NCBI RefSeq assembly: GCF_015057185.1
Contig: NZ_SVEV01000015.1
Coordinates: 1 to 64,000 of the forward strand
Reading direction: 5' to 3'
Origin: Pseudobutyrivibrio sp.
GTDB lineage: Bacteria; Bacillota; Clostridia; Lachnospirales; Lachnospiraceae
DNA length: 64,000 bases
Shown in pieces: positions 1-64,000 of the stretch; the first letter of the stretch is position 1, and every line of letters starts with the position of its first letter. The notes beneath the pieces were generated by a model. The model ran no database searches. It had not been told where the DNA came from and worked only from the letters and a program-made list of their open reading frames with translations. Both the position numbers and the translations under genes were made by a program.

Positions 1-68
1 ATACACTTCCCACTATCTGGGCGTGTTCGGGACTTTCACCCGTTAGAGCGCGCCCATGGCGCGCAAAC
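1..68 (-). mobile_element. Group II intron 5' end (probably class C), truncated by window edge
   Basis: Read on the minus strand from about position 68 leftward, the sequence carries a short GC-rich paired start, then GGGTGAAAGTCCCGAAC (about 20-45 on the plus strand as its complement), and then a purine-rich stretch ending GGAAGTGTAT. This order closely matches the start of domain I of bacterial group II ribozymes such as the Oceanobacillus iheyensis intron. It lies directly behind a terminator hairpin and its T-tract, which is the known target preference of class C introns. The rest of the ribozyme and any reverse transcriptase ORF would lie outside the window. The exact 5' boundary (about 65-69) is uncertain. 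Confidence 0.75.
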
Positions 69-73
69 CAAAA

Positions 74-107
74 AAAGGAGTCCTATAAATAGGGCTCCTT
101 ACATAAA
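74..107 (-). terminator. Terminator hairpin serving as intron insertion target
   Basis: On the minus strand an AGGAG...CTCCT stem with a short AT loop is followed by seven T residues, a standard intrinsic terminator. No minus-strand gene lies upstream of it (108-225), so it is orphaned. The intron 5' end starts about 6 bases after the T-tract. Next to it a 9-base unit, cataaattg, is repeated twice in tandem (102-119) with a third imperfect copy. Nothing else was recognised between 130 and the RBS of the next gene. Confidence 0.7.
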
Positions 108-225
108 TTGCATAAATTGCATAATAATTGTACGATGAAAACAAGTATTTATAATCCTTTTTATTTAACGATTAGATATGATAGTATTAGTGTAATGTAT
201 ATTATAAAAAAATTGGGAGGTTAAC

Positions 226-1785
226 ATGTCTCGTACTTTTACAGCCAACACAGAAAACAGTAACTTATGGGCCGGCTTAGGAACACAATATACTTCTATT
301 TCACAAGTTATAAATGAATTTGTGGATAATTCTATATCAAACTTTAAAGGCCATCCCTCACTAAATACCAATAGTATTATTATTACTTTAGAAGAATTAG
401 ATACAAGCGATGTTAAAATTTCAATAGAGGATTCTGGTACAGGAATCTCTGACTTCTCCAACGCCTTTGGCATTGGTGCTAAATCTCGCCAAGATTCCCC
501 CCTTAATGAACACGGATTTGGAATGAAACAAGCCTTTGCTGCTGCAGATCCTCAAAATAGTTCATGGCGCTTATGCACACGTACAGACGCTTCATCAGCT
601 ACTTATGATGAAGTCTCTGCTCCATATACATTTAACAAAGATATGATTATTGATGATTCGAAAACTGATTGGCCTGGAGAGTTCAGTTCAACTGGTACAT
701 ATATCGAATTTACCTGTTCTCATGCCCTTTTTAAAACTGTTTCTCGTGGTATCAAAGGTGATCAATCTAGATTTATTAAGCTTGCCGCTCTTCTTTATGA
801 AGATTTAGGCTTTACATACGCTGGTATTATCAAAACTCTTTCAATTTCCATGAAATTAAAGGTTAAAGAAAAAGGTAAAAGTTTTGCAAGTTATAATTTG
901 AGCGCCTTAGTTCCTAGTCAAAAAAGTGTCTATCCACCAGGAATTTCTAGTGAAACAGTTTCATTTGACGAAGATAGTAATTCATATATCCCTGATAGAA
1001 ATGGTAAACTCACAATTAACTACCAATTTCTTGAGGTTGAGAGTAAAGACACTCCAAAAAATGACTCAGAATTATTTGATAACACAAAATCATGTAAATA
1101 TTACAAAGCCAATATGTCGACTTCTGGTATAGAAATTCGATTTAATGGTCGAGTCATGAAATACAATATTTTTGATGATGTATGGGCTACTGAAAAACAT
1201 AACTCTTATAATTCTTTGCTTGTTATCATTGATTTACAAACAGATGATGCATCATTATTACCAGGAACGACCACTTCAAAAAATGGTCTAAATGAGGGTG
1301 ATGAAAAAATCGAAGCACTTTACGGATGGATTAAAAAGAAGATGCCTAACCCAATTAAATCCATGAGTAAGAGCACAAGTGAAATCGAACTTTTTAACAA
1401 ACTAAAGGAAGATAAGGAACGAGCTTTTTTACACTCATCATCCAAACCTACCGTTTCTGTTGAACAACGTGTATGGCATGCCATTAGTACAGATGAAAAG
1501 AAATTACCTAGAATTGATTTATATGAATGTACTATATCAGGTGATGTAAATATTTATGAAGGTAAATACAATAAAACTGATTCTCAGGATGTTTATCAAT
1601 TAAAAATGTACTGGGACGGTTTAATTAACGATGGCACCACACCTACTTGCGGAATTTTAGTCGCAGATGAGCATCCTGAATGGGTAATTAAATTAGTGTC
1701 CGAAATTAACAAACAGCTAGATTCTAACGGTAATAATTATAATTTTGTTACTGATACATGGAAAAACCTTGGAGTTAAATCATAA
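226..1785 (+). CDS. GHKL ATPase with C-terminal PD-(D/E)XK-like nuclease domain
   Basis: 519 aa. The N-terminal region is a GHKL (gyrase/Hsp90/MORC) ATPase fold: N-box with E31, D34 and N35, an ATP-binding DSGTGI at 69-74, and a glycine-rich NEHGFGMKQ lid at 94-102. Residues about 410-500 look like a PD-(D/E)XK nuclease: helix glutamate E413, D431, E445-G-K447 and Q458 in the canonical order and spacing. The start is supported by GGGAGG at 216-221. Both domain calls are from motifs; the biological role is inferred. ATP-gated nuclease architectures like this are frequent in phage-defence genes, and the gene lies between a group II intron and a tRNA-like gene. It could instead be a DNA-repair ATPase. 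Confidence 0.75.
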   Translation: MSRTFTANTENSNLWAGLGTQYTSISQVINEFVDNSISNFKGHPSLNTNSIIITLEELDTSDVKISIEDSGTGISDFSNAFGIGAKSRQDSPLNEHGFGMKQAFAAADPQNSSWRLCTRTDASSATYDEVSAPYTFNKDMIIDDSKTDWPGEFSSTGTYIEFTCSHALFKTVSRGIKGDQSRFIKLAALLYEDLGFTYAGIIKTLSISMKLKVKEKGKSFASYNLSALVPSQKSVYPPGISSETVSFDEDSNSYIPDRNGKLTINYQFLEVESKDTPKNDSELFDNTKSCKYYKANMSTSGIEIRFNGRVMKYNIFDDVWATEKHNSYNSLLVIIDLQTDDASLLPGTTTSKNGLNEGDEKIEALYGWIKKKMPNPIKSMSKSTSEIELFNKLKEDKERAFLHSSSKPTVSVEQRVWHAISTDEKKLPRIDLYECTISGDVNIYEGKYNKTDSQDVYQLKMYWDGLINDGTTPTCGILVADEHPEWVIKLVSEINKQLDSNGNNYNFVTDTWKNLGVKS

Positions 1786-1887
1786 TATCGTATTAACAAT
1801 AAAAGGGATTTTTTCAAAGGCTCTAAAATATAACTTCTCCAGTTTCAAAAAACTATAGAAATATCATATTACTACTCATTTATAAAG

Positions 1888-1927
1888 AAAGAGAGAGAGC
1901 TTCAAATTAAAGCTCTCTCTTCATTTT
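1888..1927. terminator. Bidirectional terminator between convergent genes
   Basis: A perfect 10-bp stem, GAGAGAGCTT (1893-1902) with AAGCTCTCTC (1910-1919), has a 7-base loop. A T-rich tract follows on the plus strand; on the minus strand TTTATAAAT follows. It separates the convergent GHKL and HNH genes. Confidence 0.8.
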
Positions 1928-3598
1928 TTATGATATTATTTTTGCACCTTTACTACGATTACATTTCCAACATAGTGTCTGAAGATTATCTTCTTGAGTT
2001 AATCCTCCTTTAGCAATTGGAATTATATGGTCAACTTCAAGCAATAAATTAGGCTCTGCACTTGTTGAATTTCCACATTGGCAACAAGTAAACTTATCAC
2101 GTTCTTTGATAAACATTCTTAGCTTCGATGTCATCATAGCTCTTTGTTCTTTTGCCAATGCCTCAATTGACAATTTACTTTCAAGAGCATTAACAAGTTC
2201 AATTATGTTTTCTTCATTCATTGGAACTGTAAAAGAGCGTTGTGCCATACCACCATCACTCGTATATGTAAACTTATATTCCACATTAAGAATGGCTTCA
2301 TCAATTATTGCAAGACCTAATCTCGAATAAAAGCCGTCTTCATCGTTCTCTAAAACATATGCTGGAACATTTTGGATATATTGTTCATAGTCTTTCTTAT
2401 AGTTATCAATAATGACTTTCGCTTCTTTCAAGGTTTCCAGTTCTTCAATAAGTATCTTTAACTTCTGAATCTGCTCCTTGTACTGACTTTTGTTTGGATA
2501 GAAATACTTGATGATATAATTAATTGGATTATTCTCAGCACTACCAAATACATTTGATGAAACTTCAGCTGTAAATGGTGTAATACTCTTCTTGTAAGCA
2601 CGAATATAATTATATGTATCTTCGTGTTGAGTTTCATTTCTTACAACTCTAGTACCAAATAGTTTCGATATAGACTGTGCCTTCTCATCGATATATTCAT
2701 TAAATTCTTTGCGCGAAAGATTTAATGAGTTACAAGTTTCTTTAATCTTCGCAAAATCATCTGAAGCGTAGTACTCACTAATCTTTTTATCATCATCAAC
2801 TATTTTCCTTACTTGAGTCTCAATGTTGATAATGAAATTTTCAAGCATATACCATTCTTCACTATCATTTTGTTTAATCTTTTGAATACTATTGATAGTT
2901 CTATCAAATAGCTGCTGAATCAATTCATCAAGTTTTTTGCTCCTAGCTTTAACAATAAGCTTATCTTTAGAGTCATTCGCAAAGTCAATAATAGAATTGA
3001 CTTTTTCATAATACTCATGCTTCTTGTTTTCAAGCTCTTTTTTCGCTTCTTCCTTCAGAAGTTTATTATACTCTGCTTTTGTCATCAGCCATTCAGGATG
3101 TTCTTCTATCTCTTTAATTCGTGATTCTGAAAAATTTAATAATTTTTCACCTTTACGATTACCAGCTGACGTGATGTAAACTACTTTAACTCTATAACCT
3201 GTTGCTATATTTAATAACCTACGAAGATCAATTGCAACATTATTGTATTGTGGCCGCTCTTTAAACTCATTCTCTTTTAAGAAATCTTCAAGAATATTTT
3301 TTACATCTTTGCGTGTCATCGTGACTTGTTTAATCTTATCAATACAGTCATCATGTTCCTTTAGATATTTAATGTCATCATAATTCTCAAGTGTTTGTCG
3401 ACTTTTAACCTTAACTGTATCATCAGTATTTTTAATAAGAGAACTTATATTAGATAAATGCAGATATCTAAGTATTTCATCATATAATTCACGACGCAAT
3501 CTTTCATTTTCTCGAAACACTCTTGCCTTTTCTTTTTCGTTTTCTTTCTTAATAATAAGAATAACTGCAATAATCAATACAAATATTAAGATACCCAT
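1928..3598 (-). CDS. Membrane-anchored coiled-coil protein with C-terminal HNH endonuclease domain
   Basis: 556 aa. Residues about 2-17 form one hydrophobic membrane segment followed by a Lys-rich stretch, placing the bulk in the cytoplasm. The middle, about 20-460, is charged and helical with probable coiled coils. The C-terminal about 60 residues are a zinc-type HNH domain: C505-x2-C508, the DHI core at 523-525, and C543-x2-C546 followed by NRSKG. HNH domains of this type cut or nick DNA. Substrate and role are not evident. Position beside the GHKL-nuclease gene suggests a defence or mobile-element function, which is inference. The gene is monocistronic, with its own upstream region at 3599-3685. 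Confidence 0.75.
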   Translation of the reverse strand: MGILIFVLIIAVILIIKKENEKEKARVFRENERLRRELYDEILRYLHLSNISSLIKNTDDTVKVKSRQTLENYDDIKYLKEHDDCIDKIKQVTMTRKDVKNILEDFLKENEFKERPQYNNVAIDLRRLLNIATGYRVKVVYITSAGNRKGEKLLNFSESRIKEIEEHPEWLMTKAEYNKLLKEEAKKELENKKHEYYEKVNSIIDFANDSKDKLIVKARSKKLDELIQQLFDRTINSIQKIKQNDSEEWYMLENFIINIETQVRKIVDDDKKISEYYASDDFAKIKETCNSLNLSRKEFNEYIDEKAQSISKLFGTRVVRNETQHEDTYNYIRAYKKSITPFTAEVSSNVFGSAENNPINYIIKYFYPNKSQYKEQIQKLKILIEELETLKEAKVIIDNYKKDYEQYIQNVPAYVLENDEDGFYSRLGLAIIDEAILNVEYKFTYTSDGGMAQRSFTVPMNEENIIELVNALESKLSIEALAKEQRAMMTSKLRMFIKERDKFTCCQCGNSTSAEPNLLLEVDHIIPIAKGGLTQEDNLQTLCWKCNRSKGAKIIS

Positions 3599-3649
3599 AA
3601 AACTACAACCTCATTTGTTTTTATTATTAAAATTATACCAAAAACATCC

Positions 3650-3681
3650 TCAATATAAAAAATTGAAAATTATTCCAATGG
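3650..3681 (-). terminator. Weak terminator after the tRNA-like gene
   Basis: On the minus strand, just 3' of the tRNA-like gene, ATTGGAA pairs with TTTCAAT (one G-U pair), followed by a run of six T residues. This would end a short tRNA transcript and separate it from the HNH gene promoter region. Confidence 0.45.
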
Positions 3682-3685
3682 GAAA

Positions 3686-3757
3686 TAGGAGGTCCGAGAG
3701 TCGAACTCGGGTCCTTTGTACTAAGTACACTGCGCCTCTCCGCTGCGCTAACCTCCT
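3686..3757 (-). tRNA. tRNA-like gene with aberrant anticodon arm (identity unresolved)
   Basis: 72 nt. Read on the minus strand it has a perfect 7-bp acceptor stem (AGGAGGT/ACCTCCT), U8-A9, a 4-bp GCGC D-stem, a perfect 5-bp T-arm (CCGAG TTCGACT CTCGG) and discriminator A. CCA is not encoded, as for the other tRNAs in this window. The anticodon arm is abnormal: the segment GTGTACTTAGTACAAAG folds best as a 5-bp stem with only a 3-nt loop. A normal 7-nt loop leaves three pairs and centres UUA (ochre-reading) with C instead of U at position 33. A TATAAT lies at 3772-3767. It may be a degenerate tRNA or a tRNA mimic. Confidence 0.6.
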
Positions 3758-3887
3758 GTTTTGATTATTATAATATCACTTTCAATGGCATTTTATCGGA
3801 CAGCACAATTTTAACATAGACACCTAAATCCCCTTTTTTCTTCTTTTTTCTTCCATTTTTCTTCATTCAAAAAGCTGATATATGAAA

Positions 3888-3912
3888 ATATCAGCTTAAT
3901 TAAGTCCTAACT
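3888..3912 (-). terminator. Terminator of the RHH/membrane protein operon
   Basis: On the minus strand AAGCTGATAT pairs with ATATCAGCTT around a 6-base loop, followed by TTT. It lies about 40 bases after the stop codon of the 3953 gene. Apart from this and the tRNA-like gene, 3773-3952 shows only pyrimidine-rich sequence. Confidence 0.65.
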
Positions 3913-3952
3913 TAAGAGAACAAATATAATTATTTCTAGACATTAAATATCA

Positions 3953-4345
3953 TTAATATTCCTTACAATATCCTACAAAATTAAGCAAGCCAGTAATTAC
4001 AACTCCTATTCCTATATACATAATTTGTGTTTTTAATGCCACTTCTTTGTACTTATCCCAAATAAACAATGACACCACACCACAAGATATTATTCCAAAT
4101 ACAAATCTAGCTACCTTAAAATTCAACTGAAGCACTACTGATACCAGAATAATTAATCCATAAACACCCCAGCATACTGCTTCGCTATATCCTGCACTTA
4201 TCATCATCAAAAAAGGTAAGAAACCTACTATCAAGCCATTAACAATGTAAAAATGTCCTAGTAAAAACAGAACAATGGTTATCGCAAACATTGCCAATGT
4301 ACCAAAGATACCTATTACTGCTCCAGCCATTTTACCATTATCCAT
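3953..4345 (-). CDS. Small four-helix membrane protein, function unknown
   Basis: 130 aa, almost entirely hydrophobic, with about four membrane helices (roughly 8-28, 32-50, 57-73 and 78-95) and a possible fifth near 105-125. It has no catalytic motif I recognise. It is the second gene of a two-gene operon, 2 bases after the stop of a ribbon-helix-helix protein, so the two are cotranscribed. The context (small DNA-binding autoregulator plus small membrane protein) resembles plasmid or integrated-element modules and some toxin-antitoxin loci, but no family assignment can be supported. Confidence 0.6.
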   Translation of the reverse strand: MDNGKMAGAVIGIFGTLAMFAITIVLFLLGHFYIVNGLIVGFLPFLMMISAGYSEAVCWGVYGLIILVSVVLQLNFKVARFVFGIISCGVVSLFIWDKYKEVALKTQIMYIGIGVVITGLLNFVGYCKEY

Positions 4346-4347
4346 AA

Positions 4348-4785
4348 CTACTCCCCTTTCATTGCATCTGATAGCTTGCTTGCATATACTGCTGCACGTG
4401 CTGCTGTTTTAGCAACCTCGTTTTTATCTTGATCTACAGTAACTGCTCTATCTATATCCCAAACTAAATTCTTTTCAACTGCATCCTGGAACATTCTACC
4501 AAGTCTAGCCCTTACCTGCGCTGCAGACTCTGGATAGCCTGTATTTTCCAACTTTTTCTCAAGATTCTGGAAAGTAGGAAGCGCATGAAGGCTAAAAAAA
4601 CCTTTCTGCGCCCTAGCTTCCCTTTTTAAATTTTCAAATTCAACTAATATATCAAACCCATTGTAACCATAGCGATCCTTAAGAATGCTATATACAAGAT
4701 TATTAACACTTATTCCCTTATCATCAGCCTCTGCTTTCAAGTCTCCATAAACTGCTTCATTCAACGATAAATTAACTCTTGGCAT
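4348..4785 (-). CDS. Ribbon-helix-helix regulator with C-terminal extension
   Basis: 145 aa from the ATG at 4785, chosen because AGAAGGAGG (4800-4792) sits 6 bases upstream and the promoter lies further up. An in-frame upstream ATG at 4860 falls inside the promoter. Residues about 1-40 (PRVNLSLNEAVYGDL...GISVNNLVYSIL) match the Arc/CopG/MetJ fold: a short beta strand with alternating polar residues, then two helices. The remaining about 100 residues are helical and unrecognised. It probably represses its own operon through the repeated sites in its promoter. Confidence 0.7.
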   Translation of the reverse strand: MPRVNLSLNEAVYGDLKAEADDKGISVNNLVYSILKDRYGYNGFDILVEFENLKREARAQKGFFSLHALPTFQNLEKKLENTGYPESAAQVRARLGRMFQDAVEKNLVWDIDRAVTVDQDKNEVAKTAARAAVYASKLSDAMKGE

Positions 4786-4802
4786 ATAATACCTCCTTCT
4801 AC

Positions 4803-4860
4803 ATGAGTGTTGTGCAACCATGTTAATTTGTATTATATGAGTGTCGTGCAATCGTGTCAA
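4803..4860 (-). promoter_or_regulatory. Sigma-A promoter with two direct-repeat operator copies
   Basis: On the minus strand a -35 TTGACA (4860-4855) and a -10 TATAAT (4837-4832) are separated by exactly 17 bases. A 15-base motif, TTGCACRACACTCAT, occurs twice in direct orientation (4851-4837 and 4817-4803), differing at one base. One copy lies in the spacer and one just after the expected start site. The distance is 34 bases, about three helical turns. This is where an autorepressor would bind. Confidence 0.75.
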
Positions 4861-5007
4861 CTATAAACCAACTGCTATATCATGATTTTATTCTGCTATG
4901 TAGTAGCTACTACTTGCGATTACCTTTGCCATAGCTTTTTTCCTTTTCTTTGATGGTTTCATCACCAAAAACACAAATTATGGAAGGCTGATTTAGATGT
5001 TAAAACA

Positions 5008-5044
5008 TAAAAAAAACACTCTCTAGGTTTCCCTAGAAAGTGCT
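5008..5044 (-). terminator. Terminator of the rpsF-ssb-rpsR operon
   Basis: On the minus strand CACTTTCTAGG pairs with CCTAGAGAGTG around GAAA with one mismatch, followed by eight T residues, about 20 bases after the rpsR stop. The stretch 4861-5007 holds a 14-bp perfect palindrome (GTAGTAGCTACTAC, 4900-4913) and no gene I can support. Confidence 0.85.
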
Positions 5045-5062
5045 TTATAATCATTTCAAGAA

Positions 5063-5317
5063 TTAATCCTGTACGTAAGGCATAAGTGCAACGTGACGAG
5101 CACGCTTGATAGCTACTGTAAGAGCTCTCTGGTGCTTAGCACATGTGCCTGTGATACGACGTGGAAGAATCTTTCCACGCTCAGAAATATACTTCTTAAG
5201 CTTTGCTGTATCCTTGTAGTCGATAACGTTATCTTTACCACAGAAAACACAGACTTTCTTTCTTCTATGCATTGGTCTTCTTCTCTGCTGACCATCGCCT
5301 GTCTTATTAAAAGCCAT
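5063..5317 (-). CDS. rpsR: 30S ribosomal protein S18
   Basis: 84 aa, the usual length for S18. The conserved core is visible: [19 protein letters not shown] near the N-terminus, then the segment ending [17 protein letters not shown] and a basic C-terminus. S18 binds 16S rRNA together with S6 on the platform of the small subunit. The two cysteines in VCVFCGK are typical of the zinc-capable S18 form. It is the last gene of rpsF-ssb-rpsR, 15 bases after ssb, and is followed by a strong terminator. Confidence 0.97.
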
Positions 5318-5332
5318 GATTTAACCTCCTAC

Positions 5333-5770
5333 TTAATTGAACGGTAATTCCTCGTCAATTCCATCAGGGATATTCATGAAGCCGTCGCCTGCGTCAGAGC
5401 TTGGTGCGAAACCTGCGCCACCGTCGAAGCTGCTTCCGCCGCTCTGAGAATTCTTGCTCTCTGCGAACTCGACATTCTCGCAAACTACATCAGTGGTGTA
5501 AACCTTCTGTCCTTCTTTGTTTGTGTAAGAGCCAGTCTGAATACGACCCTCAACAACGAACTTTGTGCCCTTGCGAGCATATTTCTCAAGAAACTCTGCT
5601 GTCTTGCCAAAAGCTACACAGTTGATAAAATCAGCTGTCTGCTCATCGCCCTCTCTCTTAAATCTACGATCAACTGCAAGAGAGAATCTTGCAACAGCGC
5701 TGTTGTTTGCTCCACCGTAACGAACCTCTGGATCTCTAGTGAGACGTCCCATAAGAATTACTTTATTCAT
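5333..5770 (-). CDS. ssb: Single-stranded DNA-binding protein
   Basis: 145 aa. The N-terminal about 105 residues are the OB-fold (MNKVILMGRLTRDPEVRY, then FINCVAFGKTAEF). A Gly/Ser-rich disordered linker follows, and then the acidic tip DEELPFN, the docking peptide for replication and repair partners. It coats ssDNA at forks. Its place between rpsF and rpsR is the conserved bacterial order. Confidence 0.97.
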   Translation of the reverse strand: MNKVILMGRLTRDPEVRYGGANNSAVARFSLAVDRRFKREGDEQTADFINCVAFGKTAEFLEKYARKGTKFVVEGRIQTGSYTNKEGQKVYTTDVVCENVEFAESKNSQSGGSSFDGGAGFAPSSDAGDGFMNIPDGIDEELPFN

Positions 5771-5797
5771 AATAATTAATCTCCTTGTCTTATACTA

Positions 5798-6088
5798 TTA
5801 AGCCTCGTCAGCTCTAACGCATAAGAAACGAAGTACGTTGTCCATGATGCGAACATTCTCTTCGATCTGTGCAGGTACGCCTGCCTCAGCATCAAAGTGG
5901 ATGAAGTAATAGAATCCTTCATTCATCTTCTGAATGTCATAAGCAAGTCTCTTCTTGCCCCAATCATCGACGTCTGAGATCTGGCCACCAAAGCGAGTGA
6001 TATACTCCTTTGCCTTTTCAACTGTGGCAGTTCTTGCATCGTCTTCGATCTTCGCATTAACAACGAGTGCTAATTCATACTTGTTCAT
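5798..6088 (-). CDS. rpsF: 30S ribosomal protein S6
   Basis: 96 aa, full length for S6. It begins MNKYELALVVNAKIEDD and contains the conserved GKKRLAYDIQKMNEGFYYF segment. S6 pairs with S18 on the 30S platform. It is the first gene of the operon, with a good RBS (AAAAGGAGG) upstream and its own promoter about 90 bases away. The leader contains two small hairpins, where S6:S18 feedback would act in other bacteria; the conserved S6:S18 motif was not identified here with confidence. Confidence 0.97.
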   Translation of the reverse strand: MNKYELALVVNAKIEDDARTATVEKAKEYITRFGGQISDVDDWGKKRLAYDIQKMNEGFYYFIHFDAEAGVPAQIEENVRIMDNVLRFLCVRADEA

Positions 6089-6172
6089 GCTTTTCTACCT
6101 CCTTTTGGTCTATAGGCCAAGTTACTTTCAAGTAACCTAGCAAGGATATAATTATTTATACCACGAATTAAG

Positions 6173-6201
6173 ATAATAGCATGAACCTATGCGTTTTTCA
6201 A
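6173..6201 (-). promoter_or_regulatory. Promoter of rpsF-ssb-rpsR
   Basis: On the minus strand -35 TTGAAA (6201-6196), a 17-base spacer and -10 TATTAT (6178-6173). The leader to rpsF is about 78 bases and contains GTTAC-TTGAAA-GTAAC and TTGG...CCAA hairpins at about 6100-6138. Confidence 0.7.
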
Positions 6202-6246
6202 GGCTTATTTCCTAATTTCTTCTGTTTTTGACAAAATATCCACACA

Positions 6247-7005
6247 TCAAAGAGTTATCCCTTGAAGCTTTGCTAGTTTTGTAAATACTTCGCCTATCTT
6301 TTCGTTTATTACGAGTACATTTTCACCAACACGTATATTTAGAGGGTCACGGTTGATGATTACCAAATTTTTGCCTCTAAAATAATTGATGAAGGATGCT
6401 GCTGGATATACTGTAAGTGATGTGCCACCTATTATCATCATGTCCGCTGAACTGATGGCATCGATGGCTCCGTTAACCTGGTCATCAGGCAACCCCTCTT
6501 CATAAAGGGTAATGTCGGCTCTTACCACGCCTCCGCAGTAATCACATCTTGGAATCTCATCCTCTGAATCAAAAATGAAATCCACAGGATAGGTGGTTCC
6601 ACAATTCATGCAGTAATTGCGCAGGGCACTTCCATGAATTTCAAAAACCTTTTTACTGCCTGCCTTCTGATGAAGACCATCAATGTTTTGGGTAACAACA
6701 CCTATGAGCTTTCCAGTCTCTTCAAGCTTTGCCAAATATTTATGAGCATTGTTTGGCTCAATTTTTCTTGTGTCCATCTTTTGCCTATGAAACTCAAAAT
6801 AAACCTTTGGCTCATGAATCAAACAACTATGACTCAGTAAATACTCAGGTTGATACTTATCAAACTGAACATCTCGTTGATTGTAAAGTCCGTCTTTGCT
6901 ACGAAAATCTGGTATTCCACTTTCTGTAGAAACCCCTGCTCCACCGAAAAAACAGATTTTTGATGACTCATCAATCATTTCTTTTAGTTTTTCGATATTA
7001 TCCAA
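6247..7005 (-). CDS. cobB: NAD-dependent protein deacylase (sirtuin)
   Basis: 252 aa. Sir2 motifs in order: NAD-binding GAGVSTESGIPDFRS (about 22-36), TQNIDGLHQKAGS (about 106-118), catalytic His in FEIHGS, a four-Cys zinc site (CMNCG and CDYCGG), GGTSLTVYPA and INRD. It removes acyl groups from lysines using NAD. The start appears to be TTG at 7005, behind GGGGG with 7-base spacing; no better ATG precedes the Rossmann core. The gene stands 240 bases from rpsF and 32 bases after the PAP2-like gene, so it may be cotranscribed with that gene. Confidence 0.93.
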   Translation of the reverse strand: MDNIEKLKEMIDESSKICFFGGAGVSTESGIPDFRSKDGLYNQRDVQFDKYQPEYLLSHSCLIHEPKVYFEFHRQKMDTRKIEPNNAHKYLAKLEETGKLIGVVTQNIDGLHQKAGSKKVFEIHGSALRNYCMNCGTTYPVDFIFDSEDEIPRCDYCGGVVRADITLYEEGLPDDQVNGAIDAISSADMMIIGGTSLTVYPAASFINYFRGKNLVIINRDPLNIRVGENVLVINEKIGEVFTKLAKLQGITL

Positions 7006-7037
7006 TACTCTTCCCCCTTTCTACTATTCAGCTCTAT

Positions 7038-7496
7038 TTAAAATTGAATATGATAAACAATTATTGAACAAATGACACCTATTACAGCTCCTAATAATAG
7101 CTCTGGAATAGTATGTCCTACTTTTTCTCTAAATTTTACAACATCAAGGGGCTGCTTGCCCTCTTCGCTTCTCTCTTCGTTAAGATTATTAAGAGCTCTT
7201 CCCTGTCGCTGAGTTTCGAACCTTACTCTTCTAGAATCATACATTGCTGTCAGCCCGAAAAATAATGCAATTGCAAATTCAAAGGAATCTGCTCCCTTTA
7301 AAGCTACTACTATGCATACAAGAGCTGTGACTAATGCTGCGTGACTACTTGGCATTCCGCCACCGCCAACTATTCGCTCCTTGCAAAATCCACTTCGAAC
7401 ACTGTCTATTACAACCTTTAGCAAATAGGCAACAATCCATGAAACCATAGGTGCTAAAAAGAATTTGTTTGTAATTATTCCCAATATTATATTCAT
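7038..7496 (-). CDS. Divergent PAP2 family membrane protein (DUF212)
   Basis: 152 aa with three to four membrane helices. It carries the family hallmarks: GGMPSSHAALV (the PAP2-like PSSH motif) and MYDSRRVRFETQRQG (the divergent-PAP2 AxDAxGVR-like region), then VGHTIPELLLGAVIG at the C-terminus. By family, an acid-phosphatase-fold membrane enzyme acting on a lipid phosphate; the real substrate is unknown. It lies 17 bases after rsmI in the same direction. Confidence 0.85.
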   Translation of the reverse strand: MNIILGIITNKFFLAPMVSWIVAYLLKVVIDSVRSGFCKERIVGGGGMPSSHAALVTALVCIVVALKGADSFEFAIALFFGLTAMYDSRRVRFETQRQGRALNNLNEERSEEGKQPLDVVKFREKVGHTIPELLLGAVIGVICSIIVYHIQF

Positions 7497-7513
7497 ATCT
7501 TCTCCTGCCAGTT

Positions 7514-8353
7514 TTAAAGTAAAGCGTTGTAAATATCTCGCTTACTAACTCCTCTGTCCTTTGCAACTGCCTTCATTGCGTCCTTTTTATCCATTCCCTG
7601 AGCTAAGTACATATCCATGTGCTCCTGAATGCTCATATCTTCGAAAGCAGCCCTAGCCTCCTCGATAACCTCGGCCTTTGATTTGCCAGCAATGACGAGA
7701 ACATACTCGCCTCTAGGTTCCTTGGTCTCGTAGGATTTTAATGCTCCACCTATGGTAGTCTTCTCTTTTTCCTCATGCTTTTTAGTAAGCTCTCGGCATA
7801 AAGTAATTCCTCTATCCTCACCAAGCACCTGAGCTAACTCCTTCAGTGTGCCAATTAGGTGATGAGGCGCCTCATAAATGATGATTGTCCTAGTTTCATT
7901 TTTAGTCTCTTCTAGGACTCTACGACGTTCCTTTTTGTCTTTTGGTAAAAATGCCTCAAAAGCAAAGCGTCTGCAGGCCTGTCCCGACATTGTTACTGCT
8001 GTGATACATGCAGCTGGGCCCGGCACTGAAGTAACCTCGATTCCTGCCTCGTAACACATTGCCACAAGCTCTTCTCCAGGATCTGAGATACCCGGTGTAC
8101 CTGCATCTGTGATAACAGCAATGTTCTGCCCATCTCTAAGCTTGGCAATCAGCTGGATAGCCTTGTCCACCTTGTTAAACTCATGATAGCTAGTCATTGG
8201 TGTATCTATCTCAAAATGATTAAGTAGCTTTATTGAATTTCTAGTATCTTCTGCTGCAATCAAATCAACCTCTTTGAGAATTCTGACTGCTCTAAAGGTC
8301 ATATCCTCTAGGTTTCCGATTGGGGTGGCAACTAAATAAAGTGTTCCGCTCAT
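7514..8353 (-). CDS. rsmI: 16S rRNA (cytidine-1402-2'-O)-methyltransferase
   Basis: 279 aa, the usual size. It begins with GTLYLVATPIGNLEDMTFRAV, the SAM-binding signature of the tetrapyrrole-methylase-like RsmI family, followed by AAEDTRNS, TDAGTPGISDPG and the family C-terminus. It methylates the ribose of C1402 in the decoding centre. Start and upstream stop overlap as TAATG with trmN6, indicating translational coupling. Confidence 0.95.
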   Translation of the reverse strand: MSGTLYLVATPIGNLEDMTFRAVRILKEVDLIAAEDTRNSIKLLNHFEIDTPMTSYHEFNKVDKAIQLIAKLRDGQNIAVITDAGTPGISDPGEELVAMCYEAGIEVTSVPGPAACITAVTMSGQACRRFAFEAFLPKDKKERRRVLEETKNETRTIIIYEAPHHLIGTLKELAQVLGEDRGITLCRELTKKHEEKEKTTIGGALKSYETKEPRGEYVLVIAGKSKAEVIEEARAAFEDMSIQEHMDMYLAQGMDKKDAMKAVAKDRGVSKRDIYNALL

Positions 8354-9102
8354 TATCTCTCCATAATCATACCGTAAATATCGTATATCTCTTTGGTGTA
8401 TTGACCTGGGCTGTCATAAACAATAAGTGGTGCCTCCACTGTAAGCTGAGGACCGCCGCCCTTTACACCCTCAATTAAAACCATATTTGGTTCCTTGTCC
8501 ACAAATGGATAAACAAGCCTCATGCGCTTTGGCTCTAGCTTGTACTGTCTCATAAGTGTAATAATCTCCACCAACCTGAATGGTCGATGAACAAAATAAC
8601 ATCTGCCCATTTGCTTAAGCACTGCTGAGGTCTCCCTGATTACATCCTCTAGAGAACATAGCAGCTCGTGCCTCGCTATAGCCTTTGCATCATTTGGATT
8701 CTTAAGCCCATGATGATTGGTCATATATGGTGGATTACTAGTGACAACATTCATGCTAGCCTTGCCAAAAAGCTTTGAGGCTTCCTTGATGTCACCTTCT
8801 ATTATATCAATTTTGTCCTGCAAATTATTAAGTAAAACAGAGCGATTTGCCATCTCAGCGCTTTCTGGCTGAATCTCAAGTCCCGTAAAATGTGCACCAT
8901 CAGTTTTAGCCTCAAGCAAAATTGGCAAAATACCAGTTCCTGTTCCTAAATCAAGTGCAACCTCACCCTCTTTTACCTTTGCAAAGCTTGATAGCAAGAC
9001 AGCATCCATGCCAAAACAGAATTTGTCAGGATGCTGAATAATTTTGTAGTCATTTATTTGCAGGTCATCTACTCGCTCATCAGAGCGCACAAGATTTTCC
9101 AT
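8353..9102 (-). CDS. trmN6: tRNA1(Val) (adenine-37-N6)-methyltransferase-like
   Basis: 249 aa. A Rossmann methyltransferase with DLGTGTGILPILL (SAM motif I, about 47-59) and NPPYM (motif IV of N6-adenine methylases). The N-terminal QHPDKFCFGMDAVLLSSFA segment is typical of TrmN6/YabB. It overlaps both neighbours by one base (TAATG). Its place beside ricT and rsmI matches the Bacillus subtilis yaaT-yabB-yabC order. The exact tRNA target is inferred from the family. Confidence 0.9.
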   Translation of the reverse strand: MENLVRSDERVDDLQINDYKIIQHPDKFCFGMDAVLLSSFAKVKEGEVALDLGTGTGILPILLEAKTDGAHFTGLEIQPESAEMANRSVLLNNLQDKIDIIEGDIKEASKLFGKASMNVVTSNPPYMTNHHGLKNPNDAKAIARHELLCSLEDVIRETSAVLKQMGRCYFVHRPFRLVEIITLMRQYKLEPKRMRLVYPFVDKEPNMVLIEGVKGGGPQLTVEAPLIVYDSPGQYTKEIYDIYGMIMER

Positions 9103-9980
9103 TAATTTTTATCCTCCAATTCAGCCAATTCCTTGGCCTCCTCCTTAGATACCTGTACCTTTTTCTTGCGAGGCTTGAACTTAAGCTCGCTAGTAGGATA
9201 CTCTTTGATTTCCTTTAAATCGCCATCCTCGAAAAGAACCTTTACTGTCTGGCGAAGTACATTAACTGACTGAACAATACCCTTGAAACCATCTGGTGTT
9301 GTAACAGTATCATTGATGCCAGGAAGTCTGCTGTTAAGGTACTCGTATGTCTCCTGCTCATTCTTAAGGCAGCACATAAGTCTACCGCAAAGTCCAGAAA
9401 TCTTTGTAGGATTCAAAGAAAGGTTCTGCTCCTTTGCCATCTTGATAGATACTGGCACGAAATCAGTCAAGTAGCTCTTGCAGCAAAGCTCTCTACCACA
9501 AATACCGATACCGCCCATTAGCTTTGTCTCATCACGAACTCCAATCTGACGAAGCTCGATACGTGTATGGAATACTGCTGCAAGGTCTTTAACAAGCTCG
9601 CGGAAATCTATACGTCCGTCTGCTGTAAAATAGAAAATAAGCTTATTGTTGTCAAAAGTATACTCAGCTCCAACAAGCTTCATATCAAGCTCGCGCTTTG
9701 CGATTTTCTCTTCGCAAATCTTCATAGCCTCTTTTTCTTTTTCAACATTTTTCTCAGCCTTTTTAACATCCTCGTCAGATGCTTTTCTCATGATTTTCTT
9801 GATAGGTCCTGGAACCTCATCATCAGAGATTTCTTTATCTACAAGTAAAACTGTTCCAATTTCAACACCGCGAACTGTTTCAACAATAACCTGATCATCA
9901 CGCTTGAGCTCTACTCCAGCTGGATCAAAATAATATACTTTTCCGCCGCCTCTAAAGCGCACGCCGATAACTTTTATCAT
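9102..9980 (-). CDS. ricT: PSP1 domain protein RicT/YaaT
   Basis: 292 aa. PSP1 family: the N-terminal KVIGVRFRGGGKVYYFDP segment, then the cysteine-rich core CGRELCCKS and CGRLMCCLKN. These cysteines match those that hold Fe-S clusters in the RicAFT complex, which aids RNase Y mRNA processing in Bacillus. The C-terminus (about 265-292) is Lys/Glu-rich. Its start codon overlaps the holB stop as ATGA. Confidence 0.93.
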   Translation of the reverse strand: MIKVIGVRFRGGGKVYYFDPAGVELKRDDQVIVETVRGVEIGTVLLVDKEISDDEVPGPIKKIMRKASDEDVKKAEKNVEKEKEAMKICEEKIAKRELDMKLVGAEYTFDNNKLIFYFTADGRIDFRELVKDLAAVFHTRIELRQIGVRDETKLMGGIGICGRELCCKSYLTDFVPVSIKMAKEQNLSLNPTKISGLCGRLMCCLKNEQETYEYLNSRLPGINDTVTTPDGFKGIVQSVNVLRQTVKVLFEDGDLKEIKEYPTSELKFKPRKKKVQVSKEEAKELAELEDKN

Positions 9981-11035
9981 CTAGTGTTCTCCTTCATTGC
10001 CTGTATAAGAAGCAAAATTGCCAAATCAAAATTGACATTTGCATTGAGTCTGGCTCTAGTCTCAGAAATGGTAGCTATAATTTGATTAATTCCATTATAG
10101 CTGCATGTCTGTGCCTGCTCATGAATATCATACAAATCTTCTTTAAAGATTATATTTCCATCATTCAATGTCGCTTTATATAATAGCACATCTCTGTACC
10201 AAAGGGTTATTAAATCTAGCATTTGGTCTATAAAACCCTGGAATTTCTCCCCTTCTGCAGCGTCCTCTTTCTTGTCTCGATCATTAAATTGTTTAATCTC
10301 GGCAACCTCAGAAGATATCTGAAACTCATCCATTTTGCCGACTTTTTTACAGAGAGACTCGACCTTGCCTTTAACCTCGTTAAAGTTTTCATCCCTAACA
10401 AGGGCAATAGCTTTCCCTACATTTCCCTGAGAAAATGTGGAAACCATCTCGGCCTGGTAATCAACAGACTCATACTTTTCCTGCAAAAGTCTTTTGATAC
10501 TTTCCTTTTCAACTGTCTTCATTTGAATTAAGACACAACGGGATAAAATGGTTTGCAAGAATGCATTGTGATTGGATGTCAAAAGAATAATAATTACATA
10601 CTCTGGTGGCTCCTCAATTGTTTTAAGAAGGGCATTTTGAGCCTGTGGATTCATTCTTTCTGCATCTTCAATAATATAGATTTTGAACTTTTTATAGTAA
10701 GGCTTTATATCAACATCATTAATCAGCTGTTCACGAATCTGGTCTACTGTAATATTTCTTTTGAACTTTTTGGTTTTGCTATCAAACTCTCTAGAAATAT
10801 AAATAACGTCTGTATTATTGTGACTTATTGTACGTGCACATGCTGGACACTCACCGCAGGCGTCATCACCTGGGTTTTCACACTGAAGCATTTGTGCAAA
10901 GGCTTCAGCCAACATCATTTTTCCAGAACCCTTTTCTCCGCTGAAAATATAGGCGTGACTATGTTTGCCTGTTTGTACTGCATTTGTAAGAAGACTTTTG
11001 GCGTCCTCTTGGCCTATAATATCTGCAAAGCTCAT
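9977..11035 (-). CDS. holB: DNA polymerase III delta' subunit
   Basis: 352 aa. Clamp-loader AAA+ ATPase fold with the opening FADIIGQEDAKSLL, Walker A GEKGSGKMML (about 33-42), a four-Cys zinc module (C52...CGECPAC) and the sensor-like LLTSNHNAFLQTILSRC. Delta' opens the beta ring with tau and delta to load it on primed DNA. It sits between yaaR and ricT, the conserved Firmicute order. Confidence 0.93.
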   Translation of the reverse strand: MSFADIIGQEDAKSLLTNAVQTGKHSHAYIFSGEKGSGKMMLAEAFAQMLQCENPGDDACGECPACARTISHNNTDVIYISREFDSKTKKFKRNITVDQIREQLINDVDIKPYYKKFKIYIIEDAERMNPQAQNALLKTIEEPPEYVIIILLTSNHNAFLQTILSRCVLIQMKTVEKESIKRLLQEKYESVDYQAEMVSTFSQGNVGKAIALVRDENFNEVKGKVESLCKKVGKMDEFQISSEVAEIKQFNDRDKKEDAAEGEKFQGFIDQMLDLITLWYRDVLLYKATLNDGNIIFKEDLYDIHEQAQTCSYNGINQIIATISETRARLNANVNFDLAILLLIQAMKENTR

Positions 11036-11050
11036 TAAAATTCTCCCAAA

Positions 11051-11491
11051 TCATGTGATGATATCTAAGAGCAAACCTCTGATTTCATCAACTCTATTTA
11101 AAATATCTATGTGATCTCTTTCGTCATTTACAAGTGCTGTTGCAAGCTCGTCCATTTTTTCATCAACAAGCTTTATCATGCCGTAAACTCTGTGGCGACC
11201 TCGCCTATCTAAGAAATTTTCTCGCGAAAACTTGTGGCTACGATTTACTACCTCGTTTAAAAAGTCTTTTACCAATCCACGGTATCGCTTCATGTCGCGA
11301 ATATCCATATGCTCTGATAAAAGTTTGCCCTGTGTAGCAATATCATTCATCAAATTAGTTAGCTTTTCCTGTAAGTCTGCATCGTCAATTGCTGCAGCCA
11401 AAGTGAATTTGAATGTATCATCTACTGGCGCTTTGGCTGTTGTAGCTTCTGTCTGTTGAACTTGATTAACATCACTTACTCTAATATCCAT
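11051..11491 (-). CDS. yaaR: YaaR family protein (DUF327)
   Basis: 146 aa, helical, with the family core around [20 protein letters not shown] and the C-terminal [17 protein letters not shown]. Conserved in Firmicutes beside holB; the molecular function is unknown. It lies 4 bases after the kinase gene and 15 bases before holB, so it is part of the cluster transcript. Confidence 0.88.
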
Positions 11492-11495
11492 AAGC

Positions 11496-12083
11496 TCACC
11501 TACCGTTAATAAATGCTGCTATTCTATCACTGGTAATTAAACTGTCATCATCGTTATTAAATACGTTTGTAATTCTGGCCTTTTCAAGATTTTCTGGAGA
11601 AAAATCCTGCTGGTCAGCTAAATAACGTCTACACATCTCTTCAAATTTTGGATGCTCCTGTAGCTTTTCTCGCTCCAAAGCTCTTGTGAGGCGTGTACCA
11701 TCATCTACTTCTATATATATCGGAATAACATTGTCCTCACCGTAGTAGTCTCGTATTTTTACAAAGCTTTCTACGGTTCCGATAATCAAGTAATCGTGAT
11801 TTGCTAAATCTATACTGCCATCATCCACTGTAAAATAGAACCATGGCCCATGAATTGTGTCGTACTTTCGGATTTCGATTACCTTTCCTGCTTCTATCAA
11901 TCTGTCTTTCTCCTGAACAGAAACGAAATTGTACTCTTCCCCTGGTTTTTCATGACTCCTGATAGGGCGTGTTGTATAGGATACAATTGTTTTTAAATTA
12001 ATATCTTCCCTCTCAAGCAAAAGCTTAAATATTGTGTCTTTTCCTGATGAGCTTTTGCCCATTATGCAATAAATACGTCCCAT
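11496..12083 (-). CDS. Guanylate kinase-like protein in the tmk position
   Basis: 195 aa. P-loop GKSSSGKDT (about 9-17) and [19 protein letters not shown], which correspond to the Walker A and GMP-binding segments of guanylate kinase. The middle ([11 protein letters not shown]) and the lid diverge from canonical Gmk. In Bacillus the equivalent slot between the decarboxylase gene and yaaR holds thymidylate kinase. This protein lacks Tmk motifs such as the DR(Y/F) signature. It is probably a nucleotide kinase paralogue; the substrate is uncertain. Confidence 0.75.
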
Positions 12084-12129
12084 TATTTCCTCTTCATATT
12101 TTAATAATTTTAGTATAATTCACAAACCC

Positions 12130-13509
12130 TTAATTGACAACGGAAACCCCATTTCCGCTTAAGCCTGTAACATGAATTCCAACATTCTTTGCTTTTTTGA
12201 TTAATTCCAAAGCTTCTGTGGTGATTAATTCTCCCGGAACCAGCACTGGCGCTCCCGGTGGATAAAGGCAAACCATTGCCGCCGAAACATGATTAATAGA
12301 ATCTTGTAAATCTATTACCCTTGAACCCTTGGCCTTTGCCTCAAACATTTCCATTTTCTTGGTTGACCTGATGTAAATGCTTGGAAATTCAAATGTACCT
12401 AGCTCTAGACTTTTATCAATTTCTATTAGGGCATTTGCTAGCCTATCAAATCCAGTCTTCGTATCCATAACACTGGTCATTGCCAAAACATAAGCAAAGC
12501 TGGACATTTCAGTTTCAAGTTCATATTTTTCTCTAAGAATTCTGGCAAGTTCAATACCTGTGACATTTGTCTGTCTGGTTGAAATAATTATTTTCCCTGG
12601 GTCCTTGATTTCACTATCTTCATCAACGACCTTTAGATGCTTTAGTTCTCCACATTTACTATAGAAATCCTTCAAGTTTTCCACATAGTTATCAAAGGAA
12701 TCCACGCTTTTTTCCAGATAATCCAAGCATTCACTTACCGAATTCATCAACACATAGGAAGGCGAACTAGTTTCAAAAATATCTAGTGCTTCTCGAATTT
12801 TTCTTCCATCAGCTATTTTGCCCTTTATGTGAAGCGCTGCCGTTTGAGTAAGACTTGGCAATGTTTTGTGCAAGCTTTGCACGGTTATATCTGCAAACTC
12901 AGTTGCCCTATGCTTAAATTCACTATGAAATCCTAAATGGGCACCGTGGGCAGCATCTACTATAAGGCATATATTTTTCTCATGGCATATCTTTGCGATA
13001 ATCTCCAGGTTGGTATGATAACCTTCATAGGTTGGACTTGTTATTACAACAGCCTTTGCATCTGTATTTTCCTGCAATGCCTTTTCAACCATTTCTGGAG
13101 TTACAGCTTCATAAATTCCCTGTTCATCAAGCTTTGGATTTAAATATTCTACCTTTAGATTTCGAATCATCGCCCCATTATAAACACTTCTATGGGAATT
13201 TCGTTGGATGATAATTTTATCTTCCTCTTGGCAAGCAGCGTATATTGCAGCCAAGTTTCCAACTGTAGAGCCACCTACTAAAATAAAGCTTTCGTCTGCC
13301 CCAAAGAGCCTTGCCATTTTTTCCTGTTCACCAGCAATGACATCACTAGGGTCATGTAAATCATCCACACCCTCAACCTCTGTCATATCAATCTTGTATA
13401 CTCCATCAAGATTTCTCTTGTGCCCCGGCATGTGAAATGGGTACATATTTGACTTGGAATATTCGTCTAGAGTTTTCTTTAGGTTCATATTTTGCTTTGT
13501 TACTTTCAT
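12130..13509 (-). CDS. PLP-dependent Orn/Lys/Arg decarboxylase-family protein
   Basis: 459 aa. Fold-type I PLP enzyme of the SpeA/YaaO family: the N-terminal MYPFHMPGHKRN, ITSPTYEGYHTNL, DAAHGAHLGFH, and VQSLHKTLPSLTQTA, where K is the Schiff-base lysine. The C-terminal YPPGAPVLVPGE is diagnostic. It likely decarboxylates arginine or lysine to make polyamine precursors; which one cannot be read from sequence. It heads the holB-ricT cluster, and the divergent MobA-like gene starts 47 bases away. Confidence 0.9.
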   Translation of the reverse strand: MKVTKQNMNLKKTLDEYSKSNMYPFHMPGHKRNLDGVYKIDMTEVEGVDDLHDPSDVIAGEQEKMARLFGADESFILVGGSTVGNLAAIYAACQEEDKIIIQRNSHRSVYNGAMIRNLKVEYLNPKLDEQGIYEAVTPEMVEKALQENTDAKAVVITSPTYEGYHTNLEIIAKICHEKNICLIVDAAHGAHLGFHSEFKHRATEFADITVQSLHKTLPSLTQTAALHIKGKIADGRKIREALDIFETSSPSYVLMNSVSECLDYLEKSVDSFDNYVENLKDFYSKCGELKHLKVVDEDSEIKDPGKIIISTRQTNVTGIELARILREKYELETEMSSFAYVLAMTSVMDTKTGFDRLANALIEIDKSLELGTFEFPSIYIRSTKKMEMFEAKAKGSRVIDLQDSINHVSAAMVCLYPPGAPVLVPGELITTEALELIKKAKNVGIHVTGLSGNGVSVVN

Positions 13510-13556
13510 TTTACTTACTTTATTTATATAATATTTGTAATCTACAGGAGGTTGGC

Positions 13557-14171
13557 ATGAATAGAACTTTAGTTATACTTTGCGGCGGAGACAGCTCACG
13601 AATGGGCACAAAGAAAGCCCTCTTACCATTTGAAGATAAGACTATGGTTGAATACATTTATAATAAATTCTCACCATATTTCGATAAAATCTATCTTTCT
13701 GTAAATCAGAGAGGTGATTTGGCGCACCTAAATCTCGATGCTACAGAGATTCCAGATATTTCTAGAAATGCCGGCCCTTACGGTGCGATTCTATCTAGTC
13801 TTACTATGATGTCAGGTAAAAAAGCCTTTTTCATGTCTGTTGATACACCTTTTATGGATCCACGTATTGCGGTATATCTCTATGATCATTCCGATGATTA
13901 CGACATCACCACCTTTAATTTTAGTGATGACAATCTAACTATCTGCGGTGTTCTTAGCAAAAAATGTATTGGTACTCTATTTAAAGGTATCTTCTACAAG
14001 CGCGCAAATCTTAGTTTTATTTTGAATCGTTGCAACACAAATATTATCGATATGGAAGAAATCCAGGATATTTCTGTGGTTTCCATGGAGCAACAATTCT
14101 ACAAAGTTAATGATAGAAATTCCTACTACTATGCTGTTTTCTCTATCCTCAAGCACAACTTTGTATGCTAA
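13557..14171 (+). CDS. MobA-like NTP transferase
   Basis: 204 aa from the ATG at 13557, chosen because CAGGAGG (13544-13550) lies 6 bases upstream; a longer reading frame begins inside the divergent gene. N-terminal LVILCGGDSSRMGTKKALLPF is the nucleotidyltransferase signature (GG-x-SxRMGxxKA) of molybdenum cofactor guanylyltransferases, with GPYGAILSSL and SVDTPFM following. No other molybdopterin gene is near. The stop overlaps the convergent 14168 gene by 4 bases. It may transfer a different nucleotide. Confidence 0.75.
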   Translation: MNRTLVILCGGDSSRMGTKKALLPFEDKTMVEYIYNKFSPYFDKIYLSVNQRGDLAHLNLDATEIPDISRNAGPYGAILSSLTMMSGKKAFFMSVDTPFMDPRIAVYLYDHSDDYDITTFNFSDDNLTICGVLSKKCIGTLFKGIFYKRANLSFILNRCNTNIIDMEEIQDISVVSMEQQFYKVNDRNSYYYAVFSILKHNFVC

Positions 14172-15031
14172 TCTAGGAATCGTTTTAGCTGCGGCATCCA
14201 ATCACCCAAGAAGACTACATTGTCTCTAATTGCCTGCCAAATAGGTCTTATAAAGTTAATGAGACAAATATTAACGTCTTCCCATTTTGGTTCAGACTTT
14301 TTCTTTTGGCGTAACTCTACTTTCCATTTTCTTTTCATGTAGGTATAGTCCTTATATTCTTCGAGCATTTTTATTCTTGAATCATCTAAAGAAACTCCAC
14401 GCTCTTCCATTAATTGAGCCACTCGCTCTTTTACCTTTCGACCATTTACTGGATGAGTGGTAAGAATTCTATAGGCTTCGTAATAATGGTCCATGTCATT
14501 TATTAATTCTAATTTTTCGATTATTTCAATTAGGTGTTTGCTTAGCTCTTCTTCCTTTGGATTAGTAAGAACAATTACATTTCTATTTTCATAGGCTGTT
14601 AGCTTTAGATCCATTTTTTCTGGCTCATGGGCAGCTCTATGCTTTTCAAAATAAATCTGAAGAGGAATGTACATTTCATCAACAGTTATCTTAAGGTGAA
14701 TTACTCCCTCCTCAACGGAGCCGTTTACAGCAAATCCTTCTAATGCAGCCTTTGCCATGATTTCTTTTAGAATATCACGCATATATAGAACTGCCATTTT
14801 CTCATCTAGGTCTCTTACATACTCATAATAAATATTGCCTATGCATAAGTCCCTGTAAATATCTGGATTGAAATCCGAGGTATTGCATAGATATAGCTCG
14901 TTACAATATTTCCCGTCAGCAATAAGACCTATGATGATTTCAGCAACTGCTGCAGATAATAAATTTTTAAAAGGAATATTAAGTTGTTCTGATTTTTCCT
15001 TTATCTTAAATCTATTAATCATTATAGCCAC
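14168..15031 (-). CDS. AbiEii-like protein lacking the nucleotidyltransferase signature
   Basis: 287 aa. Position (second gene, overlapping an AbiEi-type antitoxin gene by 10 bases), size, and the C-terminal helical block (ELSKHLIEIIEKLELINDMD then YYEAYRIL, about 155-190) match the toxin half of AbiE systems. However, the GG-S/T...D-x-D metal-binding motif expected near residues 35-60 is absent; that segment reads ELYLCNTSDFNPD. It is therefore either a catalytically inactive relative or an unrelated partner that took the same place. Assignment is inferred from context. Confidence 0.5.
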   Translation of the reverse strand: MAIMINRFKIKEKSEQLNIPFKNLLSAAVAEIIIGLIADGKYCNELYLCNTSDFNPDIYRDLCIGNIYYEYVRDLDEKMAVLYMRDILKEIMAKAALEGFAVNGSVEEGVIHLKITVDEMYIPLQIYFEKHRAAHEPEKMDLKLTAYENRNVIVLTNPKEEELSKHLIEIIEKLELINDMDHYYEAYRILTTHPVNGRKVKERVAQLMEERGVSLDDSRIKMLEEYKDYTYMKRKWKVELRQKKKSEPKWEDVNICLINFIRPIWQAIRDNVVFLGDWMPQLKRFLD

Positions 15032-15654
15032 ACACCTACCATGTTCTGCACTTTCTTAAGGACCTTACGTTCCTTTGCATACTCCATCAATTTGGCTACA
15101 TCCTTTTTTTCATCCATAATGTAAGCCCAAACGCCTTTTTTGAAATCCTCTCTATCAACCTTTTCCTGATATTTTAGATAATCACAAATTAAGCGTTCCT
15201 TTGTGTATATCTTCATTTTCCCACCGGCAAACTCTGTCTCGGTAACACCAAGCTCCAAGACCTCAGGCTCAGTATAGTAAGGAACTACAATTGGGTAATC
15301 TATATTGAATCTTGATTTGCTTGTATTTTTGTTAATGGCAACATTCCACTTGTAAGGTCTATCCTTCAAGTAGCCATACACATACATGGCGGTTTCCATT
15401 GTAAGAATTCCGTCCTCGCCAAACAATTTCAAAATCCACTGATCCTCTGTGCATTCAAAATACTTGGTTGTATAATAGCCACTTTTTACTCTAATTAAAT
15501 AGCCTTCCTCTACAAATGTAAGGACTCTGCGATAATCAACTCCAAGAGCTTCTATTTCGCTAGTTTTCACTAGTCCCCCATTGTTTTCAACCAAGTCATT
15601 AATCTGTTCTAACTGGTATTGCTTTTTTTCGTCACGAGATAATAGCATTTCCAT
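15022..15654 (-). CDS. AbiEi-type antitoxin / winged-helix regulator
   Basis: 210 aa from the ATG at 15654, chosen because AATAGGAGTG sits 6 bases upstream; a TTG further up (15714) lies inside the promoter. Residues about 15-60 form the winged helix typical of AbiEi antitoxins (GGLVKTSEIEALGVDYRR, then GYLIRVKSGYYTT). The C-terminal half matches the family (KERLICDYLKY, then DREDFKKGVWAYI). AbiEi represses its operon and antagonises AbiEii in type IV systems. The promoter 15725-15697 is immediately upstream. Confidence 0.8.
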   Translation of the reverse strand: MEMLLSRDEKKQYQLEQINDLVENNGGLVKTSEIEALGVDYRRVLTFVEEGYLIRVKSGYYTTKYFECTEDQWILKLFGEDGILTMETAMYVYGYLKDRPYKWNVAINKNTSKSRFNIDYPIVVPYYTEPEVLELGVTETEFAGGKMKIYTKERLICDYLKYQEKVDREDFKKGVWAYIMDEKKDVAKLMEYAKERKVLKKVQNMVGVWL

Positions 15655-15696
15655 TTTTTCCACTCCTATTCCTTTGGCGAGGTAATTATTGATGTA

Positions 15697-15725
15697 ATTA
15701 TCCCATTCTATCAATTATCTGTCAA
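15697..15725 (-). promoter_or_regulatory. Promoter of the AbiE-like operon
   Basis: On the minus strand -35 TTGACA (15725-15720), a 17-base spacer and -10 GATAAT (15702-15697), 43 bases before the chosen ATG. The near repeats GATAATTGATAGAATGG and GATAATTAC around the -10 may be regulator contacts. Confidence 0.65.
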
Positions 15726-15846
15726 TTCTTGGTGCCTGGTTTTTCCTTGAATATTAGCCCTTTAGCAATTATTTGTCTTTAGATGTCTTACATTTTGTCT
15801 TATAATATTATTAGTTCAATTGATTTTGTCTTTTAAGGGGGGAGTT

Positions 15847-16359
15847 ATGTCTGAATCAACTATTACTCTTAGAAAAAATCCATCTCGCAAGGAATGTGAA
15901 AATGTAATAAAGAAAATACTCATGACAGAGGTTCTTGAACGTGGCACCAATGAACACTTCAAAAGCGCTTCTGATTTTATGAGCTATTTTCAATCGCTCT
16001 ATCCTGCAAGTAGCAGTTTAACTAAACAGGTTCAACGTGCAGTGAAGGCACTTAATATGCCAAAGGATGAGCGCGGATATTTTATTATTAATAAAACCGA
16101 GGCACAGCTAAATCAAGATAAGGAAATTGCTTTTTTAATGAGTAAGTGCAATGCCAGCTTGGTTCCTTTGGAAGAATATGAAACTGTTTTTTTGAAAGCT
16201 AGCGGTCAGTATCTAGATTATCTGTTTCAACTACTTTGCGAATCAGAAACCTTTGCAGATAAAATAATCACTATGATCAAGACTTCTAATGGTGTTATAT
16301 TGTATACGAATAATAAACATCAATTAGAAATAATGATTAATAGTCTGATAAATAGATAA
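15847..16359 (+). CDS. Hypothetical protein, faintly ArgR-like
   Basis: 170 aa from the ATG at 15847, with AGGGGGGAG ending 3 bases upstream. Secondary structure suggests an N-terminal winged helix (about 20-85: conserved helix pattern then ERGYFIINK as the wing). A small alpha/beta C-terminal part has the layout of ArgR (V-x-L...GQYLDYLFQLL...IITMIKTSNGVILYTNN). The characteristic ArgR arginine-binding GTIAGDDT motif is not present. I would call it a possible transcription factor, not an arginine repressor. Confidence 0.5.
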   Translation: MSESTITLRKNPSRKECENVIKKILMTEVLERGTNEHFKSASDFMSYFQSLYPASSSLTKQVQRAVKALNMPKDERGYFIINKTEAQLNQDKEIAFLMSKCNASLVPLEEYETVFLKASGQYLDYLFQLLCESETFADKIITMIKTSNGVILYTNNKHQLEIMINSLINR

Positions 16360-16403
16360 TTTGTTTTTCTAAACATGAAAATATTTTCGCGGTCTACAAT
16401 AAA

Positions 16404-16446
16404 AAAGAACGACAGTATTTAGATTAATCACTGTCGTTCTTTTATT
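16404..16446. terminator. Bidirectional terminator between convergent genes
   Basis: A perfect GAACGACAGT / ACTGTCGTTC stem flanked by A-rich sequence on the left and TTTTATTATTTTG on the right terminates both the 15847 gene and the convergent carboxypeptidase gene. A nearby 13-bp palindrome (GACAATTATTGTC, 16473-16485) precedes the carboxypeptidase stop. Confidence 0.8.
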
Positions 16447-16486
16447 ATTTTGTCGTTATTATAAATATGTAAGACAATTATTGTCG

Positions 16487-17872
16487 TTATCTACGTCTTT
16501 TTCTACGTTTTCCATTATCTCTAATGATAGTCATGTTAGTTTTAGCTGGCTTTGCGTGCCTTTCTTTAAACCTATGTCTATACAATAGAATGTTACTTGA
16601 TTTACTCTTTATGAAAAATACCAAGGCAATCACTGCAATAATACATAGTATTACTAATCCAATTTTTGGATAGTCAACCTGTATGTATTCTTTTCCGCTA
16701 CCGCCCTGCTCTACTGGCAAATTATCAAATGGATAGCTGCCTGTCTCTGCATTTGTAAACAATAGGTTAGCATAACCAACGCTTCGGTCTGCATAAGTAT
16801 ATCTAAGCTGACCTACAATTGATGAATTGCTTTCATCAGAATACGGCACCACTGTAGATGTAACATCTAGTACACTTGCAGCCTTTGGAATTACAATCAA
16901 TCCCTTATCATCGATTTTGATTAATTCGCTTTTCTCACTAAGAATTCCTGTTACATCTGTGTTCTCTTCAGAAATCGATGCAAAATCAGAAACATTGTAC
17001 TTACTAAAATTATCGAAACAGTATTCAAAAAGATTTGTGGTATCTACATACTGCTGTCCCGTTTGATCCTTCATTACTACGCATACAAGGGTCATTCCAT
17101 CCTTTTTTGCGTATGTAACAAGTGTAGCACCTGCCACAACTGTATAACCTGTTTTTCCACCTAAGCAATAATCATATAAATATTGATTAGTTTTGTAATA
17201 ATGAAGCATGCAATGATGGTTGTTAAGCATTGTAGCCTCTGAATGCTTATTAGTAGGTGGAATTGTATAGCTCTTTGTTCCAACTATTTCGGCAAACTTT
17301 GGAATAGCAAAAGCAGCACGGGAAATCAATGCCATATCATAAGCACTTGTGTAATGCTCCTCATCAGGCAAACCGTTTGAGTTATTAAAATGAGTATTCT
17401 TGCAGCCTAATTCCTTTGCTTTTTCGTTCATCATATCCACAAAAGAATCCATATCTCCTGCAACATGCTCACCTAATGCATAAGCACACTCGTTGGCCGA
17501 CTCAAGCATCATTCCGTACAAGGTCTGCTCAACAGTCATTTCCTCATTAACATCTCTTGCAATACTAGATGAACCAAGTTCAGTTCCATATACAGCTTCT
17601 GCAGAAAATGTAACAGTTTCATCCAAATCACAATTTTCAAGCACAATCAACGCAGTCATTATCTTTGTAATACTTGCAGGATAATGAACATCGTCCATAT
17701 TTTTCTCGTAGAGAATAGTGCCTGTTTCTTGTTCCATTACAATGGCTGATTCTGCTGTAACACTAACGCTACTTGGCCAATAATCAGCGGCCTGCACTTT
17801 AAAGCTTGGAATAGAAAGAAATAAATTAACTATAAATATAAGGCTTAAAGCCTTCGCAATTTTACTTTTCAT
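16487..17872 (-). CDS. dacF: D-alanyl-D-alanine carboxypeptidase (low-molecular-weight PBP)
   Basis: 461 aa from the ATG at 17872, supported by GACCGAGGT 7 bases upstream. A signal peptide at 1-28 ends near FKVQAADYWP. Peptidase S11 motifs: S-x-x-K (PASITK, about 66-69), S-x-N (ESANECAYALGEH) and K-T-G (GGKTGYT). One membrane helix near 400-425 is followed by a very basic tail. It trims the terminal D-Ala from peptidoglycan side chains outside the membrane. The paralogue (dacA, dacF) is a guess. Confidence 0.92.
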   Translation of the reverse strand: MKSKIAKALSLIFIVNLFLSIPSFKVQAADYWPSSVSVTAESAIVMEQETGTILYEKNMDDVHYPASITKIMTALIVLENCDLDETVTFSAEAVYGTELGSSSIARDVNEEMTVEQTLYGMMLESANECAYALGEHVAGDMDSFVDMMNEKAKELGCKNTHFNNSNGLPDEEHYTSAYDMALISRAAFAIPKFAEIVGTKSYTIPPTNKHSEATMLNNHHCMLHYYKTNQYLYDYCLGGKTGYTVVAGATLVTYAKKDGMTLVCVVMKDQTGQQYVDTTNLFEYCFDNFSKYNVSDFASISEENTDVTGILSEKSELIKIDDKGLIVIPKAASVLDVTSTVVPYSDESNSSIVGQLRYTYADRSVGYANLLFTNAETGSYPFDNLPVEQGGSGKEYIQVDYPKIGLVILCIIAVIALVFFIKSKSSNILLYRHRFKERHAKPAKTNMTIIRDNGKRRKRRR

Positions 17873-17990
17873 TTTTTTACCTCGGTCTATAGTATAACTT
17901 TTTATTTCTAAGTCACGCAATACTATTCTTTCGTTTTTTTCATAAAGATGTTATTATATGCTATGTTTATAATTTAGTTCGGAGGTAAAT

Positions 17991-18635
17991 ATGAGATTAC
18001 GAAACATACCTGGTGCAGATGAGGTGGTTTCAAACAGCCCTTATTGCATTTCAGATCCTGTTAAATACAAGGGTTTATATAAATCACAACTTTTTGAAAA
18101 TGATAATCCGCTTCACATCGAAATAGGAATGGGAAAGGGTCAGTTTATTACTACTCTTGCCAAGCAGAACCCTAACATCAATTACATTGGTATTGAGCGC
18201 TACACTAGCGTTTTACTTAGAGCTATCCAAAAGGTTCAGGAAGAAGAAATTCCTAATCTTAGATTCATTTGCTTCGATGCAACAGATATTCTTGATATTT
18301 TCTCATGCTACGAAGTGGATAGAATCTATCTTAATTTTTCTGATCCATGGCCAAAGGATAGACACAGCAAACGAAGACTTACATCTTCTACTTTCTTAAA
18401 CAGATACAATGCTATTCTTGCCAAGGATGGACACATTGAATTTAAAACCGACAACAAGGATTTATTCGATTTTTCTGTTGAGGAAATCAACAATCATCCA
18501 ATCTGGAAAATTGATTCGTTAACATACGATTTGCATAATGATGCTACCATGAACGAAGGCAACGTTATGACAGAATACGAAGAAAAGTTTTCTAGTATGG
18601 GTAACCCAATCTTTAAACTAATCGCATCCAGATAA
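17991..18635 (+). CDS. trmB: tRNA (guanine-46-N7)-methyltransferase
   Basis: 214 aa, full length. The SAM motif LHIEIGMGKGQFITTLA (about 42-58) and the TrmB signature SDPWPKDRHSKRRL (about 118-131) are intact, as is the C-terminal TEYEEKF. It makes m7G46 in the tRNA variable loop. CGGAGGT precedes the ATG. The gene is on the plus strand, against the main direction here, and ends in its own terminator. Confidence 0.96.
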   Translation: MRLRNIPGADEVVSNSPYCISDPVKYKGLYKSQLFENDNPLHIEIGMGKGQFITTLAKQNPNINYIGIERYTSVLLRAIQKVQEEEIPNLRFICFDATDILDIFSCYEVDRIYLNFSDPWPKDRHSKRRLTSSTFLNRYNAILAKDGHIEFKTDNKDLFDFSVEEINNHPIWKIDSLTYDLHNDATMNEGNVMTEYEEKFSSMGNPIFKLIASR

Positions 18636-18640
18636 CCAAT

Positions 18641-18681
18641 ATGCTGCACAAAGCGTCGAGTCTTTGCTGCAGCATTTTTTA
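18641..18681 (+). terminator. trmB terminator
   Basis: ATGCTGCA (18641-18648) pairs with TGCAGCAT (18668-18675), then TTTTT, 6 bases after the trmB stop. Confidence 0.85.
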
Positions 18682-18766
18682 TATTCACAGTTCAAATAGT
18701 ACTAAGTATCCATCCTCCTTTCGGGACAAGGGGATGGCTATTAAAATTTAAGAAATGTGAATATAA
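18679..18766. repeat. 88-bp inverted-repeat element with internal hairpin
   Basis: The ends are an 11-bp perfect inverted repeat (TTATATTCACA at 18679, TGTGAATATAA ending 18766). Inside, CCATCC-T-CCTT pairs with AAGG-GGATGG (18710-18737, one bulged T, loop TCGGGAC), and AATAG/CTATT extends it. It lies between the trmB and tRNA-Lys terminators. It could be a small structured RNA or a tiny MITE-like remnant; no ORF. Confidence 0.5.
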
Positions 18767-18795
18767 AAAAATAACGCCGAGATAAACTCGACGTT
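18764..18795 (-). terminator. tRNA-Lys terminator
   Basis: On the minus strand AACGTCGAG pairs with CTCGGCGTT around TTTAT, followed by a T-run, 5 bases after the tRNA 3' end. Confidence 0.85.
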
Positions 18796-18799
18796 TTCG

Positions 18800-18872
18800 T
18801 GCGCGACCAGGGGTTCGAACCCTGGACACCCTGATTAAGAGTCAGGTGCTCTGCCAGCTGAGCTAGTCGCGC
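18800..18872 (-). tRNA. tRNA-Lys (anticodon CUU)
   Basis: 73 nt on the minus strand, standard cloverleaf: acceptor GCGCGAC/GTCGCGC, D-arm GCTC...GAGC, anticodon stem CCTGA/TCAGG with loop CTCTTAA giving CUU, T-arm CCAGG/CCTGG, discriminator A. No encoded CCA. It reads AAG codons. Confidence 0.95.
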
Positions 18873-19072
18873 ATATTCAATTCATTGCCTCAGCAACGAA
18901 TATAAGTATATAGCCTGTTTCCACTTTTTGCAAGTGTTTTTTTATTAATTTTACATATTTTTCGAAGTTTTTTTCTTTCTTATTTCTGAATTTTCTATAT
19001 CTAATACATTGATAGAATCAGTTGTCCGTGAATAAAATAATACCTGCCCCTATTATGAGACAGGTATCTATT

Positions 19073-20617
19073 TTATATGCTAGCAAATAGCTTTTCAATT
19101 TCTTCAGCTGACATTACACGATTTGGATCTGATAAATCAACACCAACATCAGGAATCACAACATCATCTGATTCTTCTTCCTTTGGTGGCTCTGGCTCAG
19201 GTTCAGGAGCTGGCTCTTCATCAACTGGACCACCAACCTCAGCAAGTAATGCATCTAAATCTGGGGCTTCTTCTAATGCCGGCTCCGATGCAGCAATTTC
19301 TACAACTTCTTCTGCCGCTGGTTCCTCAGTTGGTATTTCTACTGCTTCATCTGCCACCGGTTCCTCAGCTGCTATCTCTACTACTTCCTCTGCCGCTGGC
19401 TCCTCGGCTGGCATTTCTGCTACTTCATCTGCCACCGGCTCCTCGGCTGGCATTTCTGTTACTTCTTCTGCCACCGGTTCCTCGGCTGCGATTTCTACTG
19501 CTTCTTCTACCACTGGCTCGCCATCTGGGATTTCAATTAAATCATCTGCTGGAGCTTCCTCAACTGCAGTATCTAAATCTAATCCTAAATCTTCTACAGC
19601 ACCTTCATCAGTAGCTGCATCTAAATCAAGTCCTAAATCATCTACAGGGGCTTCATCTGCAACTGGTTCTTCTTCAACCATTGCATCTAAGTCTAATCCA
19701 ACATCATCAGAGGCTGACTCCTCAATTACAGGTTCTTCAGCTGGCACATCTTCTTCTACTATAGCATCTAAATCTAATCCCAGGTCGTCTACTGAAGTTT
19801 CTTCCATCACTGGCATTTCTTCTGCCGCTGGGGCTTCGTCCATCGTCGGCATTTCTTCTGCCATTGAGGCTTCTTCCATCACTGGCATCTCTTCTGTCAC
19901 TGGAGTTTGTTCCATTACTGGCATCTCAGGAGCACTTGCCGGCTCCGATGCAACTTCTGTTACAACAGGTGGAACAACTACTTGAACAGGCTGAGCTGCA
20001 ATTGCAGACATCTGACCCTGGATTCTTCCTTCTAAGCTAGATAACTGAGATGTAATTTCAGCAATCTTTTGCTGAATATCAAAATTCGTTTCCTTCAACA
20101 ATGACTGTTGCTTTTCAATAATTGAATTGTTATTATTTTCAAGCTTCTCCTGGATGGCTATCATTTGATTGATAAGCTCATCATTGGAATTCATTAAAGC
20201 ATCTGTATTTTCCTTACTTCTGGAAATTGTAACCTTTGCTACTGCCTTTTGGGCATTAATAATATCTTCTGCTGGCAGTGAGCTATTTTCTTCTATTGCT
20301 CTAAGTCTTTGATCAAGTTCATCAAAGCTTTTTCTTATGACGAGATAGGATGCCTTTTGCGCATTATAAATATCCTCATATTTCTGTTCTTCCATGTCCT
20401 TACTTTTCAAAGACATGTCTAAAACGCCGCTTATAAGGAAAAAAAGCGCAATAATCATCAATAGTATTCCAGCGGCCATCCCCATAAAATTGCTCTTGTA
20501 ATTTATCATGATATATAATTCCATGATAATGAGTACCGCCACAGCAATACTAGCTAGAATAATTTGGATTTTATCCTTGGCAATTTCTCTTTGAATTCTT
20601 TTTCCGTTCTCGTCCAT
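19073..20617 (-). CDS. Membrane-anchored acidic repeat protein with EIDALL-like C-terminal peptide
   Basis: 514 aa. Two membrane helices near 15-65, a predicted coiled coil (about 75-205), then a very acidic Pro/Ala/Glu/Val region to the end. That region holds several DLGLDLDA-type segments (about 275-350) and about five tandem 13-residue units of the form EEPVADEVAEMPA (about 365-430; a 39-base DNA repeat near 19270-19500). The last residues, RVMSAEEIEKLFASI, resemble the SxxEIDALL peptide at the N-terminus of FliM and FliY. Eight bases separate it from the cheC-type gene upstream, so the two form an operon. I infer a chemotaxis or motility adaptor; no family is known to me. Confidence 0.6.
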   Translation of the reverse strand: MDENGKRIQREIAKDKIQIILASIAVAVLIIMELYIMINYKSNFMGMAAGILLMIIALFFLISGVLDMSLKSKDMEEQKYEDIYNAQKASYLVIRKSFDELDQRLRAIEENSSLPAEDIINAQKAVAKVTISRSKENTDALMNSNDELINQMIAIQEKLENNNNSIIEKQQSLLKETNFDIQQKIAEITSQLSSLEGRIQGQMSAIAAQPVQVVVPPVVTEVASEPASAPEMPVMEQTPVTEEMPVMEEASMAEEMPTMDEAPAAEEMPVMEETSVDDLGLDLDAIVEEDVPAEEPVIEESASDDVGLDLDAMVEEEPVADEAPVDDLGLDLDAATDEGAVEDLGLDLDTAVEEAPADDLIEIPDGEPVVEEAVEIAAEEPVAEEVTEMPAEEPVADEVAEMPAEEPAAEEVVEIAAEEPVADEAVEIPTEEPAAEEVVEIAASEPALEEAPDLDALLAEVGGPVDEEPAPEPEPEPPKEEESDDVVIPDVGVDLSDPNRVMSAEEIEKLFASI

Positions 20618-20625
20618 GTCGCCCC

Positions 20626-21234
20626 CTAGTCATTACTATTTTCGAATAGAGATACCATATCCTTTGCAAACGAAATAGGATACAGCTGCACCATAACAGA
20701 ATCTACTACTGTACCAATTTTCAAATTAAATGTTATCTTTACAAAATCTATTTCTGGAGATTCAAATAATCTCTCAAAAATCTTTACACTTTCAACATCG
20801 ATATTGTCTGTTTTTGGTGGAGAAATATCGACCACTCTGTTCAGTAACTGAGACATTGAAGATGCCGCACTTCCCATCATCTGATTCATTGCTTCTGAAA
20901 CTGCTGATAATTGTATTTCACCAATTTCGTCAGGACCTGCTACTCCCTGTCCTCCCATCATTAAATCTGCGATTATTTTTACATCATTTTCTTTTAATAT
21001 TAATACGTTACTTCCTGATAAACCTTTTACATAATTTATATGAACCAACACACATACATTATGATAATCGTCTAAAGCTTCGCTTTTTCTAATAAATTCA
21101 ATTTTTGGTGTTGTAATATCTACTTTTAAATTATTTAACAAAGCACTTAAAGAGGTTGCTGACGAACCCATGCTTATATTAGCAATTTCCCCCAAAGTAT
21201 CTTGCTGCTGTTTTGTTAATTCGATATCTGCCAT
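20626..21234 (-). CDS. cheC: CheC-type chemotaxis phosphatase (FliY-like, no SpoA domain)
   Basis: 202 aa. Both copies of the CheC active-site pattern are present: LGEIANISMGSSATSLS (about 14-30) and VSEAMNQMMGSAASSMS (about 112-128), each with the E-x2-N pair that dephosphorylates CheY-P. FliY joins such a domain to a C-terminal SpoA domain; this protein stops before one. AGAGGAGG precedes the ATG. First gene of a two-gene operon with the acidic repeat protein; no flagellar gene lies nearby. Confidence 0.85.
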   Translation of the reverse strand: MADIELTKQQQDTLGEIANISMGSSATSLSALLNNLKVDITTPKIEFIRKSEALDDYHNVCVLVHINYVKGLSGSNVLILKENDVKIIADLMMGGQGVAGPDEIGEIQLSAVSEAMNQMMGSAASSMSQLLNRVVDISPPKTDNIDVESVKIFERLFESPEIDFVKITFNLKIGTVVDSVMVQLYPISFAKDMVSLFENSND

Positions 21235-21436
21235 GCATTTTCATCCTCCTCTTATTTATTTTCCCCCTATTTTGCGTATTACATTCTAAATTTGATTATA
21301 CAATATCTTTATTTTTAAGACTACTTATATACTCTATTGTATTCTAACTCAATATTGCGAAAATTATGTGGTTAATTTATTATTTTTTCTTATTTATTCA
21401 TTAATTATTTTGAGCCATCTATGGAAATTATTTAAG

Positions 21437-21466
21437 AAACAAAAAAAGACTTAGCAAGCTAAGTCT
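21437..21466 (-). terminator. Terminator of the AEC transporter gene
   Basis: On the minus strand AAAGACTTAG pairs with CTAAGTCTTT around CTTG, then a T-run, directly after the stop codon. The rest of 21235-21436 is very AT-rich with no recognisable gene. Confidence 0.85.
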
Positions 21467-22396
21467 TTAAATAAATGATGCCACAATTGGTATTGTGATT
21501 ATAGATAATAAAGTCGTAATTATTGTCGCCTTACTGCAAAGGCTCTCATCTCCACCATATTCTTTAATGAACATTGTGACGATGCTCCCAACTGGCATAG
21601 CAAACATTAAAACAAATACGCCAAATATTGTTTTGTCATGTTCCATGCCTCTAAAAACAAATGAAACTATAATTGGTATTATTACAAGTGTGATTAATGC
21701 AAATAAATAAAGGCGTACACCTTGGAATACTTTTTTAAGTGGAATCTTAGCAATTGAAACTCCAATAACAATCATTGAAAGTGGTATCGTTGCATCACCT
21801 ATATAATCAAAGAATAATAACACTGAGTCATTAAACTGGAACCCGAGAAAATATATTATGATTGCAATTAAGGAACATACAGTTCCAATATTGATCATTC
21901 CTTTTATTCCACTTGTTCTTTCTTCCTTTGGAAGATTTTTCTGAGCAATGAAAGTACCAAGTGTATATAAGACCACATTGTATACAAGAATATAAAATGT
22001 TATATAGATAATGCACTCTTCTCCATAAATGCTAGAGATTACTGGTATTCCCATGAACCCTACATTTGAAAAAATAGTCATCAATCTAAAAACATTTTTC
22101 TGATTATCATTTTTAGAAAGGGCTATAGCAATTGGATAACTTAATATAATATTCATAGTAAAATAAATCACTATAAACATAAAATTTTCTTTTATTAGAT
22201 TTAAATCAGCGCCACCTGCAGAAATTGCTGAAAGAGCTCCATTTATTACAAGGGCTGGATTAAAAATATTAACAACTATAACAGAGAGCTTTTTATAGCT
22301 GTAATCATCAAGCCATTCTTTTTTATAGCTCAAATAGCCAAGCCCCATCATAGCAAGTAACATTAACATTCTTTGAAAAATCACTATAATATCCAT
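21467..22396 (-). CDS. AEC family transporter (auxin efflux carrier-like permease)
   Basis: 309 aa, about ten membrane helices in two five-helix halves with the usual break near the middle (QKNLPKEERTSGIKG). Family features visible are the N-terminal MLLAMMGLGYLSYKKEW, FSNVGFMGIPVISSIYG and the C-terminal FAMPVGSIVTMFIKEY. By family it moves small organic acids or amino acids across the cytoplasmic membrane; the substrate cannot be deduced. Monocistronic, next to tRNA-Arg. Confidence 0.9.
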   Translation of the reverse strand: MDIIVIFQRMLMLLAMMGLGYLSYKKEWLDDYSYKKLSVIVVNIFNPALVINGALSAISAGGADLNLIKENFMFIVIYFTMNIILSYPIAIALSKNDNQKNVFRLMTIFSNVGFMGIPVISSIYGEECIIYITFYILVYNVVLYTLGTFIAQKNLPKEERTSGIKGMINIGTVCSLIAIIIYFLGFQFNDSVLLFFDYIGDATIPLSMIVIGVSIAKIPLKKVFQGVRLYLFALITLVIIPIIVSFVFRGMEHDKTIFGVFVLMFAMPVGSIVTMFIKEYGGDESLCSKATIITTLLSIITIPIVASFI

Positions 22397-22411
22397 TTGT
22401 AAATCCTCTCT

Positions 22412-22437
22412 AAAAAAAGGAGCCCTTAAGGCTCCAA
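22412..22437 (-). terminator. tRNA-Arg terminator
   Basis: On the minus strand GGAGCC...GGCTCC with loop TTAAG, followed by seven T residues, about 9 bases after the tRNA. Confidence 0.85.
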
Positions 22438-22444
22438 TAAAAAA

Positions 22445-22518
22445 TGTTCGAGATGGGATTCGAACCCACGGCCTTCCGCTTAGGAGGCGGACGCTCTATC
22501 CAGCTGAGCTACTCAAAC
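22445..22518 (-). tRNA. tRNA-Arg (anticodon CCU)
   Basis: 74 nt on the minus strand: acceptor GTTTGAG/CTCGAAC (one G-U), D-arm GCTC...GAGC, anticodon stem TCCGC/GCGGA with loop CTCCTAA giving CCU, T-arm CGTGG/CCATC-type with normal TTCGAAT loop, discriminator A. It reads AGG. A 10-bp hairpin (AACTATTAGA/TCTAATAGTT, about 22529-22556) lies between it and the DUF3881 gene stop. Confidence 0.94.
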
Positions 22519-22556
22519 ATACGATTTTACACAACTATTAGATTTTAATCTAATAG

Positions 22557-23429
22557 TTATGAAAAATCAACCGTTCCCTGTAGCCAAATAATACCCTTAA
22601 AACGTCTACCAACTAAAGGTTCTCCGTACAGATTCTTTTTATTAATACATACTTCTAAAATCACATCGTTGCTATCAACTGTAAGAACATAAAGCTCTTC
22701 CATAGTAATGTGATTAATCAAAGATTTTATATCTAGAATTTCACCAAGTATTTCATACTTATCATTTTCGATACCATAAGGCATAAAATAACTTGTTACT
22801 ACACTGAGAATATCTTCCCTGGTAACTCTTCTCGAAATTCTTTGATATAAATCAATCTCATCCATAGTCAAGCTTTCGAGAGCTTCTTCATTTCCCTCTC
22901 TCGCCTGCTCAACAAGATCAATTCTTTTTTGATTATTCATTTTAGCCTTTATACGACTTTTTTCATTGTCATACAAAGGGAGAATAATTTTGGCGTCTAA
23001 AGATAAAGCAGCCAATCTAATATCTTTCTTTTCGATTTTTTTATCCTTAAGATTATTTCTAAGGAACTGACCCATGTTCTGCAATTGAAAAATAAGATTA
23101 ACACCTAATCTTATTTCATCACACATAACCAGGTAATTATCTTTATCAGATTGTTTAATTACTTCAACATCATTTTTAGCTGAAACTGACTCTCCAAAAT
23201 AAGATGGATAATAGTAATCTAATACGAACTCATCATCCTCATTATAAACGCCTCTAAGAACGAGGCCCACATTATCAGCTACCATACATCTAAGTTCAAC
23301 AAATTGATTTCCATCAAGATCTATTGCAGACTCATGATAATCAGGCCTAAGTCTTATTTCCTGGAGAAGATTTTCCAAGGTCTTTTTATTTAATTTACTA
23401 AATCCAATGGCTGGCAAATATTGATGCAT
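22557..23429 (-). CDS. DUF3881 family protein
   Basis: 290 aa, soluble, with the family start MHQYLPAIGFS and the C-terminal VDSNDVILEVCINKKNLYGEPLVGRRFKG split over two conserved blocks. The family is restricted to Lachnospiraceae-type Clostridia and has no assigned function. Its start overlaps the stop of the DUF4446 gene by one base, so it is the distal gene of a parA-parB-DUF4446-DUF3881 run. Confidence 0.8.
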   Translation of the reverse strand: MHQYLPAIGFSKLNKKTLENLLQEIRLRPDYHESAIDLDGNQFVELRCMVADNVGLVLRGVYNEDDEFVLDYYYPSYFGESVSAKNDVEVIKQSDKDNYLVMCDEIRLGVNLIFQLQNMGQFLRNNLKDKKIEKKDIRLAALSLDAKIILPLYDNEKSRIKAKMNNQKRIDLVEQAREGNEEALESLTMDEIDLYQRISRRVTREDILSVVTSYFMPYGIENDKYEILGEILDIKSLINHITMEELYVLTVDSNDVILEVCINKKNLYGEPLVGRRFKGIIWLQGTVDFS

Positions 23430-23923
23430 TAATTTCCACCTAGTGCTTGTTCTAATGCTTGCTCTTCTTCTTCTGCAAGCTGGATAATTGAATTTCCATC
23501 AATTATCTCTTTAACATAAGTATAACATCCTTCTCTAGAATGCATAGCATTAATTACAAATCCTGAATTATTCTCATTTAATAAGCAAAGTGAAAAGCTA
23601 AGCTTTCCTCCCATTTCATTAAATGCGTCGTATTTAACAAGACCAATTTTTTGGAAGCAATCCTTCATGTTTTTGAAGATTGTATCTATATTTCTCTCAT
23701 TACTTGCATTAGCCTCAATAAGTTCATCAACCTGCTCAAGTCTATAAACTAATGTATCCTCTAATGACTTTGCATCGCTTCCCTGCATAAAGATTTTATA
23801 TCTCTTTTTTAGCTTTGACATTTGTACAATGAAAACTATTAAGAGAATCATCATAATTAAAACTAAAGCTGCTAGTCCTATTACGATGTAATCTGTGCTA
23901 ATTCCTACGTATTGTTCTATCAT
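23429..23923 (-). CDS. DUF4446 family membrane protein
   Basis: 164 aa. One N-terminal membrane helix (about 12-34), a charged helix, then a compact domain with YDAFNEMGGKLSFSLCLL and NGSIIQL-type elements that define DUF4446. Function unknown, but the family is commonly found directly downstream of parB in Clostridia, as here (24 bases after parB). A role in chromosome segregation or cell-envelope organisation is only a guess from position. Confidence 0.82.
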   Translation of the reverse strand: MIEQYVGISTDYIVIGLAALVLIMMILLIVFIVQMSKLKKRYKIFMQGSDAKSLEDTLVYRLEQVDELIEANASNERNIDTIFKNMKDCFQKIGLVKYDAFNEMGGKLSFSLCLLNENNSGFVINAMHSREGCYTYVKEIIDGNSIIQLAEEEEQALEQALGGN

Positions 23924-23947
23924 TCTTGTCTCCTACAAACAAATGTT

Positions 23948-24841
23948 CTATTTTATATTTTCAAGTAATTCTACTATTCTATTAAGCTCATCCTGAGAAT
24001 AGTATTCAATTTCAAGCTTTCCAGATTTATTATCCTTAGCATTAATAAATACTTTTGTACCAAGTACGCTCTTAAGCTTTTCTTGTGTCTGATGATAAAC
24101 AGCAGCTAACTGAGGATCTAATTCATTTGACTTGTTCTTCTTGTCAGCGCCCTTGTCATTTAATAACTTTTTAACTTCACGCTCAACATCACGTACTGAC
24201 ATTTTCTCATCAAATGCTCTTTCAGCAAATTCATACTGCTTATCTAAATCTGTGATTGAAAGCATTGCACGGGCATGACCTGTTGTAAGCTTATCATCAA
24301 CAATCATGTCCTGAACTCTCTTATCTAACTTTAATAATCTAAGAGCATTTGTAATTGTAGTTCTGCTCTTTGATACTCTCTCTGCAACCTCATCTTGCTT
24401 TAACTTGAACTCATCAATAAGTCGAGCAAAAGCCATAGCCTCTTCGATTGGGTTTAACTGTTCACGCTGAATATTATCAATAAGTGAAATCTCAACGAAC
24501 TCCTGCTCGCTAAGATTCATAATTGTAACTGGAACCTTTTTGAAACCAGCAATTCTTGCTGCTCTCCATCTACGCTCACCACCGATAATCTCATAATAGT
24601 TTCCACGGTCCTGAACAATAAGTGGATTTATGATTCCATGTATTTTAATATTTTCAGCTAAGTCCTGAAGCTTATCCTCATCAAAATTTTTTCTAGGCTG
24701 AAGCTTATTAGGCTCAACCTTATTAATATCTACTTCAACTGGTGCCCCATGCTGTTCTGGATTAACAGCAACTACACCTTCATTTTTATTAACAATAAGA
24801 GAATCTAATCCCTTACCTAATCCTCCCTTTTTTGTAGCCAT
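23948..24841 (-). CDS. parB: Chromosome partitioning protein ParB (Spo0J)
   Basis: 297 aa from the ATG at 24841 (MATKKGGLGKGLDSL is the classic ParB start). CTP-binding N-domain with ENIKIHGIINPLIV and GGERRWRAAR (about 60-95), a helix-turn-helix (KQDEVAERVSKSRTTITNALRLL, about 130-155, split here by one residue group), and a C-terminal dimerisation domain. It loads on parS as a CTP-gated clamp and recruits SMC. One base separates it from the parA stop. Confidence 0.96.
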   Translation of the reverse strand: MATKKGGLGKGLDSLIVNKNEGVVAVNPEQHGAPVEVDINKVEPNKLQPRKNFDEDKLQDLAENIKIHGIINPLIVQDRGNYYEIIGGERRWRAARIAGFKKVPVTIMNLSEQEFVEISLIDNIQREQLNPIEEAMAFARLIDEFKLKQDEVAERVSKSRTTITNALRLLKLDKRVQDMIVDDKLTTGHARAMLSITDLDKQYEFAERAFDEKMSVRDVEREVKKLLNDKGADKKNKSNELDPQLAAVYHQTQEKLKSVLGTKVFINAKDNKSGKLEIEYYSQDELNRIVELLENIK

Positions 24842-24842
24842 T

Positions 24843-25613
24843 TTATAAATCCTTTCTTCCAATAATTTCTTTTGCTAAATTACGATAGCTCTCTGCACCT
24901 GTTGACTTTGAATCATAAAGATTAATTGGAAGTCCATGAGATGGAGCTTCTGCAAGACGTACATTTCTTGGAATAATAGTTTGATAAACAGTTGCATTAA
25001 GATTATTCTTAACTGTATCAACTACATCAGATGAAAGGTTTGTTCTTGCATCATACATAGTAAATACTACTCCATCAATCTTAAGTTTTGGATTAAGTCT
25101 TTGCTGAACTAAGTCGATTGTATGAATCAACTGACTAATTCCTTCCAGCGCATAATACTCACACTGAATAGGAACAAGAACTGAATCTGCAGTAGTCATT
25201 GCATTAATAGTTAACATATTAAGAGATGGTGGACAATCGATAATTACATAATCAAAATCATCCTTTACATAATCTACTGCATTTCTAAGAATATATTCTT
25301 TCTCATTAATACCAAGAAGTTCAATCTCAGCACCAGCTAAATCTACATTTGATGGAATAACTGTAAGTTTTGGAATATTTTCAACCTGATACATACATTC
25401 CTTGATGCTACATTGATCAAGAACTAAATCATAAACAGTGTTCTCACACTCATCCTTATCTAAACCAAGTCCACTTGTGGCATTTCCCTGTGGATCAGTA
25501 TCAATTACAAGAACCTTTTTTCCTGCTTCAGCCAAGCAAGCTGAAAGGTTAATACTAGTTGTAGTTTTACCAACACCACCTTTTTGGTTGGCAATAGCAA
25601 TTACTCTCTTCAT
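24843..25613 (-). CDS. parA: Chromosome partitioning ATPase ParA (Soj)
   Basis: 256 aa. Deviant Walker A KGGVGKTTT (about 11-19), TDPQGNATSGLG, and DYVIIDCPPSL as Walker B. No N-terminal DNA-binding extension, so it is the chromosomal Soj type. It binds DNA as an ATP dimer, drives origin segregation with ParB and in Bacillus also controls DnaA. Two parS sites lie in its upstream region. Confidence 0.96.
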   Translation of the reverse strand: MKRVIAIANQKGGVGKTTTSINLSACLAEAGKKVLVIDTDPQGNATSGLGLDKDECENTVYDLVLDQCSIKECMYQVENIPKLTVIPSNVDLAGAEIELLGINEKEYILRNAVDYVKDDFDYVIIDCPPSLNMLTINAMTTADSVLVPIQCEYYALEGISQLIHTIDLVQQRLNPKLKIDGVVFTMYDARTNLSSDVVDTVKNNLNATVYQTIIPRNVRLAEAPSHGLPINLYDSKSTGAESYRNLAKEIIGRKDL

Positions 25614-25768
25614 TTAATTATCTCCCTCACTTTATTTTTACATTATCTCTTCAACTCTTAGAATTATATCATTCCAAAAAAATCAATTCTACCAAGAAAA
25701 TCTGTTTGAATTACTACTCTTCTACACTATATTTACTAGATATAGTAAATACTTTTCTATTGTAATAA

Positions 25769-25784
25769 TGTTTCACGTGAAACA
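25769..25784. promoter_or_regulatory. parS site 1
   Basis: TGTTTCACGTGAAACA, a perfect 16-bp palindrome identical to the Firmicute parS consensus. It sits in the 298-bp gap upstream of parA, which otherwise is AT-rich with no gene. Confidence 0.96.
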
Positions 25785-25870
25785 TTATTAATATAAAATA
25801 GCAATATCTTGGAGTTGAATCAAAAATCTAAATACTATATTTTGTGTTTTATAAGAGTAAAATACAAAAA

Positions 25871-25886
25871 TGTTTCACGTGAAACA
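25871..25886. promoter_or_regulatory. parS site 2
   Basis: A second perfect TGTTTCACGTGAAACA, 102 bases from site 1, just after the end of the 25912 gene. Confidence 0.96.
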
Positions 25887-25911
25887 TTTCTATATATAGG
25901 TTAGTTATTAT

Positions 25912-26445
25912 TTATATATTAGAAATAATATTATCTAATTCAATTTGAGCCCTATATGGGTCCAATAATATCAAACTTTTTATATTAGAAAGCTGTGCAA
26001 TTAACTCACTTCGTACAATATCACATGAATTATCCTTGTTGATATTTGTTTCCTGTACATTAGAATCTTCTGTAAGTGTTTTGTCTTCTTCTTTCTTTTC
26101 TTCAACTTTTTCAATAACAGGCTTATTTAAAACAGCAGTATTATTAATCAATGCATTAACTTCTACTAATCTTCCATCGTAGAACTTCATTTGATTATTT
26201 TTTGAACTCATTTGACTATTTAAATCTTCAATAATCAAACGAACTTCTGCTGCCTTTTCATTATTTTTTGCATTAATATCTCTAGGAGATAATTCTTTAA
26301 AAACCGAATCATTAGACTGTTCAAGAATATCAAGAAACTTAGTTTCTTCTTTTATTTTTGTTTCTAATAAATCCATATCTTCTTTTAATTGGATTTTTTC
26401 AGAAATCAACTCTTCCTGATATTTTTTTAGGAAGTCATTAATCAT
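25912..26445 (-). CDS. Coiled-coil protein between rsmG and parA, function unknown
   Basis: 177 aa from the ATG at 26445, chosen because GGGGG lies 8 bases upstream; an earlier in-frame ATG (26472) falls in the degenerate parS site. Residues about 5-110 are strongly charged heptad-like helices (KKYQEELISEKIQLKEDMDLL...), followed by a Glu/Lys linker and a C-terminal helix pair. No motif I recognise. It is bracketed by parS-type sites and sits in the rsmG-parA interval, so a segregation or nucleoid role is possible but unproven. Confidence 0.65.
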   Translation of the reverse strand: MINDFLKKYQEELISEKIQLKEDMDLLETKIKEETKFLDILEQSNDSVFKELSPRDINAKNNEKAAEVRLIIEDLNSQMSSKNNQMKFYDGRLVEVNALINNTAVLNKPVIEKVEEKKEEDKTLTEDSNVQETNINKDNSCDIVRSELIAQLSNIKSLILLDPYRAQIELDNIISNI

Positions 26446-26464
26446 ATAACAATCCCCCATTATC

Positions 26465-26480
26465 TGTTTCATGTGAAACC
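26465..26480. promoter_or_regulatory. Degenerate parS-like site 3
   Basis: TGTTTCATGTGAAACC matches the parS consensus at 14 of 16 positions, with the central C replaced by T. It occupies the short gap between the rsmG stop and the next gene. Confidence 0.6.
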
Positions 26481-26481
26481 A

Positions 26482-27201
26482 TTACTTAAGTGGTTCCTTA
26501 CTAGGTGTTCCAGCTTTTCTTGGATATGCCTTTGGAGTATTCTTTTCTTTATTAATGATAATAAAGGAACGATTAATATCTGTATTAGGCAATTTAAAAT
26601 AAACTGGTTTATTCATGGAACCACCAAGTTTCTTAATAGCTGAACCTGAAGCATTTATCTCTTCAGTAATATCACCTGACTTATAGCTAATAAAATATCC
26701 ATTAACTTTTACTAGTGGTAAACAATACTCTGATAAAGTAGATATATTAGCTACTGCTCTACTAACCACTAAATCAAATTGTTCTCTGTATATTTTATTT
26801 TTGCCAGCCTCTTCTGCTCTGGCATGTATAAGTGTTACATTATTTAAACCTAAAGCATCTACTACTTCCTGTAAAAACTTAATACGTTTATTAAGTGAAT
26901 CTATAAGTGTAAACTTTAAATCAGGATAAGCAATAGCCATAGGAATACCAGGAAACCCTGCACCTGTTCCAAGATCACAAATATTTTCTACATCACTTGG
27001 TAGTACAGAACATATAGATAAACTATCAGCAAAATGCTTTACAATTACTTCATCAAATTCAGTAATAGCAGTAAGATTCATTACCTTATTTTTTTCTACT
27101 AATAATTCATAAAATAAATCAAGCTGCTGTATCTTTTTATCCGATAAAGTAAAATTCCATGTAGATAAAGTATCTACTAAATATGAATAATCTCTACTCA
27201 T
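26482..27201 (-). CDS. rsmG: 16S rRNA (guanine-527-N7)-methyltransferase
   Basis: 239 aa. GidB family: the MNLTAITEFDEVIVKHFADS segment, the SAM motif CDLGTGAGFPGIPMAI (about 69-84), and VVSRAVANISTL. It forms m7G527 in 16S rRNA; loss gives low-level streptomycin resistance in other bacteria. AATAGGAG precedes the ATG. It stands downstream of mnmG in the conserved mnmE-mnmG-rsmG-parA order. Confidence 0.96.
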   Translation of the reverse strand: MSRDYSYLVDTLSTWNFTLSDKKIQQLDLFYELLVEKNKVMNLTAITEFDEVIVKHFADSLSICSVLPSDVENICDLGTGAGFPGIPMAIAYPDLKFTLIDSLNKRIKFLQEVVDALGLNNVTLIHARAEEAGKNKIYREQFDLVVSRAVANISTLSEYCLPLVKVNGYFISYKSGDITEEINASGSAIKKLGGSMNKPVYFKLPNTDINRSFIIINKEKNTPKAYPRKAGTPSKEPLK

Positions 27202-27233
27202 AAATCTCCTATTTCAAAAAAATGATATGTTTC

Positions 27234-27375
27234 AAGGGTATATAGAAGTAGGTTAAAATGCAGTAAAAGAAAACTGCATTTTAATCCCCTTTCAGGGGAC
27301 AATACATTTTATTACATAAAATGTATTGCTAATACAGATTTAATTAAACTTGATGTTTAATTAAATCCTACCCTT
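27234..27375. repeat. Four consecutive hairpins closed by an outer stem (multi-branched junction)
   Basis: Four stem-loops sit side by side: TTAAAATGCAGT/ACTGCATTTTAA (27253-27284), CCCCT/AGGGG (27286-27298), AATACATTTTAT/ATAAAATGTATT (27301-27327) and ATTTAATTAAAC/GTTTAATTAAAT (27338-27366). GTAGG (27248-27252) and CCTAC (27367-27371) abut the first and last hairpins and pair. AAGGG (27234) and CCCTT extend this outer stem past a bulge. The structure occupies the whole gap between mnmG and rsmG, and would form in the mnmG-rsmG transcript or as a DNA cruciform. No ORF. Confidence 0.75.
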
Positions 27376-27379
27376 AAAA

Positions 27380-29257
27380 CTAACCCTTAAAAGTTTCTAA
27401 GTAAACTAAAAGTACAGAAATATCAGCTGGACTAACTCCAGATATACGAGATGCTTGTCCTATATTAGCAGGACGTAATTTAGATAACTTTTGTCTTGCT
27501 TCAATACGCAAACTAGGAATTTCCTCATAATTTATATTTTGTGGCAAAACTTTAGATTCCAATTTTTTGAATTGTTTTACCTGTTTTTCCTGTCTTGTAA
27601 GGTATCCTTCATACTTAATATAAATATTTACTTCTTCTCTGACTTCATCTGAAAGGTCTGGTCTCTCTGGATCAATAGGAGCAAGCTTATCATAATCCAG
27701 TTCAGGCCTTCTAATTAGATCAACTAACTTGATTCCATTTGATAAAGGAATACTTCCATATGATTCAAGAAGAGCTTGAACTTCTTTACGAGCACCAACG
27801 TTAATTTCTTTAACTCTGGCAACCTCTTCATTAATTAAACGTTCCTTTTCAACTACATGATCATAACGTTCTTTTGATAAAAGACCAACCTCGTAACCGA
27901 TTTTAGAGAGGCGTAAATCTGCATTATCTTGTCTAAGTAAAAGTCTATACTCTGCTCTCGAAGTCATCATACGATAAGGTTCTTTTGTTTCCTTTGTAAC
28001 CAAATCATCAATAAGAACTCCAATGTAAGAATTACTTCTATCGAGGATCATAGGCTCTCTACCCTGAACCTTTAATGCAGCGTTTATACCAGCAACTATA
28101 CCTTGAGCTGCTGCTTCTTCGTATCCACTACTTCCATTAAACTGACCAGCAGCAAATAATCCATCAATATCTTTAAACTCAAGTGATGCTTTTAATTGAG
28201 TTGCTTTGATGCAATCATATTCAATGGCATATGCATTACGAACAAATTTACAATTTTCAAGACCAGGTACTGTTCTATACATTGCGTACTGAACATCTTC
28301 TGGCATTGAAGAACTCATACCACCAATATACATTTCATTAGTATTAAGTCCCTCAGGCTCAACAAAAAGCTGATGACGATTCTTATCTGCAAAACGAACA
28401 ACTTTATCTTCAATACTAGGACAATATCTTGGACCAGTTCCTTCAATAACACCTGAGTACATAGGTGATCTATCTAGATTTGCTCTAATAATTTCATGTG
28501 TCTTTTCATTTGTATAAGTAAGATAACAAGGAACCTGTTCAATCTGAACATCTTCTCTTTTTGTACTAAATGAAAATGGAATAACTGGATCATCTCCAAG
28601 TTGAATTTCCATCTTAGAATAATCAATAGAATTACCATCAATTCTTGCAGGAGTACCAGTTTTAAAGCGGTTTAATTCTACATTATTAGCGAGTAATGAA
28701 TCACTAAGATGGTTTGCTGCCTTTAATCCATTAGGGCCACAATGTTCAATAACATCACCATACAAACATCTAGCTTTAAGATATGTACCTGTACAAATTA
28801 TTACTGCTTTAGAATGATAAGTTGCTCCAGATAAAATCTTTACACCACATACTTTATTATCTTCAACAATTAATTCAGTAACTTCTGCTTGTCTTAATGT
28901 AAGATTTTCTGTTTCTTGCATTGTTTTTCTCATTCTAAGAGAATAAGCAGATTTATCAGCTTGAGCTCTAAGTGAATGAACGGCAGGTCCTTTTGAAGAA
29001 TTGAGCATCTTGGACTGAATAAAAGTATGATCGATATTAATACCCATCTGTCCACCAAGTGCATCAAGCTCTCTTACCAAATGACCTTTTGAACTACCAC
29101 CAATGTTTGGATTACATGGCATTAATGCAACAGAATCCATGCTAACAGTAAAACAAATTGTATTAAGACCCATGCGAGCTGAAGCAAGAGCTGCTTCACA
29201 ACCAGCATGACCTGCACCTATAACAACAACATCATAGGATTCTTCAACGTGTGACAT
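27380..29257 (-). CDS. mnmG: tRNA uridine-5-carboxymethylaminomethyl modification enzyme, FAD subunit
   Basis: 625 aa. FAD-binding [15 protein letters not shown] (about 10-24), [18 protein letters not shown] and DALGGQMG, plus the C-terminal tRNA-binding helical domain ending [11 protein letters not shown]. With MnmE it installs cmnm5 on the wobble uridine of several tRNAs. It lies downstream of mnmE with an 83-base gap holding a strong hairpin. Confidence 0.97.
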
Positions 29258-29305
29258 AAGTACTCCTTTTTATGTATCATTTTTGTTGCAAATAAATTGC
29301 TCCTG

Positions 29306-29341
29306 ACACAAAAAATTTTGCTTCGCAAAAGTTTTTTGTAT
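29306..29341 (-). terminator. Strong AT-rich hairpin between mnmE and mnmG
   Basis: On the minus strand ACAAAAAACTTTTGC pairs with GCAAAATTTTTTGT around GAA, immediately after the mnmE stop. It contains T-runs inside its arm but no long T-tract after it, so it may be an RNA-processing or attenuation structure and not a full terminator. Confidence 0.5.
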
Positions 29342-30711
29342 CATTTTCCCATACAAAACTCAGAAAAGATTTTATTTGCTAAATCATCTTCTATTGTCTC
29401 ACCTGTAATCTCCCCAAGGAAATTATAAGCATCCATTAAATCTATAGAAAAGAAATCTTCTGGCATCATATTATCAATACTTGTTAAAACATTTAAAAGA
29501 CTATTCTTTGCATTTGATAAACATGCTGCTTGTCGTGAATTAGTAATATACAAAGTATCATCTGTTTTAACCTGACCTGAGAAAAACATATCAGTAATAG
29601 TAGACTCAAGTGTCTTCAATCCATCTAAGCTAACAGATGAGAAAGAAATAACAGGTTTATTATATTTTTTACATATATCTTCCTCGCTAATTACCGTATC
29701 GAGGTCAGATTTATTAAGCAAAATAATGACTTTTTTATCAAAAATCTTATCCATGATAAATTCATCTGCTTCATCTATTGGTCTTGAGGAATCAATAACA
29801 AATAGAATCAAATCAGCATCATCTATACAATCTAATGCTTTATCAACACCAATTTTTTCTACTATATCTTCTGTCTCTCTGATACCAGCTGTATCAATAA
29901 TATTAAGAGAAACTCCATTAATAGTAATCTGTTCTTCCAAGGTATCTCGTGTGGTACCTGGAATATCTGTAACAATAGCACGCTCTCTTCTAGATAAAGT
30001 ATTTAAAAGAGAAGATTTACCAGCATTAGGTTTTCCTAAAATTAGTGTATTAATTCCTTCTTTTAAAATATGACCAGAATTAAATGAATCAAGTAATCCA
30101 TCGACAGATGAAATCAACTCTTTTACTTTGATAGATAGTTCTTCTGGATAACCAGTTAAATCATAATGCTCAGGATCATCGAGCCCAGATTCAATGTAAG
30201 CAGTTTCATAAATAATACTATCTCTTAATCCATCAATAATTTTCTTCAAAGAACCTGAAAGCTGTTTAACTGAATTTTTCATAGCTAGCTCAGAATTAGA
30301 AGAAATCAAATCCATAATAGATTCTGCTTCAGATAAATCAATTCTTCCATTTAAAAAAGCTCGCTTAGTAAATTCTCCTGGCTCCGCTATACGAGCACCA
30401 GCTTTTACTAATAAAGAAAGAACTTTTTTTAGAACTAAAATACCACCATGACAATCAATCTCAATAGTATCTTCAGTTGTATAAGAACGAGGTGCTCTCA
30501 TAATCATTATAAGCACTTCATCTATAAGTTCATTATCATCATAAATATGTCCATATTGAATAGTATGAGTATCACAATCAACTAATTTATTTTTTCCACG
30601 AAAAATAGAATCCACTATTGTAAGGGATTCTTCTCCTGAAACTCTGATAATTCCAATACCAGAACTATTTAATGATGTTGCAATAGCACAAATTGTATCT
30701 GATTGGTACAT
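29341..30711 (-). CDS. mnmE: tRNA modification GTPase
   Basis: 456 aa. N-terminal tetrahydrofolate-binding domain (SDTICAIATSLNSSGIGIIRVSG), a helical domain, and an inserted G domain with G1 GKPNAGKSSLL (about 225-235), G3 DTAGI and G4 NKSD. It ends with the invariant CxGK tail (FCMGK). Partner of MnmG in wobble-uridine modification. An RBS precedes the ATG at 30711; 165 bases separate it from jag. Confidence 0.97.
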   Translation of the reverse strand: MYQSDTICAIATSLNSSGIGIIRVSGEESLTIVDSIFRGKNKLVDCDTHTIQYGHIYDDNELIDEVLIMIMRAPRSYTTEDTIEIDCHGGILVLKKVLSLLVKAGARIAEPGEFTKRAFLNGRIDLSEAESIMDLISSNSELAMKNSVKQLSGSLKKIIDGLRDSIIYETAYIESGLDDPEHYDLTGYPEELSIKVKELISSVDGLLDSFNSGHILKEGINTLILGKPNAGKSSLLNTLSRRERAIVTDIPGTTRDTLEEQITINGVSLNIIDTAGIRETEDIVEKIGVDKALDCIDDADLILFVIDSSRPIDEADEFIMDKIFDKKVIILLNKSDLDTVISEEDICKKYNKPVISFSSVSLDGLKTLESTITDMFFSGQVKTDDTLYITNSRQAACLSNAKNSLLNVLTSIDNMMPEDFFSIDLMDAYNFLGEITGETIEDDLANKIFSEFCMGK

Positions 30712-30832
30712 TTATACCTCCAAACTATTCTTTACCTTGGAATAAATTCCAATAATTGAAATCTACTACAAGAAAAAGAAATAAAATATTTGCATTAACC
30801 TTATAATTAAAAATATAAAATAAAGATTATAA

Positions 30833-30863
30833 AGGGTTAGTCTAAAAATAAAAGACTAACCCT
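30833..30863 (-). terminator. Hairpin after jag
   Basis: AGGGTTAGTCT (30833-30843) pairs perfectly with AGACTAACCCT (30853-30863), 13 bases after the jag stop. The following minus-strand sequence, TTTATAATC, is only moderately T-rich, so termination may be partial. The rest of the jag-mnmE gap (to 30711) is AT-rich and empty. Confidence 0.6.
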
Positions 30864-30876
30864 AAAAAATCAATAA

Positions 30877-31506
30877 TTATTTCTTAAGAGTAATTACAAC
30901 ATAACGATATGGCTCTTCACCCTCTGAATGAGTTGTTACATTATTATCATTCTGAAGTGCAGAATGAATAATTCTTCTCTCATAAGGATTCATAGCTTCA
31001 AGAGTAACAGCTTTCTTTGTTCTCTTAACTTTGCTAGCCATATTTCTTGCAAGATTCTCTAAAGTTTCTTTTCTACGACGTCTGTAATCTTCGGTGTCAA
31101 TTTTCACTCTTGTATAATTTTCAGAAGAACGATTAACAGCAAGATTTGTAAGATACTGAAGTGAGTCAAGAGTTTGACCACGTTTTCCAATCAAAACTCC
31201 CATCTCTGGACCAGCTAAATCAATACAAAGTGTATTGTCAGCTTCATCAAACTCCATTGAAATGTTAACTTCAAGCTGCATAGCTTCGAACACACCATCA
31301 AGAAATTCCTTAGCAACTTCCTTAGGGTCTTCTTCTGAAGAAATAACTACTTTAATTAAAGCATCTTTCGAACCAATTCCAAGAAAACCATTGCTTCCCT
31401 CTTCAATAACTTCGTATTTAATCTGATCAGATGTAACACCAAGCTTTACGGTAGCATTAGTAATAGCATCATCAACGGTTTTGCCCGAAAACTCAATATA
31501 TTCCAT
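30877..31506 (-). CDS. khpB: RNA-binding protein Jag/KhpB (SpoIIIJ-associated)
   Basis: 209 aa. Three modules: Jag-N (MEYIEFSGKTVDDAITNATVKLGV, split around residue 20), a KH domain with MGVLIGKRGQTLDSLQYLTN (about 125-145), and a C-terminal R3H domain with NPYERRIIHSALQ. It binds RNA with KhpA and affects cell division and envelope in Firmicutes. It lies 14 bases after yidC in the rpmH operon. Confidence 0.95.
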   Translation of the reverse strand: MEYIEFSGKTVDDAITNATVKLGVTSDQIKYEVIEEGSNGFLGIGSKDALIKVVISSEEDPKEVAKEFLDGVFEAMQLEVNISMEFDEADNTLCIDLAGPEMGVLIGKRGQTLDSLQYLTNLAVNRSSENYTRVKIDTEDYRRRRKETLENLARNMASKVKRTKKAVTLEAMNPYERRIIHSALQNDNNVTTHSEGEEPYRYVVITLKK

Positions 31507-31520
31507 TATTTAATTCCCCC

Positions 31521-32786
31521 TTATTTATTATTCATTTCGTTAAATTCTTTAACAAGATTTGCCTTTGAAGCAAGTGAACCAGAAGCTGCTTTTGATCTAA
31601 ATTCATCAGCCTTCTTTAGAACCTCAGCATCTTCATTAACAAGATTTGCTTTTTCTGACAAAGTCTTCTTTGTATTCATACGAGCTGCATCATAAATCTG
31701 AGCCTGACGAATACCACGCTTTTCAGCTTTTTTAGCGGCCTTTTCTTTATTTGCTTCAATTATGCTCTCAAGATCAATTTTTTCAAAATGCTTGTTAAGG
31801 AAGAACTGTTGTACAGTACGAATAACAGCACCTGCAATCCAATAAAGACCAAGACCAACAGGAACAGTAAATGCAATGAATAATGACATAAGTGGCATCA
31901 TAAGATTCATTGTCTTCATCTGAGCAGCCATCTGATCAGACTGACCTGCCGTTGAATTAACCTGACTAATCTTAATGTTAATCATCTGAGAAACATAAGA
32001 AATAATAGGAATAAGTAACGCTGCAATAATTAATCCAAAATTCTTATTATCTGACCATGCAGTCTTAATAAGATTGAGTGGTGTATCAGAAATGTTAAGA
32101 ATAAATAAATAATTAATGTGTGAAAGCGCGCTAGTAACTGAATGAATTGAATCAGTTAATGAAGGGAAATTTGAAATAACCTCATCCCAGCCTGCATCAG
32201 GAAGCTTATATAAAACATCAATAAAATAATTCTTTAAAGCATCACCTGTAGCAGAAGAATCAAAAGTAACAGACTTTACATAAGTATCATGAATAGTCTG
32301 CATAACTTCTGCTGCTCCATCAGTTGCAGCAATACCATCAACTAATCCAGAAAAAATATTCTTTACAGAAGTAATATAACCAGGAACATTATAGAAAACT
32401 CTATAAAGTGCAAATAAGATAGGCATCTGAATAAGCATGTATCCACATGAACCAGTCATTGAAATACCATACTTGTCATAAAGTGCTTGAGTCTCATTTT
32501 GCTGAGCCTGCATAGAAGCCTGGTCCTTTTTACCTTTGTATTTATCCTGAATAGCTTTCATTTCAGGTTGCATCTTACGAGTAAGGACAGCGAATTTCTG
32601 CTGCTTATAAGTAAGAGGGAACATCAAAATATAAATTACAAAAGTAAAAACAATAATTGTAAGAGCTATATTTTCAATTCCAATATTAGAAAGTAAAATA
32701 TAGATCTTGTCCATAATCCATCCAAGAACCTTAGCGATAGGTCCAAGAATGGAACCGTTGTACGCGGTTAATAAAAGTTCGCTCAA
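31521..32786 (-). CDS. yidC: Membrane protein insertase YidC/OxaA
   Basis: 421 aa. The 60 kDa inner-membrane insertase core has five helices: ALTIIVFTFVIYILMFPLTY, then a cytoplasmic coiled-coil hairpin (KFAVLTRKMQPEMKAIQDKY), MLIQMPILFALYRVFY, and the C-terminal MMPLMSLFIAFTVPVGLGLY. A basic tail follows. There is a large extracytoplasmic insert at about 145-235, longer than in Bacillus SpoIIIJ. No lipobox. It inserts membrane proteins alone or with SecYEG. Confidence 0.95.
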   Translation of the reverse strand: MSELLLTAYNGSILGPIAKVLGWIMDKIYILLSNIGIENIALTIIVFTFVIYILMFPLTYKQQKFAVLTRKMQPEMKAIQDKYKGKKDQASMQAQQNETQALYDKYGISMTGSCGYMLIQMPILFALYRVFYNVPGYITSVKNIFSGLVDGIAATDGAAEVMQTIHDTYVKSVTFDSSATGDALKNYFIDVLYKLPDAGWDEVISNFPSLTDSIHSVTSALSHINYLFILNISDTPLNLIKTAWSDNKNFGLIIAALLIPIISYVSQMINIKISQVNSTAGQSDQMAAQMKTMNLMMPLMSLFIAFTVPVGLGLYWIAGAVIRTVQQFFLNKHFEKIDLESIIEANKEKAAKKAEKRGIRQAQIYDAARMNTKKTLSEKANLVNEDAEVLKKADEFRSKAASGSLASKANLVKEFNEMNNK

Positions 32787-32803
32787 TGTAAAACCTCCAG
32801 TTT

Positions 32804-33016
32804 TTAAGGAACCGGATCATAACCACCATGTGAAAAAGGGTTACAACGAACAAGTCTCCAAAGAGTAAGTGCACCACCCTTAACTGCCCCATGCTTTTGA
32901 ATGGCCTGCAAACCATAAGCTGAGCATGTAGGGCAATATGGGCACTTTGTAGTCTTCATTGGAGACAAATATTTTTGATATAACTTGATTAAAAATATAA
33001 ATAACTTCTTCAACAT
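32804..33016 (-). CDS. yidD: Membrane protein insertion efficiency factor
   Basis: 70 aa. YidD family: [12 protein letters not shown], the cysteine-rich [19 protein letters not shown], and [17 protein letters not shown] at the C-terminus. An amphipathic membrane-associated helper of YidC. Seventeen bases before yidC and 21 after rnpA, in the conserved order. Confidence 0.95.
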
Positions 33017-33037
33017 AATAGAAACGATGATTCCATT

Positions 33038-33376
33038 TTATTTACGAGTTACCTTGTGAAGATTTGCAAGATGAAGGAGAGATTTTTCAATCTCCGCGAA
33101 ATTAGCAGATGCCGCAGCTTCTCTTACAACGACTACAATGTCCAAACCACTATTGAACATCTCTTCATTTAGTCTATAACTTTCTCTTATCAGTCTCGTC
33201 AAATGATGCCTAACTACTGAATTTCCAACCTTTTTACTAACAGAAATTCCAATTCGATTTCGATCTGTATTATTATGGTAAATATACATAACTAACTGGC
33301 GGTTTGCTTTAGACACACCTCGTCTGTATACCAAAGTGAAGTCTTTATTCTTTTTAAGTGATTCACTAAATTCCAT
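33038..33376 (-). CDS. rnpA: Ribonuclease P protein component
   Basis: 112 aa. The diagnostic RNR-type block is present as GISVSKKVGNSVVRHHLTRL (about 42-61), with the N-terminal KKNKDFTLVYRRG. It supports the RNase P ribozyme in trimming tRNA 5' leaders. 48 bases after rpmH; a small hairpin (GACCACATGGTC) lies in the gap. Confidence 0.95.
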   Translation of the reverse strand: MEFSESLKKNKDFTLVYRRGVSKANRQLVMYIYHNNTDRNRIGISVSKKVGNSVVRHHLTRLIRESYRLNEEMFNSGLDIVVVVREAAASANFAEIEKSLLHLANLHKVTRK

Positions 33377-33424
33377 AACAATTATTTTCCTTTAAATAGA
33401 AAGAAAGACCACATGGTCTGTGGC

Positions 33425-33559
33425 CTAAGCTGATAATTTCTTTCTTCCTTTTGCACGTCTAGCAGCAAGAACCTTACGTCCACCTGCTGTGCTCATTCTA
33501 GATCTAAATCCATGTACTTTGGATCTCTGTCTCTTTTTTGGTTGATATGTCATCTTCAT
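33425..33559 (-). CDS. rpmH: 50S ribosomal protein L34
   Basis: 44 aa, the standard length. The translation starts [18 protein letters not shown], continues [20 protein letters not shown], and ends RKKLSA. The ATG at 33559 has GAGGAGG 10 bases upstream; an ATG two codons later (33553) would give the more common MTYQPKK start and is also possible. First gene of the rpmH-rnpA-yidD-yidC-jag operon, transcribed away from the origin. Confidence 0.95.
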
Positions 33560-34030
33560 AATATATCCACCTCCTCTTTATGAGAAAACATCAGTTGAAA
33601 TTATATAGTGAAAATCTTATAAAGTCAATAAAAAATGAACTAATTAAATATAGAAGTAACTGTGGATAACTAAAAAACACAATATCTAAATATAATGCTA
33701 AAAGTTAAATACTAAATATAGTAAAAAATCTCAAAAAATTTTTCTAATGTTATCTACATACTGTGGATAACATTGTGGATAAATGTTAATTATTCTCATT
33801 TTATTCACATTGAACAAATAAAATACCTTAAAATAGGCAATTATTTTGTGGATAACTTTATTTTATAGCTGTGGATAAGTATAATTTCATTTTTAAAGCC
33901 CCAAATTTAGAAAATAAGCCATTTTATGTTTTAAACAATCCCCTACACCATTTCATAGTAAATATTGCTAAAAAGGCTTATTTAGTTTAGAATATAAAAT
34001 AGTTTAAAATGTGGATAAAAGGGAAAATAT
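33560..34030. other. oriC: Replication origin, dnaA-upstream part (DnaA box cluster)
   Basis: This 471-bp gap holds six perfect DnaA boxes, all written TGTGGATAA on the plus strand: 33661, 33762, 33774, 33847, 33870 and 34010 (start positions). One-mismatch boxes in the opposite orientation are TTATCTACA (33750) and TTATTCACA (33801). The sequence is extremely AT-rich. The divergent promoters of rpmH and dnaA must also lie here, and the box at 34010 sits right before the dnaA RBS, suited to autoregulation. Confidence 0.92.
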
Positions 34031-35416
34031 ATGGAAGAAATTGTTAAAAAATGGGATGAAATCCTTACATATCTAAAGAATGAATATGCAATCACAGATG
34101 TATCTTATGATTCTTGGATAAAACCTCTTGAATTATTTCAAATAGAAGATAATAAATTATATCTTACATACAACGGTGATCAAAATCAAATGACATTAGG
34201 TTACGTTACTAGAAAATATGCTACTCCACTTATGGTTACAATAGCAGAAATCACCGGAACAAAATTCGACGAAATATTAGTTATTTCCCAAGACAATGCT
34301 AATCAAATTAAAAAAGAAAAAAATCTTGAACATATTAATATAGAAGAAATTCATCCAATCGAAAATAAAAGTATTGGAAATTCAACTATTAATCCAAAGT
34401 TTACATTCGACAATTTTGTCGTAGGTAGAAATAACAGATATGCTCAATCAGCTGCATTACTTGTTGCTGAATCTCCTGGAGAATTCTACAATCCTCTTTA
34501 TTTATATGGAGGACCTGGACTTGGTAAAACTCACTTGATGCAGGCCATCGGAAATTTCATTCAAAAACAAAATCCAAATGCTCATATTTTATATGTAACT
34601 TCAGAAGAATTTACAAACGAAGTTATTGAAAACATGAGAACTACCAATAATGCTACAGCAATGCAAAAGTTCAGAGATAAATATCGAACTGTTGATGTAC
34701 TAATGGTAGATGATATTCAATTTATAATAGGAAAAGAAGCAACTCAGGAAGAGTTTTTCCATACCTTCAATGCTTTACATTCTATGGGTAAACAAATTGT
34801 CATTTCATCAGATAAACCTCCAAAACAAATGGAAACTCTTGATGAAAGATTCCAATCAAGATTCGATATGGGTCTTATGGCTGACATTGGTTATCCAGAT
34901 TACGAAACAAGAATGGCAATTCTTAATAAAAAGATAGAAGAAAAAGGATTTACCCTTGATGAATCTATCAGAAAATATATTGCTGAAAATATTCAATCAA
35001 ACGTTAGAGAAATCGAAGGAGCTTTAAATAAACTTATTGCATTCTCTCGCCTTGAAAAAAGTGAAATCACAATGGATATTGCTGAAAGAGAATTACAAAA
35101 CTTTATTACTCCTAACATTTCAAGAGAAATTACTCCACAATTAATTATTGAAGTAGTTTCAGAACATTTCAATCTTACTGTAGATCAAATGGCATCTAAA
35201 AATAGATCTAATAATGTAGCAAGACCTAGACAGATTGCCATGTACTTATGTAATACAATGACTGATTCTTCTTTACAGGCAATTGGATTACTACTAGGTG
35301 GTAGAGATCATTCAACAATTATTCATGGAGCCAATAAAATTGGTGAAGAAATTGAAAAGGATGAAAACACAAAAAACCTAGTTGAAACAATAAAAAAGAA
35401 AATCAATCCAAACTAA
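34031..35416 (+). CDS. dnaA: Chromosomal replication initiator DnaA
   Basis: 461 aa. Domain I (about 1-80), a short linker, and AAA+ domain III with Walker A GGPGLGKTHL (about 157-166) and Walker B VDVLMVDDIQF. Domain IV helix-turn-helix ends in the DnaA signature GGRDHSTIIHG. It binds the boxes on either side of the gene and melts the origin. AAGGGA lies upstream of the ATG. Confidence 0.98.
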   Translation: MEEIVKKWDEILTYLKNEYAITDVSYDSWIKPLELFQIEDNKLYLTYNGDQNQMTLGYVTRKYATPLMVTIAEITGTKFDEILVISQDNANQIKKEKNLEHINIEEIHPIENKSIGNSTINPKFTFDNFVVGRNNRYAQSAALLVAESPGEFYNPLYLYGGPGLGKTHLMQAIGNFIQKQNPNAHILYVTSEEFTNEVIENMRTTNNATAMQKFRDKYRTVDVLMVDDIQFIIGKEATQEEFFHTFNALHSMGKQIVISSDKPPKQMETLDERFQSRFDMGLMADIGYPDYETRMAILNKKIEEKGFTLDESIRKYIAENIQSNVREIEGALNKLIAFSRLEKSEITMDIAERELQNFITPNISREITPQLIIEVVSEHFNLTVDQMASKNRSNNVARPRQIAMYLCNTMTDSSLQAIGLLLGGRDHSTIIHGANKIGEEIEKDENTKNLVETIKKKINPN

Positions 35417-35691
35417 TATTGTTTAAAACTTGTTGATAACAATATGGATAACATGTTAGTAAGCTGTTTAAATCATGAGGATAATTTTTCAAAACAAAAT
35501 TACTCCATTTTTTATTCACAAATTATCCATACATTATCAATAGATAATTCACAGTTTTTTAGAAGTTATTATTCCATGTTTTACGTATAGATACTGGTGT
35601 TTCACAGTTATATACATATCCACAGCCTATAAGAATAATACTTAGAATTTTAAATATATTATTTTTATTTTTAAGAAAGGGAGCAATCAAA
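35417..35691. other. oriC: Replication origin, dnaA-dnaN part (probable unwinding side)
   Basis: 275 bp between dnaA and dnaN with several near-consensus DnaA boxes, each with one mismatch or so: TGTTGATAA (35431), TATGGATAA (35443), TGAGGATAA (35476), TTATTCACA (35512), TTATCCATA (35523) and ATATCCACA (35616). The last about 50 bases before the dnaN RBS are almost pure A/T and are the best candidate for the melting region, by analogy with the bipartite Bacillus origin. The dnaN promoter must also be here. Confidence 0.8.
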
Positions 35692-36813
35692 ATGAAAATC
35701 ACATGTCAAAAGGCAGACCTTAATAAAGGTGTTAATATTGTTTCTAAAGCAGTACCAACTAGAACAACAAAGGCAATACTTGAATGTATTCTTATTGATG
35801 CATCTTCTGGTGAAATCAAACTTACAGCTAATGATTTAGAATTAGGTATAGAAACAATCATAAATGGAACAATTATAGAAAGAGGTATTATTGCTCTTGA
35901 TGCAAATTTCTTATCAAAAATCGTTAGCAAGCTTCCTGATACAGAAATTACTATAGAAACAAACTCTTCATTTGAAACATTTATTAGTTACGAAAAAGCT
36001 GGAAATAAACAAAGAATCATTGGTAAACCAGGTGATGATTTTCCATATATTCCAGTAATTCAAAGAAATCAAGCTATTACTCTTTCTCAGCTTACATTAA
36101 AAGAAATTGTAAGACAGACAATTTTCTCAGTTGCTGATAATGATACAAATAAACTTATGACTGGTGAGCTTCTTGAAATTAAAGATAACAAGCTTAAAGT
36201 TGTAGCTCTTGATGGTCATAGAGTATCTATTAGAAATGTTGAACTTAAAAATCCAACAAGTGATGTTAAGGTTATTGTTCCAAAGAAAACTCTTAATGAA
36301 ATTATCAAAATTATAGATGGTGGAATTGATGATGAAGTAAGAATTTACGTTACTGATAGTCACATCATATTTGAATTTGATAAAACTACTGTTGTTTCAA
36401 GAATTATAGAGGGTGAGTTCTTTAAAATCGAACAGATGCTTTCTGATAACTACGAAACAAAAATTAGAATTAATAAAAAGCAATTATTTGAAGTTATTGA
36501 TCGTACTACTCCTTATGTTCATGAAGGAGATAAAAAGCCAATCATTATCAATGTATCAGATAATATTATGTCACTTTCAATATCATCATATAACGAATAT
36601 ATGACTGAGGATATTGATATTGACAAAGAAGGCAAGGATATCATGATTGGATTTAATCCAAAATTTGTTATGGATGCCCTCAAAGTTATTGATGATGAAG
36701 AAATTAATCTTTATATGTTAAATTCAAAGACTCCATGTTTTATTAAGGACGATAATGGATCATTCATTTACATCGTACTTCCAGTAAACTTCAATAATCC
36801 AGGAGCAAATTAG
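35692..36813 (+). CDS. dnaN: DNA polymerase III beta sliding clamp
   Basis: 373 aa, the normal size for three clamp domains. It opens MKITCQKADLNKGVNIVSKA and ends with the typical C-terminal YIVLPVNF-type strand that lines the partner-binding pocket. AGAAAGGGAG precedes the ATG. First gene of dnaN-yaaA-recF-gyrB-gyrA, which run with spacings of a few bases or overlaps. Confidence 0.97.
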   Translation: MKITCQKADLNKGVNIVSKAVPTRTTKAILECILIDASSGEIKLTANDLELGIETIINGTIIERGIIALDANFLSKIVSKLPDTEITIETNSSFETFISYEKAGNKQRIIGKPGDDFPYIPVIQRNQAITLSQLTLKEIVRQTIFSVADNDTNKLMTGELLEIKDNKLKVVALDGHRVSIRNVELKNPTSDVKVIVPKKTLNEIIKIIDGGIDDEVRIYVTDSHIIFEFDKTTVVSRIIEGEFFKIEQMLSDNYETKIRINKKQLFEVIDRTTPYVHEGDKKPIIINVSDNIMSLSISSYNEYMTEDIDIDKEGKDIMIGFNPKFVMDALKVIDDEEINLYMLNSKTPCFIKDDNGSFIYIVLPVNFNNPGAN

Positions 36814-36817
36814 AATT

Positions 36818-37022
36818 ATGGATACTATTCAAATTAGAGACGAATTTATTAAATTAGGTCAACTATTAAAGTTAGCAAATTTAGTAGAGTCTGGAGCAAT
36901 GGCAAAGGAAGTCATTGAGGAAGGACTTGTAAAATATAACGGCGAGGTTGAAACTCGCCGTGGTAAAAAGGTTTACCCTGGTGATGTTGTTGAATTTAAT
37001 GGTGAAAGCGTAACAGTAACTA

Positions 37023-37033
<11 letters not shown>
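36818..37033 (+). CDS. yaaA: S4-domain RNA-binding protein YaaA
   Basis: 71 aa. A single S4 domain: FIKLGQLLKLANLVESGAMA, then VIEEGLVKYNGEVETRRGKK and VYPGDVVEFNG. Small S4 proteins in this slot are conserved in Firmicutes and thought to bind ribosomal RNA; the exact role is unsettled. Overlaps recF by 11 bases. Confidence 0.9.
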
Positions 37034-40044
<3,011 letters not shown>

Positions 40045-40095
40045 ATTTTTCAAAAAATTTTCGGGCTTCGCCCGTAGAAAGAAAAAAGGAAAAAG

Positions 40096-42630
40096 ATGGA
40101 CGACAAAATTTTTGATAATATTCATGATGTTGATCTAAAAGCAACCATGGAAACAAGCTACATTGATTATGCCATGAGTGTAATTGCATCTCGTGCTCTT
40201 CCAGACGTCCGAGATGGATTAAAACCAGTTCAACGTAGAGTTCTTTTCTCCATGATTGAATTAAATAATGGTCCCGACAAACCTCACAGAAAATGTGCTC
40301 GTATTGTCGGTGATACAATGGGTAAATATCATCCTCATGGTGATAGTTCTATTTATGGTGCACTTGTCAACATGGCACAGGAGTGGAACACACGTTATCC
40401 ACTTGTAGACGGACATGGTAACTTCGGTTCTGTGGATGGTGATGGTGCCGCTGCCATGCGATACACAGAAGCACGTCTTTCAAAGATTTCCATGACTATG
40501 TTCGGTATCAATTACAAAGATGATAAATTCACCACTGGTAAAGATATCGACATGGATGGCGTTGATTTCATGCCAAACTTTGATGAGACAGAAAAAGAGC
40601 CAACAGTTCTTCCAGCCCGCTACCCTAACCTTCTTGTTAATGGCACAACTGGTATCGCCGTTGGTATGGCTACAAACATTCCACCACACAACCTTCGTGA
40701 GGTAATTGGTGCTGTTAATAAAATTATTGATAACCAAATTGAGGAAGATAGAGACACTGAAATCGAGGAACTTCTTGATATAGTTAAGGGTCCTGACTTC
40801 CCAACAGGTGGTGTAATTTTAGGAAAGGCCGGAATTGAAGAAGCTTATCGTACAGGTAGAGCTAAAATTAGAGTTCGTGCTGTTTCTGAAATTGAGCCAA
40901 TGGATAATGGAAAGAGCAGAATTGTTGTTACAGAGCTTCCATATATGGTTAACAAGGCTCGTCTTATTGAAAAAATTGCCGAGCTTCACAAGGATAAAAA
41001 AATAGATGGTATCACAGATCTTCGTGATGAATCATCTCGTGAAGGTATGAGAATTTGTATTGAATTACGTCGTGACGTAAATCCTAATATTATTCTCAAC
41101 CAGCTTTATAAGCATACTCAGTTACAGGATACTTTTGGTGTAATTATGCTTGCTCTTGTAGACAATCAGCCAAAAATCCTTGGACTTAAGGATATGCTTA
41201 AGCACTATCTGAATCATCAAAAGGATGTTGTTACACGTCGTACAAAGTACGAGCTTAACAAAGCTGAGGAACGTGCTCATATCTTAGAGGGATTACTTAT
41301 TGCCCTTGATAATATTGACGAAGTAATTCAAATTATCCGTAATTCTAAAGATGTTGCTACAGCAAAGCTTACATTGATGGAGCGTTTTGGTCTTTCAGAT
41401 GCTCAGGCACAGGCCATCGTAGATATGCGTCTTCGTGCTCTCACAGGCTTGGAGCGTGACAAGATTCAAAATGAATACAACGAATTACAGGTTCTTATTG
41501 GAAAATTAAAATTGATTCTTTCAGATGAAAAGGTTCTTCTTGGTGTAATCAAGACAGAAATTACAGAAATTGCTGATAAATATGGTGATGACAGACGTAC
41601 ATCAATCGGATTTGATGAGTTTGATATCAGCATGGAAGACATGATTCCAGTTACAAATACAGTTGTTACATTTACAAAGCTTGGATACATCAAGCGCATG
41701 AATGAGGACAACTTCAAGGCTCAACACAGAGGTGGCAAGGGAATCAAGGGCATGGAGACCATCGATGAAGATTATGTTACTGAAATGCTTATGATGTCTT
41801 CTCATGATTACCTGCTCTTCTTCACTAACAAGGGCCGTGTATATCGTATCAAAGCATACGAGATTCCTGAGTCAAGCCGTACTAGCCGAGGAATTGCAAT
41901 TGTTAATATTCTCCAGCTTCAGCCTGATGAAAAAATCACAGCAATGATTCCTGTTGAGGATTATCACGAGGATAAATACTTATTCATGGCAACAGCTGAT
42001 GGTTTTGTTAAGAAGACAAAGATTACAGAGTACGAGAATATCAGGAAAAACGGACTTACTGCTATCACTCTTAGAGATGATGATAAGTTAATTGAGGTTA
42101 AACTTACTGATGGTGCCGAGGATGTTATCATGGTAACAAAATATGGCCAGGCTATCAGATTCAGTGAAACAGAAGTAAGACCAACAGGTCGTGCTACTAT
42201 GGGTGTTATCGGTATGAACCTTTCTGCTGATGATGAAATCATAGGAATGCAGATGATTTCTCAGGGTGAAAGCCTCATGACTGTTTCAGAAAATGGTCTT
42301 GGTAAGTGCACTTTAATGACAGAGTTTAATACAATACACCGTGGTGGTAAGGGTGTTAAGTGTTACAAGATAACAGAAAAAACTGGAAATCTTATCGGTG
42401 CAAAGGCAGTCGAAAAAGATGACGAGGTAATGCTTATTAACACAGCTGGCACAATTATTAGAATACCAGTTGATGGTACTGCTCTTCTTAGCAGAATCAC
42501 CTCAGGTGTTAAGTTAATAGATTTAAAAGAAAATACTAAGTTAATTAGTATTGCAAAAGTTAGAAAAAGTGATACAATACTCTCGGAAGAGGTTGAAGAA
42601 TTAAATGAAGATTCAACAACTGAATCATAA
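40096..42630 (+). CDS. gyrA: DNA gyrase subunit A
   Basis: 844 aa. Breakage-reunion domain with the catalytic Tyr in AAMRYTEARLSKI, then the C-terminal beta-pinwheel with the GyrA-box region QHRGGKGIKGM (about 545-555), which marks gyrase and not topoisomerase IV. The quinolone-determining segment reads HPHGDSSIYG, with Ser84 and Ser85 present but Gly at position 88, where Staphylococcus aureus has Glu and E. coli has Asp (its position 87). Ends with an acidic tail. Confidence 0.97.
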   Translation: MDDKIFDNIHDVDLKATMETSYIDYAMSVIASRALPDVRDGLKPVQRRVLFSMIELNNGPDKPHRKCARIVGDTMGKYHPHGDSSIYGALVNMAQEWNTRYPLVDGHGNFGSVDGDGAAAMRYTEARLSKISMTMFGINYKDDKFTTGKDIDMDGVDFMPNFDETEKEPTVLPARYPNLLVNGTTGIAVGMATNIPPHNLREVIGAVNKIIDNQIEEDRDTEIEELLDIVKGPDFPTGGVILGKAGIEEAYRTGRAKIRVRAVSEIEPMDNGKSRIVVTELPYMVNKARLIEKIAELHKDKKIDGITDLRDESSREGMRICIELRRDVNPNIILNQLYKHTQLQDTFGVIMLALVDNQPKILGLKDMLKHYLNHQKDVVTRRTKYELNKAEERAHILEGLLIALDNIDEVIQIIRNSKDVATAKLTLMERFGLSDAQAQAIVDMRLRALTGLERDKIQNEYNELQVLIGKLKLILSDEKVLLGVIKTEITEIADKYGDDRRTSIGFDEFDISMEDMIPVTNTVVTFTKLGYIKRMNEDNFKAQHRGGKGIKGMETIDEDYVTEMLMMSSHDYLLFFTNKGRVYRIKAYEIPESSRTSRGIAIVNILQLQPDEKITAMIPVEDYHEDKYLFMATADGFVKKTKITEYENIRKNGLTAITLRDDDKLIEVKLTDGAEDVIMVTKYGQAIRFSETEVRPTGRATMGVIGMNLSADDEIIGMQMISQGESLMTVSENGLGKCTLMTEFNTIHRGGKGVKCYKITEKTGNLIGAKAVEKDDEVMLINTAGTIIRIPVDGTALLSRITSGVKLIDLKENTKLISIAKVRKSDTILSEEVEELNEDSTTES

Positions 42631-42647
42631 AAGTGAGTAATAGCGAT

Positions 42648-42684
42648 GGAGCTGTTAGGAAAGTGACAGCTCCTATTTTGTTGG
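42648..42684 (+). terminator. gyrA terminator
   Basis: GGAGCTGT (42648-42655) pairs with ACAGCTCC (42666-42673), then TATTTTGTT; the T-tract is interrupted, so termination may be incomplete before the fumarase genes. Confidence 0.7.
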
Positions 42685-42743
42685 ATTTTCTCACTTTAGT
42701 CATTTAAAGTGGCGATACATTGAAGCGATAACAGGATAATATA

Positions 42744-43586
42744 ATGAAGAATATTAAGACCCAAGATATTACTAACGCAATAAAGGAAATGTGCATTGAG
42801 GCAAATCATTATTTGTCCGAAGACATGACTAAGAGATTAAAGGATGCTGCAAGTAAAGAAGAATCTGAGCTTGGAAAGAAAATTCTAAATCAACTTCAAG
42901 AAAACCTAGATATTGCTGACAAGGAGCAAATCCCTATTTGTCAGGATACTGGAATGGCAGTTTTCTTTGTGGAAATTGGTCAGGAAGTTCATATTGAAGA
43001 CGGTTTATTAACAGATGCTATTAACGAAGGTGTTCGTCAGGGTTACACCGAAGGATACCTTAGAAAATCAGTAGTTGGTGATCCAATTGAAAGAATCAAT
43101 ACAAAAGATAATACACCAGCTATCATACATTACAACATTGTGGCAGGTGATAATCTTAAAATCACTCTCGCCCCAAAGGGATTTGGTTCAGAAAATATGA
43201 GCCGAATATTTATGCTAAAGCCAGCTGATGGTATCGAAGGCGTAAAAGAAGCTATTCTTACAGCAGTTAAGGATGCAGGTCCAAATGCTTGCCCACCAAT
43301 GGTTGTTGGTGTTGGCATCGGAGGCACCTTTGAAAAATCAGCACTTATGGCAAAAGAAGCACTTACTAGAAAATTTTCAGCAAGACCTTCTATTCCTTGG
43401 GTAAAGGACCTAGAAGATGAAATGCTTGAAAAGATAAATAAACTTGGTATTGGTCCAGGGGGACTTGGTGGTACTACTACTGCTCTAGCAGTAAATATTA
43501 ATACTTATGCTACTCACATCGCAGGACTACCAGTTGCTATTAATATTTGCTGTCATGTAAACAGACATACAACGAGGGTACTTTAA
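42744..43586 (+). CDS. Fumarate hydratase class I, alpha subunit
   Basis: 280 aa. The Fe-S hydro-lyase N-terminal domain: PICQDTGMAVFFVEIG (about 63-78, first cluster Cys), GGTFEKSALMAKEAL, and the C-terminal GLGGTTTALAVNI then INICCHVNRHTTR. It interconverts fumarate and malate with an oxygen-sensitive 4Fe-4S cluster. A tartrate dehydratase is the close alternative. Its TAA overlaps the beta-subunit ATG by one base. Confidence 0.9.
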   Translation: MKNIKTQDITNAIKEMCIEANHYLSEDMTKRLKDAASKEESELGKKILNQLQENLDIADKEQIPICQDTGMAVFFVEIGQEVHIEDGLLTDAINEGVRQGYTEGYLRKSVVGDPIERINTKDNTPAIIHYNIVAGDNLKITLAPKGFGSENMSRIFMLKPADGIEGVKEAILTAVKDAGPNACPPMVVGVGIGGTFEKSALMAKEALTRKFSARPSIPWVKDLEDEMLEKINKLGIGPGGLGGTTTALAVNINTYATHIAGLPVAINICCHVNRHTTRVL

Positions 43587-44137
43587 TGGAGCAAAAAATT
43601 ACAACACCAATAACATCAGAAGTTACTTCTAAGCTTCATGCAGGGGATTATTGCTACATAACTGGCGAAATATACGTAGCAAGGGATGCCGCTCATGGCC
43701 GAATGAATGAAGCTCTTAAAAAGGGAGAGGAATTACCAATTCCAATTGAAAATTTAACAATATATTACATGGGACCATCACCTGCCCGTCCAGGCAGACC
43801 AATAGGTTCCGCAGGTCCTACTACGGCTAGCCGTATGGATAAGTATGCACCAACTCTTCTTGATCTTGGACTCAAAGCCATGATTGGCAAAGGAAAAAGA
43901 ACAAAAGAAGTTATCGATGCAATAGTTAGAAATAAGGCTGTTTACTTCGCAGCAGTAGGTGGCGCTGGAGCACTTTTATCTAAATGCATCAAATCTTCAG
44001 AGGTTATTTGCTATGACGATTTAGGGGCAGAGGCTATTAGAAAGCTTTATGTAGAGGACTTTCCAGTAATTGTTGTTGTAGATTCTGAAGGAAATAACCT
44101 TTATGAAACTGCAATAAACGAGTTTAAAAGGGTATAA
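43586..44137 (+). CDS. Fumarate hydratase class I, beta subunit
   Basis: 183 aa from the ATG at 43586; the TAATG junction with the alpha gene and the upstream ACGAGGG support it over an earlier in-frame ATG inside alpha. Family blocks: MGPSPARPGRPIGSAGPTTA, then RMDKYAPTLLDLGLKAMIGKG, and YFAAVGGAGALLSKCI. It forms the second half of the active site with the alpha subunit. Confidence 0.92.
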   Translation: MEQKITTPITSEVTSKLHAGDYCYITGEIYVARDAAHGRMNEALKKGEELPIPIENLTIYYMGPSPARPGRPIGSAGPTTASRMDKYAPTLLDLGLKAMIGKGKRTKEVIDAIVRNKAVYFAAVGGAGALLSKCIKSSEVICYDDLGAEAIRKLYVEDFPVIVVVDSEGNNLYETAINEFKRV

Positions 44138-44194
44138 AAATCTTTAGACAAAGATTTTATATAAAGAAAGAAATAGAAAAGGAGTATTTACATC

Positions 44195-45106
44195 GTGGTA
44201 AAATATGTAGTAAAGAGAGTCTTACTAGCTGCTGTTACAGTAGTAATCATTAGTTTGATTACATTCTTTGCTATGAATGCTATCCCAGGTGGACCATTCA
44301 ACAAAGAAAAGGCTGTAAGTGAACAGGTTATTAAGCAATTGGAGGCAAGATATAATTTGGATAAGCCTCTTGGAGAGCAATATATAACATATATGAAAAA
44401 TATTGCTCATGGTGATTTTGGAGTTTCCCTCAAAAATAACCGTGAGATTAGTGATATATTTGCAGAGAGTTTCCCAATTACAGCAAAGGTTGGTTTGATT
44501 GCAGCTGCAATAGCTATATTCTTAGGAATTATACTTGGTTCAATAGCTGCGCTTATGAGAAATAAGTGGCCTGATAGAGTAATTATATTCTTTATCACCA
44601 TAGTCACATCCATGCCATCCTTCGTAATTGCAACATTACTACTCTACTATTTTTGTATGGTGCTTGGATTGTTCTCAGCATTTTCAGCTGGTGAAAACAT
44701 GACTTTACTTCCAGTAATAGCTTTATCACTTTCTCCTATGGCATATATTACTCGACTTACAAAGACTTCAATGCTTGATGCTTTAGGTCAGGACTACATT
44801 CGTACAGCAAAAGCAAAGGGTGTTTCTTCAAGAAAAGTTATTTTCGTACATGGACTTAGAAATGCATTAATTCCAGTTATCACTTATGTAGGACCAATGA
44901 TAGCAAGTATTCTTACAGGTTCAATGGTGGTAGAAGCAATTTTCAATCTTGGTGGACTTGGTTCAAAATTTGTTAGCGCTATCACAAACCGTGATTACAC
45001 ACTTATTATGGCAACAACATTGTTCCTTGCTGTAATGATGGTAATTGCAAACCTTATTACAGATATCGTTTACAAATTCGTTGATCCTAGAATTAAACTT
45101 GACTAA
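44195..45106 (+). CDS. oppB: Oligopeptide ABC transporter permease (OppB type)
   Basis: 303 aa, six membrane helices. The start is GTG at 44195, with AAGGAG 10 bases upstream. The N-terminal VKYVVKRVLLAAVTVVIISL, the periplasmic NLDKPLGEQYITYMKN and the cytoplasmic EAA loop (LGQDYIRTAKAKGVSSRKV) are typical of OppB/DppB. First gene of oppBCDFA, in which the binding protein gene is last. Confidence 0.93.
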   Translation: MVKYVVKRVLLAAVTVVIISLITFFAMNAIPGGPFNKEKAVSEQVIKQLEARYNLDKPLGEQYITYMKNIAHGDFGVSLKNNREISDIFAESFPITAKVGLIAAAIAIFLGIILGSIAALMRNKWPDRVIIFFITIVTSMPSFVIATLLLYYFCMVLGLFSAFSAGENMTLLPVIALSLSPMAYITRLTKTSMLDALGQDYIRTAKAKGVSSRKVIFVHGLRNALIPVITYVGPMIASILTGSMVVEAIFNLGGLGSKFVSAITNRDYTLIMATTLFLAVMMVIANLITDIVYKFVDPRIKLD

Positions 45107-45124
45107 GAAAAAGGAGTTATTTGC

Positions 45125-46183
45125 ATGAAAGAGAATTTTGAGAAAGCGCCTTTCTCTGCACAGATTAATCTTAGCAAGTTTTCTATGCAGGATTTTGAAA
45201 AGGCCACAGATGAAGAGAAAAAACAGCAAGATGTAATGGGCGAGCCTACTACATTCTTCAAAGACAGTATGAGACGTCTTCGTAAGAATCCACTTGCTAT
45301 GTTGTCAATTTTTATACTTTTTTTACTTGTATTAGTTATTATTTTTGCTCCAATAATCGTACCTTACGGATATGATGACATTGTAAAAGGAACTGCTAAC
45401 TTGCATCCATTTGAATATAGTATGTCAGAGCAAAAAGCAATCGATGCTGGTGAATCAGTATTCCCACACATTTTTGGAACAGATTCTCTTGGTAGAGATT
45501 ATTTCATCCGTGTTGTATACGGTGCCAGAGTTTCACTTATTGTTGGTATTTTTGCATCAATCCTTGTACTTATCATTGGTATGCTTTACGGTTCAATCTC
45601 AGGATACCTTGGAGGCAAGGTTGACCTTGTAATGATGAGAATTGTAGATATTATCTATTCTCTTCCAGATATGTTACTTATCATCCTCTTATCAGTTGTA
45701 CTTAGAGAAACACTTGGTGATTTCATTAAGGGTACTGTATTAGAGAAGCTTGGAACAAATATGATTTCGTTATTCATCGTATTTGGATTATTGTATTGGG
45801 TAAGTATGGCCCGTCTTATCAGAGGTCAGATTCTTACAATAAAGCAAAATGAATATGTTTTAGCTGCTCAGTGTATCGGTACATCAACAGCTCGTACAAT
45901 CAGAAGACATATTTTACCAAACTGCTTATCAGTAATTATTATTACTACTGCCCTTCAGATTCCATCAGCAATCTTTACAGAAAGCTACTTGTCATTCCTT
46001 GGACTTGGTGTTTCGGCTCCAATGCCTTCACTTGGTTCACTTGCAAACGAAGCAAGATCAGGTATGCAGACATATCCTGAAAGATTGTTGTTCCCAGCAT
46101 TTGCAATCTGCTTGATTGTACTTGCATTAAACTTATTAGGCGATGGTCTTCGTGATGCATTCGATCCTAAGTTATCTAAGTAG
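45125..46183 (+). CDS. oppC: Oligopeptide ABC transporter permease (OppC type)
   Basis: 352 aa. A long charged cytoplasmic N-terminus (about 1-50), then RRLRKNPLAMLSIFILFLLV and a long extracytoplasmic segment with HIFGTDSLGRDYFIRVVYGA, typical of OppC/DppC. The EAA loop is NEYVLAAQCIGTSTARTI. It pairs with OppB to form the membrane channel. 18 bases after oppB. Confidence 0.93.
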   Translation: MKENFEKAPFSAQINLSKFSMQDFEKATDEEKKQQDVMGEPTTFFKDSMRRLRKNPLAMLSIFILFLLVLVIIFAPIIVPYGYDDIVKGTANLHPFEYSMSEQKAIDAGESVFPHIFGTDSLGRDYFIRVVYGARVSLIVGIFASILVLIIGMLYGSISGYLGGKVDLVMMRIVDIIYSLPDMLLIILLSVVLRETLGDFIKGTVLEKLGTNMISLFIVFGLLYWVSMARLIRGQILTIKQNEYVLAAQCIGTSTARTIRRHILPNCLSVIIITTALQIPSAIFTESYLSFLGLGVSAPMPSLGSLANEARSGMQTYPERLLFPAFAICLIVLALNLLGDGLRDAFDPKLSK

Positions 46184-46194
46184 AGGTGGTAGAA

Positions 46195-47199
46195 ATGGCA
46201 GATTATAAATACATTTTAGAATTAAAAGATTTACATACCACCTTCAAGACAGAGCGTGGAGAGGTATGTGCAGTAAACGGTGTAAATTTTGCACTTGAGC
46301 CAGGAAAGACTCTTGGAATCGTAGGTGAGTCTGGTTCTGGTAAATCAGTTACTGCTTATTCAATTATGCAGATTCTTGCCGACAACGGTAGAATTTCCGG
46401 CGGCGAAGTTTTATATAAGGGTGAAAATATCGTTGATTGGAGCCAAAAGCAGATGGCTGGCTTCAGAGGAAAATGTGTATCAATCATTTTCCAGGATCCA
46501 ATGACATCACTTAACCCAGTATTTTCAATCGGTTATCAGTTAAAAGAAGCAATTCTTCTTCACACTGACAAGAAAAAATCAGAAGCAACAGAAAGAGCAA
46601 AAGAGCTTCTTTCACTTGTTGGTATTAATGAGCCAGAAAAGAGACTTAAGCAGTATCCACATGAGCTTTCAGGTGGTATGAGACAGCGTGTTATGATTGC
46701 TATGGCCCTTGCATGCGAACCAGATATTCTTATTGCAGATGAGCCAACTACTGCTCTTGACGTTACAATCCAGGCACAGATTCTTGAACTTATGCAAGAG
46801 CTTCAGAAAAAGCTTGGTATGGCAATCATCATGGTTACACATGACCTTGGTGTAATTGCTTCTATGTGCGATGAAATTATTGTTATGTATGGTGGTAGAG
46901 TTTGCGAGCGTGGTACAGCAGATGATATCTTCTACGCTCCTGCCCACGAGTATACAAAGGGACTCCTTCGTTCTATTCCTACAAAGTCAAATAGCAAGGA
47001 GCGATTGGTTCCTATCGGTGGAACACCAATCAATCTCTTAAACATGCCAGATGGTTGTGCTTTCTGTCCTCGTTGTGATGAGGCAATGAAGATTTGTCTT
47101 AAGGAAAAGCCAGAGGAAATCAGAATTAGCGACACACACATGGCATCATGCTGGATGAATATTAAGAATATGAAGCAGGAGGAAGTAGTAAATGAGTAG
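46195..47199 (+). CDS. oppD: Oligopeptide ABC transporter ATPase (OppD type)
   Basis: 334 aa from the ATG at 46195, with GAGGTGG upstream; the frame also opens at a GTG three codons earlier. Walker [13 protein letters not shown], signature [16 protein letters not shown], Walker [13 protein letters not shown], and the C-terminal oligopeptide-transporter extension with four cysteines in [14 protein letters not shown], as in OppD/DppD proteins with an Fe-S cluster. Overlaps oppF by 8 bases. Confidence 0.94.
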
Positions 47200-48169
47200 C
47201 GAGAATATTTTAGAAGTAAGCCACTTAAAGCAATACTTCCCAATTAAGAATGGTTTTAGAACAGTTCCTTTAAAGGCTGTTGATGATATTTCTTTTTCAA
47301 TCAAGGCAGGTGAGACACTTGGTCTTGTAGGTGAATCAGGTTGCGGTAAGACTACAGTTGGTCGTACACTTCTTAGACTTTATCAGCCAACAAGTGGTCG
47401 TATTGTATTTGATGGTGATGTACTTTTTGATAGCGAAAAGAAAATTGATGTAAACATGCATCCATATCGTAAGCAGATGCAGATGGTATTCCAGGATCCA
47501 TACTCATCTCTTAACCCACGTATGACAGTTGAAGATATTATCGGTGAGCCTCTTGATGTTCACAAGCTTTACACTTCTAAGGCTGAGCGTCATAAGAAAA
47601 TTATTGATTTAATGGAGACTGTAGGACTTAATGCAGAGCATGCAACACGTTATGCTCACGAGTTCTCTGGTGGACAGCGTCAGAGAATCGGTATCGCAAG
47701 AGCTCTTGCAGTAGATCCAAAGTTTATCGTTTGTGATGAGCCTGTATCTGCTCTTGATGTTTCAATTCAGGCACAGGTTGTAAATATGTTTGAAGATTTA
47801 CAGAAGGAAAGAGGTCTTTCTTATCTGTTTATCGCTCACGATTTACTTGTTGTACAGCACATTTCTGACAGAATTGCAGTTATGTACTTAGGACACATGA
47901 TGGAAATTGCTGATGCAGATGAGCTTATGGATAATCCAATTCATCCATATACACAGTCACTGCTCTCTGCTGTTCCTATTCCAGACCCAGAAACAGCTAG
48001 AAAGAGTCAGCGAATCATCTTAGAGGGTGATGTTCCAAGTCCTCTTAAGATGCCTAGTGGATGTCCATTTAGAACACGTTGTCGTTATGCTACAGAGCAA
48101 TGTGCTTGCGAAATGCCACCATTTACTGACAGAGGTAATGGTCACATGGTAGCTTGTTGGAATAAGTAG
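47192..48169 (+). CDS. oppF: Oligopeptide ABC transporter ATPase (OppF type)
   Basis: 325 aa. Walker [16 protein letters not shown], signature [16 protein letters not shown], Walker [13 protein letters not shown], and the C-terminal [14 protein letters not shown] cysteine cluster. It forms the ATPase heterodimer with OppD. The operon continues 65 bases later with the binding protein. Confidence 0.94.
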
Positions 48170-48234
48170 AAGGTATTTTATGGTTTCCATTCCATACGGA
48201 ATTGAAATAGAGATTAAAAATTAGGAGGGATAGT

Positions 48235-49971
48235 ATGAAGAAGAAATTAGTCTCTTTAGTTCTTGTTGCTTCTATGGCACTTGGACTAATCGCTTGTGGT
48301 AAGTCTGCTTTTGATAATAGCGGTGATGGCTCTACTACTGGCAAAGCACCAGAAGTGCAAACAACAAAGGAAGACAAGACAACTCTTAACATTTGGTTAG
48401 CTTCAGAGCCAGCTCACATTGATCCAGCTCTTAACTCAGCAGTTGATGGCGGATGTCTTGCAGTAAATTCATTCGAAGGTTTAATGCGTTACAACGCAGA
48501 CGGAATGCTTGAGCCAGCTTGTGCTGAAAGTTATGAAGTATCAGAGGATGGTCTTACATATACTTTCACTATGCGTGATGGTTTGAAGTGGTCTAATGGG
48601 GAAGATTTAGACGCAACAGACTTTGTTTACTCATGGAAGCGTGCAGCTGCTCCTGAAACAGCAGCAGATTACAGCTACCTTGCAGAAATATTCCCAAGCT
48701 TCACATATGAAGAAGGTCTTGGTGATGAGGATGTAGTAGCTTCAGAGGATGGAAAGACACTTACAGTTCATCTTAAGTCAGTTTGCCCATATTTCCTTGA
48801 CTTATGTGCATTCCCATTCTTCTTCCCTGTAAATGAAGAAGCTGTTGAGGCTTCTAAGACAGCTGATGATCCAATTGGTTCATGGGCTAATGATGCAGGT
48901 GAGAACTTTGTATGTAACGGTGCTTACAAGCTTACATCTTGGAATCATGATTCAGATATGACATATGAGAAGAATGATTACTACTGGGATGCTGATTCAG
49001 TATCAGTTACAAAGCTTAACGTAATGCTTACAGCTGAAAACACAGTTGCTTATACAGCATATCAGACAGGTGACCTTGATTTCATCGATGATATTCCAGT
49101 AGCTGAAATGGCAGCAGCACAGACAAGTAGTGAATACCATGTTCTTGACCAGCTTGGAACATACTACATGAGCTTTAACTACAACTCAGATATGTTCGAA
49201 AACCTTGGTCTTGATGAGGAGCAGGCAAAGGTATTCCGTCATGCTATCGCTCTTTTAATTGATCGTGAATATATCATTGAGACAGTTGCTCAGAATAATC
49301 AGGTACCAGCTGATTCATTCATCCCTGCAGGTTGCTCTGATGGTAACGGCGGAGAATTCAAGGATAAGAGCTATTTCTCAGCTTCATCTGAGGATTATGA
49401 GGCAAACGTAGAGGAAGCTAAGCAGCTTCTTGAGTCTATTGGACTTTATGACACAGCTTCAGATGCTTTAACACAGGATATTTCATTCACATACCTTACA
49501 AACAACATTGAGAGCCACGTAAAGATTGCTGAATGTATGCAGGCTGACCTTGCAGTAGTTGGTATCAACATGAACATTGAGCAGGAAGAGTGGAACGTAT
49601 TCCAGGAGACACGTAAATCTGGAAACTATGATGTTGCTCGTGAAGGTTGGGTAATGGATTACAATGATCCTATCAACATGCTTGAAATGTACACAACAAA
49701 TTCAGGTAATAACAATCCACAGTTTGGTAAGGACTCTAGCAAGGATCTTGATTGGGAATACTATGACAATCTCGTAGACGAAATCAGAACAGAGTCTGAT
49801 CTTGCTAAGCGTGCTGAACTCATGCATGAGGCAGAGGATTACCTTATGGACACATGGTGTATCGTTCCTATTTACTACTACAATGATCCATACATGGTAA
49901 AGGATTATGTAAAGGGCGTATATGGTACTGTTGAGGGAATGAAGTACTTCTATCACGCACAAATCAATTAA
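48235..49971 (+). CDS. oppA: Oligopeptide-binding lipoprotein (OppA type)
   Basis: 578 aa. A lipoprotein signal (basic MKKK, hydrophobic core, lipobox LIAC with Cys22) tethers it outside the membrane. SBP family 5 features: LTYTFTMRDGLKWSNGEDL, DDPIGSWANDAGEN...NGAYKL, and NPINMLEMYTT-type segments. It is peptide-specific by family. The gene is last in the operon behind a TTAGGAGGG RBS and ends in hairpins. Confidence 0.94.
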   Translation: MKKKLVSLVLVASMALGLIACGKSAFDNSGDGSTTGKAPEVQTTKEDKTTLNIWLASEPAHIDPALNSAVDGGCLAVNSFEGLMRYNADGMLEPACAESYEVSEDGLTYTFTMRDGLKWSNGEDLDATDFVYSWKRAAAPETAADYSYLAEIFPSFTYEEGLGDEDVVASEDGKTLTVHLKSVCPYFLDLCAFPFFFPVNEEAVEASKTADDPIGSWANDAGENFVCNGAYKLTSWNHDSDMTYEKNDYYWDADSVSVTKLNVMLTAENTVAYTAYQTGDLDFIDDIPVAEMAAAQTSSEYHVLDQLGTYYMSFNYNSDMFENLGLDEEQAKVFRHAIALLIDREYIIETVAQNNQVPADSFIPAGCSDGNGGEFKDKSYFSASSEDYEANVEEAKQLLESIGLYDTASDALTQDISFTYLTNNIESHVKIAECMQADLAVVGINMNIEQEEWNVFQETRKSGNYDVAREGWVMDYNDPINMLEMYTTNSGNNNPQFGKDSSKDLDWEYYDNLVDEIRTESDLAKRAELMHEAEDYLMDTWCIVPIYYYNDPYMVKDYVKGVYGTVEGMKYFYHAQIN

Positions 49972-49997
49972 AATAAGCAGTTATGCTTATTTTGATT
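49970..49997 (+). terminator. oppA terminator
   Basis: AAAATAAGCA (49970-49979) pairs with TGCTTATTTT (49984-49993), overlapping the oppA stop. Two further hairpins follow: GGAACAGCT/AGCTGTTCC (50005-50045) and GGGGAAATC/GATTTCCCC (50093-50115), neither with a clear T-tract. Confidence 0.7.
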
Positions 49998-50124
49998 GAT
50001 TCACGGAACAGCTCTATTTCCGAAGGAATATACAATAGCTGTTCCTTCCCGTAGCCTTGTATTTGCTAAATTATTTGACTTGAAAATTTTTTGGGGAAAT
50101 CATAAAGATTTCCCCAATTTATTG

Positions 50125-50153
50125 TTGACAATGGTGCATTACTCTAGTAGAAT
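50125..50153 (+). promoter_or_regulatory. Promoter of the tRNA-Ser/tRNA-Cys unit
   Basis: TTGACA (50125-50130), a 17-base spacer and TAGAAT (50148-50153), 41 bases before tRNA-Ser. Confidence 0.75.
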
Positions 50154-50194
50154 AACACTTGCGTCAAACAAATAAAGGAATTACCTACAACTTT

Positions 50195-50282
50195 GGAGAA
50201 GTACTCAAGAGGCCGAAGAGGCGCCCCTGCTAAGGGTGTAGGTCGGGCAACCGGCGCGAGGGTTCAAATCCCTCCTTCTCCG
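50195..50282 (+). tRNA. tRNA-Ser (anticodon GCU)
   Basis: 88 nt class II tRNA: acceptor GGAGAAG/CTTCTCC, anticodon stem CGCCC/GGGTG with loop CTGCTAA giving GCU, a long variable arm (GGTCGGGCAACCGGC region), T-arm GAGGG/CCCTC, discriminator G. No encoded CCA. It reads AGC/AGU. Confidence 0.95.
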
Positions 50283-50360
50283 TGCTTGATTTATTTGTTA
50301 GGCTATCTCAGCAAATGCGGGAAGGCAATTTACCGCTTTGCGGATAAATTATTTTCTTTT

Positions 50361-50431
50361 GGTGCCATAGCCAAGTGGTAAGGCAAAGGTCTGCAACACC
50401 TCTATCACCAGTTCAAATCTGGTTGGCACCT
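50361..50431 (+). tRNA. tRNA-Cys (anticodon GCA)
   Basis: 71 nt: acceptor GGTGCCA/TGGCACC, anticodon stem AGGT/ACCT with loop CTGCAAC giving GCA, T-arm ACCAG/CTGGT, discriminator U (typical for Cys). It lies 78 bases after tRNA-Ser, likely on the same transcript. Confidence 0.95.
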
Positions 50432-50436
50432 CTTTC

Positions 50437-50476
50437 AAATCCCTCGACCCTAGTAATGGGGGCGAGGGATTTTTGT
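50437..50476 (+). terminator. Terminator of the tRNA unit
   Basis: AAATCCCTCG (50437-50446) pairs with CGAGGGATTT (50463-50472), then TTTG. Confidence 0.85.
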
Positions 50477-50524
50477 TTATAATGAAATATACTAACTATT
50501 GAAATAAAGTAAGGAGGAAATGCA

Positions 50525-51745
50525 ATGACGATTTATGACGAGTTAGTAGCACGTGGCCTCATTGCTCAGACAACAAATGAGGAAGAAATCAAAAAATTAA
50601 TTAATGAGGGCAAGGCAACTTTCTATATCGGCTTTGATTGTACAGCAGACAGCCTTACAGCCGGTCACTTTATGGCTCTTACTCTTATGAAGAGACTTCA
50701 GATGGCTGGAAATAAGCCAATCGCTCTTATCGGCGGTGGTACAACTATGATTGGTGACCCATCAGGTCGTACTGACATGAGAAAGATGCTTACTAGAGAG
50801 GATATCGATCACAATGCTGAGTGCTTCAAGCGCCAGATGGAGAGATTCATCGATTTCTCTGATGACAAGGCTCTCATGGTAAACAATGCTGATTGGTTAC
50901 TCAACCTCAACTACGTAGAGCTTCTTAGAGAGGTAGGTGCATGCTTCTCAGTTAACAATATGCTTCGTGCAGAGTGTTACAAGCAGCGTATGGAAAAGGG
51001 ACTTTCTTTCCTTGAGTTCAACTACATGATTATGCAGTCTTATGACTTCTATTACATGTTCCAGAAATACAATTGTAACCTTGAGTTTGGTGGTGATGAC
51101 CAGTGGTCAAACATGCTTGGCGGTACTGAGCTTATCAGACGTAAACTTGGCAAGGATGCACATGCTATGACTATTACTCTTCTCACTGATTCACAGGGCA
51201 AGAAAATGGGTAAGACAGCAGGAAACGCTGTATGGCTTGATCCTAACAAGACTTCACCATTTGAGTTTTACCAGTACTGGAGAAATGTTGGTGACGCTGA
51301 TGTTCTTAAGTGCATCCGTATGCTTACATTCCTTCCAATCGAAGAAATAGAAAAGATGGACACTTGGGAAGGTGCACAGCTCAACGAGGCAAAGGATATC
51401 TTAGCTTACGAGCTTACACAGATGGTTCACGGTACAGAGGAGGCTGACAAAGCTAGAGAAGCTTCTAAGGCACTTTTCGCTGGTGGAGCTAATTCTGAGA
51501 ATGTTCCAACACATACACTTACTGATGCTGATTTCAGAGATGGAAAAGTAGACATCCTTCAAATCTTAGTATCAGCTGGTCTTTCAGCTAGCCGTGCAGA
51601 GGCTCGTCGTAATGTTCAGCAAGGCGGTGTTTCTGTTAATGGAGAAAAGGTTTCAGACCCATTTACAGTTTATGAAAAATCAAATTTTGAAGAGGAGTTT
51701 TTACTTAAAAAGGGTAAAAAATCATTTTGCAAAATTGAAGTATAA
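50525..51745 (+). CDS. tyrS: Tyrosyl-tRNA synthetase
   Basis: 406 aa. Class I synthetase with the HIGH-like LTAGHF (about 43-48), GGDDQWSNMLGG, KMGKT (about 229-233) as the KMSKS loop, and a C-terminal S4 domain (QILVSAGLSASRAEARRNVQ). TAAGGAGG precedes the ATG. No T-box leader is visible; the 48 bases upstream of the gene after the tRNA terminator are too short for one. Confidence 0.97.
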   Translation: MTIYDELVARGLIAQTTNEEEIKKLINEGKATFYIGFDCTADSLTAGHFMALTLMKRLQMAGNKPIALIGGGTTMIGDPSGRTDMRKMLTREDIDHNAECFKRQMERFIDFSDDKALMVNNADWLLNLNYVELLREVGACFSVNNMLRAECYKQRMEKGLSFLEFNYMIMQSYDFYYMFQKYNCNLEFGGDDQWSNMLGGTELIRRKLGKDAHAMTITLLTDSQGKKMGKTAGNAVWLDPNKTSPFEFYQYWRNVGDADVLKCIRMLTFLPIEEIEKMDTWEGAQLNEAKDILAYELTQMVHGTEEADKAREASKALFAGGANSENVPTHTLTDADFRDGKVDILQILVSAGLSASRAEARRNVQQGGVSVNGEKVSDPFTVYEKSNFEEEFLLKKGKKSFCKIEV

Positions 51746-51747
51746 AT

Positions 51748-51795
51748 AAAAAAGAAAGGACTCAAATATTTATTATTTGTTCCTTTCTTTTTTAT
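51748..51795 (+). terminator. tyrS terminator
   Basis: AAAAAAGAAAGGA (51748-51760) pairs with TCCTTTCTTTTTT (51781-51793), two bases after the stop. Confidence 0.85.
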
Positions 51796-51908
51796 ATAGC
51801 CACAAAAATAAAATTTAGTTTGTTATAGCATAATTGAACGACTGTGTGGTATAACATATTAGTCGACAAGGAGTCGACGAAGTATTTTATGTCACGGAGG
51901 ACAGAATA

Positions 51909-54278
51909 ATGTTAAAAACAGAAACTTGGTTACCTACTGGAAATAGTAACCAAACAAATAGTCGTGAGACTATACAATCTATAGCAGTACTTGAAAGAAA
52001 TCAAGTGGATGAAATGGAAAGTTCAAGTGTCGATTTTGGACAGGCAGTCACTTTGGAATTGAGTGAAAATTATTTCAGAGAAAGAACTGCTAAATCCTCA
52101 GCTATGCTTATGGAAAGTAAAGCAGTTGCAAGAATTCTAAAGGTAGGAAGTAAGGGTGAGGATGTTAAAAAGCTTCAACAAAATCTAAATACTTTAGGTT
52201 ATAAAGTAGGGACACCTGATGGTATATTTGGAGATGGAACAAAGAAGGCAGTTATGGCCTTTCAGAAGGCAAAGGGACTTACAGCTGATGGTATTGTAGG
52301 AACGGGTACACAAAATGCAATCACAAAGGCTCTAAAAGAGAAGAAAGAAGCTAACATTGGAATTCTCAAAGTAGGAAGCAAGGGAACAAAAGTTACAGAA
52401 TTACAGAGAAATTTAAATACTTTAGGATATAATGCGGGAACTCCAGATGGAGCTTTTGGAAATGGTACAAAGAATGCAGTTATTTCATTTCAGAAGACAT
52501 ATGGTTTAAGTGCAGATGGAGTAGCAGGTAAGGCAACACAAGATGCTATATCTAACGCAGTTTATAAAAAAATACATGGTGTACTGTCAAAAGGGCAAGT
52601 AAGTAACGATGTAAAAAATTTACAGAGTGATTTAAAGACTTTAGGGTATTTATCTAGCTCAGCTGATGGGGCTTTTGGGGCTGGAACAGAATCAGCAGTA
52701 AAAGCCTTTCAGAAAAATCATGGTCTAACCCAAGATGGTTTGGTAGGAAGTGAAACTAGAACAAAGATTGTTGTAGCTGTGAGAGAAAAAAAAGAAAGAG
52801 AAAATAAGATTCTTAAACTAGGAAGTGAAGGAGATAAAGTAAAAAATCTGCAGAATAGCTTAAACTCGTTAGGATATAAAGCAGGCACAGCTGATGGTCA
52901 GTTTGGTAGTGGGACGCAGGATGCAGTAATCAAATTTCAAAAGACATATGGATTAACTGCTGATGGTCAAGCAGGTCCTAGTACGCAAGAGGCTATAGCA
53001 AAGGCATTAAACTATAAAAATAATAGAGTTTTATCAAAAGGGCAAATTAGCAACGATATTGCTTCGCTTCAAAACGATTTGAAAACACTAGGATATCTTA
53101 GTAGTGCAGCAGATGGAGTGTTTGGTGCAGGAACAGAGGCTGCTGTTAAATCATTTCAAAAGAATCATAAGTTAACAGTGGATGGACTGGTAGGTAGTTC
53201 AACAAGAAATGAAATAACAGCAACTGTCAATAAAAAGAAAGCATCAGGCAGTGTTCTTAAAATTGGTAGTACGGGTTCTGAAGTAGAGAACTTACAGAAT
53301 ACGTTGAAGTCTATCGGATATGAAATCAGTGACGCAAAGGGAAATTTTGGTGATTCGACAAAATCAGCTGTAATAAGCTTTCAAAAAGCGATGGAGCTAA
53401 CTCCTGATGGACAAGTTGGTGAGTACACAAAAAGCGCGATAAATACATCCGCAAATCATAAAAAACAGGGTTCAATAGCTAGAGGACATTATGGAAGTAG
53501 TGTATCTGCATTGCAAAGAAATCTAAAAAAGCTGGGCTATTTCAAAGGTTCTATAGATGGCTCATACGGAAAGAATACTGAAGCGGCAGTTAGAAGTTTT
53601 CAAAAAGGAAGAACAAATGAGACTGGCGTAGCAGATATGACTACTGTGGCTGAGGCAATAAAAAAAGTAGCGGAAATTTCTGCAGAAGCGGCAGAACATA
53701 TAAATAAAGGGACGCTTAGTGAAGAAGGGTTTAAACTATTAGCAAACTATGAAGCAAGTGATCACACAAAATATGATGATAATGGTAATCCAGTTTCAAT
53801 TCAGATTATAGATGCTGGTGATGGTTGCTATACAATTGGCATTGGAAATACAGTAAAGAAAGATGATAATGCTAAAATAGCAGAATATAAAGAAAAATAC
53901 GGTATTGATGTCACAGCAGTAGACTCATATGTTGATATAAATACTTGTTATAAAATATATGATGATAATCAGAATCATTATGTTGGAATTGTAAAGAATC
54001 TATTAGAAAGAACAGGATATAAAGCATCACAAAATGAGTTTGATGCTTTGGTAATTTCTGTTTATAATCGAGAGACTTTAGGATCAGAAAATCATGCTTT
54101 AGAGACTTTACTTTCCAAAAATAGTAAGGATAGAGATGAATGGGAAAAAGTAATAATGGACGATTATAAAGAGGGAACGTCATCGTCAAAGTGGGAACGT
54201 TTTCATAATGGATGGAATAATAGAGTATTAGATGAAATAGAATTATTCTTTGATGGGGATTATGAAAGAAATCATTAG
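51909..54278 (+). CDS. Seven-repeat peptidoglycan-binding protein with GH24-like lysozyme domain, no signal peptide
   Basis: 789 aa. Residues 1-74 are polar with no signal peptide or membrane helix. Seven PG_binding_1 repeats follow (about 75-147, 151-224, 225-299, 300-373, 374-447, 448-521 and 523-588), each with the LQxxLxxLGY and FQK landmarks. Repeats 2+3 and 4+5 are near duplicates of each other. The C-terminus (about 600-789) resembles phage T4-type lysozyme: E615, D624 and T642 fit the E-x8-D-x5-T triad with a 12-residue insert before YTIGIG, then QNEFDALVISVYN. It cuts glycan chains by family. GGAGG lies 8 bases before the ATG. GTCGAC occurs twice (51862, 51873) upstream. Confidence 0.8.
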   Translation: MLKTETWLPTGNSNQTNSRETIQSIAVLERNQVDEMESSSVDFGQAVTLELSENYFRERTAKSSAMLMESKAVARILKVGSKGEDVKKLQQNLNTLGYKVGTPDGIFGDGTKKAVMAFQKAKGLTADGIVGTGTQNAITKALKEKKEANIGILKVGSKGTKVTELQRNLNTLGYNAGTPDGAFGNGTKNAVISFQKTYGLSADGVAGKATQDAISNAVYKKIHGVLSKGQVSNDVKNLQSDLKTLGYLSSSADGAFGAGTESAVKAFQKNHGLTQDGLVGSETRTKIVVAVREKKERENKILKLGSEGDKVKNLQNSLNSLGYKAGTADGQFGSGTQDAVIKFQKTYGLTADGQAGPSTQEAIAKALNYKNNRVLSKGQISNDIASLQNDLKTLGYLSSAADGVFGAGTEAAVKSFQKNHKLTVDGLVGSSTRNEITATVNKKKASGSVLKIGSTGSEVENLQNTLKSIGYEISDAKGNFGDSTKSAVISFQKAMELTPDGQVGEYTKSAINTSANHKKQGSIARGHYGSSVSALQRNLKKLGYFKGSIDGSYGKNTEAAVRSFQKGRTNETGVADMTTVAEAIKKVAEISAEAAEHINKGTLSEEGFKLLANYEASDHTKYDDNGNPVSIQIIDAGDGCYTIGIGNTVKKDDNAKIAEYKEKYGIDVTAVDSYVDINTCYKIYDDNQNHYVGIVKNLLERTGYKASQNEFDALVISVYNRETLGSENHALETLLSKNSKDRDEWEKVIMDDYKEGTSSSKWERFHNGWNNRVLDEIELFFDGDYERNH

Positions 54279-54394
54279 TGAAAACATATTGATTGTACAC
54301 ACCTATTACTATTAATATAGAACTACTAAAATGATGAATAATTTAGAATTAATTATCTATAGTTGATTCAAGTAGATAATCAAAAACGATTAAA

Positions 54395-54426
54395 GGGCGC
54401 ATGAATAATCTTTATTCGTGCGCTTA
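54395..54426 (+). terminator. Strong hairpin after the lysozyme gene
   Basis: GCGCATGAATAA pairs with TTATTCGTGCGC (12 bp, one G-T) around TCT, followed by TTATGTTTATC. It may terminate the lysozyme transcript or attenuate expression of the next gene, whose RBS follows at 54439. Confidence 0.65.
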
Positions 54427-54457
54427 TGTTTATCTTCTAGGAGGAAACATTTTAAAA

Positions 54458-55048
54458 ATGAAGAAAAATATAATAATTCTTTTATGTTTCATTATAGGTT
54501 TAAGTGTAATATATATCAGAGAGAATACCAACGATACTGATGAAAGCCAAAATGAATATATAGCTGATGTGAGACCAACTCAAGTAGACATATGCAATCC
54601 ATCAAGTGAAAGTATTAAAGAAAATATCAATGCAAGTGATTTAGAATCGCTATATAATGAAATATCGATTGTTGAGAATGCAGACAACTTTATGGGTGAG
54701 TGGCATAGCATTGAGCAAGAAGGTACGCATTCAGGAGATATTAAAATAACAAATCAGACGAGTAAAGGATTTAAGTTTGATGGTACATTTTACTATCATC
54801 ATGGTGGGATTTCAAATACAGAAGATGCTCCTAATATAGGCGATGCAAGTGGCAATGCGTATTTTGTAAATGAAAATTTAGCGATATGCAATAATATTAA
54901 GGATGTAGATTGTGCCGAATTAACAAATGGATATGATGGATATGCAGTATTCTACATATATGATAATCAATTACATATATGTACTGATGGAGTAGTGGGT
55001 CTTATGGGCGGAAATGTTACAATGGATGGAGTTTATTCTAAAGATTAG
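54458..55048 (+). CDS. Small anchored or secreted protein, possible partner of the lysozyme
   Basis: 196 aa from the ATG at 54458. The RBS AGGAGG lies 13 bases upstream, longer than usual. Residues 4-20 are a hydrophobic helix (signal peptide or anchor; no good lipobox), then a polar linker to about 85. A beta-rich domain follows (FMGEWHS, GDIKITNQTSKGFKFDGTF, GNAYFVNENLAIC, YAVFYIYDNQLHIC) with four cysteines that could form disulfides. I do not recognise the family; the layout resembles small extracytoplasmic inhibitor domains. Its position after a lysozyme gene is the only hint of function. Confidence 0.55.
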   Translation: MKKNIIILLCFIIGLSVIYIRENTNDTDESQNEYIADVRPTQVDICNPSSESIKENINASDLESLYNEISIVENADNFMGEWHSIEQEGTHSGDIKITNQTSKGFKFDGTFYYHHGGISNTEDAPNIGDASGNAYFVNENLAICNNIKDVDCAELTNGYDGYAVFYIYDNQLHICTDGVVGLMGGNVTMDGVYSKD

Positions 55049-55088
55049 GATTCACTGATAAAGATGATCCTAAAAAGTGAGGGTTAAA

Positions 55089-55667
55089 ATGGAAAGTATT
55101 ATAGAAAGTTCATATGTTTTTTTCTTTGACTGGGAGTATGATTTATTAAAATGGTTTCAGAGTATTCATAATTCGCTACTAGACTTTATAGTTCCAAAAA
55201 TCACATTTTTAGGAGATGCTGGTTGGTTTTGGATAGCTGTTACTCTCCTACTGCTCATTATTCCATCTAAGAGAAAAATTGGATGCCAAGCAGCAGTAGC
55301 CTTGATTCTTACAGCGTTAGTTTGTAATGTAATACTAAAACCATCAATTATGAGAGCAAGACCATGCTGGATTGAATCAGAAATTGAATTGCTTGTTAAA
55401 ATTCCAAAAGATTATTCTTTTCCGTCAGGTCATTCAAACGCAAGCTTTGCAGTTGCAACATCAATTTTCATGAGAAATAAAAAGCTTGGAATTCCTGCAA
55501 TAATACTGGCGGCAGCAATTGCCCTAAGTAGATTATACGTCTTTGTTCACTGGCCTACAGACGTACTTGCTGGTATAGCAATTGGTGTATGCGGCGGCAT
55601 TATTAGCTACTTTATTGTTAACTTCCTATACAAGAAATTTGATAAGAAGATTGACGTGGTAGGTTAA
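55089..55667 (+). CDS. PAP2 family phosphatase
   Basis: 192 aa from the ATG at 55089 with GTGAGGG upstream; the frame opens earlier at a GTG. Five to six membrane helices. All three PAP2 motifs are present: KPSIMRARP, SFPSGHS and SRLYVFVHWPTDVLAG. By family it dephosphorylates undecaprenyl pyrophosphate or phosphatidic acid derivatives at the outer membrane face; UppP-type BacA is unrelated. 41 bases after the 54458 gene. Confidence 0.92.
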   Translation: MESIIESSYVFFFDWEYDLLKWFQSIHNSLLDFIVPKITFLGDAGWFWIAVTLLLLIIPSKRKIGCQAAVALILTALVCNVILKPSIMRARPCWIESEIELLVKIPKDYSFPSGHSNASFAVATSIFMRNKKLGIPAIILAAAIALSRLYVFVHWPTDVLAGIAIGVCGGIISYFIVNFLYKKFDKKIDVVG

Positions 55668-55703
55668 ATATCTAGTATCACAAATAGTAAAAGGAGTCAT
55701 GAT

Positions 55704-56294
55704 ATGAGTATATTTGACATTTTTCTCTTAGGAGTAGGACTGTCTATGGACGCATTTGCGGTAGCTATATGCAAAGGTCTTGCCATGAGAAAGGTAAATA
55801 AAAAACAGATGCTAGTAATAGCACTATTTTTTGGCGGATTTCAGGCATTAATGCCTTTGATTGGATGGGCACTTGGAACAACATTTGCTAAAATGATTGT
55901 AGCTTACGATCATTGGATTGCATTTATATTGTTAGGATATGTAGGTGGAAAAATGGTCATCGACGCCATTAAAGAGTGGAAAGAAAAAGATACTGTTGAT
56001 GAAATGGATCCACCCCTTGATTTTAAGGAGCTTACTCTTTTAGCCATTGCAACTAGTATTGATGCATTAGCCTGTGGAGTAACATTCTCGTTCTATGATG
56101 ATTTCAATATTTTACGAGCAATTGGAATCATAGGATTAACAACATTTGTGTTATCTATGGTTGCAGTTTACATCGGTAATATTTTCGGTGATAAATTTAA
56201 GGCCAAGGCTCAATTATTGGGCGGCATTATTTTGATTTTCCTTGGAGTTAAAATAGTTTTAGAACATACAATGGGGATTGTAATAGGTTTTTAA
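55704..56294 (+). CDS. mntP: Manganese efflux pump MntP
   Basis: 196 aa, six membrane helices in two repeats. Conserved acidic residues lie in LSMDAFAVAICKG (helix 1) and TSIDALACGVTF (helix 4), and GWALG occurs between. By family it exports Mn(II). The 36-base gap upstream is too short for the yybP-ykoY manganese riboswitch. AAAAGGAG precedes the ATG. Confidence 0.93.
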   Translation: MSIFDIFLLGVGLSMDAFAVAICKGLAMRKVNKKQMLVIALFFGGFQALMPLIGWALGTTFAKMIVAYDHWIAFILLGYVGGKMVIDAIKEWKEKDTVDEMDPPLDFKELTLLAIATSIDALACGVTFSFYDDFNILRAIGIIGLTTFVLSMVAVYIGNIFGDKFKAKAQLLGGIILIFLGVKIVLEHTMGIVIGF

Positions 56295-56304
56295 GGAGGA
56301 CATA

Positions 56305-57294
56305 ATGATTGAATTTTTTTCAACTATACCAGGAGCTATATTACTTTTGGTTGTAGGTTTTGTATTTTTGATTAAAGGAGCAGATTTTTTTGTAGAAGGA
56401 GCATCTGCCATTGCAAAAAAGCTTAAGGTACCATCACTTGTTATTGGTATGACAATCGTTGCAATGGGAACATCTCTTCCAGAGCTTTCTGTTTCTGTTA
56501 CAGCATCAATTGCTGGTAGTAATCAGCTTGCTATAGGAAATGTAGTAGGATCAAACATTTTTAATTTAATGGTCGTTCTTGGTAGCTGCGCACTCTTCTC
56601 TGCATTAGATGTTGCAGACGACACAATTAAAAAGGACTTTCCTTTCTCAATTATTTGTGCACTTGCGTTAGTGGTTTTAGGATTTACAGGCAAGACACTT
56701 GGTCATATAGATGGTGTGATTTTGATAATTGCATTTGTTGTGTTCCTTTATTCAATGCTTAATGCAGCAAAGAAATCTCGTAAGGAAGCAGCTATGCTAG
56801 CTGAGGAAGATGTTGAAGAAAAAACTGTTGATTTACCAACTTGGCTTTGCATTATATACATAGTTGGTGGAGCTGTTGCAATTAAATTTGGTGGTGACTG
56901 GGTTGTAGAATCATGTACTACTCTCGCACTTAAATTTGGAATGTCAGAGACACTTGTTGGACTTACAATAGTAGCCCTTGGAACATCTCTTCCAGAGCTA
57001 GTAACATCAATTGTGGCAGCTAGAAAAAATGAGCTTGATATGGCTATAGGAAATGTTGTTGGTTCTAATATTTTTAATATATTACTGATACTTGGAGCAG
57101 CATCTGCTATCTCACCTATAACATTCCTTGCAGTAAATGCGATTGATGCATCAATTTTAATCGTAATGTCGGTTATAGTTTGGATTCTCTGTGCTAAAAA
57201 GAAAAAACTCAATAGACCAGATGGAATACTGATGTTAGTCCTTTACGTTGCGTATTTAATCTATATTATCATCCGTGATGGCGGTATAGCATAA
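56305..57294 (+). CDS. CaCA family Na+/Ca2+ exchanger
   Basis: 329 aa, about ten helices. Both alpha repeats are intact: GMTIVAMGTSLPELSVS with GNVVGSN (N-half) and GLTIVALGTSLPELVTS with GNVVGSN (C-half). This is the YrbG-type bacterial antiporter. A charged cytoplasmic loop (KKSRKEAAMLAEEDVEE) separates the halves. 10 bases after mntP, likely cotranscribed, forming a cation-efflux pair. Confidence 0.93.
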   Translation: MIEFFSTIPGAILLLVVGFVFLIKGADFFVEGASAIAKKLKVPSLVIGMTIVAMGTSLPELSVSVTASIAGSNQLAIGNVVGSNIFNLMVVLGSCALFSALDVADDTIKKDFPFSIICALALVVLGFTGKTLGHIDGVILIIAFVVFLYSMLNAAKKSRKEAAMLAEEDVEEKTVDLPTWLCIIYIVGGAVAIKFGGDWVVESCTTLALKFGMSETLVGLTIVALGTSLPELVTSIVAARKNELDMAIGNVVGSNIFNILLILGAASAISPITFLAVNAIDASILIVMSVIVWILCAKKKKLNRPDGILMLVLYVAYLIYIIIRDGGIA

Positions 57295-57359
57295 AACACG
57301 TACTTGTGATAAAATCAAAAGGTTTAAAGGTTTTTTTATGCCTGAAGGGAGGTAATGGT

Positions 57360-57716
57360 ATGGGAATATTTGATGATATTTCAGATAGCATCGCAAATAC
57401 AACTAGGGACCTTGGCAAAATGGCCCATAATGCTGGAGATATGACAAAGCTTCAGTATGACAAAAAAGTTAAAGAAAATGAGCTTATAAAGCTCTACGAA
57501 AAGCTCGGTAAAAAGTACTACGAAGAGCACAAAAATGATGATAGCGAGCAAATAAAAGAGATTACTGCTGTTCGCCTTAGAATAGAAGAAATCAACAACG
57601 ATATTATGGCACTTAAAGGTGGCGTGGCATGTCCACGTTGTGGTGCATTAGTTAAAAATGGTTCTAGATACTGCAGTGCATGCGGGGAAAAAATAGAAGA
57701 TATTTTTGAAGAGTAG
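57360..57716 (+). CDS. Zinc-ribbon protein with helical N-terminus
   Basis: 118 aa from the ATG at 57360, behind GGGAGG (57347-57352). Residues about 1-85 are helical and charged (GIFDDISDSIANTTRDLGKM...), and the C-terminal CPRCGALVKNGSRYCSACG is a four-Cys zinc ribbon. Such small proteins are widespread in Firmicutes without known function. 12 bases before metG. Confidence 0.75.
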   Translation: MGIFDDISDSIANTTRDLGKMAHNAGDMTKLQYDKKVKENELIKLYEKLGKKYYEEHKNDDSEQIKEITAVRLRIEEINNDIMALKGGVACPRCGALVKNGSRYCSACGEKIEDIFEE

Positions 57717-57728
57717 GAGTTTATAGAA

Positions 57729-59699
57729 ATGGGAAGTAAAGGCAATTATTACATTACTACAGCGATAGCTTATACATCTGGTAAGCCACATATCGGAAAT
57801 ACATACGAAATCGTACTTGCAGATTCAATAGCACGTTTCCGTCGTCAGGAAGGATATAATGTTTTCTTCCAGACTGGTACAGATGAGCATGGTCAGAAAA
57901 TTGAGTTAAAGGCTGCTGAAGCAGGTATTACACCAAAGGAATTCGTCGATGACATTTCTGGTCAGGTTAAGTCTATCTGGGATTTAATGAACACATCTTA
58001 TGACAAATTCATCCGTACAACAGATGAGGATCATGAGAAGCAGGTTAAAAAGATTTTCAAGAAGCTCTATGACAAGGGCGATATTTATAAGAGCTCATAC
58101 GAGGGACTTTACTGTACACCATGTGAGTCTTTCTGGACAGAGTCACAGCTTGTAGATGGCAAGTGCCCAGACTGTGGTCGAGAGGTTCAGCCTGCAAAGG
58201 AAGAAGCATATTTCTTCAAAATGAGCAAATATGCTGATAGACTTATTGAGTACATTAATACACATCCTGAATTTATTCAGCCTGTATCACGTAAGAACGA
58301 AATGATGAACAACTTCTTACTTCCAGGACTTCAGGATCTTTGCGTTTCACGTACATCATTTAGTTGGGGTATCCCAGTAGATTTTGATCCAAAGCATGTT
58401 GTATACGTATGGCTTGATGCCCTTACAAACTACATTACTGGTATTGGTTATGATTGTGATGGTGATTCTACAGAGCAGTTTAAAGCATTCTGGCCTGCAG
58501 ACCTTCACCTCATCGGAAAGGATATCATCCGTTTCCATACAATTTATTGGCCAATCTTCTTGATGGCACTTGATCTTCCACTTCCAAAGCAGGTATTTGG
58601 TCACCCATGGCTTCTTACAAAGGCTGCTGACGGTGGCGATGACAAGATGTCAAAGTCAAAAGGAAATGTTATCTATGCTGATGAGTTAGTTGATTTCTTC
58701 GGTGTAGATGCTGTAAGATATTTCGTTCTTCACGAGATGCCATTTGAAAACGATGGTGCTATCTCATGGCCACTTATGGTTGAGCGTGTAAACTCAGACC
58801 TTGCAAACACACTTGGAAACCTTGTTAATCGTACAATCTCTATGAGCAACAAGTACTTTGGTGGTGTTGTTGAAAACAAGGGAGTAGCTGAGGATGTTGA
58901 TGCAGATCTTAAGGCTGTAGTTACAGGCACAGTTAAAGCTGTTGAGGACAAAATGGCTGAGCTTCGCGTAGCTGATGCTATCACAGAAGTTTTCAATCTC
59001 TTCAAGAGATGTAACAAATATATCGATGAGACAATGCCTTGGGCACTTGCAAAGGACGAGGCAAAGCAGGATAGACTTGCTACTGTTCTCTACAACTTAG
59101 TTGAGGGAATTTCAATCGGTGCTACTCTCCTCAAGGCATTTATGCCTGAGACATCTGAGAAGGTTCTTGCTCAGATTGGTGCAAAGGAAATCCCTTACGA
59201 CGAGCTTTCTACATTCGGCCACTATGTAAGTGGAAACAAGGTAACAGAGACTCCAGAGATTCTCTTCGCTCGTCTTGACCTTGATGAGGTTATGGCTAAA
59301 GTAGCTGAGCTTCATCCAGCACAGCCTGAGGAAAACTCTGAGGATGAAGAAGGCATCGATATCGAGGCAAAGCCTGAAATCACATTCGACGATTTCATGA
59401 AGTTACAGTTCCAGGTTGGTAAGATTGTTTCTTGCGAAGCAGTTAAGGGCTCTAAGAAGCTCCTCTGCTCACAGGTTAAAATTGGTTCACAGACAAAGCA
59501 GATTGTTTCCGGAATCAGCAAGCACTACTCTCCTGAGGAAATGGTTGGTAAAAAGGTAATGGTTCTTGTAAACCTTAAGCCTGCTAAGCTTGCAGGTGTA
59601 TTATCAGAGGGTATGCTTCTTTGCGCAGAAGACGCTGAGGGCAATCTTTCACTTATGACACCAGAGAAGCCAATGCCTAGTGGAGCAGAAATCTGCTAA
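57729..59699 (+). CDS. metG: Methionyl-tRNA synthetase
   Basis: 656 aa. HIGH motif in SGKPHIGNTYEIV (about 16-28), zinc-knuckle cysteines in CTPCESF and CPDCG (one pair each, MetG2 type), the KMSKS motif in DDKMSKSKGN (about 300), and a C-terminal EMAP-II-like tRNA-binding domain (about 553-656) behind an acidic linker. Heads the metG-tatD-rsmA run, a conserved cluster. Confidence 0.97.
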   Translation: MGSKGNYYITTAIAYTSGKPHIGNTYEIVLADSIARFRRQEGYNVFFQTGTDEHGQKIELKAAEAGITPKEFVDDISGQVKSIWDLMNTSYDKFIRTTDEDHEKQVKKIFKKLYDKGDIYKSSYEGLYCTPCESFWTESQLVDGKCPDCGREVQPAKEEAYFFKMSKYADRLIEYINTHPEFIQPVSRKNEMMNNFLLPGLQDLCVSRTSFSWGIPVDFDPKHVVYVWLDALTNYITGIGYDCDGDSTEQFKAFWPADLHLIGKDIIRFHTIYWPIFLMALDLPLPKQVFGHPWLLTKAADGGDDKMSKSKGNVIYADELVDFFGVDAVRYFVLHEMPFENDGAISWPLMVERVNSDLANTLGNLVNRTISMSNKYFGGVVENKGVAEDVDADLKAVVTGTVKAVEDKMAELRVADAITEVFNLFKRCNKYIDETMPWALAKDEAKQDRLATVLYNLVEGISIGATLLKAFMPETSEKVLAQIGAKEIPYDELSTFGHYVSGNKVTETPEILFARLDLDEVMAKVAELHPAQPEENSEDEEGIDIEAKPEITFDDFMKLQFQVGKIVSCEAVKGSKKLLCSQVKIGSQTKQIVSGISKHYSPEEMVGKKVMVLVNLKPAKLAGVLSEGMLLCAEDAEGNLSLMTPEKPMPSGAEIC

Positions 59700-59717
59700 G
59701 AATAAATGAGGTTTTGA

Positions 59718-60500
59718 ATGATTTTTGAGACACATGCTCATTATGATGATGAGAAGTTCGACGAGGATAGAGTCGAACTTCTTTCTCATTTATTGAGAGA
59801 AAAAAATATAGGAAAAATTGTAAATGTAGGCGCAAGCTTTAGAGGCTGTAAGGATAGTCTTTCACTGGCTGAAACATATGATAATGTATATGCTGCACTT
59901 GGTATTCATCCAGAAGAAATCGACGATATGTCTGAGGAAAATTTAAACTGGATAAGGGCAAATTCTGCAAATCCAAAGGTGGTAGCCATAGGCGAAATAG
60001 GTCTTGATTACTACTGGGTAAAGGATGAAGAAGGCAGAGCAAAGCAACAAGAATGGTTTGAAAAGCAGTTAAAGCTTGCAAAAGAAGTGAAACTACCTGT
60101 AATTATTCATTCTAGAGATGCCGCAGAAGACACTTTTAACACAATTAAGAGGTATAATACACAGAGTGACAAGGGTATTGTCCATTGCTATTCTTACTCA
60201 AAAGAATTAGCATTAGAGTATGTAAAGATGGGCTGGTACATAGGTGTAGGTGGCGTTGTCACCTTCAAAAACGGCAAGAAGTTAGTCCAAACCGTAGAGG
60301 CTATTCCTATTGAAAGCATCGTAATTGAAACAGATTGTCCTTATATGGCTCCAGAGCCATTTAGAGGTCAGCGCAACTCATCAGAATATCTAAAGTACGT
60401 AGTTGAAAGAATTGCAGATATTAAAGGAATGTCTTCTGAAGAAGTGGAGAAAATAACATACCAAAATGCGCTTAATATATATAAAAAAGTAAAGGAATAA
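59718..60500 (+). CDS. tatD: TatD family metal-dependent DNase
   Basis: 260 aa. Metal ligands in FETHAHYDDE (N-terminus), IGEIGLDYYW (Glu), IIHSRDA (His), GIVHCYS (His) and VIETDCPYMAP (Asp), the complete TatD amidohydrolase set. By family a 3'-5' exodeoxyribonuclease or tRNA-quality enzyme. No strong RBS: the ATG has only TGAGGTTTTGA upstream. Two bases from rsmA. Confidence 0.94.
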   Translation: MIFETHAHYDDEKFDEDRVELLSHLLREKNIGKIVNVGASFRGCKDSLSLAETYDNVYAALGIHPEEIDDMSEENLNWIRANSANPKVVAIGEIGLDYYWVKDEEGRAKQQEWFEKQLKLAKEVKLPVIIHSRDAAEDTFNTIKRYNTQSDKGIVHCYSYSKELALEYVKMGWYIGVGGVVTFKNGKKLVQTVEAIPIESIVIETDCPYMAPEPFRGQRNSSEYLKYVVERIADIKGMSSEEVEKITYQNALNIYKKVKE

Positions 60501-60501
60501 T

Positions 60502-61356
60502 ATGGCATATTTAAGTAATCCAACATATACAAAGGCGGTCCTAGAAGCTCATGGATTTTCCTTTCAAAAAAAATACGGACAAAATTTTCTTATAGATGGT
60601 AATGTTCTTGATAATATTATTGATGCAGCTGGCATAACAAAGGACGATTTTGTTTTAGAAATTGGTCCTGGTATTGGAACAATGACACAACGCTTGTGTG
60701 AGGAAGCCAGAGAAGTTGTTGCTGTAGAAATAGATAAGACGTTGATTCCAATTTTGGATGATACTCTCTCAACCTATAAGAACTGGTCAGTAATTAACGA
60801 GGATATTTTAAAGGTAGACATCAATAAATTAGCATTAGAAAAAAATGGCGGTAAGCCAATTAAAGTAGTTGCTAATTTACCATATTACATTACAACTCCA
60901 ATCATAATGGGATTATTTGAAAGTCATGTACCTCTTGAATCAATAACAATCATGATTCAAAAGGAGGTAGCTGATAGAATGCAGGAGGGACCTGGTTCAA
61001 AAGAATACGGTGCTCTCTCACTTGCAGTTCAATATTATAGCAATCCGGAAATCGTATGCGAGGTACCACCAAGCTGCTTTATGCCACAACCAAAGGTATC
61101 AAGTACTGTAATTACTCTAAAATGTCATAATGAGACACCAGTACAGTGCGATGAGAAATTATTATTTCAGATAATCAGAGCTTCCTTTAATCAAAGAAGA
61201 AAGACTCTGCAAAATGGATTGAGCAACGGTTTACATTATTCAAAAGAAGAAATATCAAAAGCTATTGAGGAGGCTGGTTTTAGTCCAACTATTAGAGGTG
61301 AGGCACTTTCTCTAGAGGAATTTGCAAAGCTCACTAATATTCTAAAACAGTACTAG
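60502..61356 (+). CDS. rsmA: 16S rRNA (adenine-1518/1519-N6)-dimethyltransferase
   Basis: 284 aa. KsgA features: KKYGQNFLIDGNV, SAM motif VLEIGPGIGTMTQRL (about 50-64), NLPYYITTPI (motif IV) and FNQRRKTLQNGL in the C-terminal domain. It dimethylates two adenines in helix 45, a late small-subunit assembly check. Immediately follows tatD. Confidence 0.97.
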   Translation: MAYLSNPTYTKAVLEAHGFSFQKKYGQNFLIDGNVLDNIIDAAGITKDDFVLEIGPGIGTMTQRLCEEAREVVAVEIDKTLIPILDDTLSTYKNWSVINEDILKVDINKLALEKNGGKPIKVVANLPYYITTPIIMGLFESHVPLESITIMIQKEVADRMQEGPGSKEYGALSLAVQYYSNPEIVCEVPPSCFMPQPKVSSTVITLKCHNETPVQCDEKLLFQIIRASFNQRRKTLQNGLSNGLHYSKEEISKAIEEAGFSPTIRGEALSLEEFAKLTNILKQY

Positions 61357-61382
61357 AGCGTATAAATTGGAGAGCAGACGTT

Positions 61383-62993
61383 ATGGATGTTCGAAATTAT
61401 AGTAGAGATGTTCAAATTCTCATAAGCGAAATTCAAAATAATAGAGGTAAAGACCCAACAACAGTATTGTCTGCCTGCGATAAGCTACTTGCTTATGGCA
61501 AAGGAATTAAGGACGATGCTCTTGTTGGCTATGCCTTTTTTTCAAAGGGTGAAACCTATTATCTTTTGAATGACGCAACTAATTTTTACGCTCAAATGAT
61601 TTCCTGCATGGGCCCTATGGAGCATGTAAAAGAATGGGGTTACGTAGCTATGGCCAATAACATGCTTGGCATAGTATCGCTAAACCGCGGAAATGCGCCA
61701 TTTGCCCTAGATTATTTTATTAAAGCAATTAGCATCTGTCAGGACTATTCTCTACCTGACATAGAGTGGATGATTCATATGAATTTAGGCTCCTTGTACC
61801 TAAATATTGAGGAGTATCAAAAATCAATTTCCCACACAGAATTAGCATATAGGCATCTCATGGATAACCCTTCAGAAGACGGTTATTTAGAGAATATGAC
61901 AGCAATACTACTTGGTATGGGTCGTGCCTATTTAAAACTTGATAGAGAAGATAAATATCTTGAAATAGAAAAAAAGCTGAAAAATGAGTCTTTACCATAT
62001 CTACATGAGATGGATAAAATAGTCATTTATTGTCTTTTTGCCAGAATTCATCAGGCTGTAAATGAGGAAGAAGCTCGAGATTACTGGATTGATATGGTTA
62101 ATAAGCATACAAGTACTAGCATGCCAATTATGGACGTGTTTGATGATTTTTATGATTACTTAAAAATGCTTTTATCCATTGAAAAGTATGATGACTTTTT
62201 CAAATCCTACGAGGTCTTAGATGAGCTGACAAAGCATACATCTATTAAGAACCTTGAGAGAAAGCTTTTAACATTAAAAATCAGATATTACAGAAGGGTT
62301 GGCCAAATCGAGGAATATAAAATCGCTTCTGTCCTCTTCTTCGAGCTATCTGAGTTTATGGAACGAGAAAATCGATTGATGGTAAGCAACATGATCGTAA
62401 TGAGAAATTCGTATATGGAGCTTACACAAATCAATCGAAAAGTTGAGGAAGAGAATACATTTTTACAAAAACGTTCAGAGACAGACCCATTAACAGGGAT
62501 GTATAATAGACTGAAGCTTAATGAGTATAGTGAGGAAGCCTTTGAAAATGCACTGATTAACCGTGCAACTATTGCTGTAGAAATATTAGATATTGATTTT
62601 TTCAAGCAATTTAATGACAATTACGGGCATCAGGCTGGCGATGACTGCATTAAGCGAATCGCCGATAAATTAATGGGAATGGCTACTCAGCCTGGCATTT
62701 TTACAGCCAGATACGGTGGGGATGAGTTTGTAATCATCTATGAGGGCTTTACTGAGGAGCAGGTCTTAGAAAAGGCCAATGCCCTTAGGAAAAGTATTTA
62801 TGATGAAAACTGGGAGCATAAATTTTCGCTTTCTGATGATAGAGTCACCATTTCACAGGGAATCTGCTTTGGCGTGCCTAAAAGGGATGCTAGCATGTTT
62901 GCATACCTACAGTGCGCAGACAAAATGCTATATGAGGTAAAGCAACAAAGCAGAAATAATATCAAGCTTTGTAACACATCAGATAATAAGTAA
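61383..62993 (+). CDS. TPR-GGDEF diguanylate cyclase
   Basis: 536 aa, no signal peptide or membrane helix, so cytoplasmic. The first about 330 residues are helical TPR-like repeats (LDYFIKAISICQDY, MIHMNLGSLYLNIEEYQKSI). A linker coiled coil (about 335-365) leads to a GGDEF domain: SETDPLTGMYNRLKL, DIDFFKQFNDNYGHQAGD and an intact RYGGDEFVII. The RxxD inhibitory site five residues before GGDEF is absent. It should make c-di-GMP, with the TPR region as sensor or partner-binding part. Confidence 0.88.
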   Translation: MDVRNYSRDVQILISEIQNNRGKDPTTVLSACDKLLAYGKGIKDDALVGYAFFSKGETYYLLNDATNFYAQMISCMGPMEHVKEWGYVAMANNMLGIVSLNRGNAPFALDYFIKAISICQDYSLPDIEWMIHMNLGSLYLNIEEYQKSISHTELAYRHLMDNPSEDGYLENMTAILLGMGRAYLKLDREDKYLEIEKKLKNESLPYLHEMDKIVIYCLFARIHQAVNEEEARDYWIDMVNKHTSTSMPIMDVFDDFYDYLKMLLSIEKYDDFFKSYEVLDELTKHTSIKNLERKLLTLKIRYYRRVGQIEEYKIASVLFFELSEFMERENRLMVSNMIVMRNSYMELTQINRKVEEENTFLQKRSETDPLTGMYNRLKLNEYSEEAFENALINRATIAVEILDIDFFKQFNDNYGHQAGDDCIKRIADKLMGMATQPGIFTARYGGDEFVIIYEGFTEEQVLEKANALRKSIYDENWEHKFSLSDDRVTISQGICFGVPKRDASMFAYLQCADKMLYEVKQQSRNNIKLCNTSDNK

Positions 62994-63006
62994 TAAGGGA
63001 CAGATA

Positions 63007-64000
63007 ATGAAAACAGTTAGAAGAATATTTTTTGATGATATACTTAGTTTAGTAAAAAACTTCTTTGCGTTGGTAATAGTTGTCGGTATATGCTTGTTAC
63101 CGGCACTTTATGCATGGTTTAATATCTTTTCAAATTGGGATCCATACGGAAGCACTGGAGCCCTTAAAATTGCGGCAATTTCTTTAGACGAAGGATTCAC
63201 AGATGAAAATGGAGAATATCATAATCAAGGCGATACCATAATTGATAATCTTCATGAAAACAAATCTGTAGATTGGCAGTTTGTGGAGTCTTCAGATGCT
63301 GCAATTGAAGGTGTTTACAGTGGTGATTATTATGCAGCAGTTGTAATTGATAAAGAATTTACTTACAACATGTATAACGTTCTTACAGAGGAGGTCAACA
63401 GGCCTACCCTCCACTTCTATGAAAATCAAAAGAAAAATCCAGTTGCAACAAAAATATCAGATACAGTAGTTCAAACTGTTCAGAACAATATCAATGTTGC
63501 CTTTACAGAGGTTGTAGTCAGTGAGCTATTCTCTAATGCATCAGAGGTTTCTGAAGAATTAGAGGAAAAAGGTGGCGTTGATGCAGCACTTGATAAGCTA
63601 AGAAGCCTTAGCGCAGATTTAACCAACTATCAGAACACGATAAACTCAATTATTGAAAATGATGCAGCTTTACAAATGGCCCTTGCGCAAGCTGAAACCG
63701 ATGCATCTAATTTGCAGCAGCAGGTACAGTCCACAGCTAATGCTATAGCAAGTACAGGAAAGGTATCAGCCAATGCAGCAACAACCATTGCTAGTTACAG
63801 TAATGATGTTAATAGTGCAATTGATACAATTAATGCGGCTTCAGATACAATGGGTCAGCATTTAGATGCAGCAGCCATTGCAGATAATGCTGTTAACGCC
63901 GCAACAGAATTAAAGAAAGCATTATTAGATTCCCTTTATATAGAGAAAATAGTTGCCAATTTGCCAAATGAAATAGGCGACAATGTTATAACCGAGAAAA
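63007..64000 (+). CDS. YhgE/Pip family membrane protein (5' part, truncated by window end)
   Basis: About 331 residues are visible. One N-terminal membrane helix (about 18-40, with LLPALYAWFNIFSNWDPYGS, the YhgE/Pip signature), then an extracytoplasmic region with ALKIAAISLDEG and a long Ser/Ala/Asn-rich helical part likely to be coiled coil. Full members end in several more membrane helices, beyond the window. The family includes phage-infection protein Pip and EsaA of type VII secretion. Starts 13 bases after the GGDEF gene; AAGGGAC is the RBS. Confidence 0.88.
   Translation, partial: MKTVRRIFFDDILSLVKNFFALVIVVGICLLPALYAWFNIFSNWDPYGSTGALKIAAISLDEGFTDENGEYHNQGDTIIDNLHENKSVDWQFVESSDAAIEGVYSGDYYAAVVIDKEFTYNMYNVLTEEVNRPTLHFYENQKKNPVATKISDTVVQTVQNNINVAFTEVVVSELFSNASEVSEELEEKGGVDAALDKLRSLSADLTNYQNTINSIIENDAALQMALAQAETDASNLQQQVQSTANAIASTGKVSANAATTIASYSNDVNSAIDTINAASDTMGQHLDAAAIADNAVNAATELKKALLDSLYIEKIVANLPNEIGDNVITEK

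Follow-up and report, generated by a model that had tools for sequence, protein, structure and literature searches.

The window analysed here, 64,000 nucleotides of a contig from Pseudobutyrivibrio sp., begins at a contig end (C46), and 225 bases separate this end from the start of a single intact open reading frame at 226-1785 (+). The frame has an ATG start, is preceded by a likely ribosome-binding site (GGGAGG, 215-220, +) and runs without an internal stop over 519 amino acids. Its product, which has homologues, carries a GHKL ATPase domain at the N-terminus, an S5/transducer-like domain in the middle and a PD-(D/E)XK nuclease domain at the C-terminus. The gene looks stand-alone, with its downstream side visible and its upstream side, where a partner gene may lie, cut by the contig end, and the original prediction of a stand-alone gene fits this visible setting. 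The additional claim that it lies next to mobile DNA holds in part. Window bases 1 to ~80 match the ends of eight other contigs of the same genome with 89-99% identity and thus belong to a multi-copy repeat at this contig end, but the actual upstream neighbour is located beyond it. The repeat resembles what we take to be the end of a group II intron; a typed motif for such an intron gave no match at window 1-80 and all Rfam matches there remained below their gathering scores.

The nearest other gene (1928-3598, -) is convergent with the GHKL-nuclease gene and encodes a 556-residue protein that ends in an HNH nuclease (Pfam HNH, E 7.5e-12) and whose N-terminus looks hydrophobic by eye; it may be a membrane-anchored nuclease. 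A second copy with 75% identity exists elsewhere in the same genome, and none of 60 relatives has a match at E<=1e-20. An operon of the two genes is not supported, since they converge and since an all-against-all comparison of open reading frames clusters no other homologue locus with the HNH gene. Further to the right, a tRNA-like gene was called at 3686-3757 (-) with anticodon TTA ('Stop') and an anticodon arm that appears irregular by eye; a tmRNA hit at the same stretch is weak and falls short of the gathering score. An AbiEii/AbiEi-like pair is present at 14171-15654 (-; PADLOC AbiEii E 6.3e-118, AbiEi E 2.9e-55), with the assignment to reading frames made by eye.

To the right of the GHKL-nuclease gene, the core genes begin with rpsR-ssb-rpsF, identified by eye. 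All 29 genomes of the genus, its own included, have a match to window 3600-6100, with the strongest matches mostly over the rpsR-ssb-rpsF part. By comparison with 13 loci of the genus, window 1-3958 is matched by none and window 3959-4912 by only one. A block that adjoins rpsR in one relative was located in 7 of the 13 loci, counting that relative, and lies 0.9 to 11.8 kb away from rpsR. These comparisons indicate that the stretch bearing the gene is variable within the genus. From window 5055 leftwards, the region downstream of rpsR is variable, with differing stretches in the 13 relatives examined. Foreign GC content was rejected as a sign of transfer: the GC content of the gene (0.339) is no outlier against the core (0.358 +/- 0.039, standard deviation), where 46 of 148 windows are equally low.

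Homologues were collected from several sources. A scan of genome contigs gave 60 pattern matches that resolved into 19 homologue loci. Homologues were further found in 5 of 72,556 plasmid records, while 2 of 50,697 phage records gave a match, one of which covers only residues 12-101 with an E-value of 0.2. Among viral contigs we detected one full homologue and, with the alignment, a second one that is cut by the contig end. In total, 26 homologue regions including that of the window were extracted; the partial L020 and L028, which a contig end truncates, are not among them. Alignment A1 comprises 16 rows, the window protein and 15 homologues that are 22-44% identical to it. Left out were L005, a near copy of L004, the frameshift-split L008, the methyltransferase fusion L025, and L012 and L016, which by eye are near copies of L009 and L017; the annotated records L021-L024 and L026 were set aside to keep the alignment usable for structure prediction and were added to the 16 rows for a tree of 21. 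The homologue in L008 (9953-11442; Gracilibacteria, code 25) occupies two overlapping frames and is hence broken or mis-assembled. Throughout A1, residues E31, D34, D69, G73, NEHG94-97, K352, D431, E445, K447, Q458 and Y462 are kept in all 16 rows.

The GHKL (Bergerat) ATPase domain spans approximately residues 9-175 (250-750, +), based on Pfam, an AlphaFold2 model and Foldseek with limits set by eye. The match to Pfam HATPase_c_3 is just above its cut-off (E 1.4e-5, 25.5 bits, cut-off 25) and that to HATPase_c just below it (25.8 bits, cut-off 26.4). All motifs that had been described as intact are present: the N-box E31-xx-D34-N35 (316-330, +), in which N35 is kept in 13 of 16 rows; D69-S-G-T-G73 (430-444, +), with G71 in 12 of 16; and the ATP-lid motif N94-E-H-G-F-G99 (505-522, +), with G99 in 15 of 16. 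The middle domain, at about residues 180-372 (763-1341, +), is supported by the model and by Foldseek alignments of sufficient length to take in the region, again with limits by eye. It contains the invariant K352 (1279-1281, +), likely the catalytic lysine of the S5 domain, a role that we assume from MutL and related ATPases. T348, G301, R305 and R309 are also invariant, the latter three lying in a MORC-like stretch at about G301-R309. N-box, DxGxG and lid motifs together with an S5 domain with a basic residue are the features of a GHKL ATPase of this type, and the window protein has all of them. The full-length AlphaFold2 model, built from the full alignment, has a mean pLDDT of 79.9 and a pTM of 0.66; pLDDT falls below 50 at residues 1-8, 83-92 (beside the ATP lid), 249-258, 295-298 and 378-381. 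With this model, the best Foldseek match in the PDB was SMCHD1 (E 5e-14, TM 0.42 of query), and topoisomerase VI-B, GyrB, MORC3 and MutL were matched as well, with the similarity in the N-terminal half of the window protein. The window protein thus appears to have the GHKL plus S5 fold in common with the ATPase modules of MORC/SMCHD1, topoisomerase VI-B and MutL.

Residues 383-519 (1372-1782, +) are predicted to form a PD-(D/E)XK nuclease domain. Modelled alone with AlphaFold2, they reach a pLDDT of 95.4 and retrieve with Foldseek first NucS (2vld, E 1.9e-4, TM 0.56 of query), then EndoMS (5gke, E 1.7e-3) and EcSduA (8ps5, E 0.022), followed by weaker matches to AF1548, SfsA, Can2, McrC and Cap4. 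As only two NucS chains pass an E-value of 0.001, Foldseek lends the nuclease assignment moderate backing. A comparison of domain profiles also found NucS (E 2.6e-5) and EndoMS (E 0.0039). With the single sequence, NCBIfam matched NucS weakly at residues 429-484 (E 0.026), no Pfam nuclease model was matched at E<=1 and no PDB sequence at E<=10. Across the 16 rows, Pfam NucS_C matches two (best E 2.6e-5) and Cas4 five (best E 0.013). The predicted core fold carries the expected D, (D/E)xK and supporting Q. Predicted active-site residues D431 (1516-1518, +) and E445-G-K447 (1558-1566, +; E and K in every row) align with NucS residues 160, 174 and 176, and Q458-L-K-M-Y462 (1597-1611, +), invariant at all five positions, places Q458 opposite NucS residue 187. 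We take these four NucS residues to be catalytic in NucS and the Q458-Y462 stretch to be a QxxxY motif of the RecB/NucS/Cas4 type. E413 (1462-1464, +), which had been listed along with D431, E445-x-K447 and Q458 as part of the active site, is the exception: of the 16 rows, 11 have E at this position, three D and two Q, so that it is only partly conserved. Conservation at 22-44% identity, the NucS profile match and the confident domain model together make a chance resemblance unlikely. The proposed fusion of a GHKL ATPase with a PD-(D/E)XK nuclease holds, and the C-terminal fold is predicted to be NucS/EndoMS-like instead of an unrelated one.

By profile and by fold, NucS/EndoMS (PDB 2vld, 5gke) provide the solved structures closest to the C-terminal domain, and their D, ExK and Q line up with those of the window protein. 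However, NucS has its own N-terminal domain and no GHKL ATPase, and the similarity is confined to the catalytic region. Membership in the NucS/EndoMS family was rejected as the whole NucS protein is not matched. A true MORC in the sense of Iyer 2008 was likewise rejected because the strict S5 motif GhXhhpXXRhl occurs in 0 of 16 rows; its absence is as expected for a paraMORC. According to the description by Iyer, Abhiman and Aravind (2008, PMC2292703), paraMORC3 proteins combine a GHKL and S5 module with a C-terminal restriction-fold domain that has similarity to RecB and E-D-ExK motifs, and a subset are stand-alone genes without conserved neighbours. As far as that published description goes, the window protein fits paraMORC3: it shares the architecture, the E-D-ExK motifs, the sporadic occurrence and the stand-alone look, although the leading position, acidic (E or D) in 14 rows, is Q in the other two of the 16. 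In PMC2292703, stand-alone members are mainly from proteobacteria and bacteroidetes, whereas the host of the window gene is a Firmicute.

A second precedent is VcSduA of V. cholerae, which according to a 2025 report (PMC12137116) consists of a GHKL ATPase and a DUF4263 nuclease and has anti-phage activity in E. coli and V. cholerae. There, E27A in the ATPase and K557A in the nuclease each abolished this activity, and the authors tie GHKL-nuclease proteins like VcSduA to paraMORC3 and to Shedu type I-D. We count this precedent in favour of a defence role of the window gene. The likeness consists in a single protein with an N-terminal GHKL ATPase and a C-terminal PD-(D/E)XK nuclease. The VcSduA nuclease, on the other hand, is of the DUF4263/SduA_C type, and SduA_C (PF14082) matches the window family in 0 of 16 rows at E<=0.1; nor does it match anything in the window's own genome at E<=0.001. 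An order-level relative encodes a 670-residue GHKL plus SduA_C protein (L030, 1186-3195, -), a candidate GHKL-type Shedu. Comparison of our profile by hhalign with this protein, which is not VcSduA, aligned the ATPase motifs alone with a probability of 12.9%. Shedu membership was rejected on these two grounds: judged from sequence, the window family resembles VcSduA in outline but is not Shedu by its defining domain. The architecture has precedents, in the GHKL-S5-nuclease proteins of paraMORC3, some of them stand-alone (PMC2292703), and in the GHKL ATPase with a Shedu nuclease of VcSduA (PMC12137116), so that the original suggestion of an undescribed effector holds only in part. For the combination of a NucS-like nuclease with a GHKL ATPase, no description was found in the open-licence PMC literature, an absence that is weak evidence.

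The GHKL-nuclease gene occurs as a single copy in its own genome and is absent from all 98 relatives compared, 28 of which belong to the same genus. None of 397 other genomes of the phylum matches by profile at E<=1e-10, where scoring was limited to the leading candidates in each genome (e.g. 3 of 8), so that a miss is possible. Of the 295 genomes in the class to which the nearest relative belongs, two match: the genome of that relative itself and another in which the match is to the ATPase half only, beside a C5 methylase. In a genome of the class of L002, locus L034 has a C5 methylase, then a GHKL protein and the beginning of a third gene, a set that looks like a MORC-type restriction operon. 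In the tree, the window protein groups with proteins of Winogradskyella (Bacteroidota, Flavobacteriaceae), of a contig from a viral collection and of two Lactiplantibacillus plantarum plasmids (88/94), apart from the Clostridia rows and inside a set of nine rows (100/98) that includes Clostridia and Treponema rows and a phage record. This conflict with taxonomy suggests horizontal transfer. The homologues are scattered across phyla, and several are plasmid-borne or have integrases, recombinases or restriction-modification genes next to them. Overall, the gene probably moves horizontally, and we count the patchy distribution together with the conflict between tree and taxonomy in favour of a defence function.

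The same data bear on a role in DNA repair, in which the protein would act as a one-chain analogue of MutL plus EndoMS/NucS on mismatched or branched host DNA. Such a role would agree with the MutL-related ATPase module and with the nuclease domain being closest to NucS/EndoMS, and Iyer et al. suggest repair for some members outside restriction contexts (PMC2292703). A housekeeping repair gene, however, would hardly be missing from all of the relatives and other phylum genomes searched, its homologues are found on plasmids and beside recombinases, and the similarity to NucS spans the catalytic domain only. We therefore regard repair as quite improbable.

The surroundings of the homologues are varied and not conserved in the loci read, which speaks against the housekeeping context that would have contradicted the original prediction of an anti-phage effector. 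L027 is flanked by two large serine recombinases, and tyrosine integrases adjoin L011 and L017. L022 is followed by a recombinase gene, and the second gene upstream of it encodes a Sau3AI-type endonuclease. A small mobilisable plasmid carries L021, preceded there by a PDC-S53 candidate defence gene. The start of L006 overlaps by one base the stop of the N6/N4 methyltransferase gene in front of it, and its surroundings also hold a C5 methylase and a restriction endonuclease predicted to be of type II. The mobile or restriction neighbours of L027, L011, L017, L022 and L006 and the candidate defence gene of L021 are counted for a defence reading. A PDC-S01-type gene lies ~1.5 kb upstream of L026, and a PemK/MazF-like toxin gene upstream of L003. 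No defence gene was recognised in the neighbourhoods of L002, L008, L015 and L019 (the last two judged by eye), and this counts against a defence reading. PADLOC families matched at E<=1e-8 numbered 71 for 69 homologue-neighbour proteins and 31 for 53 control proteins of the window core, a comparison that counts families matched and not proteins with a match. The neighbour scans covered 69 of the 101 listed open reading frames, from 10 of the 12 loci (without L023 and L025). As the control core holds the AbiE-like pair and housekeeping look-alikes, we do not claim a measured enrichment. Across the 16 rows, the best match to any PADLOC 2023 model has an E-value of 0.0078, which likewise counts against a defence reading.

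Methyltransferases near several homologues raise the alternative that the protein is the restriction subunit of a restriction-modification system. Its nuclease would then rely on a nearby or distant methyltransferase, and its ATPase would loop DNA between recognition and cleavage sites, as was proposed for MORCs and paraMORCs by Iyer et al. (PMC2292703). Besides L006 with its overlapping N6/N4 methyltransferase, C5 methylase and predicted endonuclease, this would agree with the very distant homologue L023, near a C5 methylase, an SNF2 protein and a MutH/Sau3AI endonuclease, with the type I HsdM near L009, and with L025, whose ATPase-half homologue is fused to an annotated DNA methyltransferase. 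In L025, a Halobaculum plasmid, the region homologous to the GHKL half and the methyltransferase share one reading frame (9995-12922). At the window itself, on the downstream side of this contig-end gene, none of the three nearest open reading frames scanned is a methyltransferase, and none was recognised in the flanks read of the nearest relatives L002, L027 and L021. A restriction subunit is thus an unlikely explanation, one we would still keep in mind.

Alternatively, the gene could serve the mobile elements that carry it, for instance by maintaining or resolving them or by keeping out rival ones, and not defend the host. Integrases, serine recombinases and mobilisation or toxin-antitoxin genes adjoin homologues, and the multi-copy repeat at the contig end lies beside the window gene. 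Yet no one type of element recurs across the loci read, and L002, L008, L015 and L019 look chromosomal by eye. We consider such a function very unlikely.

The reading that we favour with some confidence is that of an apparently stand-alone, horizontally moving, ATP-gated DNA nuclease of the paraMORC kind, in a single polypeptide, that cuts invading phage or plasmid DNA. In the mechanism that we propose, the protein would act as an ATP-gated dimer: the GHKL domains of two protomers would shut on ATP, and K352 in the S5 domain would complete the ATPase site. DNA would be trapped in the resulting clamp, as thought for MutL, MORC and topoisomerase VI-B. Through closure or translocation, both of the NucS-like PD-(D/E)XK domains at the C-termini could then reach the DNA, and cleavage might follow when a feature of foreign DNA is met, such as ends, branches, topology or a lack of modification.

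A more far-reaching and clearly tentative idea is that the family constitutes a separate single-gene form of immunity, matched by no PADLOC 2023 model at a significant level. In it, an ATP clamp of the MutL/MORC type fused to a nuclease of the EndoMS/NucS type would let the enzyme recognise invading DNA by a structural feature (ends, branches, mismatches or topology) and not by its sequence. The GHKL-Shedu design might in this case have been reached independently of DUF4263 nucleases. VcSduA, with its Shedu-type nuclease, is the only GHKL-nuclease fusion with anti-phage activity that we found in the open-licence literature (PMC12137116). A NucS-type family that follows the same logic would test GHKL clamps as a general gate for immune nucleases, and it would also test whether the stand-alone paraMORC3-like proteins described in 2008 serve in defence. 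The residues likely to be catalytic stand out well enough to be tested directly by mutation.
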